The notes beneath the pieces were generated by a model. It did not search any database. It was not told the DNA's origin and saw nothing but the letters and a program-made list of their open reading frames with translations. From positions 186,001 through 250,000 of the forward strand of contig NZ_JAASQT010000002.1 in the NCBI RefSeq assembly GCF_011761985.1: a stretch of DNA of 64,000 nucleotides. The letters run 5' to 3'. The DNA is from Brevundimonas terrae (lineage in GTDB: Bacteria; Pseudomonadota; Alphaproteobacteria; Caulobacterales; Caulobacteraceae). Positions 1-64,000 of the stretch are shown here, one piece after another; positions within the stretch are counted from its first letter, which is position 1, and each line of letters opens with the position of its first letter. A program made the translations under genes and the position numbers.

Positions 1-46
1 CATGCGGGGTCGTCGTATGTCGATCAGCTTCGGCAAAACTTTCTGA
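1..46 (+). CDS. 3' end of an upstream gene, possibly ftsA (partial)
   Basis: A short open frame runs in from the left edge and stops at TGA 44-46, encoding a tail that ends in FGKTF. A strong intrinsic terminator follows 24 bases later, so an upstream plus-strand gene probably ends here. In many alphaproteobacteria the gene before ftsZ is ftsA, but too little protein is present to recognise it. The identity is inferred from position only, and the choice of frame rests on the nearby terminator. Confidence 0.3.
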   Translation, partial: MRGRRMSISFGKTF

Positions 47-70
47 TCTTATTCAGGAACAAAGACTGGG

Positions 71-103
71 GGCGGCAGTGCAAACTGCCGCCCTTTATTT
101 TTG
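71..103 (+). terminator. Intrinsic terminator before ftsZ
   Basis: An 8-bp perfect GC-rich stem (71-78 with 85-92) and a 6-base loop are followed by a T-rich run to about 103. It separates the upstream gene from ftsZ, so ftsZ should have its own promoter in 104-366. Confidence 0.85.
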
Positions 104-172
104 TTCAGAATGGATCGGGGGAGGGGCGGCATGGTCCGGTGAGGGCAACGCAGACCTGTATGAGGTGGCCGA

Positions 173-316
173 GAGTCACTAGGGAGTAAAAAGCAACCTT
201 AAGTACAAAAACATGCACTCAGAGGGCTTTCAAGAACGTCGACTCATATATAGATCGGTAATAGTCCGTTAACGATGTCGGGTGTTTTATTAACCCGCTC
301 ATAACCAATGCGATTC
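173..316. promoter_or_regulatory. ftsZ upstream region with three GANTC sites and TTAA half-sites
   Basis: The gene-free stretch 104-366 holds GANTC sites at 173-177, 241-245 and 312-316, and TTAA motifs at 269-272 and 290-293. GANTC is the target of the CcrM methyltransferase. In Caulobacter, ftsZ transcription is known to depend on CcrM/GcrA and to be affected by CtrA. The two TTAA motifs are 17 bases apart, not 7, so they do not form a consensus CtrA box. That this is the ftsZ control region is inferred from position and these motifs. Confidence 0.55.
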
Positions 317-366
317 GGCGGGGGTTGTGTTGGGTCTAATGGGCAGGGTCGGAAGGTCGGAAACTA

Positions 367-1872
367 ATGTCTCTCTCGCTGGTTAAGCCACAAGCCGTAG
401 AATTGAAGCCGCGTATCGTCGTGTTCGGTGTCGGTGGTGCAGGTGGTAACGCTGTCAACAACATGATCGACTCGGGGCTGGAAGGCGTCGAATTCGTTTG
501 TGCCAACACAGATGCCCAGCATCTCAGCTTCGCCAAAACCGACCGCCGTATCCAGCTGGGTGACACGATCACCCAAGGCCTGGGCGCGGGCGCTCACCCT
601 GAAGTCGGCATGAATGCCGCCGAAGAGTCGGCTGACGAAATCCACGCGCACCTCGAAGGCGCGCACATGGTCTTCATCACTGCCGGTATGGGCGGTGGTA
701 CGGGTACCGGTGCGGCTCCAGTCATCGCCAAATGCGCGCGTGATCGCGGCATCCTGACCGTTGGCGTTGTGACCAAGCCTTTCACCTTCGAAGGCCGTCA
801 TCGTATGCGCTTGGCCGATGCGGGCATCGCCGAGCTGCAACGCTATGTCGATACCCTGATCGTCATTCCGAACCAGAACCTTTTCCGCGTCGCCAACGAA
901 CGCACCACCTTCGCAGACGCCTTCCAGATGGCGGATCAGGTGCTGCACTCGGGCGTGCGCTCGATTACCGACCTGATGATCCTGCCGGGCCTGATCAACC
1001 TCGACTTTGCCGACGTTCGCGCCGTCATGAGCGAGATGGGCAAGGCCATGATGGGCACTGGCGAAGCCACGGGCGACGACCGCGCCCTGCTTGCCGCGCA
1101 GAATGCTATCGCCAACCCGCTTCTGGATGAAACCAGCCTGCAAGGTGCCAAGGCCGTTCTGGTCAACATCACCGGCGGCATGGACATGACCCTGCTGGAA
1201 GTGGACGAGGCTGCCAACGCTATCGCCGCAGAAGTCGATGGCGATGCCAACATCATCTTCGGTGCTGCCTTCGATCCGGCACTGGAAGGCAAGATCCGCG
1301 TCTCGGTGGTTGCCACCGGTATGGACGAAGCTTCGATCCAGCAGATCGAGCCGGTTGCCTCGACCCTGAACCGTCGCCAGCCGGAACAACCGGCTGCTCC
1401 GGCACCGCGCAACGAAGTCCGCATCGAGCCGGTTGCGGCTCCGCAGGTCGAGCCACAAGTGGCGCGTGCGCCCGAGCCGGTCATCCATGACGCGCCTCGT
1501 AATCTTGATCCGATCGTCGATCCCTGGGTCGAGGAGTTCGAAACCAACCATCGTGGTACCGCCGCCCAGCAGGAACAGGGTGACCTGTATGCCGAGCGCG
1601 AACCGCGCCGTCCGGAGCCGAAGGCACCGGTCGAGGAGCCGCGCGAAGAATATTACGAAGACTCGCACCGCCGCAGTGGCTGGTCGCTGTTTGGTCGCCG
1701 TCGCGCCCAGCCGCAGCAGCCGACCTATGCACCGCCGCCGTCTTCGAACCGCACGACCCAGCAACTGCGCCAGACCCAGTCGGTCCAGCCGCAGGTTCAA
1801 GACCAGCAGCGCGGTTACGCCGATGACGACGATCTGGAAATCCCGTCCTTCCTGCGTCGTCTGGCCAACTAA
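367..1872 (+). CDS. ftsZ: Cell division GTPase FtsZ
   Basis: FtsZ is the tubulin-like GTPase that polymerises at midcell into the Z-ring and recruits the divisome. The 501-residue product has a glycine-rich nucleotide-binding segment (residues 21-33, [10 protein letters not shown]), the tubulin signature GGGTGTG at 109-115 and the catalytic T7 loop NLDFAD at 211-216. A long Pro/Gln/Glu/Arg-rich linker (about 325-485) leads to the conserved C-terminal peptide [13 protein letters not shown], which in the family binds FtsA and other partners. The length and long linker fit Caulobacterales FtsZ (about 500 residues). The ATG at 367 follows a purine-rich GGAAGG. The gene is followed by its own terminator. 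Confidence 0.98.
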
Positions 1873-1892
1873 GGCCTAGCGATAACAAGATT

Positions 1893-1921
1893 AAAGCCCC
1901 GCAGAAATGCGGGGCTTTTTT
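1893..1921 (+). terminator. Intrinsic terminator after ftsZ
   Basis: An 11-bp perfect stem (1893-1903 with 1908-1918) with a GAAA tetraloop ends in a run of Ts, 20 bases after the ftsZ stop codon. It isolates ftsZ from lpxC. Confidence 0.92.
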
Positions 1922-1946
1922 CATGCGCAGAAACGGTGTGGCTGTG

Positions 1947-1980
1947 TTTCGGACTGTCGTGATTTCGAAACAATCCGAAA
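1947..1980. repeat. Short inverted repeat upstream of lpxC
   Basis: TTTCGGA at 1947-1953 is repeated inverted at 1974-1980 with a 20-base spacer, in the 125-bp gap between the ftsZ terminator and lpxC. It could be an operator or an RNA hairpin, or chance. Nothing else in the gap was recognised. Confidence 0.3.
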
Positions 1981-2046
1981 CTCGACTTTCATTTCGTACT
2001 GGCCAAGGTTTGGTTAAATGCCACCTTCCAGCGTAGTCCGTTCGCG

Positions 2047-2970
2047 GTGCGCGTAGTGGTGAGTCCAAGCGTGACGGTCTTTAACGACCCCTTCGAGCAT
2101 ACAATCATCGCCCCTGCCATCTGTGCGGGTGTCGGCGTCCATACCGGTCGTCGTGTGCGTTTGATGGTGCGCCCCGCTGCGGCAGGGCAGGGGATTGTGT
2201 TTGTCCGTACGGACATCAAGGATCGTGACAACCGTATCCCCGTCTCGGGTGATGCCGTGGTTGATGCGCGCCTGAACACCATGATCGCCAATTCGTCCGA
2301 TGTCCGTCTGTCGACCATCGAGCACCTGATGGCGGCTCTGTCGGCTCTGGGCATTTCCAATGCCGTGATCGAGGTGGACGGGCCGGAATTGCCGATCCTT
2401 GACGGTTCGGCCCTGCCGTTCGTGCAACTGCTGGATCGTGCCGGTTTCCGTCGTCAGGAACAGCCGCGCCAGTTTATCGAGATTCTGGAACCGATCCGCG
2501 TGGAAGAGGGCGACAAGCACGCCACCCTGCTGCCGTGCGATCGTTTCGAAATGCGTTTCGAGATCGACTTCGATACGGCGGTGATCGGTAATCAGGTGGT
2601 GGATTTCGTGGTCAACGAAGACACCTTCCGCAACGAGATTATGTCGGCCCGTACCTTTGGTTTCGCCCATGAGGTCGAGGCCCTGCGTCAGGCCGGTCTG
2701 GCCCGTGGCGGTTCGCTGGAAAATGCGGTTGTTATCGACGGCGAGGAAATCCTCAATCCGGGCGGTTTGCGCATGGAGCGCGAGTTTGTGCGCCACAAGG
2801 CACTGGACGCCATTGGCGACCTGTATGTGCTGGGTGCGCCGCTGATGGGCCGCTATGAAGGCTATAAGGCCGGTCACCAGTTGAACAACAAGCTGGTTCG
2901 CGCCCTGTTGGCCAACCCCAAGGCATGGCGCGTCACCACCAAGGTGCCGCAGATGGCGATGGCAGGCTAA
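2047..2970 (+). CDS. lpxC: UDP-3-O-acyl-N-acetylglucosamine deacetylase LpxC
   Basis: LpxC is the zinc-dependent deacetylase that commits UDP-acyl-GlcNAc to lipid A synthesis in the cytoplasm. In the 307-residue product the zinc ligands can be placed at H93 (IEHLMAAL), H250 and D254 (RHKALDAIGD), and the catalytic-site histidine at H277 (GHQLNN). GVHTGRR near residue 30 and LPILDGSA near 116 are further family motifs. The start is uncertain: the frame begins with GTG at 2047, and GTG codons at 2056 and 2059 are alternatives with no clear ribosome binding site. The ftsZ-lpxC order is common in proteobacteria. A strong hairpin closes the gene on the 3' side. Confidence 0.96.
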   Translation: MRVVVSPSVTVFNDPFEHTIIAPAICAGVGVHTGRRVRLMVRPAAAGQGIVFVRTDIKDRDNRIPVSGDAVVDARLNTMIANSSDVRLSTIEHLMAALSALGISNAVIEVDGPELPILDGSALPFVQLLDRAGFRRQEQPRQFIEILEPIRVEEGDKHATLLPCDRFEMRFEIDFDTAVIGNQVVDFVVNEDTFRNEIMSARTFGFAHEVEALRQAGLARGGSLENAVVIDGEEILNPGGLRMEREFVRHKALDAIGDLYVLGAPLMGRYEGYKAGHQLNNKLVRALLANPKAWRVTTKVPQMAMAG

Positions 2971-2992
2971 GCCAACTGTTCCCCAAGATTTG

Positions 2993-3027
2993 AAAAGGCC
3001 CGCCGGTGTGAACCGGCGGGCCTTTTT
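2993..3027. terminator. Bidirectional terminator between lpxC and pgeF
   Basis: A 15-bp perfect stem (2993-3007 with 3012-3026) has A-rich and T-rich ends, so it can terminate both the plus-strand lpxC and the minus-strand pgeF operon, which converge here. Confidence 0.92.
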
Positions 3028-3028
3028 G

Positions 3029-3793
3029 TCAGGTCAGGCTGATGGCCCCGATCAGGCGGCCAAAGTCCGGTTCGCCATTCAGGAAGGCACGGCGGTTGGA
3101 ATAGAACAGGGCCTCGTCTGTGCGGGTGTCGTGGCCGGTCCATGCGGCATCGGCCACGCCGGCCTGTTCCAGACGCCACAGAACAAAACCGGGCAGGTCG
3201 AATTGGCGCTTGTCGGCGCTGCTGCCCTCGGCAAAAAAACGCTCGCTACCAGCGGCTTCAGCGGCAAAGCGAGCCTGATAGTCGGCACCGACCTCATAGG
3301 ATCTTTGCGAGATGCAGGGGCCGACCACGGCGCTGATGCGGCGCGGGTCTGCGCCCAGTACGCGCATGGCCTCGACAGTGGCGGCGATGATACCGCCCAG
3401 CGCCCCTTTCCAGCCCGCATGGGCGGTGGCGACGATACCGGCCTCGGCATCCGCAAACAGGATGGGCGCGCAGTCGGCGGTCAGTACAGTGGCCACAGGG
3501 CCGCGCACATTGGTAACGACGGCATCGCCTTCGGGGCGTTCGCCCCGCCAGCCATCCTCGGCCACCACGGCAATGGCCGAGTGGACTTGGTAACAGCCGC
3601 ACAGGTCATCGCTGCTGCGGCCAAACCATTCGGCCACACGGCGGCGGTTCTCGAACACCTTGGCCGGATCATCTTTGGAGCCGACGCCGCAGTTCAGGCC
3701 CGCATACAGGCCCTCCGATACGCCGCCCTCACGCGTGAAGAAGCCGTGCTTGATACCGGCCTTGTCGAGCAGGGGATGGGTGAGGGGGGTCAT
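3029..3793 (-). CDS. pgeF: Laccase-domain protein, peptidoglycan editing factor PgeF (YfiH) family
   Basis: The 254-residue product belongs to the YfiH/PgeF family (formerly polyphenol oxidase, laccase domain). E. coli PgeF is reported to remove wrongly incorporated residues from peptidoglycan precursors, and family members also show purine-nucleoside activity. Family metal or active-site residues are visible as H71 (QVHS), C108 (TADCAP) and H125 (HAGWKG), with GPCIS and YEVG motifs downstream. Its ATG overlaps the end of the upstream methyltransferase gene by 4 bp, so the two are translationally coupled. It is the last gene of the lgt operon and ends at the shared terminator. Confidence 0.9.
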   Translation of the reverse strand: MTPLTHPLLDKAGIKHGFFTREGGVSEGLYAGLNCGVGSKDDPAKVFENRRRVAEWFGRSSDDLCGCYQVHSAIAVVAEDGWRGERPEGDAVVTNVRGPVATVLTADCAPILFADAEAGIVATAHAGWKGALGGIIAATVEAMRVLGADPRRISAVVGPCISQRSYEVGADYQARFAAEAAGSERFFAEGSSADKRQFDLPGFVLWRLEQAGVADAAWTGHDTRTDEALFYSNRRAFLNGEPDFGRLIGAISLT

Positions 3794-4869
3794 GCTTCAA
3801 ATCCCGGTACGATCAGGCTGCGCGGAGAGAAGATCGCCGCTGCCTTGAACAGTTCGCCCATCTGGTCATGGCTGGTCAGGCGCTCGAATTGGCGGCGGAT
3901 GACAGGCTCGGCCTCGGGGCGGGCGCGGGCCAGACTGGCGGCGCGATGCTCGATGCCGAGACGGCCCAGAAGCTGGGCCTGTGTGATGCAGCCGGTGACG
4001 TCCGCACCGCTACGCACAGCGGCTTCCTGCACCAGCGGAAAGTCGGCCCATTGCGTCAGGTCCGCTTCGCCCGGCTCGTCCAGAGGACCAACCTTGGTGT
4101 GGCGCTTCAACGCTTGCAGGGTATCGCCTGCCTCGGGCTTGGCACGGCCATAGTCGATCAACAGGGCTGCGCCTGAAGCTTGCGCGATCAGGGTGGCCAC
4201 ATCGCGGGCAAAACCGGCCTGTTGTTCGGAAATCTCCAGAACCTGACCGACCTCGATATCCATGTCCGGCGCATCGAAACCGTCATTGATGGCGGTCAGG
4301 CCAAAGATCAGCTCATTGGCATCATTCACCCCGATGCGGCGCTCGGCCCAACCGCCTTCGGTGCGCACGAACTGACGCGCGGGCAGGCAGTCCAGCACTT
4401 CGTTGGCGATCAGGATGACGGGGGCGTCGGTTTCGACCTGATTGAGACTCCGGACCCAACGGGGCGACAGGTCGTGATCGGCCAGACGCTTTTCCTGTTC
4501 GCGGCGCAGGGGCTGGCTAGGCTCGATCAAGATCAGTTCGGCGGCTTCGAGGAAGGCGGGGGCCAGACGGGCGGCACGCAGGGCATCGCTCATCAAGGTG
4601 CCGTCGCCGGGGCCGACCTCGACCAGACGCACCTTTTCAGGGGCCCCCAGACGTTGCCATGTCTCGACCGCCCACAGGCCGATCAGTTCGCCGAACATCT
4701 GGCTGACCATCGGGGCGGTGATGAAGTCGCCGCGCTCGCCCAGAGCCGGCCGGGTGGCGTAATAGCCGCCCTTGGGGTCATGCAGACAGCGGGTCACATA
4801 ATCGGCAACGGTCATAGGTCCGGTCAGGAGGATTTCCCTGACCAGTCTGTCTTTTAGGCTGTCACTCAT
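3790..4869 (-). CDS. SAM-dependent methyltransferase, MidA/NDUFAF7 family (DUF185)
   Basis: This 359-residue protein matches the COG1565 family, whose mitochondrial member NDUFAF7 methylates an arginine of a complex I subunit during assembly. The SAM-binding glycine-rich motif VEVGPGDGTLM lies near residues 85-95, after the N-terminal stretch GPMTVADYVTRCLHDPKGGYY that typifies the family. It sits between lgt (20-bp gap) and pgeF (4-bp overlap) on the minus strand, an arrangement I recall in other alphaproteobacteria. The substrate in this organism is inferred only from the mitochondrial homologue. Confidence 0.88.
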   Translation of the reverse strand: MSDSLKDRLVREILLTGPMTVADYVTRCLHDPKGGYYATRPALGERGDFITAPMVSQMFGELIGLWAVETWQRLGAPEKVRLVEVGPGDGTLMSDALRAARLAPAFLEAAELILIEPSQPLRREQEKRLADHDLSPRWVRSLNQVETDAPVILIANEVLDCLPARQFVRTEGGWAERRIGVNDANELIFGLTAINDGFDAPDMDIEVGQVLEISEQQAGFARDVATLIAQASGAALLIDYGRAKPEAGDTLQALKRHTKVGPLDEPGEADLTQWADFPLVQEAAVRSGADVTGCITQAQLLGRLGIEHRAASLARARPEAEPVIRRQFERLTSHDQMGELFKAAAIFSPRSLIVPGFEA

Positions 4870-4889
4870 AGCTCAGATCCTTAAGCCCT

Positions 4890-5759
4890 TTAGGCCTGAA
4901 GGGCGGGACGTTTGAGGGCGCGAACGATCAGATAGATACCGGCCAGCGCCATCGGAACAGACAGGATCATCCCCATGGTCAGACCGAAGGGCAGGTTCGA
5001 CAGATGGGCGTCGGGCTGTCGCACATTTTCCAGCGCGGCCCGCGACAGGCCATAACCGACAAGGAACAGGCCCATAACCAGACCCGGACGCTTGAGCGCG
5101 CCAAAGGCCCAAATGGCCACGCCCATGACGATCAGTAGCAACAGCCCTTCAAGGCCCGCTTCATAAAGCTGGCTGGGGTGACGCGGCACATCGCCAGCAG
5201 GGCAGTAGCCATAGGTTTCGAGAATCTTGTCGTTACAGAAACGGATGGCCCACGGCACCGTCGTCTCGCGGCCCCACAGCTCGCCATTGATAAAGTTGGC
5301 GAGGCGGCCAAACAGAAGACCGATCGGGGCCACAGGCGCAATCACATCGCCGAGGCTGAGCGGGTTAATGCCCTTCTTCCATGCAAAGATGATGGCTGCG
5401 ACCACCACGCCGAGGAAGCCGCCGTGGAAACTCATGCCGCCGGTCCACATCTGGAGAAGTTCCAGACGCTCGCCGATGGAACTGCCGGTGAATATCTGGC
5501 CGAACAGTTGCGGTTGGTAAAAGAGCGCATAGCCGAGGCGCCCGCCAAGGATCACACCCAGCACCAGCCAGAACACCAGATCATCCAGTTGCGGCCCTGT
5601 GATCGGCGGCTTGCCACCGGCCCACAGGCGCGGAGTCTTGACCAGTCTGGCCGCATACCACCAGCCCAGCGTGATACCGGCAATATAGGCCAGCGCGTAC
5701 CAGCGGATCGGCAAGGGGCCGAGATGGATCAGGACCGGATCGAATTCGGGGAAGGGCAA
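4890..5759 (-). CDS. lgt: Prolipoprotein diacylglyceryl transferase Lgt
   Basis: Lgt is the integral inner-membrane enzyme that transfers diacylglycerol from phosphatidylglycerol to the lipobox cysteine of prolipoproteins. The 289-residue product has several hydrophobic segments and the family motifs GRLGYALFY, GGMSFHGG, GRLANFINGELWGR and RHPSQLYEA. The start appears to be TTG at 5759, with AGGAG about 10 bases upstream. The resulting N-terminus MPFPEFDPV fits the family, whereas no ATG is available nearby. It is the first gene of a three-gene minus-strand operon. Many lipoproteins encoded in this window would be its substrates. Confidence 0.96.
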   Translation of the reverse strand: MPFPEFDPVLIHLGPLPIRWYALAYIAGITLGWWYAARLVKTPRLWAGGKPPITGPQLDDLVFWLVLGVILGGRLGYALFYQPQLFGQIFTGSSIGERLELLQMWTGGMSFHGGFLGVVVAAIIFAWKKGINPLSLGDVIAPVAPIGLLFGRLANFINGELWGRETTVPWAIRFCNDKILETYGYCPAGDVPRHPSQLYEAGLEGLLLLIVMGVAIWAFGALKRPGLVMGLFLVGYGLSRAALENVRQPDAHLSNLPFGLTMGMILSVPMALAGIYLIVRALKRPALQA

Positions 5760-6015
5760 AGGGGGTGGCTCCTGCTGGATCTGGATGACCTCTATAGCAA
5801 GTCAAAGAATACACGTCGCCCGTACGTGGCGGCAAGCGCGTCAAACCATCGCTCTGCATCGCGAACGGCTTGAAATTCTAGGCTTTCGACAGGTTTTCTA
5901 TAAAACTTCGAAATTTGTCATTCGGCTTGTGAAAAGCAGCGAAGCAGCAGATTGAAAGGTTTCGTTCACCAAATCGGGTGAGCTTTTGTTAACCCGACCG
6001 GATGGGAGGCCTTTG

Positions 6016-6258
6016 ATGCAAACCCGTAATCCAATCCTCGATGAAATCGCCAAGATGACAACAGGCGCTATGGGTCTTGCCCAGGCGGCTGGCGAAGAGG
6101 CGAAAACCGCATGGCGCGCACAGGCTGATCGCCTTGTTGCCGAGATGGATCTGGTGCGTCGCGACGAGTTCGATGTCCTGAAAGCCGAAATTACCGCCTT
6201 GCGCGCCGAAATCGCGGCTTTGAAGGGCAACAATAACAACCCGTCCACAGAGTCGTAA
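6016..6258 (+). CDS. ubiK: UbiK-family accessory factor (BMFP domain)
   Basis: The 80-residue protein starts MQTRNPILDEIAKM and ends in a heptad-patterned coiled coil (DEFDVLKAEITALRAEIAAL), the plan of the YqiC/UbiK family. E. coli UbiK assists aerobic ubiquinone synthesis by helping assembly of the Ubi complex. The start is fixed by GGGAGG at 6004-6009, six bases before ATG 6016. A TTG 30 bases upstream extends the frame but would overlap this site. It is divergent from lgt across a 256-bp gap in which I recognise nothing else. Confidence 0.85.
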   Translation: MQTRNPILDEIAKMTTGAMGLAQAAGEEAKTAWRAQADRLVAEMDLVRRDEFDVLKAEITALRAEIAALKGNNNNPSTES

Positions 6259-6282
6259 GATTCGCTCTGTTGAGCCGAATCT
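6250..6282. promoter_or_regulatory. GANTC cluster in a hairpin between ubiK and the YbjN gene
   Basis: GANTC sites occur at 6250-6254, 6259-6263 and 6277-6281. The last two lie in opposite arms of a stem (6258-6267 with 6272-6282, one bulged base, TGTT loop). There is no T-run, so it is a poor terminator. A CcrM-responsive control element for the downstream gene is possible but is only inferred. Confidence 0.35.
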
Positions 6283-6349
6283 CAGAACACGCCTACCGTT
6301 GCCTTGGCGGTGCAGTTGAGTCGCCCAAGTATGAGAAGTTGAAGCCCTG

Positions 6350-6853
6350 ATGGATGCTGCTAGACCCGACGAGGTCGAACTGCCTTTTGATCCGCTGGAC
6401 GTGGTCGAACACGTTCTTGTTGCGGAGAACCTGCCGTTCGACCGTACGGATGAAGGCGATCTGGCTTTTGCTTTGGCCGGGAGTTGGAAAGACTACGAGT
6501 TGTGGTTTGCATGGCGTCCCGAGGGCGACTGTTTGCAACTGTGCCTCGCTCTGGACCTGCGTGTCTCCAAGACCCGTCGCACAGCCGCCTATGAGCTGGC
6601 TTCGATGATCAACCAGCGCACATGGCTGGGCCATTTCGAGATCTGGCCGGACGAGGGCGAGATCGTCTTCCGTCACGCTCTGGCCCTGCCGCATGGCGAG
6701 CGCCCGACACTGGCACAGGCGGCCTCCATGATTGATGCGGCCGTCGAGGCTGCTGACCGTTATTATCCGGCATTCGACTTTATGTCCCGTGGCTCCAAAA
6801 AGCCGCAGGAAGCCATCGATGCCTGTCTGTTTGAAACCGTGGGTAACGCCTAA
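6350..6853 (+). CDS. YbjN domain-containing protein
   Basis: The 167-residue cytoplasmic protein matches the YbjN family, which has the fold of type III secretion chaperones. It reads as a compact alpha/beta domain with segments DPLDVVEHVLVAENL, LWFAWRPEGDCLQLCLAL and YELASMINQRTWLGHFEIW. The molecular role of this family is not established; overexpression studies in E. coli connect it with stress and motility. It is followed one base later by proC, so the two genes are very likely co-transcribed. Confidence 0.85.
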   Translation: MDAARPDEVELPFDPLDVVEHVLVAENLPFDRTDEGDLAFALAGSWKDYELWFAWRPEGDCLQLCLALDLRVSKTRRTAAYELASMINQRTWLGHFEIWPDEGEIVFRHALALPHGERPTLAQAASMIDAAVEAADRYYPAFDFMSRGSKKPQEAIDACLFETVGNA

Positions 6854-6854
6854 A

Positions 6855-7649
6855 ATGTCTAATACAGTTGTTCTTCAAGGGGTGGGTCGTCTGGGGTCTG
6901 CAATCCTTGAAGGGTGGCTGTTGACGGGCGCGGTTGATCCCAAAGACCTGATTATCCTGACCCCCAGTGAAAAGCCGGTCGCCGAAAAGGCCCGCGCACT
7001 GGGGGCTCGCATCAATCCGCCGCTCGACGCTCTGGCAGATGCCAAGGCGTTTGTGATCGGCGTAAAGCCCGCCAAATGGGCCGAGGCCAGCCAGCCGGTA
7101 CTGGCGCACCTGAGCAAGGATGCTGTGATCGTGTCGGTCATGGCGGGCGTTCCCGAGGCAACCATTTCCCAAGGCTTTGAAGGCCGCTCCGTCGTGCGCG
7201 TCATGCCGACGACGGGCGTAGCGCAAGGGCAGGGCGTGGCCAGCCTGTGGTCGTCGCACAAGGCGGCACTGGATACGGGCCTGTCCCTGTTCGCGCCGAT
7301 GGCCGAGACGGCTGTGCTGACCTCCGAAGACCTGATGCATGCCGCGACGGCGGTGTCGGGCTGTGGTCCGGCCTATTTCTTTGCCTTTACGCGTGCGTTG
7401 GCACAGGCGGGCGTGGCCGAGGGCCTGCCCGAAGACGTAGCGATGAAGCTGGCGCGGGCGACCCTGCGTTCGGCAGCGGCGGGCGTCGTGGGTGATGAAG
7501 CTCTGGATACCCTGATCGACCGTGTGGCCTCGCCGGGCGGCGTGACACAGGCCGGACTTGTGGTGCTGAACGAAAACGGCGCCCTCGACCGTCCGGTCAA
7601 AGGCGCCGTAAAGGCAGCGGTCGATAAATCAACCGAGCTTAGCGGGTAA
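6855..7649 (+). CDS. proC: Pyrroline-5-carboxylate reductase ProC
   Basis: ProC reduces 1-pyrroline-5-carboxylate to L-proline with NAD(P)H, the last step of proline synthesis. From ATG 6855 the product is 264 residues, a normal family length. It has an N-terminal Rossmann motif (GVGRLGSAI, residues 9-17), the central VRVMPTTG segment and the C-terminal signature VASPGGVTQAGL. The open frame continues upstream into the YbjN gene, but the ATG one base after that gene's stop matches the family N-terminus. Its 3' end overlaps the convergent gene at 7639 by 11 bp. Confidence 0.96.
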   Translation: MSNTVVLQGVGRLGSAILEGWLLTGAVDPKDLIILTPSEKPVAEKARALGARINPPLDALADAKAFVIGVKPAKWAEASQPVLAHLSKDAVIVSVMAGVPEATISQGFEGRSVVRVMPTTGVAQGQGVASLWSSHKAALDTGLSLFAPMAETAVLTSEDLMHAATAVSGCGPAYFFAFTRALAQAGVAEGLPEDVAMKLARATLRSAAAGVVGDEALDTLIDRVASPGGVTQAGLVVLNENGALDRPVKGAVKAAVDKSTELSG

Positions 7650-8136
7650 TGTAACGCCCCTCGGCCAGATTGCGGGCCAGTCGGTCATAGGCGCGGCCGG
7701 CATCTGTCCAGGTGGCTGTACCCACAGCATCGCGGATATTGGGCGTGTAGTATTGGAACTTCACGTCCTGCTTGGTGCCATCGGCCAGCGTGACATCGCC
7801 TTCGATGGCGGCACCGCCGATCGACACGCTGCGCATGCTATCCAGACCCGGGCGATCAGTCAGTTGCTGCATGGTCGGGCGGTTCGGTTGCAGGTCCGTG
7901 ATGACCAGATTAATGACGGCACCGTCCAGTGCATCGCGACTGTTCAGGGTCCGCTCGACCTGACGGGTCAGATCGGCAATCTGTTCATTGACGTCACGTT
8001 CGCCCAGCTTGGCCGCATCTGCTGCAAAGGCCGGGCTGATCGAAACATTGATGGCCGCAGGCTGGGCCAGTGCGGCAGTGGCTGTCACGAGCGACAGGGC
8101 CGAAGCCATCAGTGTCATTTTAGCGATTGAACGCAT
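7639..8136 (-). CDS. Exported protein of unknown function
   Basis: I do not recognise this 165-residue protein. From ATG 8136 it starts with a classical signal peptide (MRSIAKMTLMASALSLVTA, cut near ALA-QP), followed by a soluble domain with no cysteines and a repeated interest in charged residues. The start is supported by AGGAG seven bases upstream; an earlier start at 8181 would bury the signal peptide. It is probably periplasmic. It converges with proC and overlaps its 3' end by 11 bp. Similar small exported proteins are common in Caulobacterales, but no function is suggested by the neighbours. Confidence 0.75.
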   Translation of the reverse strand: MRSIAKMTLMASALSLVTATAALAQPAAINVSISPAFAADAAKLGERDVNEQIADLTRQVERTLNSRDALDGAVINLVITDLQPNRPTMQQLTDRPGLDSMRSVSIGGAAIEGDVTLADGTKQDVKFQYYTPNIRDAVGTATWTDAGRAYDRLARNLAEGRYITR

Positions 8137-8219
8137 GTGATCACTCCTATTGTCCAGGCCCCCCTGGAACGCTGTAAACATGGTGTAAATCGGATTGTTT
8201 CGCTAGGGGGATGTGGCAA

Positions 8220-9572
8220 TTATTCCTTGCCAGCGGGCAGACGGATACTGGCTTTCAGGCCCCCCAGATCACTGCGGCCCAGAGTAATGTCTCCGCCGTG
8301 GCCACGGGCCACATCGCGGGCAATGGCCATGCCCAGTCCGACACCCTTGCGGTTCTGGCTGCGCGATGGATCAAGACGCGAGAAGGGGCGGAAAGCTTCC
8401 TCGTGCATATCGTCGGGAATGCCGGGGCCGTCATCCTCGATAATGATCTCCACGCCACCGGACGGCAGGTCGCGCGCCGAAAGGCGCACCTTCTCGCCAT
8501 GGCTGGCCGCATTGCCCGCCAGATTGTTCAAGGCGCGACGGAAGGCCATCGGGCGCAGGGCGATGCTCAGATCGTCGGGGGCAATCACCTCGACCTCGGC
8601 ACCGGCACGGCGGGCATCCTCGGCGGCTTTTTCAAGAATATTGCGGATATTGACGCTCTGGGTCGGCTCTCCCGCCTCGCCACGGGCAAAGGCCAGATAT
8701 TCGTCGATCATATGCTCCATCTCGTCCATGTCCTGACGCATGGACTCGGCGCGTTTGAACGGCGGGGCCAGAGCCAGTTCCAGACGAAGACGGGTCAGGG
8801 GCGTGCGCAGGTCATGGCTGACCGAGGCTAGCATGGCCGTGCGCTGGTCGATATGGCGCTGGATACGCTCGCGCATATCAAGGAATGCCTGCGCAGCGGC
8901 GCGGACCTCGCGGGCCCCGTTGGGCTTGAAGCGCGGCACGGCCTCGCCACGGCCAAAGGCCTCGGCGGCGGCGGCCAGACGCTCGATGGAGCGCACCTGA
9001 TTGCGGATAAAGATCACCGCAACCGCCAGCAACAGCGCGGTGGCGATCATCAACCACAGCACAAAGATGTGCGCCTGTGTGGCGACGGCCCGTTCGCGCG
9101 GGGCGATGATGCGCAGCACGCCGTCCGGTTCCTGAACGCGGATATCGACATAGGCCGGATAGCGGGTGGTGTCGTACCAGAAGGGCTGGTCCAGACGCGA
9201 TTTCAGCGCGGCCTCGAGAGTGCGGTCCACGACGCCAAGCGCACCGCGGGACGACTCTTCGGGCAGGGTTCTGGCTTCCTGAAAGGCGATGGACAACTGC
9301 ATGTTGCGCTGGGCGCGATCCATGATGATGGCCAGATTTTCAGGCGTAGGATCATCCTGATAGGACTCTGCTGCCCATGCCACATCACCCGCCAGCCCTT
9401 CGGACAGGCGCGAGGTGACCTTCTGCCAGTGGGCATCGAAAAAGACGAAGGTGACTGCGCCCTGCATGATCAGCACCGGAATGATGATGATCAGCAGCGA
9501 ACGCCCCCACAGGGAGGTCGGCAGTCGGCGCTTCATCCATCGCGCCCAGACATTGAACGGCGTTAGCCGCAT
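8220..9572 (-). CDS. Sensor histidine kinase, EnvZ-type
   Basis: The 450-residue membrane kinase has two transmembrane segments (about 24-46 and 168-189) flanking a periplasmic sensor region, then a HAMP linker (about 190-242) and a HisKA domain with the phosphoacceptor H253 (SHDLRTPLTR). It ends in a HATPase domain with N box NLAGNAASHG and G boxes DDGPGIP and GVGLGMA. It follows the OmpR-type regulator gene by 18 bp and is clearly its cognate partner. The signal is unknown; the periplasmic region lacks a recognised domain. The pair resembles PetR/PetP-type systems of alphaproteobacteria, by resemblance only. Confidence 0.93.
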   Translation of the reverse strand: MRLTPFNVWARWMKRRLPTSLWGRSLLIIIIPVLIMQGAVTFVFFDAHWQKVTSRLSEGLAGDVAWAAESYQDDPTPENLAIIMDRAQRNMQLSIAFQEARTLPEESSRGALGVVDRTLEAALKSRLDQPFWYDTTRYPAYVDIRVQEPDGVLRIIAPRERAVATQAHIFVLWLMIATALLLAVAVIFIRNQVRSIERLAAAAEAFGRGEAVPRFKPNGAREVRAAAQAFLDMRERIQRHIDQRTAMLASVSHDLRTPLTRLRLELALAPPFKRAESMRQDMDEMEHMIDEYLAFARGEAGEPTQSVNIRNILEKAAEDARRAGAEVEVIAPDDLSIALRPMAFRRALNNLAGNAASHGEKVRLSARDLPSGGVEIIIEDDGPGIPDDMHEEAFRPFSRLDPSRSQNRKGVGLGMAIARDVARGHGGDITLGRSDLGGLKASIRLPAGKE

Positions 9573-9590
9573 GGGATCCAGCTCCGCCGG

Positions 9591-10328
9591 TTAATCGGGG
9601 GCCAGCATATAGCCGATCCCGCGCACGGTTTGCAGGTAGCGCGGATTCTTGGGGTCCACTTCCAGCTTGCGGCGCAGGCGCGTGACCTGAACATCGACGG
9701 CACGGCCGGTGATGTCGGCGGTATCGGGTGACAGGGCCATGCGCTCGACCGGCGCGTGGGCGCTAATGGCCAAGGTCTTCAGCAGTTGCGCCTCGGCCTC
9801 GGTCAGGCGCTGGGGCTGGCCGTTCACGGTCAGCTCGAGGCGTTCCATATTGAAGACCGCCGGACCCATGTGGATTTCTTTGGCCGTCAGCGGCTTGCCG
9901 CCGGTGCGGCGCAGGATGGCCTCGATCCGCAGCGCCAGTTCGCGCGGATCAAACGGCTTGGACATATAGTCGTCGGCACCGCGCGACAGACCTTCGATGC
10001 GGTCGTTCGGATCCCCCTTGGCCGTCAGCAGCAGGACCGGCGTCTTCGACAGGGCCGCTTGCGAGCGAATCCATGTGGTCAGGTCAAAACCGCTTTCGCC
10101 CGGCATCATCACATCCAGCACGATCAAGTCGAACTCGATCAGCTCGACCAGACGGCGGGCAGCCCCTGCGTGGGCAGCTCCGGTTACGCGATAGCTTTCG
10201 CGTGCCAGAAACTCCTTGAGCAGTTCGCGGATGCGGTCATCGTCATCGACAACCAGCAGATGGCGTCCGCTGCCGGGGGCGGCGACAGGGCCGGACCGGC
10301 TGTTGCTGCGATAGTCATTTGGGCTCAA
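9591..10328 (-). CDS. OmpR/PhoB-family response regulator
   Basis: The 245-residue protein has an N-terminal receiver domain with acidic pocket DDD (28-30), phosphoacceptor D72 (LDVMMPGESG) and a conserved lysine in SKPFDPREL. It is followed by a winged-helix DNA-binding domain ending VRGIGYMLAPD. Translation appears to begin at TTG 10328, with GGAG seven bases upstream. The first 20 residues are poorly conserved in character, so a different start remains possible. It is the first gene of the pair with the kinase at 8220 and is divergent from ilvE over a 95-bp gap. Confidence 0.93.
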   Translation of the reverse strand: MSPNDYRSNSRSGPVAAPGSGRHLLVVDDDDRIRELLKEFLARESYRVTGAAHAGAARRLVELIEFDLIVLDVMMPGESGFDLTTWIRSQAALSKTPVLLLTAKGDPNDRIEGLSRGADDYMSKPFDPRELALRIEAILRRTGGKPLTAKEIHMGPAVFNMERLELTVNGQPQRLTEAEAQLLKTLAISAHAPVERMALSPDTADITGRAVDVQVTRLRRKLEVDPKNPRYLQTVRGIGYMLAPD

Positions 10329-10423
10329 CGGGGGGCTCCGGTAGAAAAGTCGTGGTGTGCAGCGTTGACGTAAGGCGTCGATAAGAGTCTAAAACGGCCA
10401 TCGTGCATGGAGATCGTATTGCA

Positions 10424-11302
10424 ATGGCCATAGTTCCTTTCGATGATCGCGACGGCTGGATTTGGTTCGATGGGGAATTTGTTCCCTGGCGCGAAGCAAA
10501 AACGCACGTTTTGACCCATGGCCTCCATTATGGCTCGTCAGTTTTTGAAGGCGAGCGCATGTACGATGGCGAGATTTTCAAACTGACCGCACATAGCGAA
10601 CGTCTGAAGCGCTCGGCCGAACTGCTCGACTTCGAGATTCCCTATAGCGTGGCCGAGATTGATCAGGCCTGCAAGGACACCTGTGCGCGTAACGGCCTGA
10701 CAGACTGCTATATTCGTCCGGTTGCCTATCTGGGCGCGGAACAACTGTCGGTTTCGTCGATCAACAGCAAGGTTCATGTGGCGATCGCGGCATGGGAATG
10801 GCCTTCCTATTTCGATCCCGAAGTAAAGAAGAAGGGCATCTCGCTGGAATGGGCCAAATGGCGCCGTCCCGATCCTGCGACCGCTCCTTCGACGGCCAAG
10901 GCTGCGGGTCTTTATATGATCTGCACCATGTCCAAGAACGCGGCTGAAAAGCGCGGCTTTAACGATGCCCTGATGCTGGACTGGCGTGGCTATGTGGCCG
11001 AAGCCACCGGTGCCAACGTCTTCTTCGTCAAGGATGGTGTGATCCATACGCCGGACGTGTCGAACATTCTGGACGGGATCACCCGCCAGACCGTGATCGA
11101 ACTGGCCAAGGCCAAGGGCATCGAGGTTGTGGTGCGTAACATCCTGCCGGAAGAATTGGCGGACTTTAGCGAATGCTTCCTGACCGGCTCGGCGGCAGAA
11201 GTGACGCCGGTGGGACAGGTCGGCGATTACCGCTTTACCCCTGCCGAAATCAGCCTCGGCCTGATGGACGATTACGGCAAGCTGGTCCGCGGCCAGCTAT
11301 AA
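10424..11302 (+). CDS. ilvE: Branched-chain amino acid aminotransferase IlvE
   Basis: This fold-type IV PLP aminotransferase interconverts Leu/Ile/Val and their 2-oxo acids using glutamate. From ATG 10424 it is 292 residues. Key sites are R/E segments THGLHYGSSVFEGERMY (32-48), the PLP lysine K159 in PSTAKAAGLYM, and EATGANVFFV, which contacts the cofactor. A GTG at 10403 extends the frame, but it would overlap GGAGA at 10409-10413, which suits the ATG. It is divergent from the two-component pair and ends at a strong terminator. D-amino-acid aminotransferase is the nearest alternative, but motifs favour IlvE. Confidence 0.93.
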   Translation: MAIVPFDDRDGWIWFDGEFVPWREAKTHVLTHGLHYGSSVFEGERMYDGEIFKLTAHSERLKRSAELLDFEIPYSVAEIDQACKDTCARNGLTDCYIRPVAYLGAEQLSVSSINSKVHVAIAAWEWPSYFDPEVKKKGISLEWAKWRRPDPATAPSTAKAAGLYMICTMSKNAAEKRGFNDALMLDWRGYVAEATGANVFFVKDGVIHTPDVSNILDGITRQTVIELAKAKGIEVVVRNILPEELADFSECFLTGSAAEVTPVGQVGDYRFTPAEISLGLMDDYGKLVRGQL

Positions 11303-11326
11303 GCTCTACAATATCTGTGAATATCC

Positions 11327-11356
11327 AAACGGCAGGCTTCATAGCCTGCCGTTTTT
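11327..11356 (+). terminator. Intrinsic terminator after ilvE
   Basis: A 12-bp perfect stem (11327-11338 with 11343-11354) with loop TCAT runs into a T tract, 25 bases after the ilvE stop. Confidence 0.93.
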
Positions 11357-11442
11357 TGTATTGCGGCAAGAATGGGGCAGGTGTAGCGGGGAATTATCAC
11401 CGGGGGTGATGATTGGTTCGCGTCATGCGCGGCGGGGGAAAA

Positions 11443-12159
11443 ATGAAACGTCTGCTTATTGCGGCTGCGTGTCTGATGATGGCGGCCTGTACCACGACGG
11501 CTGTCCGCAAGGCCGAAACGGTGCGTACGCCGGAAGCCGGTGCCACCATCCTGATTGTCGAGCCGCGCATCCAGTTGGGTATGCTGACGGCGGGGGGCGT
11601 GACCGAACCGCGCGAGGAATGGAGCCAGCAGGCGCGCCAATATGTGCTGCGCCATGTCCAGAACTCCATGGTTCAGGACAGCCACAAATTTGTGGTGGGC
11701 AATGTCGATGACCTGATGGAGGGCCGTCTGGGGCAGGTGGTGCGGGTCAACGAGGCCGTTATCGAGGCCATTATTGCCCATGAATATAATGGCTATGCCG
11801 GTGCGAAACTGGCGACCAAGAAAGATGATTTCGAGTGGACCATCGGCGATGGCTCGGAATTGGTGGGCCAGCATTTCGGGGCGGATTATGCCCTGTTCAT
11901 CTCGGGTAACGGCACCTATGCCAGCGGTGGCCGTGTGGCTGCCTTTGTGGTGGCCAGTGCCTTTGGTGTCGGTATTCCTCTGGGCCAGCAACAGGTCATG
12001 GCATCGCTGGTTGATCTGAAGACCGGACAGGTCATGTGGGTCAACTATGCGGTGGCCGGACCCGGTGCCGATATGCGCGAGGATGCAGGCGCACAGTCGC
12101 TGGTCGAAAGTCTGCTCAAGGATGCACCGCTCAGCGTAAACCCGAATGTCGCGCCCTGA
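11443..12159 (+). CDS. Lipoprotein of unknown function
   Basis: From ATG 11443 the 238-residue product begins MKRLLIAAACLMMAAC, a signal peptide with lipobox MAAC, so it should be lipidated by Lgt. The body contains a hydrophobic stretch GGRVAAFVVASAFGVGIPLG (about 165-185). The C-terminal part, MASLVDLKTGQVMWVNYA, resembles surface or GNA1162-like lipoproteins that report on envelope assembly, but this is a loose resemblance. Its end overlaps the start of the M48 protease gene by 14 bp, which indicates translational coupling. It is the first gene of a three-gene envelope set. Confidence 0.82.
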   Translation: MKRLLIAAACLMMAACTTTAVRKAETVRTPEAGATILIVEPRIQLGMLTAGGVTEPREEWSQQARQYVLRHVQNSMVQDSHKFVVGNVDDLMEGRLGQVVRVNEAVIEAIIAHEYNGYAGAKLATKKDDFEWTIGDGSELVGQHFGADYALFISGNGTYASGGRVAAFVVASAFGVGIPLGQQQVMASLVDLKTGQVMWVNYAVAGPGADMREDAGAQSLVESLLKDAPLSVNPNVAP

Positions 12160-13147
12160 TCTTTTGAGGGGACTGGCGGGCGGAGCCTCGGCACTGGTGC
12201 TGATGGCATCGGTATCGCCTGCCTTGGCGACACAGGTGCGCGCCCCCGGTGAACCGCCCGCAGCCAATACGGCCGAGGCGGGTCTGTGGGGCGTGTCCGA
12301 AGAGACGGAAACCTATGCCCGTCGTCGCGGCGACCGCAATAATGATCCGGCGCTCAATGCCTATGTGTCAGGCCTGACCTGCCGTGTCGCGGGCCAGCAC
12401 TGCAAGGACATCCGTGTCTATGTGATGGACCGTCCGGTGTTCAACGCCATGGCCATGCCGAACGGCTATGTCGAGGTGTGGTCCGGCTTGATGTTGCGGG
12501 TCTCGACCGAGGACGAACTGGCCTTTGTACTGGGCCACGAGGTCGCGCATTTCCTCGAAGAGCACTCTTTTGAACGTATGCGGAGCCTCAAGAATACCAG
12601 CACGGCCTTGCTGGTCTTCTCGCTGGGGGCTGCAGCGACGGGTGTCTATTATCAGGTCGATGTCAGCGCCCTGATCGATGCGGTCTATCTGTCCAGCATG
12701 GCCGCCTATATGGGCTATAACCAAAGCCATGAAGCACAGTCCGACCGGATGGGATTGGACATGGTGCACGGGCTGGGTCTGGATGCGTCTGCCGGTGCCG
12801 CGATCTGGGAAAATGTGAAGGCCGAGACGGCAGCCTCCAGTTTCCGTCGCGTGCGCAATACCGAGGCTTTCGGGTCGGCCTTCCGGACCCATCCTTTGAC
12901 GGTCGAACGTATTGCCGCACTGGGCGCACAGGCCAAGGCACTTGGCTTTGACGGCACCACTGTCGAGGACCGCAAGCGGTATCGCGCGATCATTCGCCCG
13001 CATCTGGCCGACTGGATCGAGGACGAGCATCGCCACCGCGATTTTGGCCGTCTGCTGTACCTGCTGGAGCGGCTGGGGGCGGATGGGGATGATCTGGGCG
13101 TCATCAACTATCACAAGGGCGAGGTTTATCGCCGCCGCCGCGAATAG
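12146..13147 (+). CDS. M48-family metalloprotease, frame interrupted by TAG
   Basis: The 333-residue product has an N-terminal signal sequence and the zinc-protease motif HEVAH (H131, E132, H135), with the third ligand region NQSHEAQSDRMGLDMV, as in M48 enzymes such as BepA and LoiP. These act in the periplasm on outer membrane proteins. The frame stops at TAG 13145-13147 in the middle of an Arg-rich segment. The same frame then stays open for 72 more codons and ends in an ATGA overlap with the next gene, as an intact gene would. The truncated form keeps the protease domain but loses a TPR-like tail. A real nonsense mutation, a sequencing error or stop-codon readthrough are all possible. Confidence 0.85.
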   Translation: MSRPDLLRGLAGGASALVLMASVSPALATQVRAPGEPPAANTAEAGLWGVSEETETYARRRGDRNNDPALNAYVSGLTCRVAGQHCKDIRVYVMDRPVFNAMAMPNGYVEVWSGLMLRVSTEDELAFVLGHEVAHFLEEHSFERMRSLKNTSTALLVFSLGAAATGVYYQVDVSALIDAVYLSSMAAYMGYNQSHEAQSDRMGLDMVHGLGLDASAGAAIWENVKAETAASSFRRVRNTEAFGSAFRTHPLTVERIAALGAQAKALGFDGTTVEDRKRYRAIIRPHLADWIEDEHRHRDFGRLLYLLERLGADGDDLGVINYHKGEVYRRRRE

Positions 13148-13366
13148 GGCGACGACCTTCTGGCGGCCAATGCCTATCGCGCCGCGGTGGCCCATGCCGA
13201 TGTACCGGTCGCGGCCTATCGTGAGCTGGGCGCACTGGAAGCCAGGCTGGGCAATGGTGCTGCGGCACGCACCGCTTTCAACACATACCGTGAACTGGCA
13301 CCGCAAGCGGACGATCTGTGGATCGTCGAGGACCAGATTTCGCGCCTTGAGGGGGACAAAACATGA
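13148..13366 (+). pseudogene. In-frame TPR-like tail of the M48 protease, beyond the TAG
   Basis: Directly after TAG 13145-13147 the protease frame continues for 72 codons to TGA 13364-13366. The coded segment is alpha-helical and TPR-like, with Ala-rich repeats such as AAYRELGALEARLGNGAAA and a final helix WIVEDQISRLEG, matching the C-terminal part of M48 proteases of the BepA type. No start codon with a ribosome binding site lies at its head. Its TGA overlaps ATG 13363 of the next lipoprotein gene. This is best read as the severed 3' part of the protease gene. Confidence 0.75.
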
Positions 13367-13950
13367 GCAAGTTCAACAAAAGCCTGAAGATGGGCGCGGC
13401 GCTGGCCCTGATGGCGGCGATGTCGGCCTGTGTGTCGATCACCGAGGTCAGCGGGCCGCTCAAGGTGGGGCAGGGCACCTATACGCTGGACCGTAGCTGG
13501 AACGACGTGACGTCCGTGACCACCCAGCAAAAGGGCGTTCGCCTGTTGACGCTGGATGGGCCGACGCTGAACAGCCTCTATCTGAGCGAGGGCTTGAAGG
13601 AAGGCCAGCATCTGGCCCGCCCGAACAGCCGTCGCGAGAAGACGACACCGTCGTGGCGGGCCGATATGGGCGTGCTGGAACAGGTCGAGTTCGTTCGCGA
13701 CAGTGTCGAGGCCTATGGCTATGCGCGCGTGGAATCGGCATCGCCGCGTCCCGTCACCGTTGCAGGCCAGCGCGGCGTGCGGTTTGACCTGACTGCCGCC
13801 ACCAATTCCGGCTTGCAAATCAAGGGCTTTGGTCAGGTCGTGGCCAAGGATGGACTGGCCTATGTGGCCATCTATCTGGCACCGGGCGAGCATTTCTATC
13901 CGCAGTCTCAGGCTTCGGCACAAGCGGCGATGGACAGCCTAAGCTTGTAA
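13363..13950 (+). CDS. Lipoprotein of unknown function
   Basis: The 195-residue product has a basic N-terminus, a hydrophobic stretch and the lipobox MSAC (Cys near 23), so it is a probable lipoprotein. The rest is a soluble domain that includes YTLDRSWNDVT and VTVAGQRGVRFDLTA. I do not recognise the family. Its ATG lies inside the TGA of the M48 reading frame (ATGA), so its translation was evidently coupled to full-length protease. The premature TAG 218 bases upstream could therefore lower its expression. Confidence 0.8.
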   Translation: MSKFNKSLKMGAALALMAAMSACVSITEVSGPLKVGQGTYTLDRSWNDVTSVTTQQKGVRLLTLDGPTLNSLYLSEGLKEGQHLARPNSRREKTTPSWRADMGVLEQVEFVRDSVEAYGYARVESASPRPVTVAGQRGVRFDLTAATNSGLQIKGFGQVVAKDGLAYVAIYLAPGEHFYPQSQASAQAAMDSLSL

Positions 13951-14048
13951 ACCGTTTTGCTACGACAATGGGCGTAGGGGGTTGCCTCTGCGCCCGTGCT
14001 GTCGTTCAAGCGGGTTTAACGCCGAACCGGTCGGCACAGAGAGTCCGT

Positions 14049-15320
14049 ATGTTCAATCTTCTGAACCTTCAGAGCCTGTTGGGTCTGGCCACCATTATCG
14101 GCCTGTGCTGGGCAATTTCCGAGAACCGCAAACGCTTTCCATGGCGTCTGGCGATCGGGGCAGTGTTGCTTCAGGCGGCTCTGGTGCTGGCAACCTTTGC
14201 CATTCCCGGCTCGCAAGTGGTTCTGGATGCCATCAACAACTCGGTTCGCGGACTGGAACACGCCACCAATGAGGGCACAAAGTTTGTGTTCGGCTATCTG
14301 GCAGGCGGGGATCAGCCCTATCCGGTGGAAAATCAGGGCGCTCTGTTCACCTTTGCCTTTAATGTCCTGCCTCTGGTGATTGTCATTTCGGCGCTGTCGG
14401 CCCTGTTGTGGCACTGGCGCATTCTGAAATGGCTGACACTGGGCTTTGGCTTTGTGTTCCAGCGCACCATGGGTCTGGGCGGGGCGTCGGCTCTGGCTGT
14501 GGCGGCCAATATTTTTCTGGGCATGGTGGAAACCCCGCTGGTTATCCGCGCCTATCTGGACAAGCTGAGCCGTTCGGAAATGTTCCTGATGATGGTGGTG
14601 GGACTGGGCACTGTGGCCGGTTCGACCATGGTGGCCTATGCGACCATCCTGTCGCCGGTTCTGTCCAATGCCGCAGGTCACGTTCTGGTGGCGTCGATCG
14701 TTTCGGCACCGGCGGCGGTGCTTTTGGCCCGCATCATGATCCCTGAAAAGCCGGGCGAGGGTGGCGAGAGCGCCGATTATAATTCGGCTTTGAAATATGA
14801 CTCTTCGGTCGATGCCATCGTCAAGGGGACCGCAGACGGCCTGATGGTGGTGCTGAATATTTCGGCCGTGCTGATTACCTTTGTGGCCTTGGTGGCGCTG
14901 GTGAATGTGATGCTGGGCGGCCTGTCGGTTGGCGGCGCGCCCTTGTCGGTCGAGCGTATTCTCGGCGTGGCCTTTGCTCCCGTCGCATGGCTGACGGGTG
15001 TGGAATGGGCCGAGGCGTCCAAGGCCGGCTGGCTGCTGGGCGTCAAGCTGACCCTGACCGAGTTTGTCGCCTTTATCGAACTGGGCAAGATCGCGCCGGA
15101 AGCGATGAGCGAACGCACCCGTATGTTGATGACCTATGCCCTGTGCGGCTTTGCCAATATCGGCTCGGTCGGCATTACGGTGACGGGCCTGTCGGTGCTG
15201 TTGCCGGAACGCCGTCAGGAAGTTCTGGGTCTGGTCTGGAAGGCGCTGTTGGGCGGTTTCCTCGCCACGATGATGACGGCCTGTATCGTCGGTGCCTTGC
15301 CTGCCAGCATTTTTGCCTGA
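14049..15320 (+). CDS. Concentrative nucleoside transporter (CNT/NupC family)
   Basis: This 423-residue polytopic inner-membrane protein belongs to the CNT family, which imports nucleosides with H+ or Na+. Family hallmarks are GLGGASALAVAANIFLGMVETP, the hairpin motif TEFVAFIELGK and the conserved ALCGFANIGSVGI near residues 360-372, which forms part of the substrate site. The start at ATG 14049 removes 27 unlikely residues from the open frame and places a hydrophobic helix at the N-terminus. It stands alone, and a weak hairpin follows. The exact nucleoside range cannot be read from sequence. Confidence 0.92.
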   Translation: MFNLLNLQSLLGLATIIGLCWAISENRKRFPWRLAIGAVLLQAALVLATFAIPGSQVVLDAINNSVRGLEHATNEGTKFVFGYLAGGDQPYPVENQGALFTFAFNVLPLVIVISALSALLWHWRILKWLTLGFGFVFQRTMGLGGASALAVAANIFLGMVETPLVIRAYLDKLSRSEMFLMMVVGLGTVAGSTMVAYATILSPVLSNAAGHVLVASIVSAPAAVLLARIMIPEKPGEGGESADYNSALKYDSSVDAIVKGTADGLMVVLNISAVLITFVALVALVNVMLGGLSVGGAPLSVERILGVAFAPVAWLTGVEWAEASKAGWLLGVKLTLTEFVAFIELGKIAPEAMSERTRMLMTYALCGFANIGSVGITVTGLSVLLPERRQEVLGLVWKALLGGFLATMMTACIVGALPASIFA

Positions 15321-15343
15321 TAGGGTTCGTCCTTAAAGAAAAC

Positions 15344-15367
15344 GCGGTCCCTGACGGGGCCGCTCTT
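15344..15367 (+). terminator. Weak intrinsic terminator after the nucleoside transporter
   Basis: An 8-bp stem with one G-T pair (15344-15351 with 15356-15363) and loop TGAC is followed by only a short TCTTT tract. It would separate the transporter from the GST gene. Confidence 0.6.
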
Positions 15368-15380
15368 TGGGGATGAACAG

Positions 15381-15995
15381 ATGAAGCTCTATACGACCCG
15401 AATGGCCCCTAATCCGCGCCGCGTCAGCTGGGTGATGGCGGAAAAGGGCATCAGCGATATCGAGATCGTCGATGTGAACCTGCTGGGCGGAGAGCATCGC
15501 CAGCCCGAATATCGCAACAGGTTCACCTTTGGCCATCTGCCGGGACTGGAGCTGGATGACGGCACCTGTTTCACCGAAACCCTGGCCATCGCCCGCTATC
15601 TGGAGACGCTGTATCCCGAGCCGAACCTGTTTGGCGTGGATGCGCGTGAACAGGCCCTTATCGAGATGTGGACGCGCCGCGCCGAGATTTATCTGGCCAA
15701 TCCGATGATGATGTATGTGCGCATGACGCACCCTGCGCTGGCGGCTCTCGAAGCGCCCCAGCCCGAGGTGGCGGCCTATAACAAGGCGGGTGCCGAGAAG
15801 TTCATGAAGGCGATGGACCGCCATCTGGCCAATAGCGAATACCTGACCGATCGTTTCAGCATGGCCGATATTGTGGCGGCGGTCGGTATCGATTTTGGCC
15901 GTCTGGTCAAATATCGCCCGCCCGAGGAATACACCCATCTGAAGCGCTGGCTGGACCTGTGTCTGTCGCGTCCGGCGGGTAAGGCGGGCCTTTAA
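15381..15995 (+). CDS. Glutathione S-transferase family protein
   Basis: The 204-residue cytosolic protein has an N-terminal thioredoxin-like GST domain (MKLYTTRMAPNPRRVSWVM, then GHLPGLELDDGTCFTETLAI with the cis-Pro and glutathione-binding E-T/S). A C-terminal helical domain follows, containing NSEYLTDRFSMADIVAAVGI with the N-capping box motif. The family conjugates glutathione to electrophiles or reduces peroxides. GSTs of this shape occur widely in alphaproteobacteria, and the substrate cannot be deduced. It is preceded by GGGGATGA as a ribosome binding site. Confidence 0.92.
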   Translation: MKLYTTRMAPNPRRVSWVMAEKGISDIEIVDVNLLGGEHRQPEYRNRFTFGHLPGLELDDGTCFTETLAIARYLETLYPEPNLFGVDAREQALIEMWTRRAEIYLANPMMMYVRMTHPALAALEAPQPEVAAYNKAGAEKFMKAMDRHLANSEYLTDRFSMADIVAAVGIDFGRLVKYRPPEEYTHLKRWLDLCLSRPAGKAGL

Positions 15996-16112
15996 GGTCT
16001 GGCTTTAAGACTGGGGAAGGGCGTTGCACCGACGCCCTAGTTGAGGGTTGTCGTGAGGCTTGATGTTTGTCGGGTCTTACTTCCGGCCCGTGACTGGCGC
16101 ATATAGGCGCTT

Positions 16113-16424
16113 ATGAGCGATCCTATCGAATCCGCAATCCTTGACCGTCTGGCCCAACTGGGTGAAGGCAAAAGCGTCGAACCGGCAGAAATTGCCAAGA
16201 TCCTGCAAGCCGAGCAGTGGCAACGTATGCTGCCCAAGGTCCGCGCTGCGGCGCTGGGCCTGATGCGTCAGGGCAAGCTGACCATCACCAAAAAGGGCAA
16301 GGTGGTTGATCCTGACGCCTTCCGTGGTGTGACGCGCCTGCGTCTGCCGACGGCTGACGAGACGGCGCTGGCCCTGTCCAAACTGCCGCCAAAGGCGGAA
16401 TCCGAGGATGACGACAACTTCTGA
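16113..16424 (+). CDS. DUF3253 domain-containing protein
   Basis: The 103-residue protein is a small winged-helix-like domain (SDPIESAILDRLAQLG, then LPKVRAAALGLMRQGKLTI and the tail KKGKVVDPDAFRGVTRLRL), which fits DUF3253. The function of this family is not known; the shape suggests nucleic-acid or protein binding. It overlaps the start of the uracil-DNA glycosylase-family gene by 17 bp, so the two are co-expressed and might cooperate. Confidence 0.85.
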   Translation: MSDPIESAILDRLAQLGEGKSVEPAEIAKILQAEQWQRMLPKVRAAALGLMRQGKLTITKKGKVVDPDAFRGVTRLRLPTADETALALSKLPPKAESEDDDNF

Positions 16425-17001
16425 TATCGAGACCCTACTGGCCGATATTCGCGCCTGTCGGGCGTGTGCGCACGAGTTTCCGCATACGCCCCGACCGGTG
16501 GTCTGGATTTTTCCCGAAACGCGCCTGCTGATCTGCGGGCAGGCTCCGGGGCGGCGTGTTCACGAAAGTGGCCGTCCCTTTACCGACCCTTCCGGTGATC
16601 GCCTGCGCGACTGGATGGGGATCGACGAAACCACCTTTTACGGTGATCGACGCCTTGGTGTCGCCCCGCAGGCCTTCTGTTATCCCGGCACAAAACCCAA
16701 AGGCGGAGACTATCCGCCGCCGCCGCGTTGTGCGGCGCTGTGGCGCGAGAAACTGTTTACGACACTGCCACCGCCGGAACTGATCCTGATGGTGGGCAGC
16801 TATTCTATTAGCTGGTTCCTGAAACAACGCGCCAAGGAAAACATGACCGAAACGGTCAGGGCGTGGCGCGATTACGGGCCGCAACTTATGCCTCTGCCGC
16901 ACCCCTCATGGCGCGTGACCGGCTGGATGAAACGCAATCCGTGGTTTGAGGATGATGTGCTTCCACAATTGCGCGAGCGCGTGAGCCGGATTCTGGTCTA
17001 G
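16408..17001 (+). CDS. Uracil-DNA glycosylase family protein
   Basis: The 197-residue protein matches the uracil-DNA glycosylase superfamily (COG1573 type). Visible motifs are GQAPGRRVHESGRPF at about 39-53, which corresponds to motif 1 (GxxPG), and PHPSWR at about 158-163, which corresponds to the HPSxR motif 2. The N-terminal cysteine pair CRACAH is reminiscent of Fe-S-binding family 4/5 enzymes but is not complete. Members remove uracil from DNA, although some subfamilies are inactive. The gene overlaps the DUF3253 gene by 17 bp. Confidence 0.82.
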   Translation: MTTTSDIETLLADIRACRACAHEFPHTPRPVVWIFPETRLLICGQAPGRRVHESGRPFTDPSGDRLRDWMGIDETTFYGDRRLGVAPQAFCYPGTKPKGGDYPPPPRCAALWREKLFTTLPPPELILMVGSYSISWFLKQRAKENMTETVRAWRDYGPQLMPLPHPSWRVTGWMKRNPWFEDDVLPQLRERVSRILV

Positions 17002-17029
17002 GCTGGCTGCGAAGCTTGAGGAGCGGGTG

Positions 17030-18076
17030 ATGGTGGCAAAACATAGTGCGGTTCGAGGTGCAGTTCTGGCCGGAGTTCTGGCTGGCGTTGTAGCGATGAC
17101 ATCGGCCTGTGCACCCCATGTACAAACCGCCATGGCACCCCCCGCAGCCTTTGCCGGGCCGATGATTGTCGAGAGCAGCCAAGACTATGGAATGGGCCAT
17201 TTCGTCGTTCAGGACGGGGCGCAACTGCCATTCCGCCGCTGGTCCCCGCAAGGCAGGCCCAAGGCGGTCATCATTGCCCTGCATGGCTTTAGCGACCATT
17301 CGGCGGCGTGGCGTCTGGCCGGTCCGTGGTGGGCCGAGCGCGGTATCGAGGTGTGGGCCTATGACCAGCGCGGCTTTGGCGGTGCCCCCAATAAGGGAGA
17401 ATGGGCCGATCCAGCCCTGAGCCGCGATGACCTGCGGACCGTCAGCGCGCTGGTGCGGGCACAGCGCCCCGATGCCAAGATCGCCATTATGGGTGAAAGC
17501 ATGGGCGGTGCGCTGGGGATTACGGCCTTTGCATCGGATAATCCGCCCGCGGCCGATCGTCTGATCCTGCTGGCCCCGGCGGTATGGGGATGGTCCAGCC
17601 AGAGCATGCTGAACCGTGCGGCATTGTGGGCGGGCGGGCATTTTCTGGGGTCGAGCCGTCTGGAGCCGCCCGCCTTTGCAACCCAGAAAATCCGCGCCAG
17701 CGACAATGTGGTGGAGTTGCTGCGTAACGGACGCGACCCGCGCTTTACCGTCGCCACGCGCATTGACGCGCTGCATGGTCTGGTCGGCCTGATGGAAGAG
17801 GGAGCCGAGGGGCTGGGCCATGTGCGCGTGCCGACCCTTCTGGCCTATGGCGACCACGACAGCGTTGTCCCGCGTCAGGCCATGCAAAAGGCGCTGGAGC
17901 GGGCAGGGCCGCGTGACGGGCTGGTGACGGCCTATTATCCCGACGGCTGGCATATCCTGAACCGTGACCTTGCTGCCGAGGTGATCTTTGCCGATGTCGA
18001 GGCATGGCTGGATGGGCAACCGTTGCCATCACATGCCCCCGCTGTCCTGCCGTCACTGGCGGCTGCGGATAACTGA
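17030..18076 (+). CDS. Alpha/beta hydrolase lipoprotein (lysophospholipase-like)
   Basis: From ATG 17030 the 348-residue product has a signal peptide with lipobox TSAC (Cys27), so it is probably anchored in the envelope. The catalytic triad of the alpha/beta hydrolase fold can be placed at S157 (GESMGG), D275 or D277 (AYGDHDS) and H308 (GWHIL); the oxyanion segment is HGFSDHS. The closest named group is the monoacylglycerol lipase / lysophospholipase (PldB-like) family. The true substrate is unknown. GTG 17027 is an alternative start three bases upstream. Confidence 0.9.
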   Translation: MVAKHSAVRGAVLAGVLAGVVAMTSACAPHVQTAMAPPAAFAGPMIVESSQDYGMGHFVVQDGAQLPFRRWSPQGRPKAVIIALHGFSDHSAAWRLAGPWWAERGIEVWAYDQRGFGGAPNKGEWADPALSRDDLRTVSALVRAQRPDAKIAIMGESMGGALGITAFASDNPPAADRLILLAPAVWGWSSQSMLNRAALWAGGHFLGSSRLEPPAFATQKIRASDNVVELLRNGRDPRFTVATRIDALHGLVGLMEEGAEGLGHVRVPTLLAYGDHDSVVPRQAMQKALERAGPRDGLVTAYYPDGWHILNRDLAAEVIFADVEAWLDGQPLPSHAPAVLPSLAAADN

Positions 18077-18177
18077 TCGGCAGTTACTCAAATATCGTCG
18101 CGATGAACCGCTTGCGGTTATGATTTCCCGAGCGTATGCCTGCGGAACAAAATTCCCTCTTATCTGGGCTTGTAGGC

Positions 18178-19266
18178 ATGATACTTTTTGATTCTCCGAA
18201 TTTCGCGAACCACGAAGGCGTCCATGCCTTCAGTGATGAGAAAACCGGCCTGAAGGCAATTGTTGCAGTGCACTCGACTGCGCGTGGTCCGGCTGTGGGT
18301 GGTACCCGCATGTGGAACTATGCGACGGCAGAAGAGGCTCTGGAGGACGTGCTGCGTCTGTCCAAGGGCATGAGCTACAAGAACGCTATCGCCGATCTGG
18401 AAATGGGCGGCGGCAAGTCGGTCATCATCGGTGATAGCCGCACGCAGAAGTCGCCGGAACTGTTCCAGGCCTTTGCCCGCTTCCTGAACGGTCTGGGCGG
18501 TCACTATTACGCCGCTGAAGACGTTGGCACCTCGGTCGAAGACATCGCCGAAGCCCGCAAGGTCACCGAATATGTTCTGGGCCTGAAAGATGGTCCGGAA
18601 GCCTCGGGCGATCCGAGCCCCGTAACCGCCGAGGGCGTGTTCCGCTCGAACCTGGTTGTTGCACGTCGCCTGTTCGGCAAGTCCGACATGACCGGCCTGA
18701 CCGTTGCCGTACAAGGCGTGGGCCATGTGGGCGCATACCTGTGCGAGAAGCTGCACGCTGCCGGTGCCAAGCTGATCATCACCGACGTCAATCAGGACAA
18801 CCTGAACGCTGTCGCCGCCAAGACCGGTGCCGAGATCGTTTCGCCGGACGCCATCTATGACGTTCAGGCCGACATCTATGCGCCGTGCGCGCTGGGTGCG
18901 ACCCTGAACCCGGAAACCATCAAGCGTCTGAAGGTCAAGGCCATCTGCGGTGCCGCCAACAACCAGCTGGCCACGCCGGCCATCGGTGATGCGCTGCACG
19001 AAATGGGCATCCTGTATTCGCCGGATTACGTCGTGAACGGCGGCGGCATCATCAATGTCGCTTCGGAAATGAACGCCCGCCAGAACGGCACGGCCTATGA
19101 TCCGGCATGGGTCGAGGGCAAGCTGTCGCGTCTGATGGAAACCTTCGAGGAAATCCTCGTTCGCTCCGAGCAGGAAAACCGTCCGACCTACCAGATCGCC
19201 GACGCCATTGCCGAAGAGCGTATCAAGGTTGCGGCCGACAAGAAGGCTGCGGCTCTCAAGGTCTAA
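18178..19266 (+). CDS. Leu/Phe/Val dehydrogenase family (amino acid dehydrogenase)
   Basis: The 362-residue enzyme belongs to the Glu/Leu/Phe/Val dehydrogenase superfamily and reversibly deaminates a branched or aromatic amino acid using NAD+. The N-terminal motif STARGPAVGGTRMW is followed by the catalytic lysines K68 (SYKNA) and K80 (GGGKSV) and by a Rossmann motif VQGVGHVGAYL near 185. ATG 18178 is preferred over 18136 because the family N-terminus aligns at FDSPNFANHEGV, although a ribosome binding site is not obvious for either. Length (about 360) fits leucine dehydrogenase. It is followed by a terminator. Confidence 0.9.
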   Translation: MILFDSPNFANHEGVHAFSDEKTGLKAIVAVHSTARGPAVGGTRMWNYATAEEALEDVLRLSKGMSYKNAIADLEMGGGKSVIIGDSRTQKSPELFQAFARFLNGLGGHYYAAEDVGTSVEDIAEARKVTEYVLGLKDGPEASGDPSPVTAEGVFRSNLVVARRLFGKSDMTGLTVAVQGVGHVGAYLCEKLHAAGAKLIITDVNQDNLNAVAAKTGAEIVSPDAIYDVQADIYAPCALGATLNPETIKRLKVKAICGAANNQLATPAIGDALHEMGILYSPDYVVNGGGIINVASEMNARQNGTAYDPAWVEGKLSRLMETFEEILVRSEQENRPTYQIADAIAEERIKVAADKKAAALKV

Positions 19267-19306
19267 GGCGTGAACCTCTACGGGGTTTAACGTAGATTGC
19301 GGAAAG

Positions 19307-19332
19307 GGCGGCCCGAACGGGTCGCCTTTTTT
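19307..19332 (+). terminator. Intrinsic terminator before the flagellar cluster
   Basis: A 9-bp GC-rich stem with one G-T pair (19307-19315 with 19318-19326) is followed by six Ts. It closes the dehydrogenase gene. Confidence 0.85.
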
Positions 19333-19361
19333 GTTGCCGAAAGACGAATCGGGGGTGCTTC

Positions 19362-19388
19362 TTAATGCTTCTTAACGCGGCGTTTACC
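19362..19388 (+). promoter_or_regulatory. CtrA-like box upstream of fliF
   Basis: The sequence has TTAA at 19362-19365 and 19372-19375, and TTTA at 19383-19386. The last two are exactly 7 bases apart, giving TTAA-N7-TTTA, one base from the CtrA consensus TTAA-N7-TTAA. In Caulobacter the fliF operon is a class II flagellar operon activated by CtrA and repressed by FlbD. The motif is 66 bases before the fliF start. Assignment as a CtrA site is inferred. Confidence 0.55.
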
Positions 19389-19451
19389 AAACACACGGCA
19401 CTTTCTGCCTAGCGGAGCAGTTAGCTTCAGTGTGTCTTATGGGCGGGGCGC

Positions 19452-21095
19452 GTGAGCGGCTTTACGGCAGCAATACAAAAGTTCGGTATCGGGCGTCTGG
19501 CTGCTGTGCTGGGTGTGTCCGCCGGTGTGGCCGCCGTGCTGGTGGCGATCATGCTGCGTGTGGGCCAAGCCCCCGACGCGCTGCTCTATTCCAATCTTGA
19601 TCTGCGCGAGGCCGCCGAAATCGGCGCGGCGCTGGACCAGAGCGGTATCAAATATTCGGCCAAGGGTGATGGCTCGACCATTTTTGTCAGCCGTGACGAT
19701 GTCGGCACCGCCCGCCTGATGCTGGCAGGGCAGGGTCTGGTGACCTCCGGTTCTGTTGGCTACGAAATTTTCGACAACCAGTCGGTACTGGGCCAGACCG
19801 AGTTCCAGCAAAACCTGAACGAACAGCGCGCCCTTCAAGGTGAGCTGTCGCGCACCATTATGTCGATGCGCGGTATCAGCTCGGCCCGCGTCCACATCAC
19901 CATGCCGCGCCGCGAAATGTTCCAGGCCGCAGCGATTGATCCGACCGCAGCCGTGGTTGTCGGCCTGTCGGGCCGTGATCTGACGCCGGACCAAATCCGC
20001 GCCATCCGTAATGTGGTGGCGTCATCGGTGCCGAACCTCAAGCCGGACAAGGTCACTGTGACCGATCAGGCCAACCGTACGCTGGCGGCCGGTTCCGAGG
20101 ATGGCGGCTTTACGACAGCCACTGCCGAGGCCGCCAAGGCCACGACTGAGGCCCAGATGCAGGCCCGCATCAAGGACATTGTCGAAGGTGTTGTCGGTGC
20201 AGGTGCTGCCCGCGTTCAGGTGACGGCCGATATCGACCACACCCGCTCGACAACACAGGAACAGAAGTTCGATCCCGATGGTCAGGTGGTGCGCTCGACC
20301 TCGACCAATGGTTCGCAGTCGCGTGATGCCTCGGGTGTGCCGCTGGGCGGCGTGACGGCGACCAATAATATTCCGGGCGGTGCGGCCCCCGAACAGGTCG
20401 ATCAGGCCTCGACGACGGCGGAAAACACCGAAACCACCAATTTCGAGATTTCAAACACCACCACCACGACGGTTCGCGAACCGGGCGAGGTCAAGCGCCT
20501 GTCGGTGTCGGTGGCTGTGGACGGCAACTATACCCCTGCGGCCAATGGCGAGGGTGCGCCCACCTATGCGGCCCGTTCCGAAGAAGAAGTGGCCCAGATT
20601 CGCGCCCTTGTGGCCGCGGCGGTGGGTATTGATCTGGAACGCGGCGACAAGCTGGAAGTGGTGAATGTCCGCTTCAACCGCGATGCCGAGGCAGCAGCGG
20701 CGGCCAATGGCGGCGAGGGCGGCATGATGTCGAACTTCGCCTTCGACAAGAACGACATCATGCGCGCCGTGGAGCTGGGTATTCTGGCCCTGACGGCGGC
20801 GATGCTGATCTTCTTCGTCCTGCGTCCGTTGCTGAAGACCGCAACAGGCAAGTCGCCCAAGGCGCTGGCCATTGCCGGTGTAACTTCGGTGGACGAGCAA
20901 CTGGTGGGCGGTGTGCTGCCGGGCGCCGGTGGTGCCGCCATGTTGCCCGGACCGACCGAGGTCGAGCAACGCATCGATATTGCCCGCATCGAAGGTCAGG
21001 TGAAGGCGTCCTCAATCAAGAAGGTTGCTGATTTCGTCGAGGCTCATCCCGAGGAATCGACGGCGATCCTTCGCACCTGGTTAAATGAATCCTGA
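19452..21095 (+). CDS. fliF: Flagellar MS-ring protein FliF
   Basis: FliF multimers form the MS-ring of the flagellar basal body in the inner membrane, and are the foundation for the switch complex and export gate. The 547-residue product has transmembrane segments near 24-43 and 440-462, the periplasmic ring-building motifs ([36 protein letters not shown]) and a C-terminal cytoplasmic tail that binds FliG. GTG 19452 is the apparent start. Its stop TGA shares one base with the fliG ATG. It heads a flagellar operon continuing to flbD. Confidence 0.97.
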
Positions 21096-22132
21096 TGGCG
21101 GCTCGACTGGTTACAAAAGGCGCGACCATAGAAGACAGTCGCAGATTGACCGGACCGGAAAAGGCCGCGGTCATTCTGCTGTCTCTGGGCGAGGAGCACA
21201 CGGCCCTTTGGGAACGTCTGGAAGAGGACGAGATCAAGGAAGTGTCGCAGGCCATGGCGGGTCTTGGCTCGGTCACGGCGCAGGTCGTCGAGGAAATCCT
21301 CGTCGAATTCGTCTCGGGTCTGGGCGGTAACGGCTCGCTGCTCGGCTCGTTCGACCAGACGCAGCGCCTGCTGGCATCCTTCATGCCGCAGGACCGTGTC
21401 GATGCCCTGATGGAGGAAATCCGTGGTCCTGCCGGTCGCACCATGTGGGACAAGCTGGGCAATGTGAACGAGGCGGTTCTGGCCAACTACCTCAAGAACG
21501 AATACCCGCAGACGGTCGCCGTGGTTCTGTCCAAGGTGAAGCCGGAACATGCGTCGCGTGTTCTGACCTCCCTGCCGGAAGACTTTGCGCTGGAATGCGT
21601 TCAGCGCATGCTGCGTATGGAACCGGTGCAGCGCGACATCCTCGACAAGATCGAGCAGACCTTGCGCAACGAGTTCATGTCGAACCTTGCCCGCACGTCC
21701 AAGCGCGACAGTCATGAACTGATGGCCGAAATCTTCAACAGTTTCGACCGCCAGACCGAGGCCCGCTTCATCGGCGCGCTGGAAGAGCGTAACCGCGATG
21801 CCGCCGAGCGTATCCGCGCCCTGATGTTTGTGTTCGAGGACCTGTCCAAGCTGGATCCGGGCGGGGTGCAAACCCTGTTGCGGGCGGTCGAGAAGGACCA
21901 GCTGGGTCTGGCCCTGAAAGGCGCATCGGACACCCTGCGCGAGATGTTCTTCTCGAACATGTCCGAGCGGGCATCCAAGATCATGCGCGAAGATATGGAA
22001 TCCATGGGGCCGGTGCGTCTGAAAGACGTGGACAGCGCCCAGATGGCGATGGTGCAGGTGGCCAAGGATCTGGCGGCGCGTGGTGAAATCATGCTGGCCG
22101 GCCAGAGTGGCGATGACGAGTTGATCTACTGA
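21095..22132 (+). CDS. fliG: Flagellar motor switch protein FliG
   Basis: FliG is the rotor protein of the C-ring. It binds FliF, FliM and the stator MotA and carries the charged torque helix. The 345-residue product starts with the FliF-binding domain ([18 protein letters not shown]) and has a middle segment with [22 protein letters not shown]. Near the C-terminus is the torque region [26 protein letters not shown] with charged residues. Its ATG overlaps fliF's TGA, and its TGA overlaps the next ATG, so the operon is translationally coupled. Confidence 0.98.
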
Positions 22133-22800
22133 TGAGCGCCCATCACACAGCCCCGCGCCCGTTTGTTTTCGACACCGAGTTCGATGCCGATGGCCGCGTC
22201 GTCCAGCAGTCGGAATGGCAGCCGCCCAAGCGCAGCTATAGCCCCGCCGAGGTCGAGGCCATGCTGGCCGAGGCCCGTCTGGAGGCCCGTCAGCAGGCGC
22301 TGAACGAGGTCGAGGCTCTACGGGCCAATGCCCTGTCGGTCGTGGCGCAAACCATTGCCGAGGCCAGCCACCAGCTTGGTGGTGTGGTCGAGCAGCATCG
22401 TCAGGAATCGGCTGCGCTCAGCATGGCCTGTGCCAAGGCGTTGTCTTCGGCGGCGTTTGACCTGTTCCCGCGCCGCCCGCTGGAAGCGGCCATCGAACAA
22501 CTGGCCGAGGAAATCGATGCCTCGCCGCGTTTGGTGATCCGTGCGCGTGATCTGGATGCCGAAGGGCGTCACCAGATCGAGCAACTGTGCCAGCAGGCCG
22601 GTTTTTCCGGTCTGGTCGTGTTCCGCGATGATGCCAGCCATCCGGCTGCGTTCTCGCTGGAATGGACCGATGGCCGCGCCGGTTTCGATCCGTTCGAGGT
22701 CGAGACGCGCCTGCGCGAGCGTATCGGCACGGTGCTGGATGCGACCCAGAATAATGTTTCCCCCCAAACCTACACGACCACTGACGGGAGTGCCTTCTGA
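22132..22800 (+). CDS. flbE: FliH-like flagellar export regulator (FlbE type)
   Basis: This 222-residue protein occupies the position of FlbE, the FliH counterpart of Caulobacter, which regulates the export ATPase FliI and helps gate flagellar assembly. The sequence is low in conservation: a long central alpha-helical region (AEVEAMLAEARLEARQQALNEVEALRANAL) with coiled-coil character and a C-terminal globular part with PLEAAIEQLAEEIDASPRLVI. The name rests mainly on the conserved order fliF-fliG-flbE-fliN-flbD and on the FliH-like shape. Its stop overlaps the fliN start. Confidence 0.82.
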   Translation: MSAHHTAPRPFVFDTEFDADGRVVQQSEWQPPKRSYSPAEVEAMLAEARLEARQQALNEVEALRANALSVVAQTIAEASHQLGGVVEQHRQESAALSMACAKALSSAAFDLFPRRPLEAAIEQLAEEIDASPRLVIRARDLDAEGRHQIEQLCQQAGFSGLVVFRDDASHPAAFSLEWTDGRAGFDPFEVETRLRERIGTVLDATQNNVSPQTYTTTDGSAF

Positions 22801-23132
22801 TGGCCACTGACGATCTGCCCTTGGAAGAGTTCGGTGAATCCACCGCCCTGAGCCTGCCGGAAGAGGTCGGCGATAAAACCGCTGTCGATCTGGCCACCGT
22901 GTTCGATGTTCCGGTGAACATTTCGGCGGTGCTGGGCAAGGCGAACATGTCGGTGTCGCAACTGCTGAAACTGAACAAGGGATCGGTGTTGGAACTGGAC
23001 CGCAAGGTCGGCGAGGCGATCGATATTTTTGTGAACAACCGTCTGGTCGCGCGCGGCGAGGTGGTGCTGGTCGAGGACCGTCTGGGTGTCACCATGACGG
23101 AAATCATCAAGACCGACGACAAGGGCGCCTGA
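22800..23132 (+). CDS. fliN: Flagellar motor switch protein FliN
   Basis: FliN forms the lower part of the C-ring with FliM and takes part in switching and export. The 110-residue product has the SpoA domain: VPVNISAVLGKANMSVSQLLKLNKGSVLELDRKVGEAIDIFVNNRLVARGEVVL, ending with LGVTMTEII. A short acidic N-terminal extension precedes it. Its ATG overlaps the previous gene's stop, and 32 bases separate it from flbD, which has its own AGAGGAG ribosome binding site. Confidence 0.95.
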   Translation: MATDDLPLEEFGESTALSLPEEVGDKTAVDLATVFDVPVNISAVLGKANMSVSQLLKLNKGSVLELDRKVGEAIDIFVNNRLVARGEVVLVEDRLGVTMTEIIKTDDKGA

Positions 23133-23164
23133 ACGGCGACCGGATGAAAGATTAGAGGAGCCCG

Positions 23165-24574
23165 ATGATGCGTCTACTGGTTGTAGGCCGCCTGAGCGGT
23201 CAGCTGGCAACGGCAGTAAAGATGGCCATGACCCACGGGGCCAAGGTCAGCCACGTCGAACGTGCCGATCAGGCGACCGAGCAACTGCGTCGCGGGCAGG
23301 GTGCCGACCTGCTGATGGTCGATTACCGTATCGACATCGCCAGCCTGATCGCCGCCAACGAGGCCGAGCGCATCCATGTTCCTGTGGTGGCGTGTGGTGT
23401 CGATGCCGATGCCAAGGAAGCCGCTGATGCCATCCGCGCAGGGGCCAAGGAATTCATCCCGCTGCCGCCCGATGCCGAACTGATTGCGGCGGTTCTGTCG
23501 GCGGTGGCCGATGATGAAAAGCCGATGATTTTGGCCGACCCTGCCATGCGCGCCGTGGTGCAACTGGCCGATCAGGTTGCTGCCTCCGAGGCGTCGATCC
23601 TGATTACCGGTGAAAGCGGCGTCGGTAAGGAAGTCATGGCCCGTCACCTGCACACGCGCTCGCGCCGTGCGGACAAGGCCTTTATCAGCGTCAACTGCGC
23701 TGCCATTCCCGACAACCTGCTTGAATCCGAGCTGTTTGGTCACGAGAAGGGTGCGTTTACGGGCGCGGTCGCCCGCCGGATCGGCAAGTTCGAGGAGGCC
23801 GATGGCGGTACGCTGCTGTTGGACGAAATCTCGGAAATGGATGTGCGTCTGCAAGCCAAGCTGCTGCGCGCCATTCAGGAGCGGGTGATTGACCGTGTCG
23901 GCGGATCAAAGCCTGTTCCGGTCAATATCCGCATCATCGCCACGTCCAACCGCGATCTGGCCAAGGCCGTCGCAGAGGGCAGTTTCCGCGAAGACCTGCT
24001 GTACCGCCTGAATGTTGTGAACCTGCGCATCCCGTCGCTGCGGGAACGCCCTGCCGATATTGGCGTGTTGGCGAGCCATTTCATCAAGAAATACGCCGCC
24101 GCCAACGGTGTGCCGGTCAAGCCGATTGCTGCCCCCGCGATCCGCGCCATTACGGGCCATCCGTGGCACGGCAATGTGCGCGAGCTGGAAAACGCCATGC
24201 ACCGCGCGGTGCTGCTGTCGGCGGGTGCTGAAATCGACATTGATGCCATCCGTTTGCCGGATGGACGCCCGCTGTTGGGCGGGGCTGCACCCGCAGCGAC
24301 GGCGACGGCCTATGATCCGGGTGTGGCCGGAACGGCGGCCCAGATGGCCGATGCTGTCACCCGCAGCTTTGTGGGCCAGACCGTGGCCGAGATGGAAAAG
24401 ACCCTGATCCTCGACACGCTGAACCATTGTCTGGGCAACCGTACCCATGCGGCCAATATTCTCGGCATTTCGATCCGCACCTTGCGTAACAAGCTGAATG
24501 AATATGCCGACGACGGCACGGCCATTCCTGCCCCGCAATCGGGTGTCGCCAATGCCTATGGCTCGGCAGGGTAG
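23165..24574 (+). CDS. flbD: Sigma-54-dependent flagellar regulator FlbD
   Basis: FlbD activates late flagellar genes with sigma-54 and represses fliF in Caulobacter. The 469-residue protein has a degenerate receiver domain (starts LLVVGRLSG instead of the usual acidic DD, but D53 in LMVDYRID remains), an AAA+ domain with Walker A GESGVGKE (149-156) and the sigma-54 contact loop GAFTGA (196-201), and a C-terminal Fis-type HTH ([20 protein letters not shown]). A lost acidic pocket agrees with regulation by the partner FliX rather than by phosphorylation. Start may be ATG 23165 or 23168. It is the last gene of the fliF operon before the beta-lactamase insertion. Confidence 0.95.
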
Positions 24575-24578
24575 GTCT

Positions 24579-25466
24579 ATGATGATTATGGATCGTCGGA
24601 CCGTACTGGCCGGAGCAGGCGCATTGTCGTTGTCCGCGTGCAAACCCGCTGCCGCACCTGCCAAGGCAGCGGAACTGACTGTGCCGCTGGATTTGAGCGC
24701 ACTGGAACAGCGTTTCGATGGCCGTATGGGCTTTGCCTTTGCCACCGAAGGCAAGCGCGGTGCATGGCGCGGCGACGAGCGTTTTGTCTATTGCTCGACC
24801 TTCAAAATGTATCTGGCCGCTGCGACGCTGGTGCGCGCACAGACGGGCAGCGAAGACCTTGATCGGGCGATTGCGATCACGCCCGCCGACATGCTGGAAC
24901 ACGCGCCGGTCACCGAAAAGGCGATCGGCAAGACCCTGACAATCACCCAGTTGATGAAGGGCACGGTCGAGGAAAGCGATAATCCGGCGGCCAATATCCT
25001 GATCCGCGAAATGGGCGGACTGGATGCGATGCGCCAGTTCTATCGTGACATTGGCGATGCGACGACGCGGGTGGACCGTATGGAGCCCGAGATGAACCGC
25101 TGGGACGGCGACAAGGATACGATCCTGCCGTCGCAATCGGTGCGCAATCTTGAAAAACTGTTCCTGTCGGAAGCCTCGCCGCTGAAACCGGAATCCAAGC
25201 GGTTACTGCTGGAATGGATGGTGGCCACGCCGACGGGGCAGGGCCGGATGAAGGCCGGTGCCCCATCCGACTGGACCGTCGCGCACAAAACCGGCTCCGG
25301 TGGCTATGGTCCGGTGAATGATATCGGCATCCTCTATCCCGTTGAAGGGGCACCGATTGTTGTGGCCGCCTATTTCCACGGCAGCGCCCAGTCGAGCAAT
25401 GATCAGCGCGAGGCCGCCATCGCCGAGGCAACCCGCCAGATGCTGGTCGTATTGGGGCATGGCTGA
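24579..25466 (+). CDS. Class A beta-lactamase (lipoprotein, Tat-type leader)
   Basis: The 295-residue product has the class A serine beta-lactamase motifs: S73-T-F-K76 (STFK), SDN at 133-135, EPEMN at 169-173 (equivalent to E166/N170) and KTG at 237-239 followed by SGGYG. The N-terminus MMIMDRRTVLAGAG carries a twin-arginine motif and then LSAC (Cys21) as a lipobox, so the enzyme is probably a Tat-exported lipoprotein. The open frame continues upstream, but ATG 24579 with GGGTAGG before it is the natural start. It lies 4 bp after flbD and 58 bp before flhA. Hydrolytic spectrum cannot be inferred from the sequence. Confidence 0.93.
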   Translation: MMIMDRRTVLAGAGALSLSACKPAAAPAKAAELTVPLDLSALEQRFDGRMGFAFATEGKRGAWRGDERFVYCSTFKMYLAAATLVRAQTGSEDLDRAIAITPADMLEHAPVTEKAIGKTLTITQLMKGTVEESDNPAANILIREMGGLDAMRQFYRDIGDATTRVDRMEPEMNRWDGDKDTILPSQSVRNLEKLFLSEASPLKPESKRLLLEWMVATPTGQGRMKAGAPSDWTVAHKTGSGGYGPVNDIGILYPVEGAPIVVAAYFHGSAQSSNDQREAAIAEATRQMLVVLGHG

Positions 25467-25524
25467 CCCTGGCCGAATCCTGTCATCACTGTCCTGATGC
25501 AAAGCTGTAACCCGCAAATCCGCC

Positions 25525-27621
25525 ATGGCTGATGCCCCCTTTATGAAGGACGGCATGGCTCGCCCCACGGGGCGGGATGCACTTGGCTGGCTGATGCGCG
25601 GCGAGGTGGGTCTGGCGGCGGGCGTGATCGGCATCATGCTGTTGCTGATCCTGCCCATTCCGGCCTTCCTGCTGGATGTGCTGCTGGCGATGTCGCTGGT
25701 GTCCAGCGTGCTGATCCTGATGACCGCCGTGATGATGAAGCGGCCTCTGGATTTCGCCATCTTCCCGACGGTTTTGCTGGTTTCGACGCTTTATCGTTTG
25801 GGGCTGAATATCGCCTCGACGCGCCTGATCCTGTCCAGCGGCGACAGCGGCCATAACAGCGCCGGTGCTATTATTGCGGCCTTTGGCGAACTGATGATGA
25901 GCGGCAGCTTTGTCATCGGTCTGATCATCTTTGCCATTCTTCTGGTGGTGAACTTCGTCGTCATCACCAAGGGCGCGACCCGTATCGCCGAGGTTTCGGC
26001 CCGCTTTACGCTGGACTCCATGCCCGGCAAGCAGATGGCCATCGATGCCGACCTGTCTGCGGGCCTGATTACCGAGGATCAGGCCAAGACCCGCCGCAAG
26101 GAACTGGAGCAGGAATCCACCTTCTTCGGGGCCATGGACGGTGCGTCCAAATTCGTGCGCGGCGATGCCATTGCTGGTCTGATCATCACCTTTATCAATA
26201 TCATCGGCGGCATGCTGATCGGTGTGATCCAGCACGGCATGTCGGCGGGCGATGCGGCCAATACCTATATCCAGTTGTCGGTGGGCGATGGTCTGGTCAC
26301 CCAGATTCCGGCCATCATCGTTTCGGTCGCGGCGGGCTTTCTGGTTACCAAGGCCGGCGTTGAAGGCTCTGCCGACAAGGCCTTTGTGGCACAGATGGCA
26401 ACCAACCCCGTGGCACTGGGTGTGGTGGCGGCGACATCGGGCCTGATGGCGCTCATTCCCGGCATGCCGATTATTCCGTTTGCCGCGCTGGCGGCCGGTT
26501 CCGGTTATCTGGCATGGAAAACAGGGCGCCAGCGTTTGCAGCCACCCCCTGCCGAGCCGGTCGAGGTGGCCCCGAGCGCCGATGTCGAGGAGCCGATTGC
26601 GACGGCCCTGACCATTGATGATGTGAAGATCGAGCTGGGCTATTCGCTGCTGGCCCTGATCAATGATCTGGAAGGCCGTCGCCTGACCGATCAAATCCGT
26701 GCCCTGCGCCGCTCGCTGGCGCAGGAATACGGGTTTGTGATGCCCAGCGTGCGTATCCTCGACAATATGCGCCTGCCCAATCAGGGCTATTCGATCCGCA
26801 TCAAGGAAATGGATGCCGGTAGCGGCGAGGTGCGTCTGGGCATGCTGATGGCGATGGACCCGTCGGGCCGTCAGGTGGAACTGCCTGGGGAACACACGCG
26901 CGAGCCGGCCTTTGGACTGCCCGCCACATGGATCGACGAGTCCCTGCGCGAAGAAGCGACCTTTAGAGGCTATACGATTGTGGACCCGTCCACGGTGCTG
27001 ACCACGCACCTGACGGAAATCCTGAAAGAAAACATGGCCGAGCTTCTGTCCTATACCGAGGTACAGAAGCTGATGAAGGAACTGCCGTCCGAGGCGCAAA
27101 AGCTAGTGGACGAGTTGATTCCGTCGGTGGTCACGGTCACGACCCTTCAACGTGTGCTGCAAACCCTGCTGCGCGAGCGGGTGTCGATCCGCGATCTTCC
27201 GGCTATTCTGGAAGGGTTGGCCGAGGCCGCACCGCATACGTCCAGCGTGACCACTCTGGTCGAGCATGTCCGCACGCGACTGGCGCGCCAACTATGCTGG
27301 TCCAATCGCGGCGAGGACGGTGCCCTGCCGATCGTCACCCTGTCACCAGACTGGGAACAGGCCTTTGCCGACAGCCTGATCGGCCCCGGCGAAGACAAGC
27401 AACTGGCCATGGCCCCCAGTCAGCTACAGGACTTTATCCGTGCCGTGCGCGATGTGTTCGAGCGGGCCGCTATGGCGGGCGAAAACCCTGTCCTGCTGAC
27501 CGGCCCGCAAATCCGCCCCTATGTGCGCTCGATTATCGAGCGTTTCCGTGGACAGACCGTGGTGATGAGCCAGAACGAGGTCCACCCCAAGGCGCGTCTG
27601 AGAACCGTCGGCACGGTCTGA
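25525..27621 (+). CDS. flhA: Flagellar type III export gate protein FlhA
   Basis: FlhA is the inner-membrane export-gate protein that receives substrates and chaperones for the flagellar rod, hook and filament. The 698-residue product has an N-terminal multi-pass domain (about 28-330) with the FHIPEP hallmarks AIFPTVLLVSTLYRLGLNIASTR and NFVVITKGATRIAEVSARF, and a C-terminal cytoplasmic domain that contains VQKLMKELPSEAQKLVDELIP. The length is normal. In Caulobacter flhA follows flbD; here the beta-lactamase gene lies between them. A GANTC site at 25475-25479 lies in the 58-bp gap upstream. Confidence 0.97.
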   Translation: MADAPFMKDGMARPTGRDALGWLMRGEVGLAAGVIGIMLLLILPIPAFLLDVLLAMSLVSSVLILMTAVMMKRPLDFAIFPTVLLVSTLYRLGLNIASTRLILSSGDSGHNSAGAIIAAFGELMMSGSFVIGLIIFAILLVVNFVVITKGATRIAEVSARFTLDSMPGKQMAIDADLSAGLITEDQAKTRRKELEQESTFFGAMDGASKFVRGDAIAGLIITFINIIGGMLIGVIQHGMSAGDAANTYIQLSVGDGLVTQIPAIIVSVAAGFLVTKAGVEGSADKAFVAQMATNPVALGVVAATSGLMALIPGMPIIPFAALAAGSGYLAWKTGRQRLQPPPAEPVEVAPSADVEEPIATALTIDDVKIELGYSLLALINDLEGRRLTDQIRALRRSLAQEYGFVMPSVRILDNMRLPNQGYSIRIKEMDAGSGEVRLGMLMAMDPSGRQVELPGEHTREPAFGLPATWIDESLREEATFRGYTIVDPSTVLTTHLTEILKENMAELLSYTEVQKLMKELPSEAQKLVDELIPSVVTVTTLQRVLQTLLRERVSIRDLPAILEGLAEAAPHTSSVTTLVEHVRTRLARQLCWSNRGEDGALPIVTLSPDWEQAFADSLIGPGEDKQLAMAPSQLQDFIRAVRDVFERAAMAGENPVLLTGPQIRPYVRSIIERFRGQTVVMSQNEVHPKARLRTVGTV

Positions 27622-27660
27622 GCGCAATAAGGGCGCTAGACACTGGTGGTTTGACACGGA

Positions 27661-29175
27661 ATGGTGGTGCCTATGAAACAACGCGCCCGCTTTGACGTCA
27701 CTTCCCTGAACTTTATCCGCCAGTCGCAGCCGATTTATCGACGCTTGCTGCTGCTGTTGGGGGCGGCCTTTGCACTGATGCTGATGACCAATGTGGGCAT
27801 CCTGTACATGGTGCGTCAGACCTCGGCCTATACCGAGATCGAGTTGAAGGGCCACAAGACCCAGATCGAGGGCTGGCGCCTGATCAGTCTGCTGACCGAC
27901 GCCGAGACGGGCCAGCGGGGCTTTATGCTGACGGCGCGCTCCGACTATCTGCTTGTTTATGACAATGCGCTGGAACAGTTGCCCGTCGTGCTGGAAAGGC
28001 TGGATGGTCTTGTGGCCGACGATGCGGAACTGTCTGCGCGACTGGACCGGATAAAGGGCCTTTACGAACAACGCCGCCGTCTGATGGTGGATACGGTTGA
28101 GATGACCCGTTCGGGCCGTATCGGCGAGGCGGTGGGGGCTATTCGCAGCGGTCAGGGCAAGGCCCTGATGGACGGTATGCGTCTGGAAGTCAGCGAGATG
28201 TCGGCCACGATCGACCGCCGGACCGATGCCGCGACCAATGCCGCCCGCTGGGCCCAGCGTATGAGCCTGATCCTGAGTATTGCTTCGGGGGCGTTGATGG
28301 TGATCCTGGGGGGGATCGGGGCAGGGCTGGTGCGTCGCCAGATTCACGACCTTCTCAAGGCCCAGAAACAACTGGACCGTATCAATGCGGGGCTGGAAGA
28401 AGAGGTGCGTGTCCGCACCGCCGATCTGGTTCGCGCCAACGAAGAAATCCAGCGCTTTGCCTATATTGTCAGCCATGACCTGCGGGCACCGCTGGTCAAT
28501 GTCATGGGCTATACATCCGAGCTGGAACAGATTGCCGGAAATGTCCGGACCCTGCTGACCCGACTGGATAAAGAGCATCCGGGACTTGTGGATGACGAAA
28601 CGCGTCTGGGTGTGTTTGAGGATGCGCCCGAGGCTATCGGTTTTATTCGGGCCTCGACCACCAAGATGGACGGCTTGATCAAGGCGATCCTGCAACTGTC
28701 ACGCGATGGCCGTCGCGATCTGAATCCCCAGCCTCTGGATATGCAGCAGATGCTTCAGGGCTTGGTGGATGCGGTGGCGCACCCGCTCTCGGAGAATAAC
28801 GGGCGGGTGGTTATCGGCGACCTGCCCACCATCAATCACGACCGTATGGCGATTGAGCAAATTTTCGGAAATCTGATTGATAACGCGATAAAATATCAGG
28901 ATCCGGAACAATCTTTGCTTTTAGAGATTAAGGGTAGGGAACTAGACGGTAATATGGTGGAATTCGAGATCATCGATAATGGACGCGGCATTGCGCCAAA
29001 GGACCATGAACGGATTTTTGAGCTATTCCGCCGGTCGGGACGTCAGGATCGTTCGGGAGAGGGGCTGGGACTGGCCTTCGTCCGCAGCAGCGTACGCCGT
29101 CTGGGCGGACAGATCACTGTCCGGTCCGATCTGGGCAAGGGCGCGACCTTCCTTGTCGTCCTGCCGCAGCAATAA
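27661..29175 (+). CDS. CHASE3-type sensor histidine kinase
   Basis: The 504-residue kinase has transmembrane segments at about 29-51 and 201-223 enclosing a CHASE3-like extracytoplasmic domain (LLTDAETGQRGFMLTARSDYL). A coiled coil (230-262) leads to a HisKA domain with H272 (SHDLRAPLVN) and a HATPase with NLIDNAIKYQ and DNGRGIAP. It phosphorylates a receiver, probably the CheY-like regulator 26 bases downstream. ATG 27661 or 27673 could be used. It lies 39 bp after flhA on the same strand and may be read through from it. Signal unknown. Confidence 0.92.
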   Translation: MVVPMKQRARFDVTSLNFIRQSQPIYRRLLLLLGAAFALMLMTNVGILYMVRQTSAYTEIELKGHKTQIEGWRLISLLTDAETGQRGFMLTARSDYLLVYDNALEQLPVVLERLDGLVADDAELSARLDRIKGLYEQRRRLMVDTVEMTRSGRIGEAVGAIRSGQGKALMDGMRLEVSEMSATIDRRTDAATNAARWAQRMSLILSIASGALMVILGGIGAGLVRRQIHDLLKAQKQLDRINAGLEEEVRVRTADLVRANEEIQRFAYIVSHDLRAPLVNVMGYTSELEQIAGNVRTLLTRLDKEHPGLVDDETRLGVFEDAPEAIGFIRASTTKMDGLIKAILQLSRDGRRDLNPQPLDMQQMLQGLVDAVAHPLSENNGRVVIGDLPTINHDRMAIEQIFGNLIDNAIKYQDPEQSLLLEIKGRELDGNMVEFEIIDNGRGIAPKDHERIFELFRRSGRQDRSGEGLGLAFVRSSVRRLGGQITVRSDLGKGATFLVVLPQQ

Positions 29176-29201
29176 ACCGTCCGCTTAGCCTTAAGGATAG
29201 G

Positions 29202-29639
29202 ATGATGAGTAATTCCGTTAAGATCGTGATGATCGAGGACGATCACGGCCATGCGCGCCTGATCGAGAAAAATATCCGTCGTGCCAATATTTCCAACGAC
29301 ATCATCCATTTCGACCATGGCGAAACGGGACTGGCCTATCTGATGGGCGATGAAGTGCGCGACAAGGCCTCGATCCTGATCCTGCTGGACCTGAATCTGC
29401 CGGATATGTCGGGCGTCGACATCCTGCAAAAAGTCAAAAATGACGAAGTTTTACGTCGTGCTCCGGTTGTGATTCTGACCACAACCGATGATCGTACCGA
29501 GATACAGCACTGCTATGACCTGGGCTGTAATGTCTATATCACCAAGCCGGTGGACTATGACGCCTTCGCTCTGGCCATCCGTCAACTTGGCCTGTTCCTG
29601 TCTGTGATCCAGGCCCCCATAATCAGTGCAGAGTCCTAA
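29202..29639 (+). CDS. Stand-alone CheY-like response regulator
   Basis: The 145-residue single receiver domain has acidic residues EDD (12-14), phosphoacceptor D63 (LLDLNLPDMSG) and a lysine in ITKPVDYD, close to the Rcp1 group that partners phytochrome-type kinases. There is no output domain, so it acts by protein contacts. GGATAGG precedes the ATG at 29202 (29205 is alternative). The next gene starts inside its 3' end (14-bp overlap). It is therefore the middle member of a three-gene signalling operon. Confidence 0.93.
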   Translation: MMSNSVKIVMIEDDHGHARLIEKNIRRANISNDIIHFDHGETGLAYLMGDEVRDKASILILLDLNLPDMSGVDILQKVKNDEVLRRAPVVILTTTDDRTEIQHCYDLGCNVYITKPVDYDAFALAIRQLGLFLSVIQAPIISAES

Positions 29640-30690
29640 TCTGTTCCGTCTCCTTTATATTGATGATGATCCCGGTCTTGGCCGCCTGATCCAGAAACAG
29701 TTCGAACGGGCCGGTCACAAGGTTGATCTGGCCAGCGACGGCGATATGGGGCTTGGGCTGCTGGCCGCGCAAAACTACGATGTTTGCGCGCTGGACCACC
29801 ACATGCCCGGGCGTGACGGGTTGGATGTGCTGCCGGAAATTCTGGCCATCGGGAATGCACCGCCTGTGGTCTATGTGACCGGCGCGCAAGATGGCCGTAT
29901 CGCGGTTGCGGCCCTGCGGACGGGGGCGGCGGACTATGTCATCAAGGATGCGTCCGAAGACTTCCCGCATCTGTTGCTGCGCGCGGTCGAGGATGCGCTG
30001 GAACGGCGCCGCCTGTCGCTGGCTGCCGAGCGGGTACAGGCCGAGGTCATTCGTGAACGCGACCGTGCCGAGGCCTTGCTGCGCGAGGTGAACCACCGTG
30101 TCGGCAACTCGCTGCAACTGGTCACCAGCTTTATCCATCTGCAACGGCGCCAACTGACCGATGTTGCGGCCCGCGACGCGCTGGATCGCGTTCAGGCGCG
30201 TATCGAGGCCGTCTCTCAGGTCCACCGCCGTCTCTATACCTCGGGTGATGTGACGGGTGTGGCGCTGGATGGTTATTTGCAGGGGCTGGTGGACGAGCTG
30301 TCCTATTCGATGGCCGCCGATAAGGGGGCGACCACGGTCCTGAGAGCCGAGCCGGTCTGGGTCTCGACCGATCAGGCGGTGGCGGTCGGTGTGATCGTGG
30401 CCGAACTGGTCACCAATGCGGTCAAATACGCCTATCAGCCGGGGCAGGGCGGGGAAATCCGCGTCCTGCTGGGTCATGACGGCGGAGCCTCGGTGCGCTT
30501 GAGCGTCGAGGATGATGGCGTGGGGATGGGCGATGCCAACCCCAAGGGCACCGGACTGGGTGGCCAGATACTGGCGGCCATGGCGACGGATCTGGGCACG
30601 AAAATCCAGTTCGAAAGTTCGACACAGGGCACGCGCGCGCATCTGGTTTTCACAGCCGAAGGCGTTCGCAAATCATCTTCGGGCCTGTAA
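29626..30690 (+). CDS. Receiver-HisKA_2 hybrid histidine kinase
   Basis: The 354-residue soluble protein starts with a receiver domain (DDD 13-15; D57 in CALDHHMPGRDG; K in VIKDAS), then a HisKA_2 dimerisation domain with H157 (REVNHRVGNSLQLV), typical of HWE/HisKA_2 kinases, and a HATPase domain (VTNAVKYAY, DDGVGMG). This kinase class often feeds the general stress response (LovK, PhyR partners) in alphaproteobacteria. The start is GTG 29626, overlapping the CheY-like gene. It lacks a membrane segment, so it is probably controlled through its own receiver. Confidence 0.92.
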   Translation: MQSPNLFRLLYIDDDPGLGRLIQKQFERAGHKVDLASDGDMGLGLLAAQNYDVCALDHHMPGRDGLDVLPEILAIGNAPPVVYVTGAQDGRIAVAALRTGAADYVIKDASEDFPHLLLRAVEDALERRRLSLAAERVQAEVIRERDRAEALLREVNHRVGNSLQLVTSFIHLQRRQLTDVAARDALDRVQARIEAVSQVHRRLYTSGDVTGVALDGYLQGLVDELSYSMAADKGATTVLRAEPVWVSTDQAVAVGVIVAELVTNAVKYAYQPGQGGEIRVLLGHDGGASVRLSVEDDGVGMGDANPKGTGLGGQILAAMATDLGTKIQFESSTQGTRAHLVFTAEGVRKSSSGL

Positions 30691-30699
30691 AAGCGTCCT

Positions 30700-31161
30700 A
30701 TGAAGCTGCAATTCGGTAACCCCCGCGCGGGGCTGGACTATCGTCATCGCGCCGCTGTGTTCGGCATTGCCGAGCGCGAGGGGCGTATTGCCTGCGTGCA
30801 TATCCGCCGTGACAAGGGGGCCTATTTCGACCTTCCCGGCGGGGCGCTCGAAGGCGAGGAAACCGAGGCCGAGGCGCTGGTGCGCGAGTTTGGCGAGGAA
30901 ACGGGGCTGGACGTGGTGCCGGTCGATCGGCTGACCGAAGCATCGCAATATTTCGTGCGGACCGACGGTCAGGCGCTGAATAATGTCTGTGGTTTCTGGA
31001 GCCTGACCATCAGCGGCTCGACCCCTGAAAACAAGCGCGAGGAAGACCATCAACTGGTCTGGCTGAGTCCCGAAGAGGCCTTGGTGAACCTGCGCCATGA
31101 AGCCCATGTTTGGGCGGTTGCGGCATGGCTGCGTTGGCGCGCGCAGGTGTCGCAGGGCTGA
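30700..31161 (+). CDS. Nudix hydrolase
   Basis: The 153-residue protein has a complete Nudix box from G48 to L70 (GALEGEETEAEALVREFGEE in part), with the metal-binding REFGEETGL segment. Nudix enzymes cleave nucleoside diphosphates linked to other moieties; the substrate is not predictable. It follows the hybrid kinase gene after 9 bp and may be transcribed with it. The csbD promoter starts immediately after its stop codon. Confidence 0.93.
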   Translation: MKLQFGNPRAGLDYRHRAAVFGIAEREGRIACVHIRRDKGAYFDLPGGALEGEETEAEALVREFGEETGLDVVPVDRLTEASQYFVRTDGQALNNVCGFWSLTISGSTPENKREEDHQLVWLSPEEALVNLRHEAHVWAVAAWLRWRAQVSQG

Positions 31162-31168
31162 TTTTTCA

Positions 31169-31193
31169 GGAACACCCTGCCGGTCGGGACGTT
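31169..31193 (+). promoter_or_regulatory. EcfG (general stress response) promoter of csbD
   Basis: GGAAC at 31169-31173 and CGTT at 31190-31193 are separated by exactly 16 bases. This is the alphaproteobacterial EcfG/SigT promoter pattern GGAAC-N16/17-CGTT. It lies 50 bases before the csbD start codon, in the correct orientation. An inverted repeat (31202-31208 with 31217-31223) sits in the leader. Activity is inferred. Confidence 0.8.
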
Positions 31194-31242
31194 TTCTTTA
31201 TAACCGCAGCCTCCCGTGCGGTTGTACTCAAGGAGACGTCTT

Positions 31243-31419
31243 ATGGCTGATAAAGATCGCATCGAAGGTGCCGCCAAGAATATCGGTGGCAAGATTAAAG
31301 AAGGCATCGGCAATCTGACGGGCGACGAGAAGCTGAAGGCCGAAGGCAAGGCGGACCAGATCGAGGGCAAGGCCCAGAATGCGTTTGGCGGCCTGAAAGA
31401 TACCCTCAAGGGCAAATAG
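31243..31419 (+). CDS. CsbD-family stress protein
   Basis: The 58-residue, lysine- and glycine-rich protein repeats a short helical motif (EGAAKNIGGKIKEGIGNLTG and EGKADQIEGKAQNAFGGLK), which is the CsbD family pattern. CsbD-like proteins are abundant in stress conditions, but their action is not known. ATG 31243 is set by AAGGAG at 31230-31235; upstream start codons are inconsistent with it. It lies behind an EcfG-type promoter, so it is probably part of the general stress regulon. Confidence 0.92.
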   Translation: MADKDRIEGAAKNIGGKIKEGIGNLTGDEKLKAEGKADQIEGKAQNAFGGLKDTLKGK

Positions 31420-31447
31420 GCCCTCACGGTCCCGTCACAGAATTTTC

Positions 31448-31475
31448 AAAGGCCGCGCCGCATGGTGCGGCCTTT
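31448..31475. terminator. Terminator between csbD and the VWA gene
   Basis: A 9-bp perfect stem (31448-31456 with 31467-31475) with a 10-base loop lies between convergent genes. The downstream T-run is modest, so strength is uncertain. Confidence 0.7.
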
Positions 31476-31482
31476 GTTCTAC

Positions 31483-32667
31483 CTATTTGGTCAGTATCCG
31501 CATGGCCTGATCCAGCCCCTCAAGCGTCAGAGGATACATGCGTTCCTCCATCAGTTCGCGCAGCAGGGTGATCGAGGCCGTATAGTGCCAGTGGCGTTCG
31601 CCAACGGGGTTCAGCCACACCGATTTGGGCCATTGCTCGCGGGCTCGTTTCATCCAGACCGCCCCCGCTTCCTCGTTGAAATGTTCGACCGAGCCACCGG
31701 GGATGGTGATCTCGTAGGGGCTCATACTGGCGTCACCGATGAAGATGACGCGCCAGTCGCTGTCATATTTGTGGATCAGATCCCATGTCGGGATGCGCTC
31801 GGCATGACGGCGGCGGTTATCCTTCCACACGCCTTCATAGAGGCAGTTGTGGAAGTAGTAGAATTCGAGATTCTTGAACTCTGTCTTGGCCGCCGAGAAC
31901 AGCTCTTCGCACATCTTGATATGGCCATCCATCGAGCCGCCGATGTCGAAGAGGATCAACACCTTTACCGTGTTGCGGCGCTCGGGGCGCATGTGGATGT
32001 CCAGCCAGCCCTGACGGGCGGTGCCGTCGATAGTGCCGTCGATATCCAGTTCATCGGGCGCGCCCTGACGGGCAAAACGGCGCAGACGGCGCAAGGCGAC
32101 CTTGATGTTGCGGGTGCCCAGTTCGACACTGTCGTCGAGGTTCTTGAACTCGCGTTTTTCCCACACCTTGACGGCGCGACCATGCTTGCCGGTGCCGCCG
32201 ATACGCACACCTTCGGGATTATAGCCGCCATTGCCGAACGGGCTGGTGCCGCCCGTGCCGATCCAGCGATTGCCGCCCTGATGGCGTTCTTTCTGCTCTT
32301 CGAGGCGCTGTTTCAGCGTCTCCATCAGCTTGTCCCAGCCGCCCATGGCTTCGATCTGGGCCTTTTCCTCTTCAGAGAGGAATTTTTCGTTCAGCAGTTT
32401 CAGCCAGTCTTCGGGAATGTCGGTGGTCAGGTCTTCGCCCGCACCGACGCTTTCAATGCCCTTGAAGGCCTTGCCGAAGGCTTGGTCGAAACGGTCATAA
32501 TGTTTCTCGTCCTTCACCAGCACAGCGCGCGACAGATAATAGAAGTCGTCGAGGCTGTGCTCGCCCACATCCTTGTCCATGGCCTCCATCAGATGGAGCC
32601 ATTCCTTGGGCGTCACCGGCACCTTGGCATCGCGCAAGGCTGTAAAGAAGGGCAGGAGCATGGGCAT
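31483..32667 (-). CDS. VWA domain protein, CoxE-like
   Basis: The 394-residue protein fits the CoxE/YehP-like VWA group (COG3552). The C-terminal half is a von Willebrand A domain with a MIDAS-like motif DIGGSMDGH (S replaced by G at the first serine of DxSxS), and the N-terminal half is charged and helical. CoxE-type proteins work with MoxR AAA+ ATPases to mature or remodel target complexes. Here no MoxR gene is in the window. The start is ATG 32667 or 32661; neither has a clear ribosome binding site. Confidence 0.85.
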   Translation of the reverse strand: MPMLLPFFTALRDAKVPVTPKEWLHLMEAMDKDVGEHSLDDFYYLSRAVLVKDEKHYDRFDQAFGKAFKGIESVGAGEDLTTDIPEDWLKLLNEKFLSEEEKAQIEAMGGWDKLMETLKQRLEEQKERHQGGNRWIGTGGTSPFGNGGYNPEGVRIGGTGKHGRAVKVWEKREFKNLDDSVELGTRNIKVALRRLRRFARQGAPDELDIDGTIDGTARQGWLDIHMRPERRNTVKVLILFDIGGSMDGHIKMCEELFSAAKTEFKNLEFYYFHNCLYEGVWKDNRRRHAERIPTWDLIHKYDSDWRVIFIGDASMSPYEITIPGGSVEHFNEEAGAVWMKRAREQWPKSVWLNPVGERHWHYTASITLLRELMEERMYPLTLEGLDQAMRILTK

Positions 32668-32718
32668 CAGAACCGGATGAAAAGCGTGGCCGAATAGACC
32701 ACGCAGCCTGGGTGGCGT

Positions 32719-33246
32719 CTATGCGCGGCGCAGGATGAACTCGTCATCCATCCAGTTGCCGACGGGGTACTGGTATTCGCCGACCTTTTCGAAGCCATAG
32801 GCATTGTAGAGCTTTTGCGCTTTTTCGTTGCCGCTCCAGACGCCGATCCACAAAGCACCCGAGGTGCGTGCCTGCATCCATTCCAGCGCCTGTTTCATCA
32901 GCGTGGTGCCAAGGCCCAGACCTTGGGCGTTCTTTGAGACGTAAAGGCGGCGCAGTTCGTATTCGCCGTCCTTGGCATCGGGGTGGGGCAGGCCGTTGGG
33001 GCCGAGATGGCACAGGGCTAGAATCTCGCCATCGCGCTCGGCCACCCAGAACACGCAGTTCGGTTCGGCAAGCCGTTTGGCCAGAGCGGCCTCGCCAAAG
33101 CTGTCCGTGTAGAATGTGGCCAGATCTTCTGCCGGATAGGGCACTTTGAAACCGTCGATAAAGGTCTCGGTAAAGGTGCGACAGCTGAACTCGGACAGAG
33201 CAGGCAGGTCGCGGGTTTCGGCGTCACGGATGATGATCTGGTTCAT
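32719..33246 (-). CDS. GNAT family N-acetyltransferase
   Basis: The 175-residue protein starts MNQIIIRDAETRDLPALSEF and has the acetyl-CoA-binding signature GLGLGTTLM near 110-118, followed by the typical tail GNEKAQKLYNAYGFEKVGEY. It acetylates a small molecule or a peptide N-terminus; the acceptor is unknown. It lies upstream of the VWA gene on the same strand with a 51-bp gap, so they may form an operon. Confidence 0.92.
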   Translation of the reverse strand: MNQIIIRDAETRDLPALSEFSCRTFTETFIDGFKVPYPAEDLATFYTDSFGEAALAKRLAEPNCVFWVAERDGEILALCHLGPNGLPHPDAKDGEYELRRLYVSKNAQGLGLGTTLMKQALEWMQARTSGALWIGVWSGNEKAQKLYNAYGFEKVGEYQYPVGNWMDDEFILRRA

Positions 33247-33464
33247 GCAGGCTGGATTAGCGCCAGATGGCTTTCATCTCCAGACCTTTAAGGCTGGCGG
33301 GGCGAATGGCGGGCCAAACTGTCACAGGCTTGTGATTGCAGCGATTTTTTAAGGCGGCTAACCAATGGATCCAAGGCGATAAAAAGTCGCACAGTTGTTT
33401 GGCACCAGACGGGGAGGCATGGGGCGCAACAAGCTGGATTTCATAGCTTTTGCATCCCGACAGG

Positions 33465-34091
33465 ATGACTTCCACCACACAGAATCCCCATCCCGAGCAA
33501 GATCGTGGCGTGGAGCGAAAAATCGGCACCATCACTCTGGCCAGGCACGGACGACCGGCCCTGTCGCGCAAATGCTGGCTGTCGTCGGACGGCTATCGTG
33601 ACTGGTGGCGACGTTATGATCTGGGGGGCCTACAGACCGGCCAGACCCCTCCGCAGGCATTGGTGGAGGCTGCCCGCAAGGCCGATGTGATCTTCGTCTC
33701 GACCCTGCCGCGTGCGCAGGAAACCGCGCAGGCCGTGGTGGACGGGCGGGACATCATTACCGACGTCATATTTGTCGAAGCGCCCCTGCCGCCACCGCGC
33801 ACACCGTCATGGTTTAAAATGCCGCCGCGCTTATGGGGCGTGACGGCACGTATCTGGTGGCACCTGTTTAACCGTAATGACGGGTTTGAGAGCCGCCGCG
33901 AGGCCGAAGCGCGTGCCGATCGCGCGGCACAGATGCTGATCGCGCGGGCAGAGCAGGGCGAGGATGTTCTGGTGCTGGCCCACGGCTATTTCAACCACAT
34001 GATCGGCCAGAAATTAAAGGCGCACGGATGGCATTTGACGCTGGATCAGGGCTTCAAATACTGGTGCCAGCGTCGCTTTGAAAAAGGCTGA
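33465..34091 (+). CDS. Histidine phosphatase superfamily protein
   Basis: From ATG 33465 the 208-residue protein has the phosphohistidine motif ARHGR (26-30; R27, H28, G29), a STLPRAQETAQ segment and the second histidine in VLAHGYFNH. These are the hallmarks of the phosphoglycerate mutase-like histidine phosphatase family, with phosphatase targets ranging from sugars to proteins. An upstream TTG (33450) is a weak alternative start; AGG lies immediately before the ATG. It stands alone, divergent from the GNAT gene with a gap of about 220 bp in which I see nothing. Confidence 0.9.
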   Translation: MTSTTQNPHPEQDRGVERKIGTITLARHGRPALSRKCWLSSDGYRDWWRRYDLGGLQTGQTPPQALVEAARKADVIFVSTLPRAQETAQAVVDGRDIITDVIFVEAPLPPPRTPSWFKMPPRLWGVTARIWWHLFNRNDGFESRREAEARADRAAQMLIARAEQGEDVLVLAHGYFNHMIGQKLKAHGWHLTLDQGFKYWCQRRFEKG

Positions 34092-34161
34092 ACGCTGATC
34101 CTTTGTCACAGCAAGCGAAGCAAGGATTGAACCCTTGCCGCGCGGCCTCTAGGTTGCGCCC

Positions 34162-34419
34162 ATGACCGAAGCAGCAACGCCCAATGCCATCCCCGCCGAC
34201 CTCAGCTTCGAGGACGCTTTGCAGCGCCTTGAAGGCATCGTGTCCCGACTGGAATCCGGTCAGGCCGGGCTGGAAGAATCCATCACGCTCTATGAGCAGG
34301 GTGCCCAGCTCAAGGCCCACTGCGAGGCCCGTCTGAAGGCGGCCCAGCTGCGTGTCGAAAAGATTGTGGTCGGCCCTGACCAGCAGGCACAGGGCGTGCA
34401 GGCTGCGGACTTCGGCTGA
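34162..34419 (+). CDS. xseB: Exodeoxyribonuclease VII small subunit XseB
   Basis: XseB pairs with XseA to form exonuclease VII, which degrades single-stranded DNA. The 85-residue protein has the family core FEDALQRLEGIVSRLESGQ (about 15-33) and LEESITLYEQGAQLKAHCEARL. xseB is commonly followed by the prenyl synthase ispA; here the csaA gene comes first. Its TGA overlaps the csaA ATG. Confidence 0.95.
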   Translation: MTEAATPNAIPADLSFEDALQRLEGIVSRLESGQAGLEESITLYEQGAQLKAHCEARLKAAQLRVEKIVVGPDQQAQGVQAADFG

Positions 34420-34775
34420 TGACGGGTGATGCGCTGGCACCCCTGATCGGGTTTGACGACTTCATGCAGGTCGATATCCGCATCGGGCAGATTGTCGTGG
34501 CCGAAGCCTTTCCCGAGGCCCGCAAGCCCGCCTACAAGCTGGCCATCGATTTCGGGCCGCAGATCGGCGTCAAACGCTCGTCGGCCCAGATCACCCATCA
34601 CTACACCCTTGAGGAACTGCACGGCCGCAAGGTCGCGGCGGTGGTGAATTTCCCACCCCGCCAGATCGGACCGGTAATGTCCGAGGTTCTGACGCTGGGG
34701 TTTCCTGATGCCGACGGCCATGTGGTGCTGGTCGGTGTCGATCGTGACCTGCCTCTGGGCGGGAGACTGTATTGA
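34419..34775 (+). CDS. csaA: tRNA-binding domain protein, CsaA type
   Basis: The 118-residue protein is a single tRNA-binding OB-fold domain: [20 protein letters not shown] near 15-34, [13 protein letters not shown] and [21 protein letters not shown]. CsaA is a chaperone that binds SecA and exported preproteins in Bacillus, while other members bind tRNA. It overlaps xseB by one base at its start, and its TGA overlaps the TTG of the next gene. It is wedged between xseB and the prenyl synthase, which are usually adjacent. Confidence 0.9.
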
Positions 34776-35683
34776 CTATCTTGGCTGCAAACTCCCCTGA
34801 ACAGGCCGTGCTGGATCGCGTGGCCGAAGTGGCCGATCAGGTAACGGTGGCGCTGGATCGCCTGTTGCCGCGTGGCGACGGCCCCGAAAGCCGCCTGACA
34901 GAGGCTATGCGCTATGCGGCGCTGGGGCCGGGCAAGCGTCTGCGTCCGTTCTTCGCGCTGGAGGCAGCGCGCCTGTTTGACCTCGATGAAGATCAGGTGC
35001 TGCGGGCGGCCTGTGCGCTGGAATGCGTGCATGCCTATTCGCTGGTGCATGACGACCTGCCGGCCATGGACGACGATGACATGCGTCGTGGCCGTCCGAC
35101 CGTGCATATCGAATATGACGAGATGACCGCCATTCTGGCCGGTGATGCCCTGCAAACGGCGGCCTTTGATATTCTGGCCGACGAGGACACCCACGAGGAT
35201 GCAGCGATCCGTTGCGAACTGGTCAAGCAACTGGCCTTTGCCTCGGGCGCGCAGGGCATGGCCGGTGGCCAGATGATCGACCTGATGGGGGTACGCGACG
35301 ACCTTGGCGGCGTGGCACGCATGCAGCGCCTGAAGACAGGCGCGCTGTTTGCCTATGCGTTTGAAATCCCCGTCATCATGGCCCGCGCGAGCGATGCCCA
35401 GCGCAATGCCCTGATCAATTTCGCCCACGATATCGGTCTGGCCTATCAGATTGTTGACGATGTGCTGGACGCCGAAGGCTCGCCCGAGGAAATGGGCAAG
35501 GCCGCCGGCGGCAAGGATGCCGCCATGGGCAAGACCAATTTCGTCACCCTGCTGGGCGTCGAGGCGGCCAGACAAAGAGTCGCACATCTCGCCGATCAGG
35601 CCCGCTCCCATCTTGATGTTTTCGGTGCCGATGCCGAAATCCTCAAGGCCAGCGTGGATTTAGTCCTCAAGCGCCGGTCGTAA
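34772..35683 (+). CDS. ispA: Short-chain polyprenyl (farnesyl/geranylgeranyl) diphosphate synthase
   Basis: This trans-prenyl synthase condenses isopentenyl diphosphate with allylic diphosphates to make FPP (or GGPP). In the 303-residue product the first Asp-rich motif is [14 protein letters not shown] (from about 94) and the second is DDVLDAEG (about 229), with GKRLRP near 54. The residue before the first motif sets chain length, but the product cannot be decided by eye. Start is TTG 34772, overlapping the csaA stop. With dxs 43 bp downstream it supplies the isoprenoid pathway. Confidence 0.93.
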
Positions 35684-35759
35684 GCGAACTGTCCGTCCCG
35701 TGACGGGTTAGACATAATCGACCTTCGTGTTTCAGCCTTTGAAGGCTATTTCAGAACCT

Positions 35760-37643
35760 ATGCCGAATACTCCTTTGCTCGACACCGTAAACATCCCCGC
35801 CGATATGCGCGGGTTCGACATCCCCCAGTTGAAACAGCTGGCCGATGAAGTGCGGGCTGAAACCATTGATGCTGTGTCCGAAACCGGCGGCCATCTGGGC
35901 GCAGGTCTGGGCGTGGTCGAACTGACGGTTGCCCTGCATCACCTGCTGGAAACGCCGAAAGACATCCTGATCTGGGACGTTGGCCACCAGTGCTATCCAC
36001 ACAAGATCCTAACGGGACGGCGCGACCGTATCCGCACCCTGCGTCAGGGCGGTGGTCTGTCGGGCTTTACCAAGCGTTCCGAGAGCGAATACGACCCGTT
36101 CGGTGCCGCCCACGCCTCAACCTCGATCTCGGCAGGGCTCGGCTTTGCCGCTGCCCGCGACCAGCAGGGCGAGAACAACAAGGTTGTGGCCGTTATCGGT
36201 GACGGCTCGATCACGGCAGGCATGGCCTATGAGGCGATGAACAACGCCATCGAGGCGACGGATGGCCAGTTCATGGTCATCCTGAACGATAACGACATGT
36301 CGATTGCCCCGCCGGTCGGGGCCATGAGCGCCTATCTGGCCAAGCAGGTGTCGGGTGACGCCTATCAGCGCGTTCGCAATATCGGCAAGAAGTTCGTCGA
36401 TCACATGCCGCGCCCGTTCCGCGAAACCGCGCGTAAGGCCGAAGAATATGCCCGTGGCATGGTGGTCGGCGGTACCTTCTTCGAAGAGCTGGGCTTCTAC
36501 TATATCGGCCCGATTGATGGTCATGACCTGACCCATCTTGTGCCGATCTTGCAAAATGCGTTGAAGATCACCGACAAGCCGGTGCTGGTTCACGTCGTGA
36601 CGCAAAAGGGCAAGGGCTATGCCCCCGCCGAGAACAGCGCCGACAAGTATCACGGCGTGGTCAAGTTCGACGTCGAGTCGGGCAAGCAGGCCAAGGCCAT
36701 CTCCAATGCGCCCAGCTATACCAAGGTGTTCGGCACCGAGTTGATCAAACACGCGGCAAACGACCCGCGCATCGTCGGCATTACGGCTGCCATGCCGTCG
36801 GGCACGGGCATCGACCTGTTTGGTCAGGCCTATCCGGATCGCGTCTATGATGTGGGCATTGCCGAACAGCACGCCGTGACGTTTGCGGCCGGTATGGCGG
36901 CGGATGGCATGAAGCCGTTCTGCGCCATCTATTCGACTTTCCTGCAACGCGGTTACGATCAGGTGGTCCACGATGTGGCCATCCAGTCGCTGCCGGTACG
37001 CTTTGCAATGGACCGTGCGGGTCTGGTTGGCTCTGACGGCTCGACCCATGCCGGATCGTTCGATATCGGCTTTATGGGCGCTCTGCCGGGCATGGTGCTG
37101 ATGGCAGCGGCGGACGAGGCGGAACTGGCCGCCATGATCGCCACCTCGCTCGAGATTGATGACCGCCCGTCGGCCTTCCGCTATCCGCGCGGCGACGGCG
37201 TGGGCGTGGACATTCCCGAACTGGCCAAGCCGCTGGAAATCGGCAAGGGCCGCATCGTCAAGGAAGGCACCAAGGTCGCCATCCTGTCGCTGGGCACGCG
37301 CCTGCAGGAAAGCCTGAAGGCTGCGGATATGCTGGAACAGGCCGGTATCTCGACCACCATCGCCGATGCACGCTTTGCCAAGCCGCTGGACGAGGACATG
37401 ATCCTGCGTCTGGCGCGCGAGCATGAAGTGCTGATCACGGTGGAAGAGGGCGCTATGGGCGGCTTTGGTGCTTTCGTGCTGCAAATGCTGGCCGAGAAGG
37501 GGGCTCTGGATCGCGGTCTGAAGATCCGCACCATGCACCTGCCGGACATCTTCCAGGACCATAACAGCCCCATGGCCATGTATGACGAGGCTGGCCTTAA
37601 CGCGAAACACATCGCCGCCAAGGCGATCGAGGCGTTGGGTTAA
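35760..37643 (+). CDS. dxs: 1-deoxy-D-xylulose-5-phosphate synthase Dxs
   Basis: Dxs makes DXP from pyruvate and glyceraldehyde-3-phosphate with thiamine diphosphate, the first step of the MEP isoprenoid pathway. From ATG 35760 the product is 627 residues. Family sites include [16 protein letters not shown] (thiamine and Mg site), [22 protein letters not shown] and [15 protein letters not shown], with [14 protein letters not shown] near the C-terminus. GTG 35727 extends the frame by 11 codons; the ATG start [10 protein letters not shown] resembles relatives better. It follows the prenyl synthase gene. Confidence 0.97.
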
Positions 37644-37666
37644 GGTTTATACTTTTGAAAACTGCC

Positions 37667-37841
37667 GTCATCCTCCGACAAGCCGCATAGCGGCGTAAAT
37701 CGGAGGACCCAGCGGCGCGCGATAGCGCGACCCGAAGGGCGGCGCGTAGCAGCCATAAGGTGGGCGTTGCGGGTGTCGTAAAGATCACCTTCGGTGCCGC
37801 TGGGTCCCCCGGTCGCTTCTACGAAGCGCCGGAGGATGACG
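37667..37841. repeat. Nested inverted-repeat element (REP/BIME-like)
   Basis: The gap after dxs holds a 175-bp structure. CGTCATCCTCCG (37667-37678) is perfectly inverted at 37830-37841, and GGACCCAGCGGC (37706-37717) is perfectly inverted at 37796-37807. Each end can also fold by itself (a GCCGC/GCGGC stem near 37683-37695 and CGCTTC/GAAGCG near 37814-37828). This resembles paired, inverted REP units (BIME) between genes. No coding frame was seen, and no other copy was found in this window. Confidence 0.8.
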
Positions 37842-37849
37842 AGGATGCT

Positions 37850-39694
37850 TTAATAAGCCAGCGCCAAGCCGTCTTTGCGCATCTCCGAGGCTGCGCCGTA
37901 GGTCCAGCGACCGTCGGGGTTTTGCTGCATCATGACATTCTGGTAGCCGCCGAAGCCGCCGTCGGTGGGGCCGAGGTCCCAGCCCATTTCGCGCAGGCGG
38001 GCCTTGGTGGCATCGGGGACGCCGTTTTCCAGATGCAGCTTGCCGACGCCCTGTTGCGGCTCGCCCGTGGGTTCTGACGAGCCATAGTGCTGCCAGCGGG
38101 GTGCATCGCCCGCTTCTTGCGGATCGAGGCCGTAATCGACCATGTTGATGATGATCTGGGCCTGTCCTTGCGGCTGCATACCGCCGCCCATGACGCCGTA
38201 AGCCATCCACGGCTTGCCGTCCTTGCATGCAAAGCCCGGAATGATGGTGTGGAACGGGCGTTTGCCAGGGGCATAGATGTTGGGGTGGCCATCGGTGGTG
38301 GCGAACAGTTCTCCACGGTTCTGGAACATGAAGCCCAGCGTGCGCCCGCGACGGTCCGCAGGGACCAGCCCCGAGCCCATGCCGCGATAGTTGGACTGGA
38401 TCCAACTGACCATCATCCCGTCCTTGTCGGCCACGCTGAAATAGGTGGTGTCGCCCTGTGTGGGGGCATCGCCGGGGAAGGCGCGGTCCATGACACGGTT
38501 AGGGTTGATCAGGGCGGCACGTTCCGCCGCATAGGGCTTGGAGTTCAAATATTCGATCGGCGTCTGGCTGAACCGCTCGTCGGCGAACCATTTGGCGCGG
38601 TCTTCAAACGCCAGACGCTTGGCCTCGGCCTGATGGTGGATCGAGGCAGCGGACTGGAAGCCCATGGTCTTCAGGTCGAAGTTCTCGCAGATGTTCAAAA
38701 TCTGGTTGGTCGAAAGTCCCTGTGTGTTGGGGCCAAGCGAATAGACCTCTACGCCGCGATAGGTGGTTTTGATCGGCTCCACCCATTCGGTCTGGTGGGC
38801 CGCAAGGTCGCCGCGACCGATCCAGCCACCGATGCGGCGGAAATAATCGACCATGATCTCGGCCAGTTCACCGTCATAAAAGGCATCGCGGCCCTTTTCG
38901 GCGATGATGCGCAAGGTGCGGCCCAGATCGGGGTTGGCGAAAATCTGGCCGACCTTGGGTGTGGCACCGTTCGGGGCATAGACCTTTTTACGGTTGTCGT
39001 TTTCCTCGATGATCGACGACTGGCGATCAAACAGGCCCATATTGCGTTCGAGATAATAGGCGATGGCTTGCGGCACCGGCACGCCCTGTTCGCACAGCTC
39101 TGCCACCGGCAGCAGCACATCCTTCCACGGCAGCTTGCCATAGCGTTGGTGAGCGCTCCACCACGCATCGACCGTGCCGGGGACATTGACCGTGACCGCG
39201 CCATAGCGAGGCAGAAGGCCGTTGGTTGCGCGGTTGCGAACCGTCTCGAGGCCCAACAGGCGCGGTGAGTTGCCCGAGCCGTTAAAGCCCACCACCTTGC
39301 GCTGTTTCGGGTCCCACAACAGGCCAAAGGCATCGCCGCCGATACCGTTTCCTGTCGGCTCAAGGAAGCCCAGCGCCGCATTGATGGCAATAGCCGCATC
39401 AATGGCCGAGCCACCACGCTTCAGGGTTTCGATACCGACCAGTGTGGCAATGGGGTGGGCGCTGGCGGCGGCACCATGTTGACCCCACACCGTCGAGCGG
39501 CCAACGAATTTGGGTCCGCTGATGCGGTCGCCAATGCCGATACCGGCATAGGGATCAGCGACAGGGGAGGCGGGAGCCGCAGGGGCAGCCGCCGTCTTTA
39601 CGGCCTCTTGGGCACTGGCGCTGCTGGTGACACCGGAAGCCAGAGCGGCCCCTGCCGGAATGGCACCCAAGAATGTGCGACGGTCCATAATCAT
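37850..39694 (-). CDS. ggt: Gamma-glutamyltransferase, Tat-type leader
   Basis: This 614-residue enzyme cleaves or transfers gamma-glutamyl groups of glutathione after autoproteolysis into two subunits. The nucleophile is T416 in GDTTYFSVAD, which would become the N-terminus of the small subunit. Substrate-binding signatures are NGIGGDAFGLL (about 116) and GVMGGGMQPQG. The leader MIMDRRTFLGA has a twin-arginine motif and an ASA cut site near 28, so export by Tat to the periplasm is likely. ATG 39694 follows GGGGGAG. It lies downstream of exbD, separated by a terminator. Confidence 0.93.
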   Translation of the reverse strand: MIMDRRTFLGAIPAGAALASGVTSSASAQEAVKTAAAPAAPASPVADPYAGIGIGDRISGPKFVGRSTVWGQHGAAASAHPIATLVGIETLKRGGSAIDAAIAINAALGFLEPTGNGIGGDAFGLLWDPKQRKVVGFNGSGNSPRLLGLETVRNRATNGLLPRYGAVTVNVPGTVDAWWSAHQRYGKLPWKDVLLPVAELCEQGVPVPQAIAYYLERNMGLFDRQSSIIEENDNRKKVYAPNGATPKVGQIFANPDLGRTLRIIAEKGRDAFYDGELAEIMVDYFRRIGGWIGRGDLAAHQTEWVEPIKTTYRGVEVYSLGPNTQGLSTNQILNICENFDLKTMGFQSAASIHHQAEAKRLAFEDRAKWFADERFSQTPIEYLNSKPYAAERAALINPNRVMDRAFPGDAPTQGDTTYFSVADKDGMMVSWIQSNYRGMGSGLVPADRRGRTLGFMFQNRGELFATTDGHPNIYAPGKRPFHTIIPGFACKDGKPWMAYGVMGGGMQPQGQAQIIINMVDYGLDPQEAGDAPRWQHYGSSEPTGEPQQGVGKLHLENGVPDATKARLREMGWDLGPTDGGFGGYQNVMMQQNPDGRWTYGAASEMRKDGLALAY

Positions 39695-39781
39695 ACTCCC
39701 CCGAATAGTTGAGGGAGATTGACACAGGGCCGCGCTTTGCCAAGCGCAAACCACGGGTTTGCCGGTATCGGGCAAAGAAAA

Positions 39782-39807
39782 AGGGCCGCATCCGAAGATG
39801 CAGCCCT
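39782..39807 (-). terminator. Intrinsic terminator after exbD
   Basis: A 26-base hairpin (stem arms 39782-39792 and 39797-39807, one mismatch) has a T-rich run on the minus strand just below it. It is 28 bases after the exbD stop. Confidence 0.85.
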
Positions 39808-39834
39808 CAAATCCTTAGGCGATGAAGCCGAAGA

Positions 39835-40263
39835 CTATTCGATGTCTTCGTTCAGCAGGCCGACCTTGAACATGCCGTTTTCCTGCAGGGTGTTCATCAC
39901 TTCCATGAACTGGTTGTATTTCACGTCGGCCTGGGCGCGAACGAAAACGCGTTCTTCGCGGCAGTTGGCCACAGCGCCTTGAGCAGCGCAGACGTCGGCA
40001 GCCAGCGTGGCCAGCGAGGTCTTCTGGTCGGCGATGTACAGATCACCACCGTCCTGGATCGAAACGTAAACCGGCTCTTTCGGCTTGTCGTTCGATGCCG
40101 AAGGCACTGCCGGCGGCAGGTCCAATTTGATCGAAACAGTAGCCATCGGCGCTGCCACCATGAAGATGATCAGCAGAACCAGCATAATATCAACGAACGG
40201 CGTTACGTTGATCTCAGAGTTCTGAGAAACGCCACCCTTATTCCCACCAAGCTTCGCACCCAT
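39835..40263 (-). CDS. exbD: Biopolymer transport protein ExbD
   Basis: ExbD works with ExbB and TonB to drive uptake through TonB-dependent outer membrane receptors using the proton motive force. The 142-residue protein has a single N-terminal transmembrane helix (about 23-45, FVDIMLVLLIIFMVAAPM, which contains the functional aspartate D25) and a periplasmic domain ending in YNQFMEVMNTLQENGMFKVGLL. Neither exbB nor tonB lies beside it; the 234 bp upstream contains the folE terminator. TolR is the closest alternative, since the families are related. Confidence 0.9.
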   Translation of the reverse strand: MGAKLGGNKGGVSQNSEINVTPFVDIMLVLLIIFMVAAPMATVSIKLDLPPAVPSASNDKPKEPVYVSIQDGGDLYIADQKTSLATLAADVCAAQGAVANCREERVFVRAQADVKYNQFMEVMNTLQENGMFKVGLLNEDIE

Positions 40264-40411
40264 GCGATCCCGTCCTCATGAAGGCCCGACCGAAGGTGGC
40301 GGGCTGCACTGAAAGTCTGGCTAACCTCTTGGCGTTCGATTGAGCGCTTGTAAAGCCGCTACGCTATCGAAAATGCCAGACTGCGAAATAAGCTTGCGAT
40401 TTTTTCGGATA

Positions 40412-40449
40412 AAAGCCCGCAGAACGATCAATTCCGTTCTGCGGGCTTT
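40412..40449 (-). terminator. Intrinsic terminator after folE
   Basis: A 15-bp perfect stem (40412-40426 with 40435-40449) and 8-base loop lie 49 bases after the folE stop, with an A/T-rich flank on the minus-strand side. Confidence 0.9.
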
Positions 40450-40497
40450 AAATTTATAACGATGTTATTCTGGAATCGGGCCTGAATCGCGAACCGG

Positions 40498-41115
40498 TCA
40501 GCCGCGGGCCAGCTTCAGGAATCGCTCGACCAGTGCGTTGTCGTTTTTGAAAACGCCGGTGAAGCGCGTCGTTACGGTTGTGACGTGGCGGTGATGCACG
40601 CCACGGGTGGTCATGCACTGGTGGGCTGCATCGACCATGACGGCCACGCCCTTGGGCTGAAGATGCTCTTCAATGGCGTCGATAATGTCGTTGGTCAGGG
40701 TTTCCTGATTTTGCAGACGGCGAGCGAAAATCTCGACCACGCGGGCCAGTTTGGAAATGCCGACAACCTTTTCACCCGGAATATAGGCGACCCACGCCTT
40801 GCCGAGGAACGGGGCGAGGTGGTGCTCGCAATGGCTCTCGACCTCGATCTCCTTGAGGATGACCATGTCGTCATAGCCGGTCACGTCTTCAAAGGTGCGC
40901 GACAATTCCTTGGCGGCGTCGGCATCATAGCCGTCGAACCATTCGCCATAGGCATCGACCACGCGCTTGGGCGTATCGATCAGGCCCGCACGGTCCGGAT
41001 TGTCACCGGCCCATGCAATCAGGGTCCGAACGGCTTCCAGAGCCTGCTCGCGCGAGGGGCGCACAACTGCGCCTTCATTGGCGGCGATGACGGGCTGGAC
41101 GGACTTGGTGGTCAT
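40498..41115 (-). CDS. folE: GTP cyclohydrolase I FolE
   Basis: FolE converts GTP to 7,8-dihydroneopterin triphosphate, the first step of folate and pterin biosynthesis. The 205-residue product has the zinc-site motif SHCEHHLAPF near 92-101 and AAHQCMTTRGVHH near 160, which give the Cys/His/Cys ligands, plus YIPGEKVVGISKLARVV. Length and order fit the family. It is divergent from cysS over a gap of 158 bp. Confidence 0.97.
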   Translation of the reverse strand: MTTKSVQPVIAANEGAVVRPSREQALEAVRTLIAWAGDNPDRAGLIDTPKRVVDAYGEWFDGYDADAAKELSRTFEDVTGYDDMVILKEIEVESHCEHHLAPFLGKAWVAYIPGEKVVGISKLARVVEIFARRLQNQETLTNDIIDAIEEHLQPKGVAVMVDAAHQCMTTRGVHHRHVTTVTTRFTGVFKNDNALVERFLKLARG

Positions 41116-41273
41116 GCTGTTCGGTTCCGGCAGGGATGACGGTGGCCATCCCTTTTAATAAGGCGACGTTCCCGCCCCGATGCTTTATCAGGACGCGCGG
41201 ACTGTATATCAGGCCCGCTATATGGGACGTATGGCGCGTCCTGCAAGAAAACTCGCAAAAAGACTTTAGACTG

Positions 41274-42725
<1,452 letters not shown>

Positions 42726-42811
42726 GGCGAGTAAAAGGTTAGGGCGGGTTAAGGGTTAGGGCCAGGCCCGACCCCAACCCCAGCCTCTGAGATACAATAT
42801 TGGCATACAAA

Positions 42812-42841
42812 AAGCCCCGCTGTTTCCAGCGGGGCTTCTTT
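42812..42841. terminator. Bidirectional terminator between cysS and cspA
   Basis: An 11-bp perfect stem (42812-42822 with 42827-42837) and loop TTTC has T-rich flanks on both strands, and sits between the convergent cysS and cold-shock genes. Confidence 0.9.
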
Positions 42842-42901
42842 GTTCGATGCTCCGGATCACAACGGCACGGAGTGATCCGGATCGTCGAGCAATCTCAGGA
42901 C

Positions 42902-43111
42902 TTAGACAGCTTGCAGCTGACCAGCCGAGGTCTTGCCCGAACGCTGGTCGCGCTCGAGTTCGTACGAGATAGCTTGACCTTCGTTCAGGCCACGCATGCC
43001 AGCGCGTTCAACGGCGGTTGCGTGTACGAAAACATCGTCGCCGCCTTGATCAGGAGCGATGAAACCAAAACCTTTGGTGGGGTTGTACCACTTGACGATA
43101 CCAGTAGCCAT
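42902..43111 (-). CDS. Cold-shock domain protein, CspA family
   Basis: The 69-residue single cold-shock domain protein has the RNA-binding motifs KGFGFI (RNP1) and DVFVHATAV (RNP2) and acts as an RNA chaperone. Two ATGs are possible (43117 and 43111). GGAGG on the minus strand lies only two bases from the first but eight from the second, which favours MATGIVKW at 43111, also the family N-terminus. The region 43112-43425 ahead of it is a probable long leader. Alphaproteobacteria carry several paralogues, so I give no symbol. Confidence 0.93.
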   Translation of the reverse strand: MATGIVKWYNPTKGFGFIAPDQGGDDVFVHATAVERAGMRGLNEGQAISYELERDQRSGKTSAGQLQAV

Positions 43112-43425
43112 TTCCATGACCTCCGAAAAAAATTACCCGCAGGGAAAAGTCCTGAAGGTGGTCGGGTCTAAGGAAACGGAAGATCTCAATGCGTTGCATA
43201 GAAGATAGAGCGTTGCGCAGAGATATTCGACGCAGCCAATATAGGCGAGATTTCCGGAATTTGGTAATTTTAATTTTATAATGATTTTGAGACGGCCTTT
43301 GACGGGCATGTTTTCAATGATTTAGCGCGCTCGCGTCTGTCGCCTGACCCGTCGGGTTCGGGTGGGTACCAAGGTGTGATATAGACGCAGCAAGGGGTGC
43401 ACGCTGACGAAGGCGGGAGGCCCGC
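43112..43425. other. Gene-free stretch between cspA and 43426
   Basis: About 314 bp separate the divergent cspA-like gene and the methyltransferase gene. It contains the cspA ribosome binding site near 43119-43124, an A/T-rich part at about 43255-43285 and no recognisable frame, hairpin terminator or repeat. Cold-shock genes usually have a long structured 5' leader, so most of this may be transcribed on the minus strand, but I cannot show a promoter. Confidence 0.4.
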
Positions 43426-44361
43426 ATGTCACGTTTTCGAAACGCACTGCCCCAGCTTGGCGACGGTCTGTTCCTGACCGATGCAGGGCTGGAAACAGAC
43501 CTAATCTTCAATCGACATATTCCGATCCGCGAATTTGCCGCCCATACCCTTTTGGGCAGCCCCGAAGGGATTACGGCGCTGGAGGACTATTTCAGCGGCT
43601 TCCTGCAACTGGCGCACACAATGGATGCGGGCTTTGTATTGGATGCCGTGACGTGGAAGGCGCATCGCTGCTGGGCGGCGGATCTGGGCGCTTCTATCGC
43701 GGACTTGCGCGATGTCAACCATCGGGCCGTGGCCTTTGCCGCTGGCTTGCGGGATCGCGCAGACAATAGTCGTCCGGTCGTGTTGGGGGCCTTGGTCGGG
43801 CCAAGGGGCGATGCCTATCGTCCCGAACACCACATTTCAGCGCATGAAGCCGCCGACTATTTCAGCGAGCAACTGGGTTGGCTGGCCGAAACCGAGGTCG
43901 ATATGGTGACGGGATTGACCTTTAATCAGGCATCCGAGGCGGTGGGCTTTGTGAAGGCGGCACAGGCGCAGGGATTACCTGCGGTGGTGTCTTTCACGGT
44001 CGAGACGGACGGGGCCTTGCCCGACGGGCAGTCTCTGGGCGAAGCCATCCAGCAGGTCGATGACGAAACCGGCGCAGGTGCGGCCTATTTCATGATCAAC
44101 TGCGCCCATCCCGATCATTTCTCGCCGGTTCTGACGCAAGAGGCGTGGACCAGACGTATTGGTGGGGTGCGGGCCAATGCCTCGCGGCGCAGCCATGCCC
44201 AACTGGACGAGGCCCCTGATCTGGATGATGGCGACCCCGAGGAGTTCGGCCTTCTTCACGGCCTATTGGGTCGCCGTATGCCTTCGCTGAAGGTGTGGGG
44301 CGCGTGCTGCGGTGCGGACCTACGCCATGTGACACGCATTGCCGAGGCCGTGGGGCGCTAG
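43426..44361 (+). CDS. Homocysteine S-methyltransferase family protein
   Basis: The 311-residue protein belongs to the homocysteine S-methyltransferase family (MmuM/BHMT-like, Pfam S-methyl_trans). Zinc-binding cysteines are visible in MINCAHP (about 224) and in the C-terminal GACCGAD, equivalent to the usual GGCCG motif. The N-terminal DAGLETDLIF is a further family signature. Members make methionine from homocysteine with S-methylmethionine or betaine as donor; the donor here cannot be read. GGGAGG precedes the ATG. It stands alone. Confidence 0.9.
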   Translation: MSRFRNALPQLGDGLFLTDAGLETDLIFNRHIPIREFAAHTLLGSPEGITALEDYFSGFLQLAHTMDAGFVLDAVTWKAHRCWAADLGASIADLRDVNHRAVAFAAGLRDRADNSRPVVLGALVGPRGDAYRPEHHISAHEAADYFSEQLGWLAETEVDMVTGLTFNQASEAVGFVKAAQAQGLPAVVSFTVETDGALPDGQSLGEAIQQVDDETGAGAAYFMINCAHPDHFSPVLTQEAWTRRIGGVRANASRRSHAQLDEAPDLDDGDPEEFGLLHGLLGRRMPSLKVWGACCGADLRHVTRIAEAVGR

Positions 44362-44364
44362 AGC

Positions 44365-44982
44365 TCAGGCCACCTGTTTCGTCGGGTCTATAAAGGCGGC
44401 GATGGCGTTACGGGCCAGATCGACATGGATCTGCTTCTCGCCCACCGGAGCCACATAGTGGATGGCTTCGTCGGCATCGGCTTGCGAGGCCATGCGGGCA
44501 ATCATCCATGCGGCCAGATATAGCGAGGCCATACAGCCGCCAGCGGTGGCGACATTGCCGTGGGCGACAAACGGCGCGTCGATGACGTTCACGCCCGCCT
44601 CGATGACCCAGGGCTTGGTGGTCAGATCGGTACAGGCGGGCAGGGTGCCGATCAGGCCCAGCTTGGCCAGCAGCAGCGTGCCGGAACATTGCGCCCCGAT
44701 CAGTTGCCGTGATGGATCAAGCTTTAGCGACGCCAGAAAATCGCTATCTGCGGCATAGTCGCGGGTCTTGATGCCGCTGCCGATCAAGACCGCATCGGCC
44801 TGTTCGATAAAATCCAGACCGCGCTGGCCGCGAATGGTCACCCCGTTCATCGAGGTGACCTCTTTCGTCGGCGTGGTGATCAGGGCTTCCCAGCCCTTGG
44901 CGCGCATACGGTTCAGGATTCCTGCGGCAATGAAGGAATCCAGCTCGTTGAAGCCATCGAGCGTCAGAACCGCAATTTTCAT
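44365..44982 (-). CDS. DJ-1/PfpI family protein
   Basis: The 205-residue protein has the flavodoxin-like glutamine amidotransferase fold of the DJ-1/PfpI family. The nucleophile elbow is IGAQCSGTLL with C99; the N-terminal KIAVLTLDGFNELDSF carries a family acidic residue. Members include chaperones, proteases, glyoxalase III-like and AraC-fused regulators. It starts three bases after the stop of the lytic transglycosylase gene, so both are co-transcribed. Function here is unknown. Confidence 0.88.
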   Translation of the reverse strand: MKIAVLTLDGFNELDSFIAAGILNRMRAKGWEALITTPTKEVTSMNGVTIRGQRGLDFIEQADAVLIGSGIKTRDYAADSDFLASLKLDPSRQLIGAQCSGTLLLAKLGLIGTLPACTDLTTKPWVIEAGVNVIDAPFVAHGNVATAGGCMASLYLAAWMIARMASQADADEAIHYVAPVGEKQIHVDLARNAIAAFIDPTKQVA

Positions 44983-44985
44983 GAC

Positions 44986-46269
44986 CTAGCGTGCCTTGCG
45001 GATCAGTTCTTCGGCCAGAACATCGGTCAGATAACCATCGGCCGTGCGGCCATTGGCAGCCTGCCAGCGGCGCAGGGCGGCGCGGGTATTGGAGCCGATC
45101 ACGCCATCCACACCTTGGGTGTCAAAGCCCATCTTGGTCAGGGCCGTCTGGGCACCCACACGCTGTTCGCGGGTCAGCGGGCCGTCATTGGGCCATGTGG
45201 CGACCAGCGGCGGCTTGCCGGTGACGCCATCGGCAATCAGGCCGATCGCCAGCGCATAGCTGACCGAGTTGTTATAGCGGCGGATCACATAGTGGTTGGG
45301 CAGGGCGAGGAAGACCGGACCCTTGGCACCTTGCGGCAGCAGGATGGTGGCGTCTTCGTTCATCTCGGCATCGTTCAACACCTGACCATTGGCCAGACGC
45401 ACACCGCGTGACTGCCAGTAGGACCATTTGTGTTTTGGGCCCTCGGCTTGGGTGTAGTCGAAATTAGAGGGCAGGATGACCTCATAGGCCCAGCCCTGAC
45501 CGCGCTTCCAACCGGCCTGTGCCAGCAGATTGGCGGTCGAGGCGAGGGCATCGGCGTCCGAACCCCAGATATCGACCTTGCCGTCATCGTTCTGGTCAAC
45601 GCCCAGACGCAGATAGTTGTCGGGCATGAACTGGGTGTGGCCCATGGCACCGGCCCAGCTGCCGGTCAGGCCCGCACGGTCGCGCTTGCCGCTGACAACA
45701 ATGTCGAGGGCGTTTTTAAGCTGGCCCTCGGCCCAGTCACGGCGGCGGCCATCATAGGCCAGCGTCGCCAGCGAACGGATGACGTCAAAATCGCCCTGAA
45801 CCTGTCCAAAGGCGCTTTCCTGCGCCCAGATGCCCAGAAGAATCTCGGTAGGAACGCCGAATCGCTGGGTCACAGACCACGGCACGCGGTCCACGCGCTG
45901 GCGGGCCATAGCGATTCTGGCCGGTGTGGTGGCGTTCTGGATATAGGTACCGGCAGGGCGCGAAAATTCGGGCTGGTTGCGGTCCAGACGGATGACGCTG
46001 GGATTGGGCGTCACATTCTGCAGTTCGCGCGCATATTCCCAGCGCTTGTCGCCACCGAGGCGATCAAGGAAGCTCTCTTTCCACGCATCGAAATTGGCGT
46101 GGTCATAGGCTGGCGTCAGGTCTGGCTGTGTGGGCGCAGGTGTAGAATCGACCGGCGGCACAGGCATAGACGGTGCCGGCTGTGCGGGCACTACAGGGGC
46201 GGGCTGGGGGACCATCGGGCTGCACGCCGCGACAGAAGCCACAAGAAGTAGGCGGAAAGCATTTCGCAT
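44986..46269 (-). CDS. Lytic murein transglycosylase lipoprotein, MltB-type
   Basis: From ATG 46269 the 427-residue product has a signal peptide and lipobox VAAC (Cys16), so it is outer- or inner-membrane anchored. The SLT_2-type catalytic domain includes the acidic residue in WAQESAFG and the motif GSWAGAMGHTQFMP; a C-terminal peptidoglycan-binding_1 domain (about 365-425, with VDGVIGSNTRAALRRWQ) follows. It cleaves peptidoglycan strands with 1,6-anhydro-muramic acid formation. It is upstream of the DJ-1 gene, three bases apart. Confidence 0.93.
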   Translation of the reverse strand: MRNAFRLLLVASVAACSPMVPQPAPVVPAQPAPSMPVPPVDSTPAPTQPDLTPAYDHANFDAWKESFLDRLGGDKRWEYARELQNVTPNPSVIRLDRNQPEFSRPAGTYIQNATTPARIAMARQRVDRVPWSVTQRFGVPTEILLGIWAQESAFGQVQGDFDVIRSLATLAYDGRRRDWAEGQLKNALDIVVSGKRDRAGLTGSWAGAMGHTQFMPDNYLRLGVDQNDDGKVDIWGSDADALASTANLLAQAGWKRGQGWAYEVILPSNFDYTQAEGPKHKWSYWQSRGVRLANGQVLNDAEMNEDATILLPQGAKGPVFLALPNHYVIRRYNNSVSYALAIGLIADGVTGKPPLVATWPNDGPLTREQRVGAQTALTKMGFDTQGVDGVIGSNTRAALRRWQAANGRTADGYLTDVLAEELIRKAR

Positions 46270-46346
46270 GGGTACTAGGCTAACGCCCTTAAAAATAACG
46301 ACCAATCACAAGCGCGCGACGTCACAAGGGGTTTCAAACAAAAGGC

Positions 46347-46361
46347 TTAATACGCCGCTAA
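46347..46361. promoter_or_regulatory. CtrA-like half-consensus box between the transglycosylase and rpmJ genes
   Basis: TTAA at 46347-46350 and CTAA at 46358-46361 are 7 bases apart, giving TTAA-N7-CTAA, one mismatch from the CtrA consensus. It lies in the 270-bp divergent gap 78 bp upstream of the transglycosylase start. One such near match could be chance. Confidence 0.25.
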
Positions 46362-46539
46362 CCTTTGCGTCATTTCCCGTGATTACGGGGAAAAATGCGC
46401 CGCACTTCACGGGCAAGCAGCCTGTAGATGTTGACGGGGCAGCTATAGCTCTCTATAGGCACCGCTCCGCTGTGGGTTCGCTTGCAGCTTCGTTATTTTT
46501 CCGCCCTCACGGGCCTCCAATCATACGGGACGTCCGACC

Positions 46540-46665
46540 ATGAAGGTCCGTAGCTCGCTGAAGTCGCTCAAGGGTCGCCACCGCGACTGCAAAATCGTTC
46601 GTCGTAAAGGCGTTCTGTACGTGATCAACAAGACCGATCCGCGCTTCAAAGCCAAGCAAGGCTAA
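46540..46665 (+). CDS. rpmJ: Ribosomal protein L36 RpmJ
   Basis: This 41-residue gene is too short to stand out but is unmistakable: the product begins [17 protein letters not shown] and ends in [20 protein letters not shown], which is the type II L36 of proteobacteria with Cys17 as the only cysteine of the usual zinc ribbon. It is a small 50S subunit protein. It lies alone between the transglycosylase and gapR, as ribosomal genes of this type often do. A weak terminator follows. Confidence 0.95.
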
Positions 46666-46707
46666 GGAATGCGTGACTGTGGCGTGCCCATCGGGTGCGC
46701 CGTGGTC

Positions 46708-46732
46708 TTGTAGTAGATTTTTAAATCTACAA
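46708..46732. repeat. AT-rich hairpin after rpmJ
   Basis: CTTGTAG at 46708-46714 pairs with CTACAAG, and the inner GTAGATTT/AAATCTAC also pairs, giving a long A/T-rich palindrome downstream of rpmJ. It differs from a terminator because no T-run follows; a separate weak terminator lies just after it. Confidence 0.55.
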
Positions 46733-46762
46733 GGCTGCGGGCTAAAAGTCCGTGGCCTTTTT
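46731..46762 (+). terminator. Weak terminator after rpmJ
   Basis: AAGGC at 46731 pairs with GGCCTT near 46755-46760 with two mismatches, followed by a T-run. It sits between rpmJ and gapR. Confidence 0.55.
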
Positions 46763-46793
46763 CGTGTCCGCAACCGGGCTGTGGATTCGCCGA

Positions 46794-46811
46794 GACGGTG
46801 TTTTTCGAATC
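46794..46811. promoter_or_regulatory. Two GANTC sites upstream of gapR
   Basis: GATTC at 46794-46798 and GAATC at 46807-46811 lie 80-95 bases before the gapR start. GANTC is the CcrM methylation site and may affect cell-cycle timing of transcription. The role here is inferred. Confidence 0.4.
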
Positions 46812-46889
46812 TGTGGCTTGAGCCAGCGGCGCGGGCGTGATTAGTCGCCAGCCAATCCTATTCTTTCCAGAGTTCGCCGGAGGTCCACC

Positions 46890-47159
46890 TTGGACGACGC
46901 ATCCTTCGAAAACCCAGACGTCATGACCGCTGCGGCCCAAGGCCGTCTGCGCACCATTATCGAGCGCATCGAGCGTCTGGAAGAAGACAAAAAAGCCGTC
47001 ATGGAAGACATGAAGGAGGTCTTCGCCGAGGCCAAGGGCGAGGGCTATGACGTGAAGGTGCTGCGCAAGGTCATCCGTATGCGCAAGCAGGACAAGGCCA
47101 AGCGTCAGGAAGAGGAAGCCATCCTCGACCTGTACCTGTCGGCCTTGGGCGAAATCTAA
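46890..47159 (+). CDS. gapR: Nucleoid-associated protein GapR (DUF2312)
   Basis: The 89-residue protein matches GapR of Caulobacter, which binds overtwisted, A/T-rich DNA, stimulates topoisomerases and is needed for replication and chromosome organisation. The family core is visible: AAAQGRLRTIIERIERLEEDKKAVM followed by AEAKGEGYDVKVLRKVIRMRKQDKAKRQEEEAILDLYL. The whole protein is helical. Start is TTG 46890, six bases after GGAGG (46879-46883); the next ATG is 11 codons further. In Caulobacter gapR is close to tacA, and both occur here within 5 kb. Confidence 0.95.
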   Translation: MDDASFENPDVMTAAAQGRLRTIIERIERLEEDKKAVMEDMKEVFAEAKGEGYDVKVLRKVIRMRKQDKAKRQEEEAILDLYLSALGEI

Positions 47160-47176
47160 GCCAACAGGATAAGGGC

Positions 47177-47593
47177 TTGAAGCGAAAGCCTCCTGCCAGT
47201 CCTTATGAGTTACAGCGCAAGGCGGCCCAGCGGGCGGCCTTGAACGCACTCAAGCGCGCCCGCCGCTCTGCTGAGAAGGCGGGCGTTTCGCTGTCCGAAT
47301 GGGAAGACGAGTTCCTGTCCTCGGTCAGCGAGCGGGTGAAGGAGCATGGCCGCGCCTTTGGTGATCCCGAGCTGGGCGGCCCCGGTCAGGCCCTGTCGGC
47401 CATGCAGGGGCGGAAGCTCAAAGAGATCGCCAAAAAGGCTAACGGCGAAGACCGCTTTAGCCCGAAGAAAAAGGCTAACGGCGAAGACCGCTTTAGCCCA
47501 AAGAAGAAAGCGAGTGGCGAGGAGCGTCCGGCCCCACAACGCAAAAGAGGGGCACGGACGCCGTACCCCTCTCGCGATATCAACGACGAATAG
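47177..47593 (+). CDS. Lysine-rich protein of unknown function with tandem repeat
   Basis: I do not recognise this 138-residue protein. It is strongly basic, with an N-terminal helical region (ELQRKAAQRAALNALKRARRSAEKAG) and a C-terminal part made of two perfect 12-residue copies of KKANGEDRFSPK and one degenerate copy. The C-terminal tail is disordered-looking. The start is TTG 47177, eight bases after AGGA, since no ATG is available near. It follows gapR with an 17-bp gap, and both encode basic DNA-binding-like proteins, so an operon is likely. Its function is unknown. Confidence 0.72.
   Translation: MKRKPPASPYELQRKAAQRAALNALKRARRSAEKAGVSLSEWEDEFLSSVSERVKEHGRAFGDPELGGPGQALSAMQGRKLKEIAKKANGEDRFSPKKKANGEDRFSPKKKASGEERPAPQRKRGARTPYPSRDINDE
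47432..47539 (+). repeat. 36-bp tandem repeat (2 perfect, 1 degenerate copy)
   Basis: Units span 47432-47467, 47468-47503 and 47504-47539. Units 1 and 2 differ only at one base near their ends (silent change), and unit 3 has drifted at several codons. The period is a multiple of three, so copy number can vary without breaking the frame. Confidence 0.9.
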
Positions 47594-47597
47594 AGGC

Positions 47598-48239
47598 CTA
47601 TTGCAGTGCCGACAGGCGCAGCGCGGACAGCCACGGCGCATAGGCGGCTTCACCGGCAGCAATGCCGATAATATTGCCATCCTCGATACCGATTGTCAGG
47701 GAATAGCGGTCCTTGACGATGCCGATCAGTGCGCCGACCTCACCGCCCGAATCCTTGGGCTCGACAGGAAGGGCATAGACCAGACCGCCACCAGCTTCTT
47801 TGACGATCGACAGATAATCTTCGCCGCCCAGTTCGGCCAGAGAGGCCGGATAGGCGAGGGCGGCTTCCTGCACACCCTTGGTCATGGTGATCGCCGTCCT
47901 GGAAGCATCCATCGGCAGCTTACGTCCCATATCGGCAAGACCGGCTGGCAAATCGCCGTTTGGACCTTGGGAATCGACCAGAATGATCTTGGTGGGGGAC
48001 ATCTCGTCACCCCAGACCATTTCAACCGAGAAGGGCTGGCATTCTACCGAGGTCAACGACTTGCCGCCAAGATCGGCAGGTGCGGGCAGGGCGGCCAGAA
48101 GATAGTGGTCCTTGCAGGTGTCCGGCAGTTTGAAATTGCTCTTGGCCGATTGTGTATTCTCGGCAGGCGTTGCGCCTTGTGAACAACCGGCCAGCACCAA
48201 CATCGCAGCGGCGGCAACAAAAGCAGTCTGTTTGATCAC
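47598..48239 (-). CDS. Lipoprotein of unknown function
   Basis: The 213-residue product starts with a signal peptide and lipobox LAGC (Cys19), so it is a lipoprotein. It contains a pair of cysteines in DTCKDHY and VECQPF, and a segment GGGLVYALPVEPKD. I do not recognise a domain. It converges with the lysine-rich gene with only a 4-bp gap. The product is probably periplasmic or outer-membrane attached. Confidence 0.8.
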   Translation of the reverse strand: MIKQTAFVAAAAMLVLAGCSQGATPAENTQSAKSNFKLPDTCKDHYLLAALPAPADLGGKSLTSVECQPFSVEMVWGDEMSPTKIILVDSQGPNGDLPAGLADMGRKLPMDASRTAITMTKGVQEAALAYPASLAELGGEDYLSIVKEAGGGLVYALPVEPKDSGGEVGALIGIVKDRYSLTIGIEDGNIIGIAAGEAAYAPWLSALRLSALQ

Positions 48240-48351
48240 GAATAACCCCTCTTACTGTTTAGGCTGGCCGTAAAGGAGCATGTTTTGCCCGATTGGCCAA
48301 ACCGGCGAACAGTGCGATCCGGACAAAACTTTATGACCTCGAGGGGGAGCA

Positions 48352-48870
48352 ATGAATCCTATTGTGCGCGGCTTTAAAAAACTGGCCGACTTTAAAGGCC
48401 GCGACCGCAGGAGCCAGTTCTGGCCCTATACGGGGGTGGTGTGCGCCGTGTGGTTTGTCGTGCAGGGGATGTTCGGCAATCTGGTGATGTTTACGGCTAT
48501 GGCATCGGGAGACGAGGCGAATTTCGTGATCGCTTTTATCGGAACGATGGTGGCGGGTGTGCTGCTTTTGGTCTGCCTTCTTGCGGCAGCCGTATCGCGA
48601 CGACTGCATGATCGGGGACTGAGCGGCCTATGGGCGCTGATCCCGGTCGGGCTTTTGGTGGCAGTGATGTCAGGTTTTATGCTTTTATTTCAGCTGCTTA
48701 TACAAGATGCCCCGATGGGCGATTCCTCAACCGATATGAGCTTCGAATTCGGGATGCTGGGCGTCATGTTGGGCAACCTGCTCTACATGGCCTCGCTGGC
48801 GACCCTGATCGTCTTCCTGTGCCTAAAGGGCAAAGCCGGTCCGAACCGCTATGGGCCAGAACCGGCCTGA
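48352..48870 (+). CDS. DUF805 membrane protein
   Basis: The 172-residue inner-membrane protein has about four hydrophobic segments and the DUF805 hallmarks FKGRDRRSQFW near 14-24, VSRRLHDRGLSGLW near 81-94 and GPNRYGPEP at the C-terminus. DUF805 proteins are widespread small membrane proteins with no assigned function. It is divergent from the lipoprotein gene, 112 bp apart. Confidence 0.88.
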   Translation: MNPIVRGFKKLADFKGRDRRSQFWPYTGVVCAVWFVVQGMFGNLVMFTAMASGDEANFVIAFIGTMVAGVLLLVCLLAAAVSRRLHDRGLSGLWALIPVGLLVAVMSGFMLLFQLLIQDAPMGDSSTDMSFEFGMLGVMLGNLLYMASLATLIVFLCLKGKAGPNRYGPEPA

Positions 48871-48874
48871 GGGC

Positions 48875-49642
48875 CTAGTCCAGTTCCTGTGTGCCGCCGC
48901 CCGATACGGTCAGGACCTGTCCGCTGACCCATGCGGCGGCGGGCGAGCACAGGAACAGGGCGGCATTGGCGATGTCCTGTGTCTGGCCCAGCCGTCCCAG
49001 AGGCGTGTGTTTCAGCATGGCGGCTTCGATCTGGGGTGTCAGTACCTTGGCGAGGGCGTGGGTCTTGATGGCTCCCGGTGCAATGGCGTTGACGCGGATG
49101 CCCTTGGGGCCAAGGTCAAAGGCGACATTGCGGGTCAGATGGTTCACCGCTGCCTTGGACGACGCGTATGAAGCCATGTGGATGTTCTTGTTCTCGCCCG
49201 CCATGGACGAGATGTTGATCACGGCCCCACCGCCTGCCTGTTCCATATGGGGGGCGACCATCTGCATGAAACGGAACATGGCAAAGACGTTCAGTTCGAA
49301 CGCCCATTCAAAATCCTTCATCGGCATGTCGAACGGCTTTGGCCCGCCGCCACCGGCATTATTGGCCAATAGGGTGATCTTGCCGAAGCTTTTCAGGGCC
49401 GCATCGATAACGGCCTGACGGTGGGCTTCATCGGTGACATTGCATTCAAGGCCGATGGCCTGACCGCCGCTGTCCACTATGTCCTTGGCTACAGCCTCGG
49501 CACCGTCCTTGTTCAGGTCGGTGACGACAACCGCAGCACCGGCGCGGGCAAAGGTTTCCGCTATGCCGCGTCCGATACCGTCCGCTGCGCCGGTGACAAT
49601 GGCGACATCGCCATCCATCCGGAACATGTTCTGGATATCCAT
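48875..49642 (-). CDS. Short-chain dehydrogenase/reductase
   Basis: The 255-residue NAD(P)-dependent enzyme has the classical SDR motifs: TGAADGIGRGIA (about 18-29), NNAGGGGP, and the catalytic YASSK (Tyr about 158). It ends VLTVSGGGTQELD, which is common in 7-alpha-hydroxysteroid dehydrogenase and 3-ketoacyl reductase-like SDRs. The substrate is unknown. It converges with the DUF805 gene, and follows tacA with a 62-bp gap on the same strand. Confidence 0.92.
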   Translation of the reverse strand: MDIQNMFRMDGDVAIVTGAADGIGRGIAETFARAGAAVVVTDLNKDGAEAVAKDIVDSGGQAIGLECNVTDEAHRQAVIDAALKSFGKITLLANNAGGGGPKPFDMPMKDFEWAFELNVFAMFRFMQMVAPHMEQAGGGAVINISSMAGENKNIHMASYASSKAAVNHLTRNVAFDLGPKGIRVNAIAPGAIKTHALAKVLTPQIEAAMLKHTPLGRLGQTQDIANAALFLCSPAAAWVSGQVLTVSGGGTQELD

Positions 49643-49704
49643 CCCGCTCTCCCGTCAAGGCTGTGCCTGAAAGGAGAAGTCGGGACGGACGCCAGTGGTT
49701 CCGC

Positions 49705-51219
49705 TTAACCGGCTTCCTTGATGTGGTCTTCCAGACCCTGTTCGCGCACCTTGCGGTAAAGCGTAGAGCGACCGATGCCGAGGCGACGGGCGATTTCGGA
49801 CATGTGGCCCGAATAGACCTCGATGGCGTGCTGGATCAGGTCGCGTTCGATCTCTTCCAGCGTGCGGACGTGGCCGCGATCATCGGTGATGCGGATCGGG
49901 CTGTCATTGATGCCAGCCTGTGCAGAGTTGGCCTGCGCAGTGCCCGCCGTCGCAGATTGTGCGCCATCGGTGTGGCTGGCCGCTTCGATGGCCTCGCCGT
50001 CCGGTCCGCTCTGGACCGAAAGAGGGGCGTCCAACGGTGCGGCAATCCCCGAAATGGACGGGAAGTCGTGCGGTTGCAGGATCGGCGAATCCGCCAGCAC
50101 CAGCGCGCGATAGATGGTGTTTTCCAACTGTCGCACATTGCCCGGCCAGTCATAGGCTTCGAGCAGGGCCATCGTATCGGGCGAGCAACCGACGATGCGC
50201 TTGCTTTCCTCGATATTGAAGCGGGTGATGAAATGCTCGACCAGCGCCGGAATGTCCTCGCGGCGTTCGCGCAAAGACGGGGCTTCGATCGGGAAGACGT
50301 TCAGGCGATAGAACAGGTCTTCGCGGAAGGCCCCTTCTTTGACCTGCTGGGCAGGGTCGCGGTTGGTGGCCGAGACGATACGCACATCGACCTTTACGGG
50401 GCGCTTGCCGCCGACCGGATCGACTTCGCTTTCTTGCAGCACGCGCAGCAGCTTGACCTGAATATCCAGCGGCAGTTCGCCGATTTCATCGAGGAACAGG
50501 GTGCCGCCATTAGCCTCTACGAACTTGCCCGCATGTTTTTCATGCGCGCCGGTAAAGGCACCCTTTTCGTGGCCGAACAGGATGGATTCCACCAGATTGG
50601 CTGGAAGGGCACCGCAGTTGACGGCGATAAACGGCTTGCCGGAGCGGTTGCTGGCCCCGTGCAGGGCGCGCGCGATCACTTCCTTGCCGACGCCGCTTTC
50701 GCCCGTAATCAGGACGGGAATGGACGACTTGGCCGCGCGTACACCCAGCGCCTTGACCATACGCATGGGCGCGCTGTCGCCGACGATGTCGTCAAAGCTG
50801 GTGCGGCCGGTGGAGCGTTTTTTCAGGCGTCCGATCTCGGCGGTCAGTTGGGTCATCTGCAAGGCGTTGCGCACGCCGATCAGAAGGCGTTCGGGGCCGA
50901 CAGGTTTGACGAAGAAGTCTTGGGCACCGGCCTGCATGGCCCGCACAACGGTTTCAATGCCGCCATTGGCTGTCAGCACAATGACCGGAATATTGACGCC
51001 AGCGGTGCGTAGTTCGGCAAGGGTTTCAAGGCCGGACAGACCACCCGGCATGACCAGATCCAGCAGCACCACATCGGCACCGCCGCCCTTGGTCATGCGA
51101 TCGATGGCTTCGCCACCGGTCTCGGCATGGACAACCGCATAGCCCTCACGATCCAGAACCGCCTGAATCAGGCGGCGCTGGGTCGGGTCGTCATCGACAA
51201 CCAGAACGGTCTTACCCAT
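49705..51219 (-). CDS. tacA: Sigma-54-dependent response regulator, TacA-like
   Basis: The 504-residue protein has a functional-looking receiver (DDD 9-11; D54 in VLLDLVMPGG), an AAA+ domain with Walker A GESGVGKE and sigma-54 loop GAFTGA, and a Fis-type HTH at the C-terminus (MSEIARRLGIGRSTLYRKV). In Caulobacter TacA is phosphorylated by the ShkA-ShpA relay and with sigma-54 drives stalk genes; its transcription is CtrA-dependent. Start is ATG 51219 with GAAGGGG ahead; GTG 51234 is alternative. The identity rests on the domain plan, proximity to gapR and a CtrA box 134 bp upstream. Confidence 0.85.
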   Translation of the reverse strand: MGKTVLVVDDDPTQRRLIQAVLDREGYAVVHAETGGEAIDRMTKGGGADVVLLDLVMPGGLSGLETLAELRTAGVNIPVIVLTANGGIETVVRAMQAGAQDFFVKPVGPERLLIGVRNALQMTQLTAEIGRLKKRSTGRTSFDDIVGDSAPMRMVKALGVRAAKSSIPVLITGESGVGKEVIARALHGASNRSGKPFIAVNCGALPANLVESILFGHEKGAFTGAHEKHAGKFVEANGGTLFLDEIGELPLDIQVKLLRVLQESEVDPVGGKRPVKVDVRIVSATNRDPAQQVKEGAFREDLFYRLNVFPIEAPSLRERREDIPALVEHFITRFNIEESKRIVGCSPDTMALLEAYDWPGNVRQLENTIYRALVLADSPILQPHDFPSISGIAAPLDAPLSVQSGPDGEAIEAASHTDGAQSATAGTAQANSAQAGINDSPIRITDDRGHVRTLEEIERDLIQHAIEVYSGHMSEIARRLGIGRSTLYRKVREQGLEDHIKEAG

Positions 51220-51352
51220 GGGAAACCCCTTCACTTCACCACTGTAGCGACGTCCTTTTTTGAGATGGAACGTTCGCTGTTATCTTGTGTCTCTAAACGG
51301 CACTTGTGAAGATGGGGTTTCCCGAAAAGGGTAGCTAAGTTAATGGTTACGC

Positions 51353-51367
51353 TTAATTTCTTTTTAA
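51353..51367. promoter_or_regulatory. CtrA box upstream of tacA
   Basis: TTAA at 51353-51356 and TTAA at 51364-51367 are separated by exactly 7 bases, a full consensus CtrA site. It is 134 bp upstream of the tacA ATG and overlaps the stop codon of the DUF4153 gene (51364-51366). A further TTAA lies at 51340-51343. Confidence 0.7.
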
Positions 51368-53100
51368 GGCTGACAGTCCAGCTCGGGTGCGAAGTCCATA
51401 ACAAGTCCGCCTAATTCAATGGGCTGGACGGAATTGTGGGGCGCGCTCTTGGGCGTATTATCCTTAAGGGCGGTTTTGGGCTGAACGGGTTTGCAGTCGG
51501 CGCGACGCGAGAAATTACCCTTGTTTACCCATGAACCTTCACTGTCCCGACTAAAGACACGGATCTGTCCATAGACGGCCAGCAGGACATCCTCGCTGCC
51601 ATCCGCGTCATAATCATACAGGCGTGCGGTGCAGGGATCGGTTGCCGGACACTCGAAGCCAAACTCGGATGCTTTCAGGGTATCGACAAACCCTTCGGGC
51701 AGGGTGGTGCCTTCGGGCAGGATGGTGAGGGCGGGGTTACTGGCGACGGGCTCGACATAGCGGTTTTCCAGCGCCGCCTTGGCCTTGGTCGCAATGGCGG
51801 TGTCCTTGGACTTGGCCAGTTCCTCGAGGGCGGCGCGCCCGCGTTTGCCAGCCTGCCAACCCAGCCACGAATAGGGAATGGCATCGGCTTTCAGCGTGCC
51901 GCTCTCAAGACGGGCCAACTGGTTGTTGACCGATAACTGCTGCGGATTCAGCCACGGCGTCGAATAGCCGACCAGTGTCGCGGTGGTGATGATGGCGGCG
52001 ACCACATTGGTCCCCTCCAGCCATGGCAGCCAGCCGCCACCACGGTTGCGCCCCATGAACTGGGCCAGCACATAGCCGACGGCATAGATCAGACCGATGA
52101 CCGCCGCCGTAATGGCGACGATGCGCGATACGGTCAGGCCATGCTGGCCGATGCGGACCGAGACGGCCCACAGCGCAAACAGGGTCATCGGCAGCAACAG
52201 CACACAGCCAACGCGCAAGGTCATACGCAGGAAGGCGGTGCCGGTCAGATGCTCGCCACCATCCTGATAGGCGGTGTTGATAAGGATGATGAGACCGGCC
52301 GATGCGGCCAGCATCAGACCCGAAGGGCTGAGCGAAGAGTGAAGCTCGGACAGGCCGGCCAGTGGCAGGGTAATCAAGAAGGCCGCCGCCAGAAACACAG
52401 CCACCGGCAGCAGCCATGACAGCAGGGTCAGGGCCACGGTACGGATGCCCTGTGTCAGGCCGTCACGCACATCGCTAAGCTCGACGCCCAGCGCGAACAA
52501 CAGTGAGGAAGCGAAGAAGACGAACCATTCCTCGGAAATCATATCCTCGACAAAATCGATGCCGATGGCATTGAACAGGGCGGCACCCAACCACAGGATC
52601 AGCCAGAACACGCCAAGGAACATCAGGGCCAGAACCAGCTGGATACCGGCCTTCCACGCGGCCTCGTAATACTGGTCATAGGGGGCAAAGGCCTGACCGC
52701 TACGGAGGGCGGGAATAATCAGGTGGTGGGCACAGAACAGGGCCGCAGGCAGGCAGATGGCCATGACCAGAAAGACATTGTCATTGTCCGGCAACAGACC
52801 GCTGCTGAGACCGATAGCGGCCAGAAGCGCGGTGGCAATACCTGTCCAGATCAGGCTGGCACGGAATGAAATCTGGCCGATAGCCGCAAGGCCGACCGGC
52901 ACCGCATAGGATGCAACCAGCGCCCATGCCGCCAGAAAACCGGTATTGATGTCGTTCAGCTTGGTGGTACGATAAAGGCCATAGAGCAGCGCACCCTGAA
53001 TAAGGCCCAGCACCAAACGGACCAGCAATCGCGGCGGTCCTTCCTGCAGTTGCGTCCGGCGCAGTCCAGTACGGCTATTGGGCGAAAACAAGCGATCCAT
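51364..53100 (-). CDS. DUF4153 membrane protein
   Basis: From ATG 53100 the 578-residue product has about 10 to 12 hydrophobic segments (starting with LVLGLIQGALLYGLYR) and matches DUF4153 proteins, which have no assigned role. It ends with a soluble region of about 190 residues, with paired cysteines (FECPATDPC, ELDCQP) and an Asp-rich YDYDADGSED segment that suggests metal binding. The upstream 19 codons of the frame overlap the divergent gene's promoter region and are not used. It is divergent from the M3 peptidase, 115 bp apart. Confidence 0.86.
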   Translation of the reverse strand: MDRLFSPNSRTGLRRTQLQEGPPRLLVRLVLGLIQGALLYGLYRTTKLNDINTGFLAAWALVASYAVPVGLAAIGQISFRASLIWTGIATALLAAIGLSSGLLPDNDNVFLVMAICLPAALFCAHHLIIPALRSGQAFAPYDQYYEAAWKAGIQLVLALMFLGVFWLILWLGAALFNAIGIDFVEDMISEEWFVFFASSLLFALGVELSDVRDGLTQGIRTVALTLLSWLLPVAVFLAAAFLITLPLAGLSELHSSLSPSGLMLAASAGLIILINTAYQDGGEHLTGTAFLRMTLRVGCVLLLPMTLFALWAVSVRIGQHGLTVSRIVAITAAVIGLIYAVGYVLAQFMGRNRGGGWLPWLEGTNVVAAIITTATLVGYSTPWLNPQQLSVNNQLARLESGTLKADAIPYSWLGWQAGKRGRAALEELAKSKDTAIATKAKAALENRYVEPVASNPALTILPEGTTLPEGFVDTLKASEFGFECPATDPCTARLYDYDADGSEDVLLAVYGQIRVFSRDSEGSWVNKGNFSRRADCKPVQPKTALKDNTPKSAPHNSVQPIELGGLVMDFAPELDCQP

Positions 53101-53215
53101 GGCAGTGCCCCTATCAGGTTCGATGGCGCACAATGGCAGTTTACATGCGTGTGACAAGTTACAGTTACGCTACGCGCCCTTGCCAGAAAGCCTGCGGCTC
53201 CCCAAAACCATAGGC

Positions 53216-55015
53216 ATGAACGCGCCCGTAAAAACGACCGAATTCGCCGATGCCCCTCTGTGGGACCTGTCCGACCTGTATGCCTCGCGCGAGGATGCGC
53301 GCATTGGCACCGATCTGGATCGCGCCCGTGATCTGGTGGGGCAGTTGAACGCCTATCAGGGCAGGCTGTCGGCCCTGTCCGGTGCGGAACTGGGCAAGGC
53401 ACTGGATCATGCCATCCGTCTTTATGAAGAGGCGGGCGAGATTTTGGGCGCACTGGGGGCGTTTGCGTTTCTGGGGGCCTCGACCGACCGCGAGAACGCG
53501 GCGGCGCAGAGCTTTGAAGCCGACCTGCGCGAAAAGATCACGGCCATTGCCACGCCCACGGTCTGGGTGACGCTGGAAATCAATGCGCTGGACGACGGGG
53601 CGGTAAAGGCCGCGCTGGAGGCGTTCGAGCCTGCCCGTCGCTGGTCGCCCTGGCTGCGCCGTCTGCGGGCGATGAAACCGCATGAACTGTCGCAAGAACT
53701 GGAAACCTTTATCGCCGAGCGCGGGCCGCTTTCGGCCCAGTGGCCACGCCTGTTCGACGAGACACTGGCGGCCATGCGGGCCGATGTGGATGGCGAGAAG
53801 CTGACCCTGTCCGAAGGTCTGAACCGTCTCAGCGATACGGATGCGCAGGTGCGCCGCAAGGCCGGTCAGGCCATGACCGAAGCCTTCAACGGCATCACCC
53901 GCACCATGGCCATGGTGCTGAACACGGTGGCCGCCGAAAAGGCGCTGGAGGACAAAAAGCGCGGCTTTGCCCGTCCGGCTGACAGCCGCCATCTGGGCAA
54001 CGAGGTTCACGGCGAATCCGTCGATGCCATGGCCGATGCGGTAGCCGGGGCCTATCCGCGTATCGCCCATCGCTATTACGCCCTCAAGGCCAAGCTGTTG
54101 GGCCAGGACCGGTTGAACCACTGGGACCGCAATGCCCCCTTGGGAGCAGCCGGTGCCAAGACCTATGACTGGAAGGGCGGGCGCGAACTGGTCATGGCCA
54201 GCTTTGCAGACCTCGGCGGAGACTTTGCCGAGCGTGCGGGCTGGTTCTTTGATCGCCCGTGGATTGATGCCCGTCCGCGTGCAGGCAAACAGTCGGGCGC
54301 CTATTCGCATCCGGTGACGGCAGGCACCCACCCCTATGTGTTCCTGAACTGGATGGGCGAGCGTCGCGACGTGCTGACACTGGCGCACGAACTGGGCCAT
54401 GGTGTGCACCAGACACTGGCGGCAGAGCAGGGCGGCTTGCTGGCCGATACGCCGCTGACGCTGGCGGAAACGGCATCGATCTTTGCCGAGGGTCTGACCT
54501 TTGACCGCCTGCTGTCGGAAGCGACCGATGAAGACCGTCGCGCCCTGTTGGCGGGCCGGATCGAGGATGGTCTGAACACGGTGGTGCGCCAGATCGCTTT
54601 CCACCGCTTTGAAACCCGTCTGCATGACGAACGCGCCTCGGGCGAGCTGTCGGTCGAGCGCATCAGCCAGATCTGGACCGAGGAACTGACGGCCAGCCTT
54701 GGTCCGTCGGTGAACCTTGAGGGCTACGAGAACTGGTGGGCCTATGTCAGCCACTTCGTCCACTCGCCCTTCTATGTCTATGCCTATGCGTTCGGTGACC
54801 TGCTGGTGGCGGCACTGATGGAAACGCGGGCGAAAGACCCTGAAGGCTTTACGCCGCTCTATCGCCAGTTGCTGGCCGATGGCGGGACCAAAACCTATGT
54901 CGAGGCGCTGGAGCCGTTCGGCCTCAATCCGCGCGATCCGGCCTTCTGGACCATCGGCACCAAGCGGCTGGAAGGTCTGGTGGACCAGTTCGAGGCGCTT
55001 TGCGTTAGCAACTAG
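53216..55015 (+). CDS. pepF: M3-family oligoendopeptidase F
   Basis: The 599-residue metallopeptidase carries the zinc motif HELGH with the downstream glutamate region, at about residues 391-395 (AHELGHGVHQ), and the M3 C-terminal helical part WAYVSHFVHSPFYVYAYAFG. PepF enzymes cleave short peptides in the cytoplasm. ATG 53216 is chosen since the open frame upstream lacks similarity and runs back over the divergent gene. MNAPVKTTEFADAPLWDLSDLY looks like the family N-terminus. Confidence 0.94.
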   Translation: MNAPVKTTEFADAPLWDLSDLYASREDARIGTDLDRARDLVGQLNAYQGRLSALSGAELGKALDHAIRLYEEAGEILGALGAFAFLGASTDRENAAAQSFEADLREKITAIATPTVWVTLEINALDDGAVKAALEAFEPARRWSPWLRRLRAMKPHELSQELETFIAERGPLSAQWPRLFDETLAAMRADVDGEKLTLSEGLNRLSDTDAQVRRKAGQAMTEAFNGITRTMAMVLNTVAAEKALEDKKRGFARPADSRHLGNEVHGESVDAMADAVAGAYPRIAHRYYALKAKLLGQDRLNHWDRNAPLGAAGAKTYDWKGGRELVMASFADLGGDFAERAGWFFDRPWIDARPRAGKQSGAYSHPVTAGTHPYVFLNWMGERRDVLTLAHELGHGVHQTLAAEQGGLLADTPLTLAETASIFAEGLTFDRLLSEATDEDRRALLAGRIEDGLNTVVRQIAFHRFETRLHDERASGELSVERISQIWTEELTASLGPSVNLEGYENWWAYVSHFVHSPFYVYAYAFGDLLVAALMETRAKDPEGFTPLYRQLLADGGTKTYVEALEPFGLNPRDPAFWTIGTKRLEGLVDQFEALCVSN

Positions 55016-55063
55016 TGTTCGAATAGCGTTGACAGCTAAGGCCAAGGCAGAAACCTTGGCCGG

Positions 55064-56437
55064 ATGAAAACCCTGTATTCCGAACGTGTGTTGTCCATCT
55101 GTGTAGCCGTCGCGGCGCTGGCGTTTCCGGCGCAGGCGATGGCGCAAATGCCCGAGGCTATTGCCAGCCAGCCCGCCCATCAGCGGGCGCTGGCGGCGGG
55201 CTATAAGGCGCTGACGGTCTGTAGCGCCCTGAAAACGGCCGAGGAGGCGGGAAGCTCGCGCACTGTCGCCAGTGTCGAGGCCAATGAACTGGTGGGCATC
55301 TATGCCGAGTTGGCCCCCATCATCGGTCATCTGGTCGCCGAGGTATCGGCACAGGGGGTGAGCGTAGCTTGGGACGATCAGGCCCCCGCCCGCGTGGCCA
55401 CATACCGTCCGGGGCAGGGCTGTGTGATCCAGCCGATGGGATATGTTTCCGGTTCGAACTTGGCCCCTGTCACGCGCCATTCGGATGCGAAAGACCTGCC
55501 GACCGGCGCGGTAGCGGGCGATGCTGTCGCCCTTGAGCGCGTGATCCAGAGCGCACTCACTCAAGGTTATGGCGCAGGCACCAATACGACCGGCGTGGTG
55601 GTTCTCCAGAACGGCAAGCGTGTTGCTGAATCCTATGCCGAAGGGTTCGGGCCGGACACGCCACAACGCACATGGTCGGTGGCCAAGAGTATTGCGGGCA
55701 CCCTGATCGGGGCGGCGGTCCAGCGCGGCGAGGTCAAGGTTTCGGACAGGGCGGATATCGCCAACTGGCAGATGGCCGGTGATCCCCGTGCGGCCATCAC
55801 CATCGAGAGCCTGATGCGGATGTCATCGGGCCTGACCAGCGACACGGCGGGTAACCGCACCGATGCCCTGTATTTTGGCGGCACGACCGCCGACGAACAG
55901 GCTGCGGGCTGGCCGCTGCTGCATCCGGTTGGCTCGACCTATCGCTATGCCAATAACGACACCCTGTTGGCGGTCATGGCGATTGCCAAGGGATTCGAGG
56001 TAAATCCACCCGCCGCCTTTTTTGACCGTCTGGGCATGAGCCGCACCTATGCCGAAACGGACTGGCGCGGGAACTATATCCTGTCCTCACAGGTCTGGAC
56101 GACGGCGCGCGACCTGTCGCGTCTGGGCCAGCTTTATCTGGATGACGGGGTTTGGGAGGGTGAGCGCATCCTGCCGCAAGGCTGGGGGGCGTTTGTATCG
56201 ACGCCTTCGGGGCCACAGCCGCCAACGGGCAATTTCGGTTATGGCGCGACCTTCTGGGTGTTTAACCGCTCGGACGGAGTGCCTGCCGATACCTATGCGG
56301 CCAATGGAAATCGCGGCCAGTATATTGTCATCATACCCAGCCGAAGGACCGTGATTGTGCGTCGCGGCGAGGACCCTGCGGGCAAGAGTTTCGATGTTGC
56401 GGCCTTCACCCGCGATGTTCTGGCGACATTGGATTGA
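55064..56437 (+). CDS. Secreted serine hydrolase, beta-lactamase/DD-peptidase family
   Basis: The 457-residue product has a signal peptide (about 1-28) and a serine beta-lactamase-like domain (Pfam Beta-lactamase) with S205-V-A-K208 in WSVAKS, a YAN motif near 295 and an HxG-like segment late in the protein. The N-terminal part (30-160) is an additional domain of unknown role with conserved-looking cysteines. Class C beta-lactamases, DD-peptidases and esterases share this fold, so the activity is not settled. It follows pepF by 48 bp. Confidence 0.87.
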   Translation: MKTLYSERVLSICVAVAALAFPAQAMAQMPEAIASQPAHQRALAAGYKALTVCSALKTAEEAGSSRTVASVEANELVGIYAELAPIIGHLVAEVSAQGVSVAWDDQAPARVATYRPGQGCVIQPMGYVSGSNLAPVTRHSDAKDLPTGAVAGDAVALERVIQSALTQGYGAGTNTTGVVVLQNGKRVAESYAEGFGPDTPQRTWSVAKSIAGTLIGAAVQRGEVKVSDRADIANWQMAGDPRAAITIESLMRMSSGLTSDTAGNRTDALYFGGTTADEQAAGWPLLHPVGSTYRYANNDTLLAVMAIAKGFEVNPPAAFFDRLGMSRTYAETDWRGNYILSSQVWTTARDLSRLGQLYLDDGVWEGERILPQGWGAFVSTPSGPQPPTGNFGYGATFWVFNRSDGVPADTYAANGNRGQYIVIIPSRRTVIVRRGEDPAGKSFDVAAFTRDVLATLD

Positions 56438-56512
56438 ACGAAGGCCTTGAGTGGCAGGAACTCGGCGCTATAAGACAACGTCGAAATCCTGACTCATTTT
56501 ACCGGAAGTCCC

Positions 56513-56764
56513 ATGGCTGACCAACACGCTGAAACCGCTCACGATCACGTCCACGGCAAGATGGAAACCTCGGCCCAGTCTTCGATGTACCTCTTGTTCC
56601 TCGAAATGGTGAAGTGGTGCTCGCTGTCCATGGCGGCCCTGATCCTGATGCTGGTGGTTTGGTTTGCCGTTGGTGCCGGTTTCATCGCCGGTTTTGTTTC
56701 GGCAGCGGTGGTCTCTGTCGTCGGTTTCTTTGCCCTGCGCGGTAAAAAGAGCGAACAACACTGA
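56513..56764 (+). CDS. aa3-type cytochrome c oxidase subunit IV
   Basis: The 83-residue protein has a His-rich N-terminal tail (ETAHDHVHGKMET) and two hydrophobic segments (about 34-55, 57-75), and matches the small bacterial subunit IV of aa3-type cytochrome c oxidases. The same small gene lies before pntAA in several alphaproteobacteria, as I recall. It ends at a terminator and is thus probably a separate transcript from the pnt genes. Confidence 0.88.
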   Translation: MADQHAETAHDHVHGKMETSAQSSMYLLFLEMVKWCSLSMAALILMLVVWFAVGAGFIAGFVSAAVVSVVGFFALRGKKSEQH

Positions 56765-56789
56765 GTTCAGGGCAGTTTCTGTCTTTGAA

Positions 56790-56819
56790 AAGGCCCGCTA
56801 GATGATGGCGGGCTTTTTT
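56790..56819 (+). terminator. Intrinsic terminator before pntAA
   Basis: A GC-rich stem (about 56793-56798 with 56808-56813, extended by A/T pairs) is followed by a T-run. It separates the cytochrome oxidase subunit gene from pntAA. Confidence 0.85.
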
Positions 56820-56903
56820 ATTGCGCGATTTGGCGTTGTCGCGCTTGATTGGCGCTCATGATTATCTAACACTGATTTTTGAGGGGAAATCAGGAGCAGA
56901 ATC

Positions 56904-58037
56904 TTGGCTATCGCCATTGCCGTAACCCGCGAGCGCCGCGAGGGGGAAACCCGTTGTGCCGCAACGCCGGAAACCGTGAAGAAGCTGCTGGCACTGGGGG
57001 CCAGTGTGACGGTCGAATCGGGGACCGGCGCGGGCTCGTCGATTTCGGACGCCGATTATGAGGCCGCAGGGGCCAAGGTCACATCCGATCTGGCGGCTGT
57101 TCTAGCCGGTGCCGATGTGTTGCTGAAAGTGCGCGGTCCCACCGCATCGGAAACCAGCGCCCTGAAATCGGGCACAGTTGTGGTCGGTATGCTGGACGCC
57201 TATCGCGACAAGGCGACGGTGGATGCCCTTAAAGGGCAGGGGGCCAGTGCCTTTGCCATGGAGTTTGTCCCGCGCATCACCCGCGCACAGGTGATGGATG
57301 TGCTGTCATCACAGGCCAACCTTGCCGGATATCGCGCGGTGATCGAGGCGGCCCATACCTATGGTCGCGGCTTTCCCATGATGATGACGGCAGCGGGTAC
57401 GGTGGCGGCGGCCAAGGTATTTGTCATGGGCGCAGGTGTGGCGGGGCTTCAGGCCATTGCCACGGCGCGGCGTCTGGGGGCGGTGGTCACCGCAACCGAT
57501 GTGCGCCCCGCCGCCAAGGAACAGGTCGAGAGCCTCGGGGCCAAGTTCGTGGCGGTCGAGGACGAAGAGTTCAAAGCTGCTGAAACGGCGGGCGGCTATG
57601 CCAAACAGATGTCGGCCGAATATCAGGCCAAACAGGCCGAACTGACCGCCAGCCACATTGTCAAACAGGATGTGGTCATCACCACGGCCCTGATCCCCGG
57701 ACGTGCTGCGCCTGTTCTGGTCACGGCGGCGCATGTGGCCTCGATGAAGGCGGGATCGGTGATTGTCGATCTGGCCGTCGAGGCGGGCGGCAATGTCGAA
57801 GGCTCAAAGCCCGACCAGATTGCCACCACAGCCAATGGCGTAAAGATTGTCGGCTGGAATAACATGGCCGGACGGATCGCCGCCGATGCCAGTGCGCTCT
57901 ATGCCCGTAACCTCGTGGCCTTTGTCGGCCTGATGGTGAAGGACGGGGTGCTGGCTATTGATCTGGAAGATGAAATCCTGAAAGCCGCCATGGTGACCCA
58001 TCAGGGGCAGGTGGTGCATGAGGGACTTGGAGGCTGA
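56904..58037 (+). CDS. pntAA: NAD(P)+ transhydrogenase subunit alpha, part 1 PntAA
   Basis: PntAA holds the NAD(H)-binding domain I of the proton-translocating transhydrogenase, which makes NADPH from NADH using the proton gradient. The 377-residue product begins [28 protein letters not shown], as in the family, and carries the Rossmann motif [19 protein letters not shown] and the typical SVNRYVED-like region is replaced by [20 protein letters not shown] 56904 has AGGAG at 56892-56896, seven bases before. The gene is followed after 2 bp by pntAB. The membrane part is split into PntAB, as usual in alphaproteobacteria. Confidence 0.96.
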
Positions 58038-58039
58038 AA

Positions 58040-58360
58040 ATGGAATACGTCGATCCTACCGTCTTTCGTCTAGCCATCTTCGTATTGGCCATTTTCGTGG
58101 GCTATTATGTGGTGTGGAGCGTCACGCCCGCCCTGCATACGCCGCTGATGGCGGTGACGAATGCCATTTCCTCGGTGATTATCGTCGGCGGCCTGATGGC
58201 GGCGGCGGCCTTTAGCGGGCAAGGGGTTGGCGGGGCACAGGCGTGGATTGCCAAGGGAGCCGGTATTGCGGCTGTCACCTTGGCCAGTGTGAATATTTTC
58301 GGCGGCTTCATGGTCACGCGCAGGATGCTGGCCATGTACCGCAAAAAGGATAAGCGTTGA
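58040..58360 (+). CDS. pntAB: NAD(P)+ transhydrogenase subunit alpha, part 2 PntAB
   Basis: This 106-residue membrane segment (domain II part) has three hydrophobic helices (about 11-30, 40-55 and 70-90) with the family core [24 protein letters not shown]. It forms part of the proton channel with PntB. It starts 2 bp after pntAA and overlaps the next frame at its stop. In most bacteria pntB follows directly, but here three extra genes intervene. Confidence 0.95.
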
Positions 58361-58362
58361 GT

Positions 58363-58650
58363 ATGGGTATGAGTATTTCACCGGCGTTGATCATCACCAT
58401 CATAGCGGTGGCGATTGCGCTGGTTCTGTTGCTGGTTGCGTTTGGAAGCCGTCTGCCGGAGCGTATGCGCCGGATCGTGGAGCTGTTGGTTTCGGTGGGT
58501 TATCCGGCGGTGGTCGGGCTGTTATTCGCCGGCTTGGGCCTAGAGCGCTACCAGAGTGGTGAAACGACACCTGCAATCGGTTTTGGAGTGGGGGCTGTGC
58601 TGATGGTTCTGTTGACGGTGCGGGCGATCCGCCGCCAGAGCAGGGCATGA
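58363..58650 (+). CDS. Small membrane protein of unknown function (pnt operon)
   Basis: I do not recognise this 95-residue protein. It has three hydrophobic segments (about 7-24, 38-55 and 65-82), with a basic loop between and an Arg-rich end (RAIRRQSRA). Start options are ATG 58363, ATG 58369 and TTG 58357, which overlaps the pntAB stop. Its stop overlaps the next ATG by 4 bp, so it is co-transcribed with pntAB. Its location suggests a link to the transhydrogenase, but nothing in the sequence proves it. Confidence 0.7.
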   Translation: MGMSISPALIITIIAVAIALVLLLVAFGSRLPERMRRIVELLVSVGYPAVVGLLFAGLGLERYQSGETTPAIGFGVGAVLMVLLTVRAIRRQSRA

Positions 58651-58931
58651 CGATGACGCCTGTCGAGGCTTCGATCTATCTGGCCTGGGGTTTGATTGCC
58701 TATGGGTTCGGCCTGTGGATGTGGAGCTGGAGCAAGGCGCTGCCACCACTGGTGCGACTGCGTTATCAAGACTGTGGCGTGGTGATCGTGTTCTCGGCCA
58801 ATCTGGCGCTTTATGCCCTGCGAGGCCGTGAACTGGGTTTTCTGGATTGGCTTCTGGTCATCCTCGGACCACTGTTCATAAGCTCTGCCTTATGGCGTCT
58901 GATCCGGACCCAGAGCTTTATCAAATCCTGA
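58647..58931 (+). CDS. Small membrane protein of unknown function (pnt operon)
   Basis: The 94-residue protein has three hydrophobic segments (about 8-26, 44-60 and 66-83), tryptophan-rich in the first (WGLIAYGFGLWMWSWSK). I do not recognise the family. Its ATG overlaps the preceding gene by 4 bp, and the following signal-peptide gene starts 17 bp later. All three genes between pntAB and pntB are on the same strand, so they are transcribed with the transhydrogenase. Confidence 0.7.
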   Translation: MTMTPVEASIYLAWGLIAYGFGLWMWSWSKALPPLVRLRYQDCGVVIVFSANLALYALRGRELGFLDWLLVILGPLFISSALWRLIRTQSFIKS

Positions 58932-58948
58932 CTGTGACTGAGTGAGTT

Positions 58949-59317
58949 ATGAAGACTGTTGTTTCGATTTTGACGGCTGGTGCGGCTCTGTTGGCCGCTT
59001 CTGTTGCGACGGCCCAGCCCAAGGAAGTGGCGGGTAATCTGGACGGTGGCCTGCCTTGGGCCGTGGCGGCGCAGGACGGTACTGCGTGGCGTCTGGAATG
59101 TCGTTTCCGTCCGGTCGCCATCCGTGGCGTCTATCAGAACCGCATGACCCGCGAGGGCAAGGGCGCATCGACGGGCAACCTGCCTGCGGACAACGGCAGC
59201 TGCACCCTGACCCGTCTGTCGGGCGAGGGAAATATCGGTGTGGCGCTCGTCAAAGACGGCACGCCTACGGCGGCGGGTTCCATCGGAACAACACCGGCGA
59301 TCATCAACGTCTTCTGA
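58949..59317 (+). CDS. Small exported protein of unknown function (pnt operon)
   Basis: The 122-residue protein has an N-terminal signal peptide (MKTVVSILTAGAALLAASVATA, cut near ATAQ) and a small periplasmic domain with two cysteines (LECRFRPV and GSCTLTRL), which could form a disulfide. I do not recognise the domain. It is 24 bp before pntB. A periplasmic protein encoded inside an inner-membrane proton pump operon is unusual. Confidence 0.72.
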   Translation: MKTVVSILTAGAALLAASVATAQPKEVAGNLDGGLPWAVAAQDGTAWRLECRFRPVAIRGVYQNRMTREGKGASTGNLPADNGSCTLTRLSGEGNIGVALVKDGTPTAAGSIGTTPAIINVF

Positions 59318-59341
59318 TCCGGGGATCAAGGGGGAGGGGTA

Positions 59342-60760
59342 ATGAAGGCTTCTATCGCAGCACTGGCCTATTTGGTGGCGGGGGTGCTGTTCATCCTCTC
59401 CCTTCGTGGCCTCTCCAGCCCCGAAACCAGCCGCCGTGGCAATATGCTCGGCATGACCGGCATGGCGCTGGCCATTGGCGTGACCCTTGCGCTGTTGGCC
59501 AGTACGGGTGCGCTTGATCCGGTGACGCTGGCCCTGATTGCGGGCGGCGTGATTGTCGGCGGCGGGGCAGGGGCGGTGATCGCCAACCGCGTGCCGATGA
59601 CGGCTATGCCGCAACTGGTGGCGGCGTTCCACTCTCTGGTGGGGATGGCGGCCTGTCTGGTGGCCGTGGGGGCGGTCTATGCGCCCGACGCCTTTGGCAT
59701 TGCGACTGTCTCTGGCGGCATCAAGACCCTGTCACTGGTCGAGTTAAGTCTCGGCGTGGCGATCGGGGCCATTACCTTTACCGGCTCGGTCATCGCCTTT
59801 GCCAAGCTGAACGGCAATATGAGCGGTGCGCCCATTCTGTTGCCCGCGCGTCATTTGATCAATATCGGGCTGCTGGCGGCGCTGGTGTTTCTGATCGGTA
59901 TTCTGATCGGGACGGGCGGCACGGCGATCTGGGCCTTCTGGCTGGTCTTTGCCATTGCGCTGGTTCTGGGTGCGACCCTGATTATTCCCATTGGCGGTGC
60001 GGACATGCCGGTGGTGGTGTCGATGCTCAACTCCTATTCGGGTTGGGCGGCGGCGGCGCTGGGCTTTACGCTGGAAAACATCGCGCTGATTATTACCGGC
60101 GCTCTGGTCGGCTCGTCGGGTGCGATCCTCAGCTACATCATGTGCAAGGGCATGAACCGCAGCTTCATCAGCGTGATCCTTGGCGGTTTCGGGGCCGATA
60201 CGACCGCCGGTGGCGGTGAAGGGCGTGTGGAAACGCGCCCTGTCAAACAAGGCTCTGCCGAAGACGCCGCCTTCATCATGAAGAACGCCTCCAAGGTCAT
60301 CATCGTGCCGGGTTACGGCATGGCGGTGGCGCAGGCCCAGCACGCCCTTCGTGAAATGGCCGACAAGCTCAAAGAAGAGGGCGTCGAGGTCAAATACGCC
60401 ATCCACCCTGTGGCAGGACGTATGCCAGGCCACATGAACGTGCTGCTGGCCGAGGCCAATGTGCCTTATGACGAGGTGTTCGAACTGGAAGACATCAACT
60501 CCGAGTTTGCCTCTGCCGATGTGGCCTTTGTCATCGGGGCCAATGACGTCACCAATCCTGCGGCCAAGACCGATCCGCAAAGCCCGATCTTCGGCATGCC
60601 CATTCTGGATGTCGAAAAGGCGGGCACGGTGCTGTTCGTCAAGCGCGGCATGGCGGCGGGCTATGCCGGTGTCGAGAACGAGTTGTTCTTCCGTGACAAC
60701 ACCATGATGCTGTTTGCCGATGCCAAGAAGATGGTCGAGGGCATCGTCAAAGGACTGTAG
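59342..60760 (+). CDS. pntB: NAD(P)+ transhydrogenase subunit beta PntB
   Basis: PntB contains the membrane domain II part and the NADP(H)-binding domain III. The 472-residue product has about eight hydrophobic helices followed by a soluble domain with the NADPH-binding motif GYGMAVAQAQHALREMADKL near 325 and KYAIHPVAGRMPGHMNVLLAEA, and ends near MVEGIVKGL. It pairs with PntAA and PntAB, whose genes lie upstream. The length is normal for the family. Confidence 0.97.
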   Translation: MKASIAALAYLVAGVLFILSLRGLSSPETSRRGNMLGMTGMALAIGVTLALLASTGALDPVTLALIAGGVIVGGGAGAVIANRVPMTAMPQLVAAFHSLVGMAACLVAVGAVYAPDAFGIATVSGGIKTLSLVELSLGVAIGAITFTGSVIAFAKLNGNMSGAPILLPARHLINIGLLAALVFLIGILIGTGGTAIWAFWLVFAIALVLGATLIIPIGGADMPVVVSMLNSYSGWAAAALGFTLENIALIITGALVGSSGAILSYIMCKGMNRSFISVILGGFGADTTAGGGEGRVETRPVKQGSAEDAAFIMKNASKVIIVPGYGMAVAQAQHALREMADKLKEEGVEVKYAIHPVAGRMPGHMNVLLAEANVPYDEVFELEDINSEFASADVAFVIGANDVTNPAAKTDPQSPIFGMPILDVEKAGTVLFVKRGMAAGYAGVENELFFRDNTMMLFADAKKMVEGIVKGL

Positions 60761-60828
60761 ATTTTGCCGAACCAATACCCGCCAAAGGCGTTGGTAGGCG
60801 TTGTCATAAAGTAGGCTTTGGAGGGGCT

Positions 60829-61575
60829 ATGACCGTTCGCGCAATGATGAAGACCGTGGCTGTGGCAGGTGGCATTCTGGCACTGGCCGCCTGTGGCTCG
60901 AAAGAGGATGCCGCCAAACCGGCCGAGGCGGCGGTGACGGTGGCAGAGGCGGATGCCACAGAGGCCGTCGCCGATACGGCGGCTGCGCCTCAGGCTGCTG
61001 CGGGCGGTGTGCTGATGGATGCCATGATGGGTGTTCAGGTGGCCTATCTGGAATCCAAACTGGGTCCGGCACGCAATGTGTCGGGCGATGAGCGGACCTA
61101 TGAAATCGGTGGTTGCCGCGTCAGGGTTCACACCGACGACAACGAGGTTACAGGCTATATCGTGCCGATGACCCAGCCCTGTTCCGCACAGGCCATGGCC
61201 GCGCTCAAGGCGTTTGATCTGCCGCAGAAGCTGAACCTGACCATGGGCGAGTTTGCGACCAGCCGTGACAATACAAGGTTCAAGGCCGATTGCCTGACGC
61301 TGTGCGGTAATGCCGCCGACCCGTGGGTCTATCTGGAAAGCGAAGGTTTGCGTTCCATGCCGGGGATCCGTGCAGGGGCCGTACTGGTCGGCGATGCCAC
61401 GATTGATGCGTCCTTCCGTATTCGCGATGCCATCAAGGCCAAGATGGGCGAGGACTATGTGGTCGATGCCGGTTTCAACTGCACGACCGAGTTCAATGCT
61501 CTGGCCCAGCGCGAGCTGAAAGATGTCCGCATTGACGAGATCGAGGTGGGCTATACGCCGCTGGGTCGTTGCTGA
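60829..61575 (+). CDS. Lipoprotein of unknown function
   Basis: The 248-residue product has a signal peptide with lipobox LAAC (Cys22) followed by an Ala/Glu-rich, low-complexity stretch (about 25-58) that may span the periplasm. A cysteine-containing domain follows, with C residues in GGCRVRV, TQPCSA, DCLTLCGN, NCTTEF and GRC. I do not recognise a family. It lies 68 bp after pntB. It shares its lipoprotein nature with the next gene. Confidence 0.78.
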   Translation: MTVRAMMKTVAVAGGILALAACGSKEDAAKPAEAAVTVAEADATEAVADTAAAPQAAAGGVLMDAMMGVQVAYLESKLGPARNVSGDERTYEIGGCRVRVHTDDNEVTGYIVPMTQPCSAQAMAALKAFDLPQKLNLTMGEFATSRDNTRFKADCLTLCGNAADPWVYLESEGLRSMPGIRAGAVLVGDATIDASFRIRDAIKAKMGEDYVVDAGFNCTTEFNALAQRELKDVRIDEIEVGYTPLGRC

Positions 61576-61588
61576 TGCCGGTTCAGGC

Positions 61589-62044
61589 TTGACCAGAACA
61601 CGCGTAATCTTGCGCGCCGGTGCCCTTGTGGTGCCGGCGTTTGCTTTACTGGCCGCATGTTCGGCGATGATTGGGGTGCATATTGGCGGTTCGCTGGAAC
61701 AGCCTGTGGCCCGTTTCGGCAATGATGTCGCCAAGCCGGAAAAGGCCTGTGTGAATGGCTTCTCTGTTCAGGAAGTATCGCACCCGCGAATGGCCCCTGT
61801 CTGGTCGGTTCAGGCCGAGGGTAGCAGGTGCCGCAGACTGGAACTGGTCATTTACGGGCAAGCCCCGAAAGGGTTTGAAACCGCCATACCTGCATCGCCC
61901 CTTCGTGCGGGTGTCCGCTATTATGTCAGGGCTTCGGGCCAGACAGGCGGGCCGTTGACGCGCGTGCCGTGGATGGGGGGCGGCGACTATATTTTTGAGG
62001 ATGGTGCATGGCGTCCGGTCGATCCGCGCCAGCTTCAACCTTGA
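61589..62044 (+). CDS. Lipoprotein of unknown function
   Basis: From TTG 61589 the 151-residue product has a signal peptide with lipobox LAAC and then a soluble domain including ASPLRAGVRYYVRASGQ and GGGDYIFEDGAWRPV. No ATG is usable in the frame near the signal peptide, and the longer frame runs back into the previous gene. A weak GG-rich stretch precedes the TTG. The start is uncertain, but the lipobox and frame are clear. Unknown function. Confidence 0.65.
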   Translation: MTRTRVILRAGALVVPAFALLAACSAMIGVHIGGSLEQPVARFGNDVAKPEKACVNGFSVQEVSHPRMAPVWSVQAEGSRCRRLELVIYGQAPKGFETAIPASPLRAGVRYYVRASGQTGGPLTRVPWMGGGDYIFEDGAWRPVDPRQLQP

Positions 62045-62117
62045 AGAATGCGTCTGCCTTGGCAGGGGCGGACGGATCACCTTATAGGCTGGGTATGCAC
62101 CCTGCACGGCCACGATC

Positions 62118-62495
62118 ATGAGCGACAGCGAAGACGGCTTCACCGCCGAGGAAGTGGCGATGAATCTGGGTCTGTCACCACACCCCGAGGGCGGATATTT
62201 CCGCCTGTTTCCGGGGCAGGAACCGGATGCCGAACGTGTGGCGACCTATCGGCTTTTGATCGCGGACAGTGATCCGCAATGGGTGCCGATGGATCAGGAA
62301 GAGATGTGGACCTGCTATATGGGCGGGCCACTGAGGCTGGAAATCGCTACGGGCGGGCCGGTGCACAGCGAAAGCTCGAATGCGGGTGACGGCCACTGGA
62401 TGAGCGCACCGGCGGGGGCGTGGGTGCGTCTGGTGCCGCAAGGTGCATGGGCGCTGGCGGGTCGTATCGCCAAGCCCGATCCGCAGTTGCATTAA
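62118..62495 (+). CDS. Cupin-like protein, DUF985-related
   Basis: The 125-residue protein resembles the small RmlC-like cupin family (DUF985/COG3542), with the N-terminal motif LGLSPHPEGGYFRLF near 16-30 and the double-stranded beta-helix core EEMWTCYMGGPLRLEI and WMSAPAGAWVRLVPQG. Its end is shorter than relatives, which often reach 150 to 170 residues. Function is not known for the family. It follows the lipoprotein after 73 bp. Confidence 0.78.
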   Translation: MSDSEDGFTAEEVAMNLGLSPHPEGGYFRLFPGQEPDAERVATYRLLIADSDPQWVPMDQEEMWTCYMGGPLRLEIATGGPVHSESSNAGDGHWMSAPAGAWVRLVPQGAWALAGRIAKPDPQLH

Positions 62496-62497
62496 AC

Positions 62498-62537
62498 TTA
62501 GGCAGCCCAGTCTTAGGTAGCCCAGTCTTAGGCAGCC
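62498..62537. repeat. 15-bp tandem repeat at the 3' end of two converging genes
   Basis: The 15-base unit TTAGGCAGCCCAGTC occurs at 62498-62512, with one mismatch at 62513-62527, and as a 10-base partial copy at 62528-62537. It separates the cupin gene stop from the stop of the minus-strand gene at 62528. In the minus direction it repeats a stop-codon context. Confidence 0.85.
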
Positions 62538-62809
62538 ATGGCGGGGTTTTCAGAAGCGGCGCGGAACTCGTCCCACATCGCGTCTTCGTCGGAATAGCGG
62601 CCCAGCGGCGCGCAAATCACATCGACCACCTGTTCTTCCTGACGATCCCAGATGACGGCCAGATCGGTTTCCGTCTCGCACGGTACGATCAGATAGCGCT
62701 CGGCAAAGCTCTTGCGCTCGAACGGGCGCAGGGTCGGGGCGACCGCATACGGGCTCTGGGCGTTGTTGGCGGTTTGGGCGGCGGCGGTGCGGGCGAAAGA
62801 GAAGGCCAT
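62528..62809 (-). CDS. Small conserved-looking protein of unknown function
   Basis: I do not recognise this 93-residue protein, which is soluble, with a central segment SFAERYLIVPCETETDLAVIWDRQ and an acidic end (DEDAMWDEFRAA). The start at ATG 62809 follows AGGAG nine bases upstream; the longer minus-strand frame beyond it overlaps the WYL gene and looks random. It is divergent from that regulator with a 100-bp gap, so it could be its target. Its stop lies inside the 15-bp tandem repeat. Confidence 0.7.
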   Translation of the reverse strand: MAFSFARTAAAQTANNAQSPYAVAPTLRPFERKSFAERYLIVPCETETDLAVIWDRQEEQVVDVICAPLGRYSDEDAMWDEFRAASENPAMAA

Positions 62810-62909
62810 CTGTGGAAACTCCTGCTGTTGAGGCGCTCGCCTCTTGCTGACAGGTTGTTTATGAAACAGTATTACGACTAAATCGGACGTACCTCTGTGG
62901 AGAAGTTTC

Positions 62910-63890
62910 ATGCGGCATGACAAGGCGGCCATGGTCATTGATCTGGCGCGGGGCATGGCGGCCAGTGCCGAGGGCCTGACCATCAATGAAATGGCATCCC
63001 AGATGGGGGTGGGACGACGCACGGCCGAACGCATGCGTGATGCGGTGTTGATGCTGTTCCCGCAGGCCGAGGAAATCAGTGACCCGCCGTCCAAACGCTG
63101 GCGTATCCGAGGAGGCCTGTCTTCGTTTGAACAGGCTCCGACCGCCACCGAAATGCTGGAGCTTTCCAAGGCTGCGGCCAGCCTGACGGCCTCGGGTGAT
63201 CCGTCGCGTGCGGCAGAGTTGCAGGGGCTGGAGCGCAAGATCAAGGCGGCGATGCGGTCCACGACGCTGAACCGGATGGCCCCTGATCTGGAAGCCTTGG
63301 TGCGGGCCGAAACCATTGCCGTTCAGGCAGGGCCGAGGCCGGGTGCGGACGAGACGGTATTGGCCACTATTCGCGGGGCTGTTCTGGCCGAAGCGCCGCT
63401 GCATTTCATCTATTCGCGTCCGGGGGCCGAGGCCCGCACCCGCATTGTCACGCCCTGTGGCCTGATGTTCGGGCGCGCCAACTATCTGGTGGCCCATGTG
63501 CCTGAAGCGGACCGCATCCAGACCTTCCGGCTGGACCGCATGAGCAGCGTCAGCGCTGGCGCAGGGATGGCCCGCCCGCCCGCAGAGTTCGACCTTCCGG
63601 CCTTCGCCAGCCAGTCCTTCGGTATCTATCAGGACCAGATCGAGGATGTGGTCTTACGGATTGCGCCCGAGGCCGCCGACGAGGCACGCGGCTGGCGCTG
63701 GCACCCGACGCAGGCACTGGAAAATCAGGATGACGGTTCGGTTCTGGTGCGGTTTCGTGCGTCCGGTATGCGCGAACTGGCATGGCATCTGTTTAGCTGG
63801 AGCGGACAGGCCCAGATCATCCAGCCCGAGCGCCTTAAAGACGTCATGGCCGAGGAACTGGAAAAGGCCCGCGCCACCATTGCCGGATAA
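62910..63890 (+). CDS. HTH-WYL domain transcriptional regulator
   Basis: The 326-residue protein has an N-terminal HTH segment (LTINEMASQMGVGRRTAERMRDAV, about 24-47) and a C-terminal WYL ligand-binding domain (LHFIYSRPGAEARTRIVTPCGL, about 168-190). Members are transcription regulators, some acting as phage- or damage-response regulators (PafBC, DriD). It is divergent from the small gene at 62528, which is the simplest candidate target. No operator was identified in the 100-bp gap. Confidence 0.9.
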   Translation: MRHDKAAMVIDLARGMAASAEGLTINEMASQMGVGRRTAERMRDAVLMLFPQAEEISDPPSKRWRIRGGLSSFEQAPTATEMLELSKAAASLTASGDPSRAAELQGLERKIKAAMRSTTLNRMAPDLEALVRAETIAVQAGPRPGADETVLATIRGAVLAEAPLHFIYSRPGAEARTRIVTPCGLMFGRANYLVAHVPEADRIQTFRLDRMSSVSAGAGMARPPAEFDLPAFASQSFGIYQDQIEDVVLRIAPEAADEARGWRWHPTQALENQDDGSVLVRFRASGMRELAWHLFSWSGQAQIIQPERLKDVMAEELEKARATIAG

Positions 63891-63985
63891 CGGTGTAACG
63901 GAACCGTGGCTGTATCTTGCCGATTTGTAAGCTGACAGGCGGGGTTTGCTGGCTAGGCTGGCCCTGTAATCGGGAGATTTAAGCT

Positions 63986-64000
63986 TTGCGTATCGGTATC
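63986..64000 (+). CDS. Start of a gene cut by the window edge
   Basis: TTG 63986 begins a frame MRIGI at the last 15 bases, with CGGGAG at 63971-63976, nine bases upstream. The presence of a gene start here is inferred from that ribosome binding site; the product cannot be named. The 95 bases before it (63891-63985) hold nothing I recognise. Confidence 0.4.

Follow-up and report, generated by a model that had tools for sequence, protein, structure and literature searches.

Why should an operon for a proton-translocating transhydrogenase carry three additional small genes in the middle of its core subunits? We address this question for a window of 64,000 nucleotides from Brevundimonas terrae (by the window, we mean this whole stretch of DNA). 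The transhydrogenase has been described as universally conserved and as built of three domains, which are carried by a single polypeptide in human, by two in E. coli and by three in Thermus thermophilus (PMC5742237). According to this description, the operon of the window follows the last arrangement, with PntAA, PntAB and PntB as common core subunits and a domain II that is shared between the small PntAB and PntB. We will examine how the small genes are distributed, how they evolve and what else is found at the same sites. The reading that we favour, and to which we give an even chance of being right, is that the product of one of them, gene B, serves the membrane domain of the transhydrogenase as a dedicated accessory subunit or assembly factor, the two others, genes A and C, being optional additions.

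The pnt operon of the window

In the window, the operon opens with pntAA (56904-58037, + strand), which has a TTG start and encodes the NAD(H)-binding domain I subunit, with matches to the Pfam models AlaDh_PNT_N/C above the cut-off. After 2 bp comes pntAB (58040-58360, +; 106 aa; Pfam PNTB_4TM, E 1.4e-32), which provides the first transmembrane helices of domain II, while pntB (59342-60760, +; Pfam PNTB, E 3.2e-193) provides the remaining membrane helices and the NADP(H)-binding domain III. Between these two lie gene A (58363-58650, +; 95 aa) and gene B (58647-58931, +; 94 aa), each encoding a three-helix membrane protein, followed by gene C (58949-59317, +; 122 aa), which encodes an exported beta-sandwich protein. 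B will turn out to be the core member of this set, and A and C optional ones. From pntAB to pntB, the successive spacings are 2, -4, 17 and 24 bp. Alternative starts are available for A (TTG 58357, which gives a 4 bp overlap with the pntAB stop) and, further downstream, for B (ATG 58653). Just 5' of pntAA, positions 56513-56764 (+) encode a small protein matching COX4_pro_2, a family of aa3 cytochrome oxidase subunit IV.

The first-pass annotation of this DNA had described a tightly coupled insert of three genes on one strand, encoding two three-helix membrane proteins and a small exported protein with two cysteines. The coordinates of the reading frames bear out this layout, and the protein types also hold: A has three hydrophobic segments, B three modelled helices, and C a hydrophobic N-terminus and two cysteines. 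None of the three proteins of the window scores above a Pfam or NCBIfam cut-off, and there is no Rfam match within 56000-61200. A scan for promoters and terminators was uninformative, with 2 promoter-like sequences against 1.5 in shuffles, and 11 terminator-like ones, many of them inside genes, against 4.6. Chance open reading frames were considered for A, B and C and ruled out, because the three have relatives in tens of species, their substitutions are biased towards the third codon position, and the dN/dS of B is low. Within the window's close trio, the differences at first, second and third codon positions amount to 120/96/178 for A, 84/48/129 for B and 75/37/155 for C.

The pntAB-pntB junction in Brevundimonas and its relatives

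The distance between pntAB and pntB was obtained from paired protein matches, and the survey of the family (192 and 191 genomes with a match) paired 120 operons among the matches listed. Of the 40 operons measured in Brevundimonas, 39 have between 295 and 1311 bp between the two genes. The sole exception, in genome G145, has pntAB and pntB abutting in an otherwise intact operon that is devoid of B. The insertion at this junction is a genus-wide trait of Brevundimonas. Elsewhere in the family, 25 of 80 operons have at least 190 bp at the same place. The other families of the class are unlike Brevundimonas in this respect, 110 of their 119 operons having at most 100 bp, which leaves no room for a gene such as A, B or C. 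Seven of the 119 have at least 200 bp, but truly only six, the 541 bp of G368 being the artefact of a partial PntB match. Nine inserts of at least 100 bp are found outside the family, and the eight that are left without this artefact gave no match to the profiles of A, B or C, of further junction families that we term D, E and F, or of a nucleotidyltransferase/HepT pair that will be discussed below. The statement that pntAB and pntB are normally adjacent thus stands for the other families of the class and fails for Brevundimonas itself. The small genes are not confined to one strain either, since their relatives occur in tens of species.

Gene B is linked to the transhydrogenase operon

A profile search found B in 40 of 199 genomes of the family, with one match each, always at pnt (40/40), and B is present in 39 of the 40 Brevundimonas genomes. 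When a collection of 84,980 species was scanned with a pattern, 86 stretches encoding a B relative came up, and in the best 80 of these 86, B is flanked by pntAB and pntB in 80 cases out of 80; in three of them (L110, L132 and L177), the pattern match starts elsewhere in the locus, and the profile scan still puts B in the junction. Searches of plasmids found none of A, B and C, and a search of viral contigs did not find B. In the searches made, B is therefore linked to the transhydrogenase operon only. The profiles were built from members located at pnt and at most 22-28 candidates were scored per genome, so that remote copies of A, B, C, or of the family S described further below, could be missed outside pnt. 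One genome, G181, has a second and divergent PntB (46% identity; L193, G181:C1:2602592-2603953), and its single B match lies in the main operon.

A different explanation of this distribution would make the small genes passengers: a permissive and well-expressed pnt operon would capture small genes at both of its junctions, and they would be kept for the sake of co-expression and not for any contact with the enzyme. We regard this as possible, without expecting it to be the answer. It fits with the intact operon of G145, which does without B, and with most other genera, whose pnt operons lack B as well. It fits less well with the location of the genes, since free passengers would be expected elsewhere too, while all B matches, 17 of 17 strong A matches and 13 of 13 strong S matches are at pnt. 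In a midpoint-rooted PntB tree, the sister lineage G066, in which both B and C are present, splits off before G145, and G145 before the remaining genus. On this tree, the lack of B in G145 is most simply read as a single loss, two gains being possible.

B is also tightly coupled to its upstream neighbour: 34 of 41 Brevundimonas B genes start in a 4-bp overlap with the preceding gene, namely 21 of the 26 that follow pntAB and 13 of the 15 that follow A. The starts in this count were chosen by script, and the B of the window, to which the later ATG at 58653 was given, is not among the 34. Such coupling could by itself be what is selected, the small genes setting the timing or the ratio of PntAB and PntB synthesis through translational coupling, with protein products that matter little. 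The lengths of the Brevundimonas inserts, which cluster near 300, 600-730 and 980-1030 bp, would suit this idea. We nevertheless find it unlikely, because conservation is seen at the protein level, with eight residues invariant in 29 aligned B sequences (G20, R39, D42, L53, W68, R84, L85 and T88) and two cysteines invariant in 19 C sequences, and because the dN/dS of B is low in close pairs.

Indeed, B is under purifying selection in close pairs, with a median dN/dS of 0.128 over 74 such pairs, which are not independent of one another; the corresponding medians are 0.220 for pntAB and 0.178 for pntB. Close pairs number 2 for A and 4 for C (dN/dS of 0.33 and 0.16), which is too few for these values to say much. 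When all pairs with dS <1.2 are taken, the medians rise to 0.82 for A, 0.56 for B (720 pairs) and 0.59 for C, against 0.20 for pntAB and 0.17 for pntB. The median identities within the genus are likewise 27% for A, 51% for B and 45% for C, against 89% for pntAB and 90% for PntB. The small genes thus change much faster than the core ones, and this fast evolution over larger distances counts in favour of the passenger explanation.

The AlphaFold2 model of B consists of three helices (residues 5-29, 34-58 and 65-91; mean pLDDT 88.9). From the positive-inside rule, we infer that its N terminus is outside and that R39, D42 and R84 lie near the cytoplasmic face. A fold search with this model returned generic helix-bundle matches, none of them standing out, and this is not evidence of a new fold. 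The family DUF202 (PF02656) is matched by 4 of 29 B members with E values of 0.1 or below (the best being 8.3e-5); among ten members that were rescanned, one matched, at 15.2 bits for a cut-off of 23.4, and the B of the window had no DUF202 match. The helix-loop-helix pattern is similar to that of the core subunits, and an origin of A or B as a duplicated piece of PntB or PntAB was considered and rejected for want of profile support: hhalign probabilities of A and B against PntAB and PntB are at most 2.7%, and the Pfam PNT models match the core genes only. Sequence searches against solved structures with three alignments returned nothing useful.

Genes A and C are optional

Most copies of A and C are tied to the pnt operon as well, but their occurrence is patchy, different species apparently swapping or losing them. 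In the profile search, A gave 17 strong matches in 16 of 199 family genomes, that of the window included, all 17 of them at pnt. Nine further matches, with E values between 1e-4 and 1e-3 and in long frames that belong to another genus, were left out of the A members. Single A relatives have weak Pfam matches, to YhhN (9.6e-5) and to NnrU (1.3e-4), for one member each of 18. C gave 23 matches in 20 of 199 family genomes, of which 20 are at pnt and 3 elsewhere, and these three outside copies count against the reading that we favour.

The protein encoded by C is modelled as an eight-stranded beta-sandwich (block pLDDT 86-96 from residue 31) behind a signal-like N-terminal segment of low confidence. 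Its residues C51 and C85 are the two cysteines that are invariant in the 19 aligned sequences. Against Pfam, the 19 C relatives show single weak matches to DUF families at most. At the head of its structural neighbours stand two MmpS5 proteins, with a similar beta-sandwich arrangement (8em5_A: Z 8.7, rmsd 2.9, 83 aligned residues; 9mvz_A: Z 8.0, rmsd 3.4, 87 aligned residues). MmpS proteins are the periplasmic partners of MmpL transporters and are encoded with them, whereas the neighbours of C are B and pntB and not mmpL. The two also differ in sequence, with an identity of 7-10%, a Foldseek E above 0.2 (0.29) and no Pfam family for the C of the window. Since such Z values can reflect a common arrangement, we take this likeness as one of shape only.

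What else is found at the junction

When iterated profiles were run on the reading frames at this junction in 73 genomes, 42 genomes turned out to have B, 18 to have A (in 19 copies) and 21 to have C; two genomes, G027 and G045, entered this count through a search with A, so that A is slightly over-represented there. With later profiles, the 41 Brevundimonas genomes that have B are distributed between B alone (15), AB (8), ABC (6), BC (6), B with the nucleotidyltransferase/HepT pair (4), AABC (1) and DB (1). The best 80 of the 86 loci of the species collection give a comparable range: B alone (36), BC (15), B with the pair (10), AB (7), ABC (6), BC with the pair (2), and one each of AABC, ADBC, DB and DBC. 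These two samples overlap, and their counts are not independent. The order of the arrays in Brevundimonas is regular, A or D coming before B, C after it and the nucleotidyltransferase/HepT pair last, and the sister lineage G066 has the order D-C-B. Outside Brevundimonas, other genera have D, C, relatives of A, the nucleotidyltransferase/HepT pair or other small proteins at this place. We considered whether A, B, D, E and F could be one diverged family and rejected this for lack of profile support, the best pair, B and D, reaching a probability of 10.6%; family E is represented by 2 sequences and family F by 3. A conserved protein of about 290-310 aa (a 296-aa insert) is found between pntAB and pntB in another genus of the family, where five genomes have it (L085-L087, L089 and L090). 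By eye it looked like a methyltransferase, and the one copy scanned had no Pfam match.

Of the pairs of a nucleotidyltransferase and a HepT-like protein, one was confirmed by Pfam and the others were found with profiles seeded on such a pair. The pair was observed between pntAB and pntB in L015, L016, L017, L024 and L103, and in collection loci such as L115, L117, L121 and L125. In total, 12 of the best 80 collection loci have it, after B wherever B is present, and G070 has the pair without B. Relatives of HepT were found in 5 plasmid records. The occurrence of this pair in some relatives could suggest that A, B and C belong to a defence or toxin-antitoxin islet parked in the pnt operon. We find this hardly credible, considering that none of the three matches a PADLOC family, that their single PHROG match (A, E 0.026) is to a family without function, and that B does not behave as a mobile defence module, since nearly all genomes of the genus have it and searches of plasmids and viral contigs gave no copy. 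In favour of the passenger explanation, the pair is a stand-alone family with relatives on plasmids, the content of the junction varies, and the several small membrane families gathered there (A, B, D, E and F) have no detectable relation to one another.

The first junction and two control operons

The pntAB-pntB junction is not the only one to be filled. The window has 2 bp between pntAA and pntAB, while inserts of at least 100 bp are found there in 22 of 40 Brevundimonas genomes and in 54 of 78 collection loci. These inserts were read in 21 of the 22 genomes, within 37 loci picked for their long inserts, and all 21 contain an open reading frame of at least 57 aa whose start is no more than 4 bases away from the stop of pntAA (with a 4-bp overlap in 19 cases and directly after the stop in 2). 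Most of them look like small membrane proteins and at least two are DUF559-like; some may not be real genes, for instance the frame of 57 aa in G181. This first junction is filled in loci within L035-L068 and L105-L184, for example by family S, whose proteins end in LLSIDARLE. In the 199 genomes, 13 of 13 strong S matches lie within 600 bp upstream of pntAB; of the weak matches, which were not counted as members, two are away from pnt and one is just upstream of pntAB.

The DUF559-type frames at pntAA-pntAB (L047, L063, L106, L121, L154, L172 and L181) carry repeat-like N-terminal peptides (SPFPLDGGRVG ... PSQPSPVEGEG), and several of them open with an apparent copy of the pntAB start (MEHVD/MEHVE). 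From their sequences, it looks as if a mobile repeat element had been inserted at the start of pntAB. One case was tested, and its protein matches DUF559 in Pfam with an E of 2.8e-26.

Since inserts are found at pntAA-pntAB too, the pnt operon is generally prone to the gain of small genes. For the passenger explanation, this is a further point in its favour: content varies at both junctions, a second stand-alone family (DUF559) is found there, and the operon may simply tolerate insertions. To set this against other energy operons of the genus, we looked at loci around nuoK (PF00420) and atpE (PF00137), taking the best 30 of the 39 and of the 38 genomes with a match. Apart from nuoK and atpE themselves, the neighbouring genes are presumed, from gene order, to be those of the nuo and atp operons. 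With 28-30 loci per junction, no gap of at least 190 bp is seen at the two junctions at nuoK or at the four at atpE. Downstream of nuoK, two junctions are omitted because the next gene runs past the end of the locus. Gaps of 100-142 bp occur at two of the six (7 of 29 loci at one, 11 of 30 at the other). The gain of small genes is thus not a general habit of the genus, and the lack of inserts of at least 190 bp at six junctions of two other energy operons speaks against passengers.

B as a possible accessory part of the transhydrogenase

The first-pass annotation had left the choice between accessory subunits or regulators of the transhydrogenase and passengers. For B, the accessory option is now the favoured one, on the strength of its restriction to pnt, its presence in nearly all Brevundimonas genomes, its coupling and its purifying selection; the passenger option is the less probable of the two. 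In favour of a dedicated role, small membrane families that are unrelated to one another are confined to a single operon, and B is kept almost universally, while the passengers visible at the same sites, the fast evolution and the patchiness of A and C argue for caution.

If B is such a subunit or assembly factor, the pnt operon would encode a transhydrogenase with lineage-specific extra subunits. B would insert with its N terminus outside and its C terminus inside and, because its gene sits between those of two subunits that must meet, it would pack against the PntAB/PntB membrane domain during assembly. It would then stabilise or tune the proton-coupled hydride transfer. By the topology proposed above, the invariant charged residues R39, D42 and R84 would be placed towards the cytoplasm, on the side on which domain III docks. 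As optional members, A would serve as a second membrane partner and C as a periplasmic cap, the latter held by a disulfide between C51 and C85.

Small lineage-specific membrane proteins that are added to a conserved core enzyme are familiar from the respiratory complexes, where they are termed supernumerary or accessory subunits. On the evidence of gene linkage, A, B and C may be likened to them. An extra membrane part at this place would be structurally plausible, as the number of transhydrogenase helices is described as varying between 12, 13 and 14, the human enzyme having the extra TM1 and TM5 (PMC5742237). From the helix numbering, the human TM5 would correspond to the pntAB-pntB gene boundary. 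Among the open-access papers searched, we found no description of such genes in a transhydrogenase operon. If B is a subunit, it would be, to our knowledge, the first extra one of a transhydrogenase.

A broader proposal, which we put forward tentatively, is that Brevundimonas and its close kin have a transhydrogenase of more than three subunits, with a near-obligate B at the PntAB-PntB interface, swappable A or D and S, and C as a cap. In such an enzyme, A or D would be placed after pntAB and S after pntAA, and C would be disulfide-bonded. This would be a bacterial ion-coupled enzyme that continually gains and replaces supernumerary subunits at the junctions of its operon.

What the small genes mean depends on which reading holds. 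Should B be a subunit, it could be used to learn how the transhydrogenase couples its membrane domain to its nucleotide domains. Should the genes be passengers, nature would still offer here an unusually clear example of small genes being captured repeatedly within a conserved bioenergetic operon, a process to which the two control operons of the same genus are much less subject. In either reading, several uncharacterised protein families gain a context in which they can be tested.
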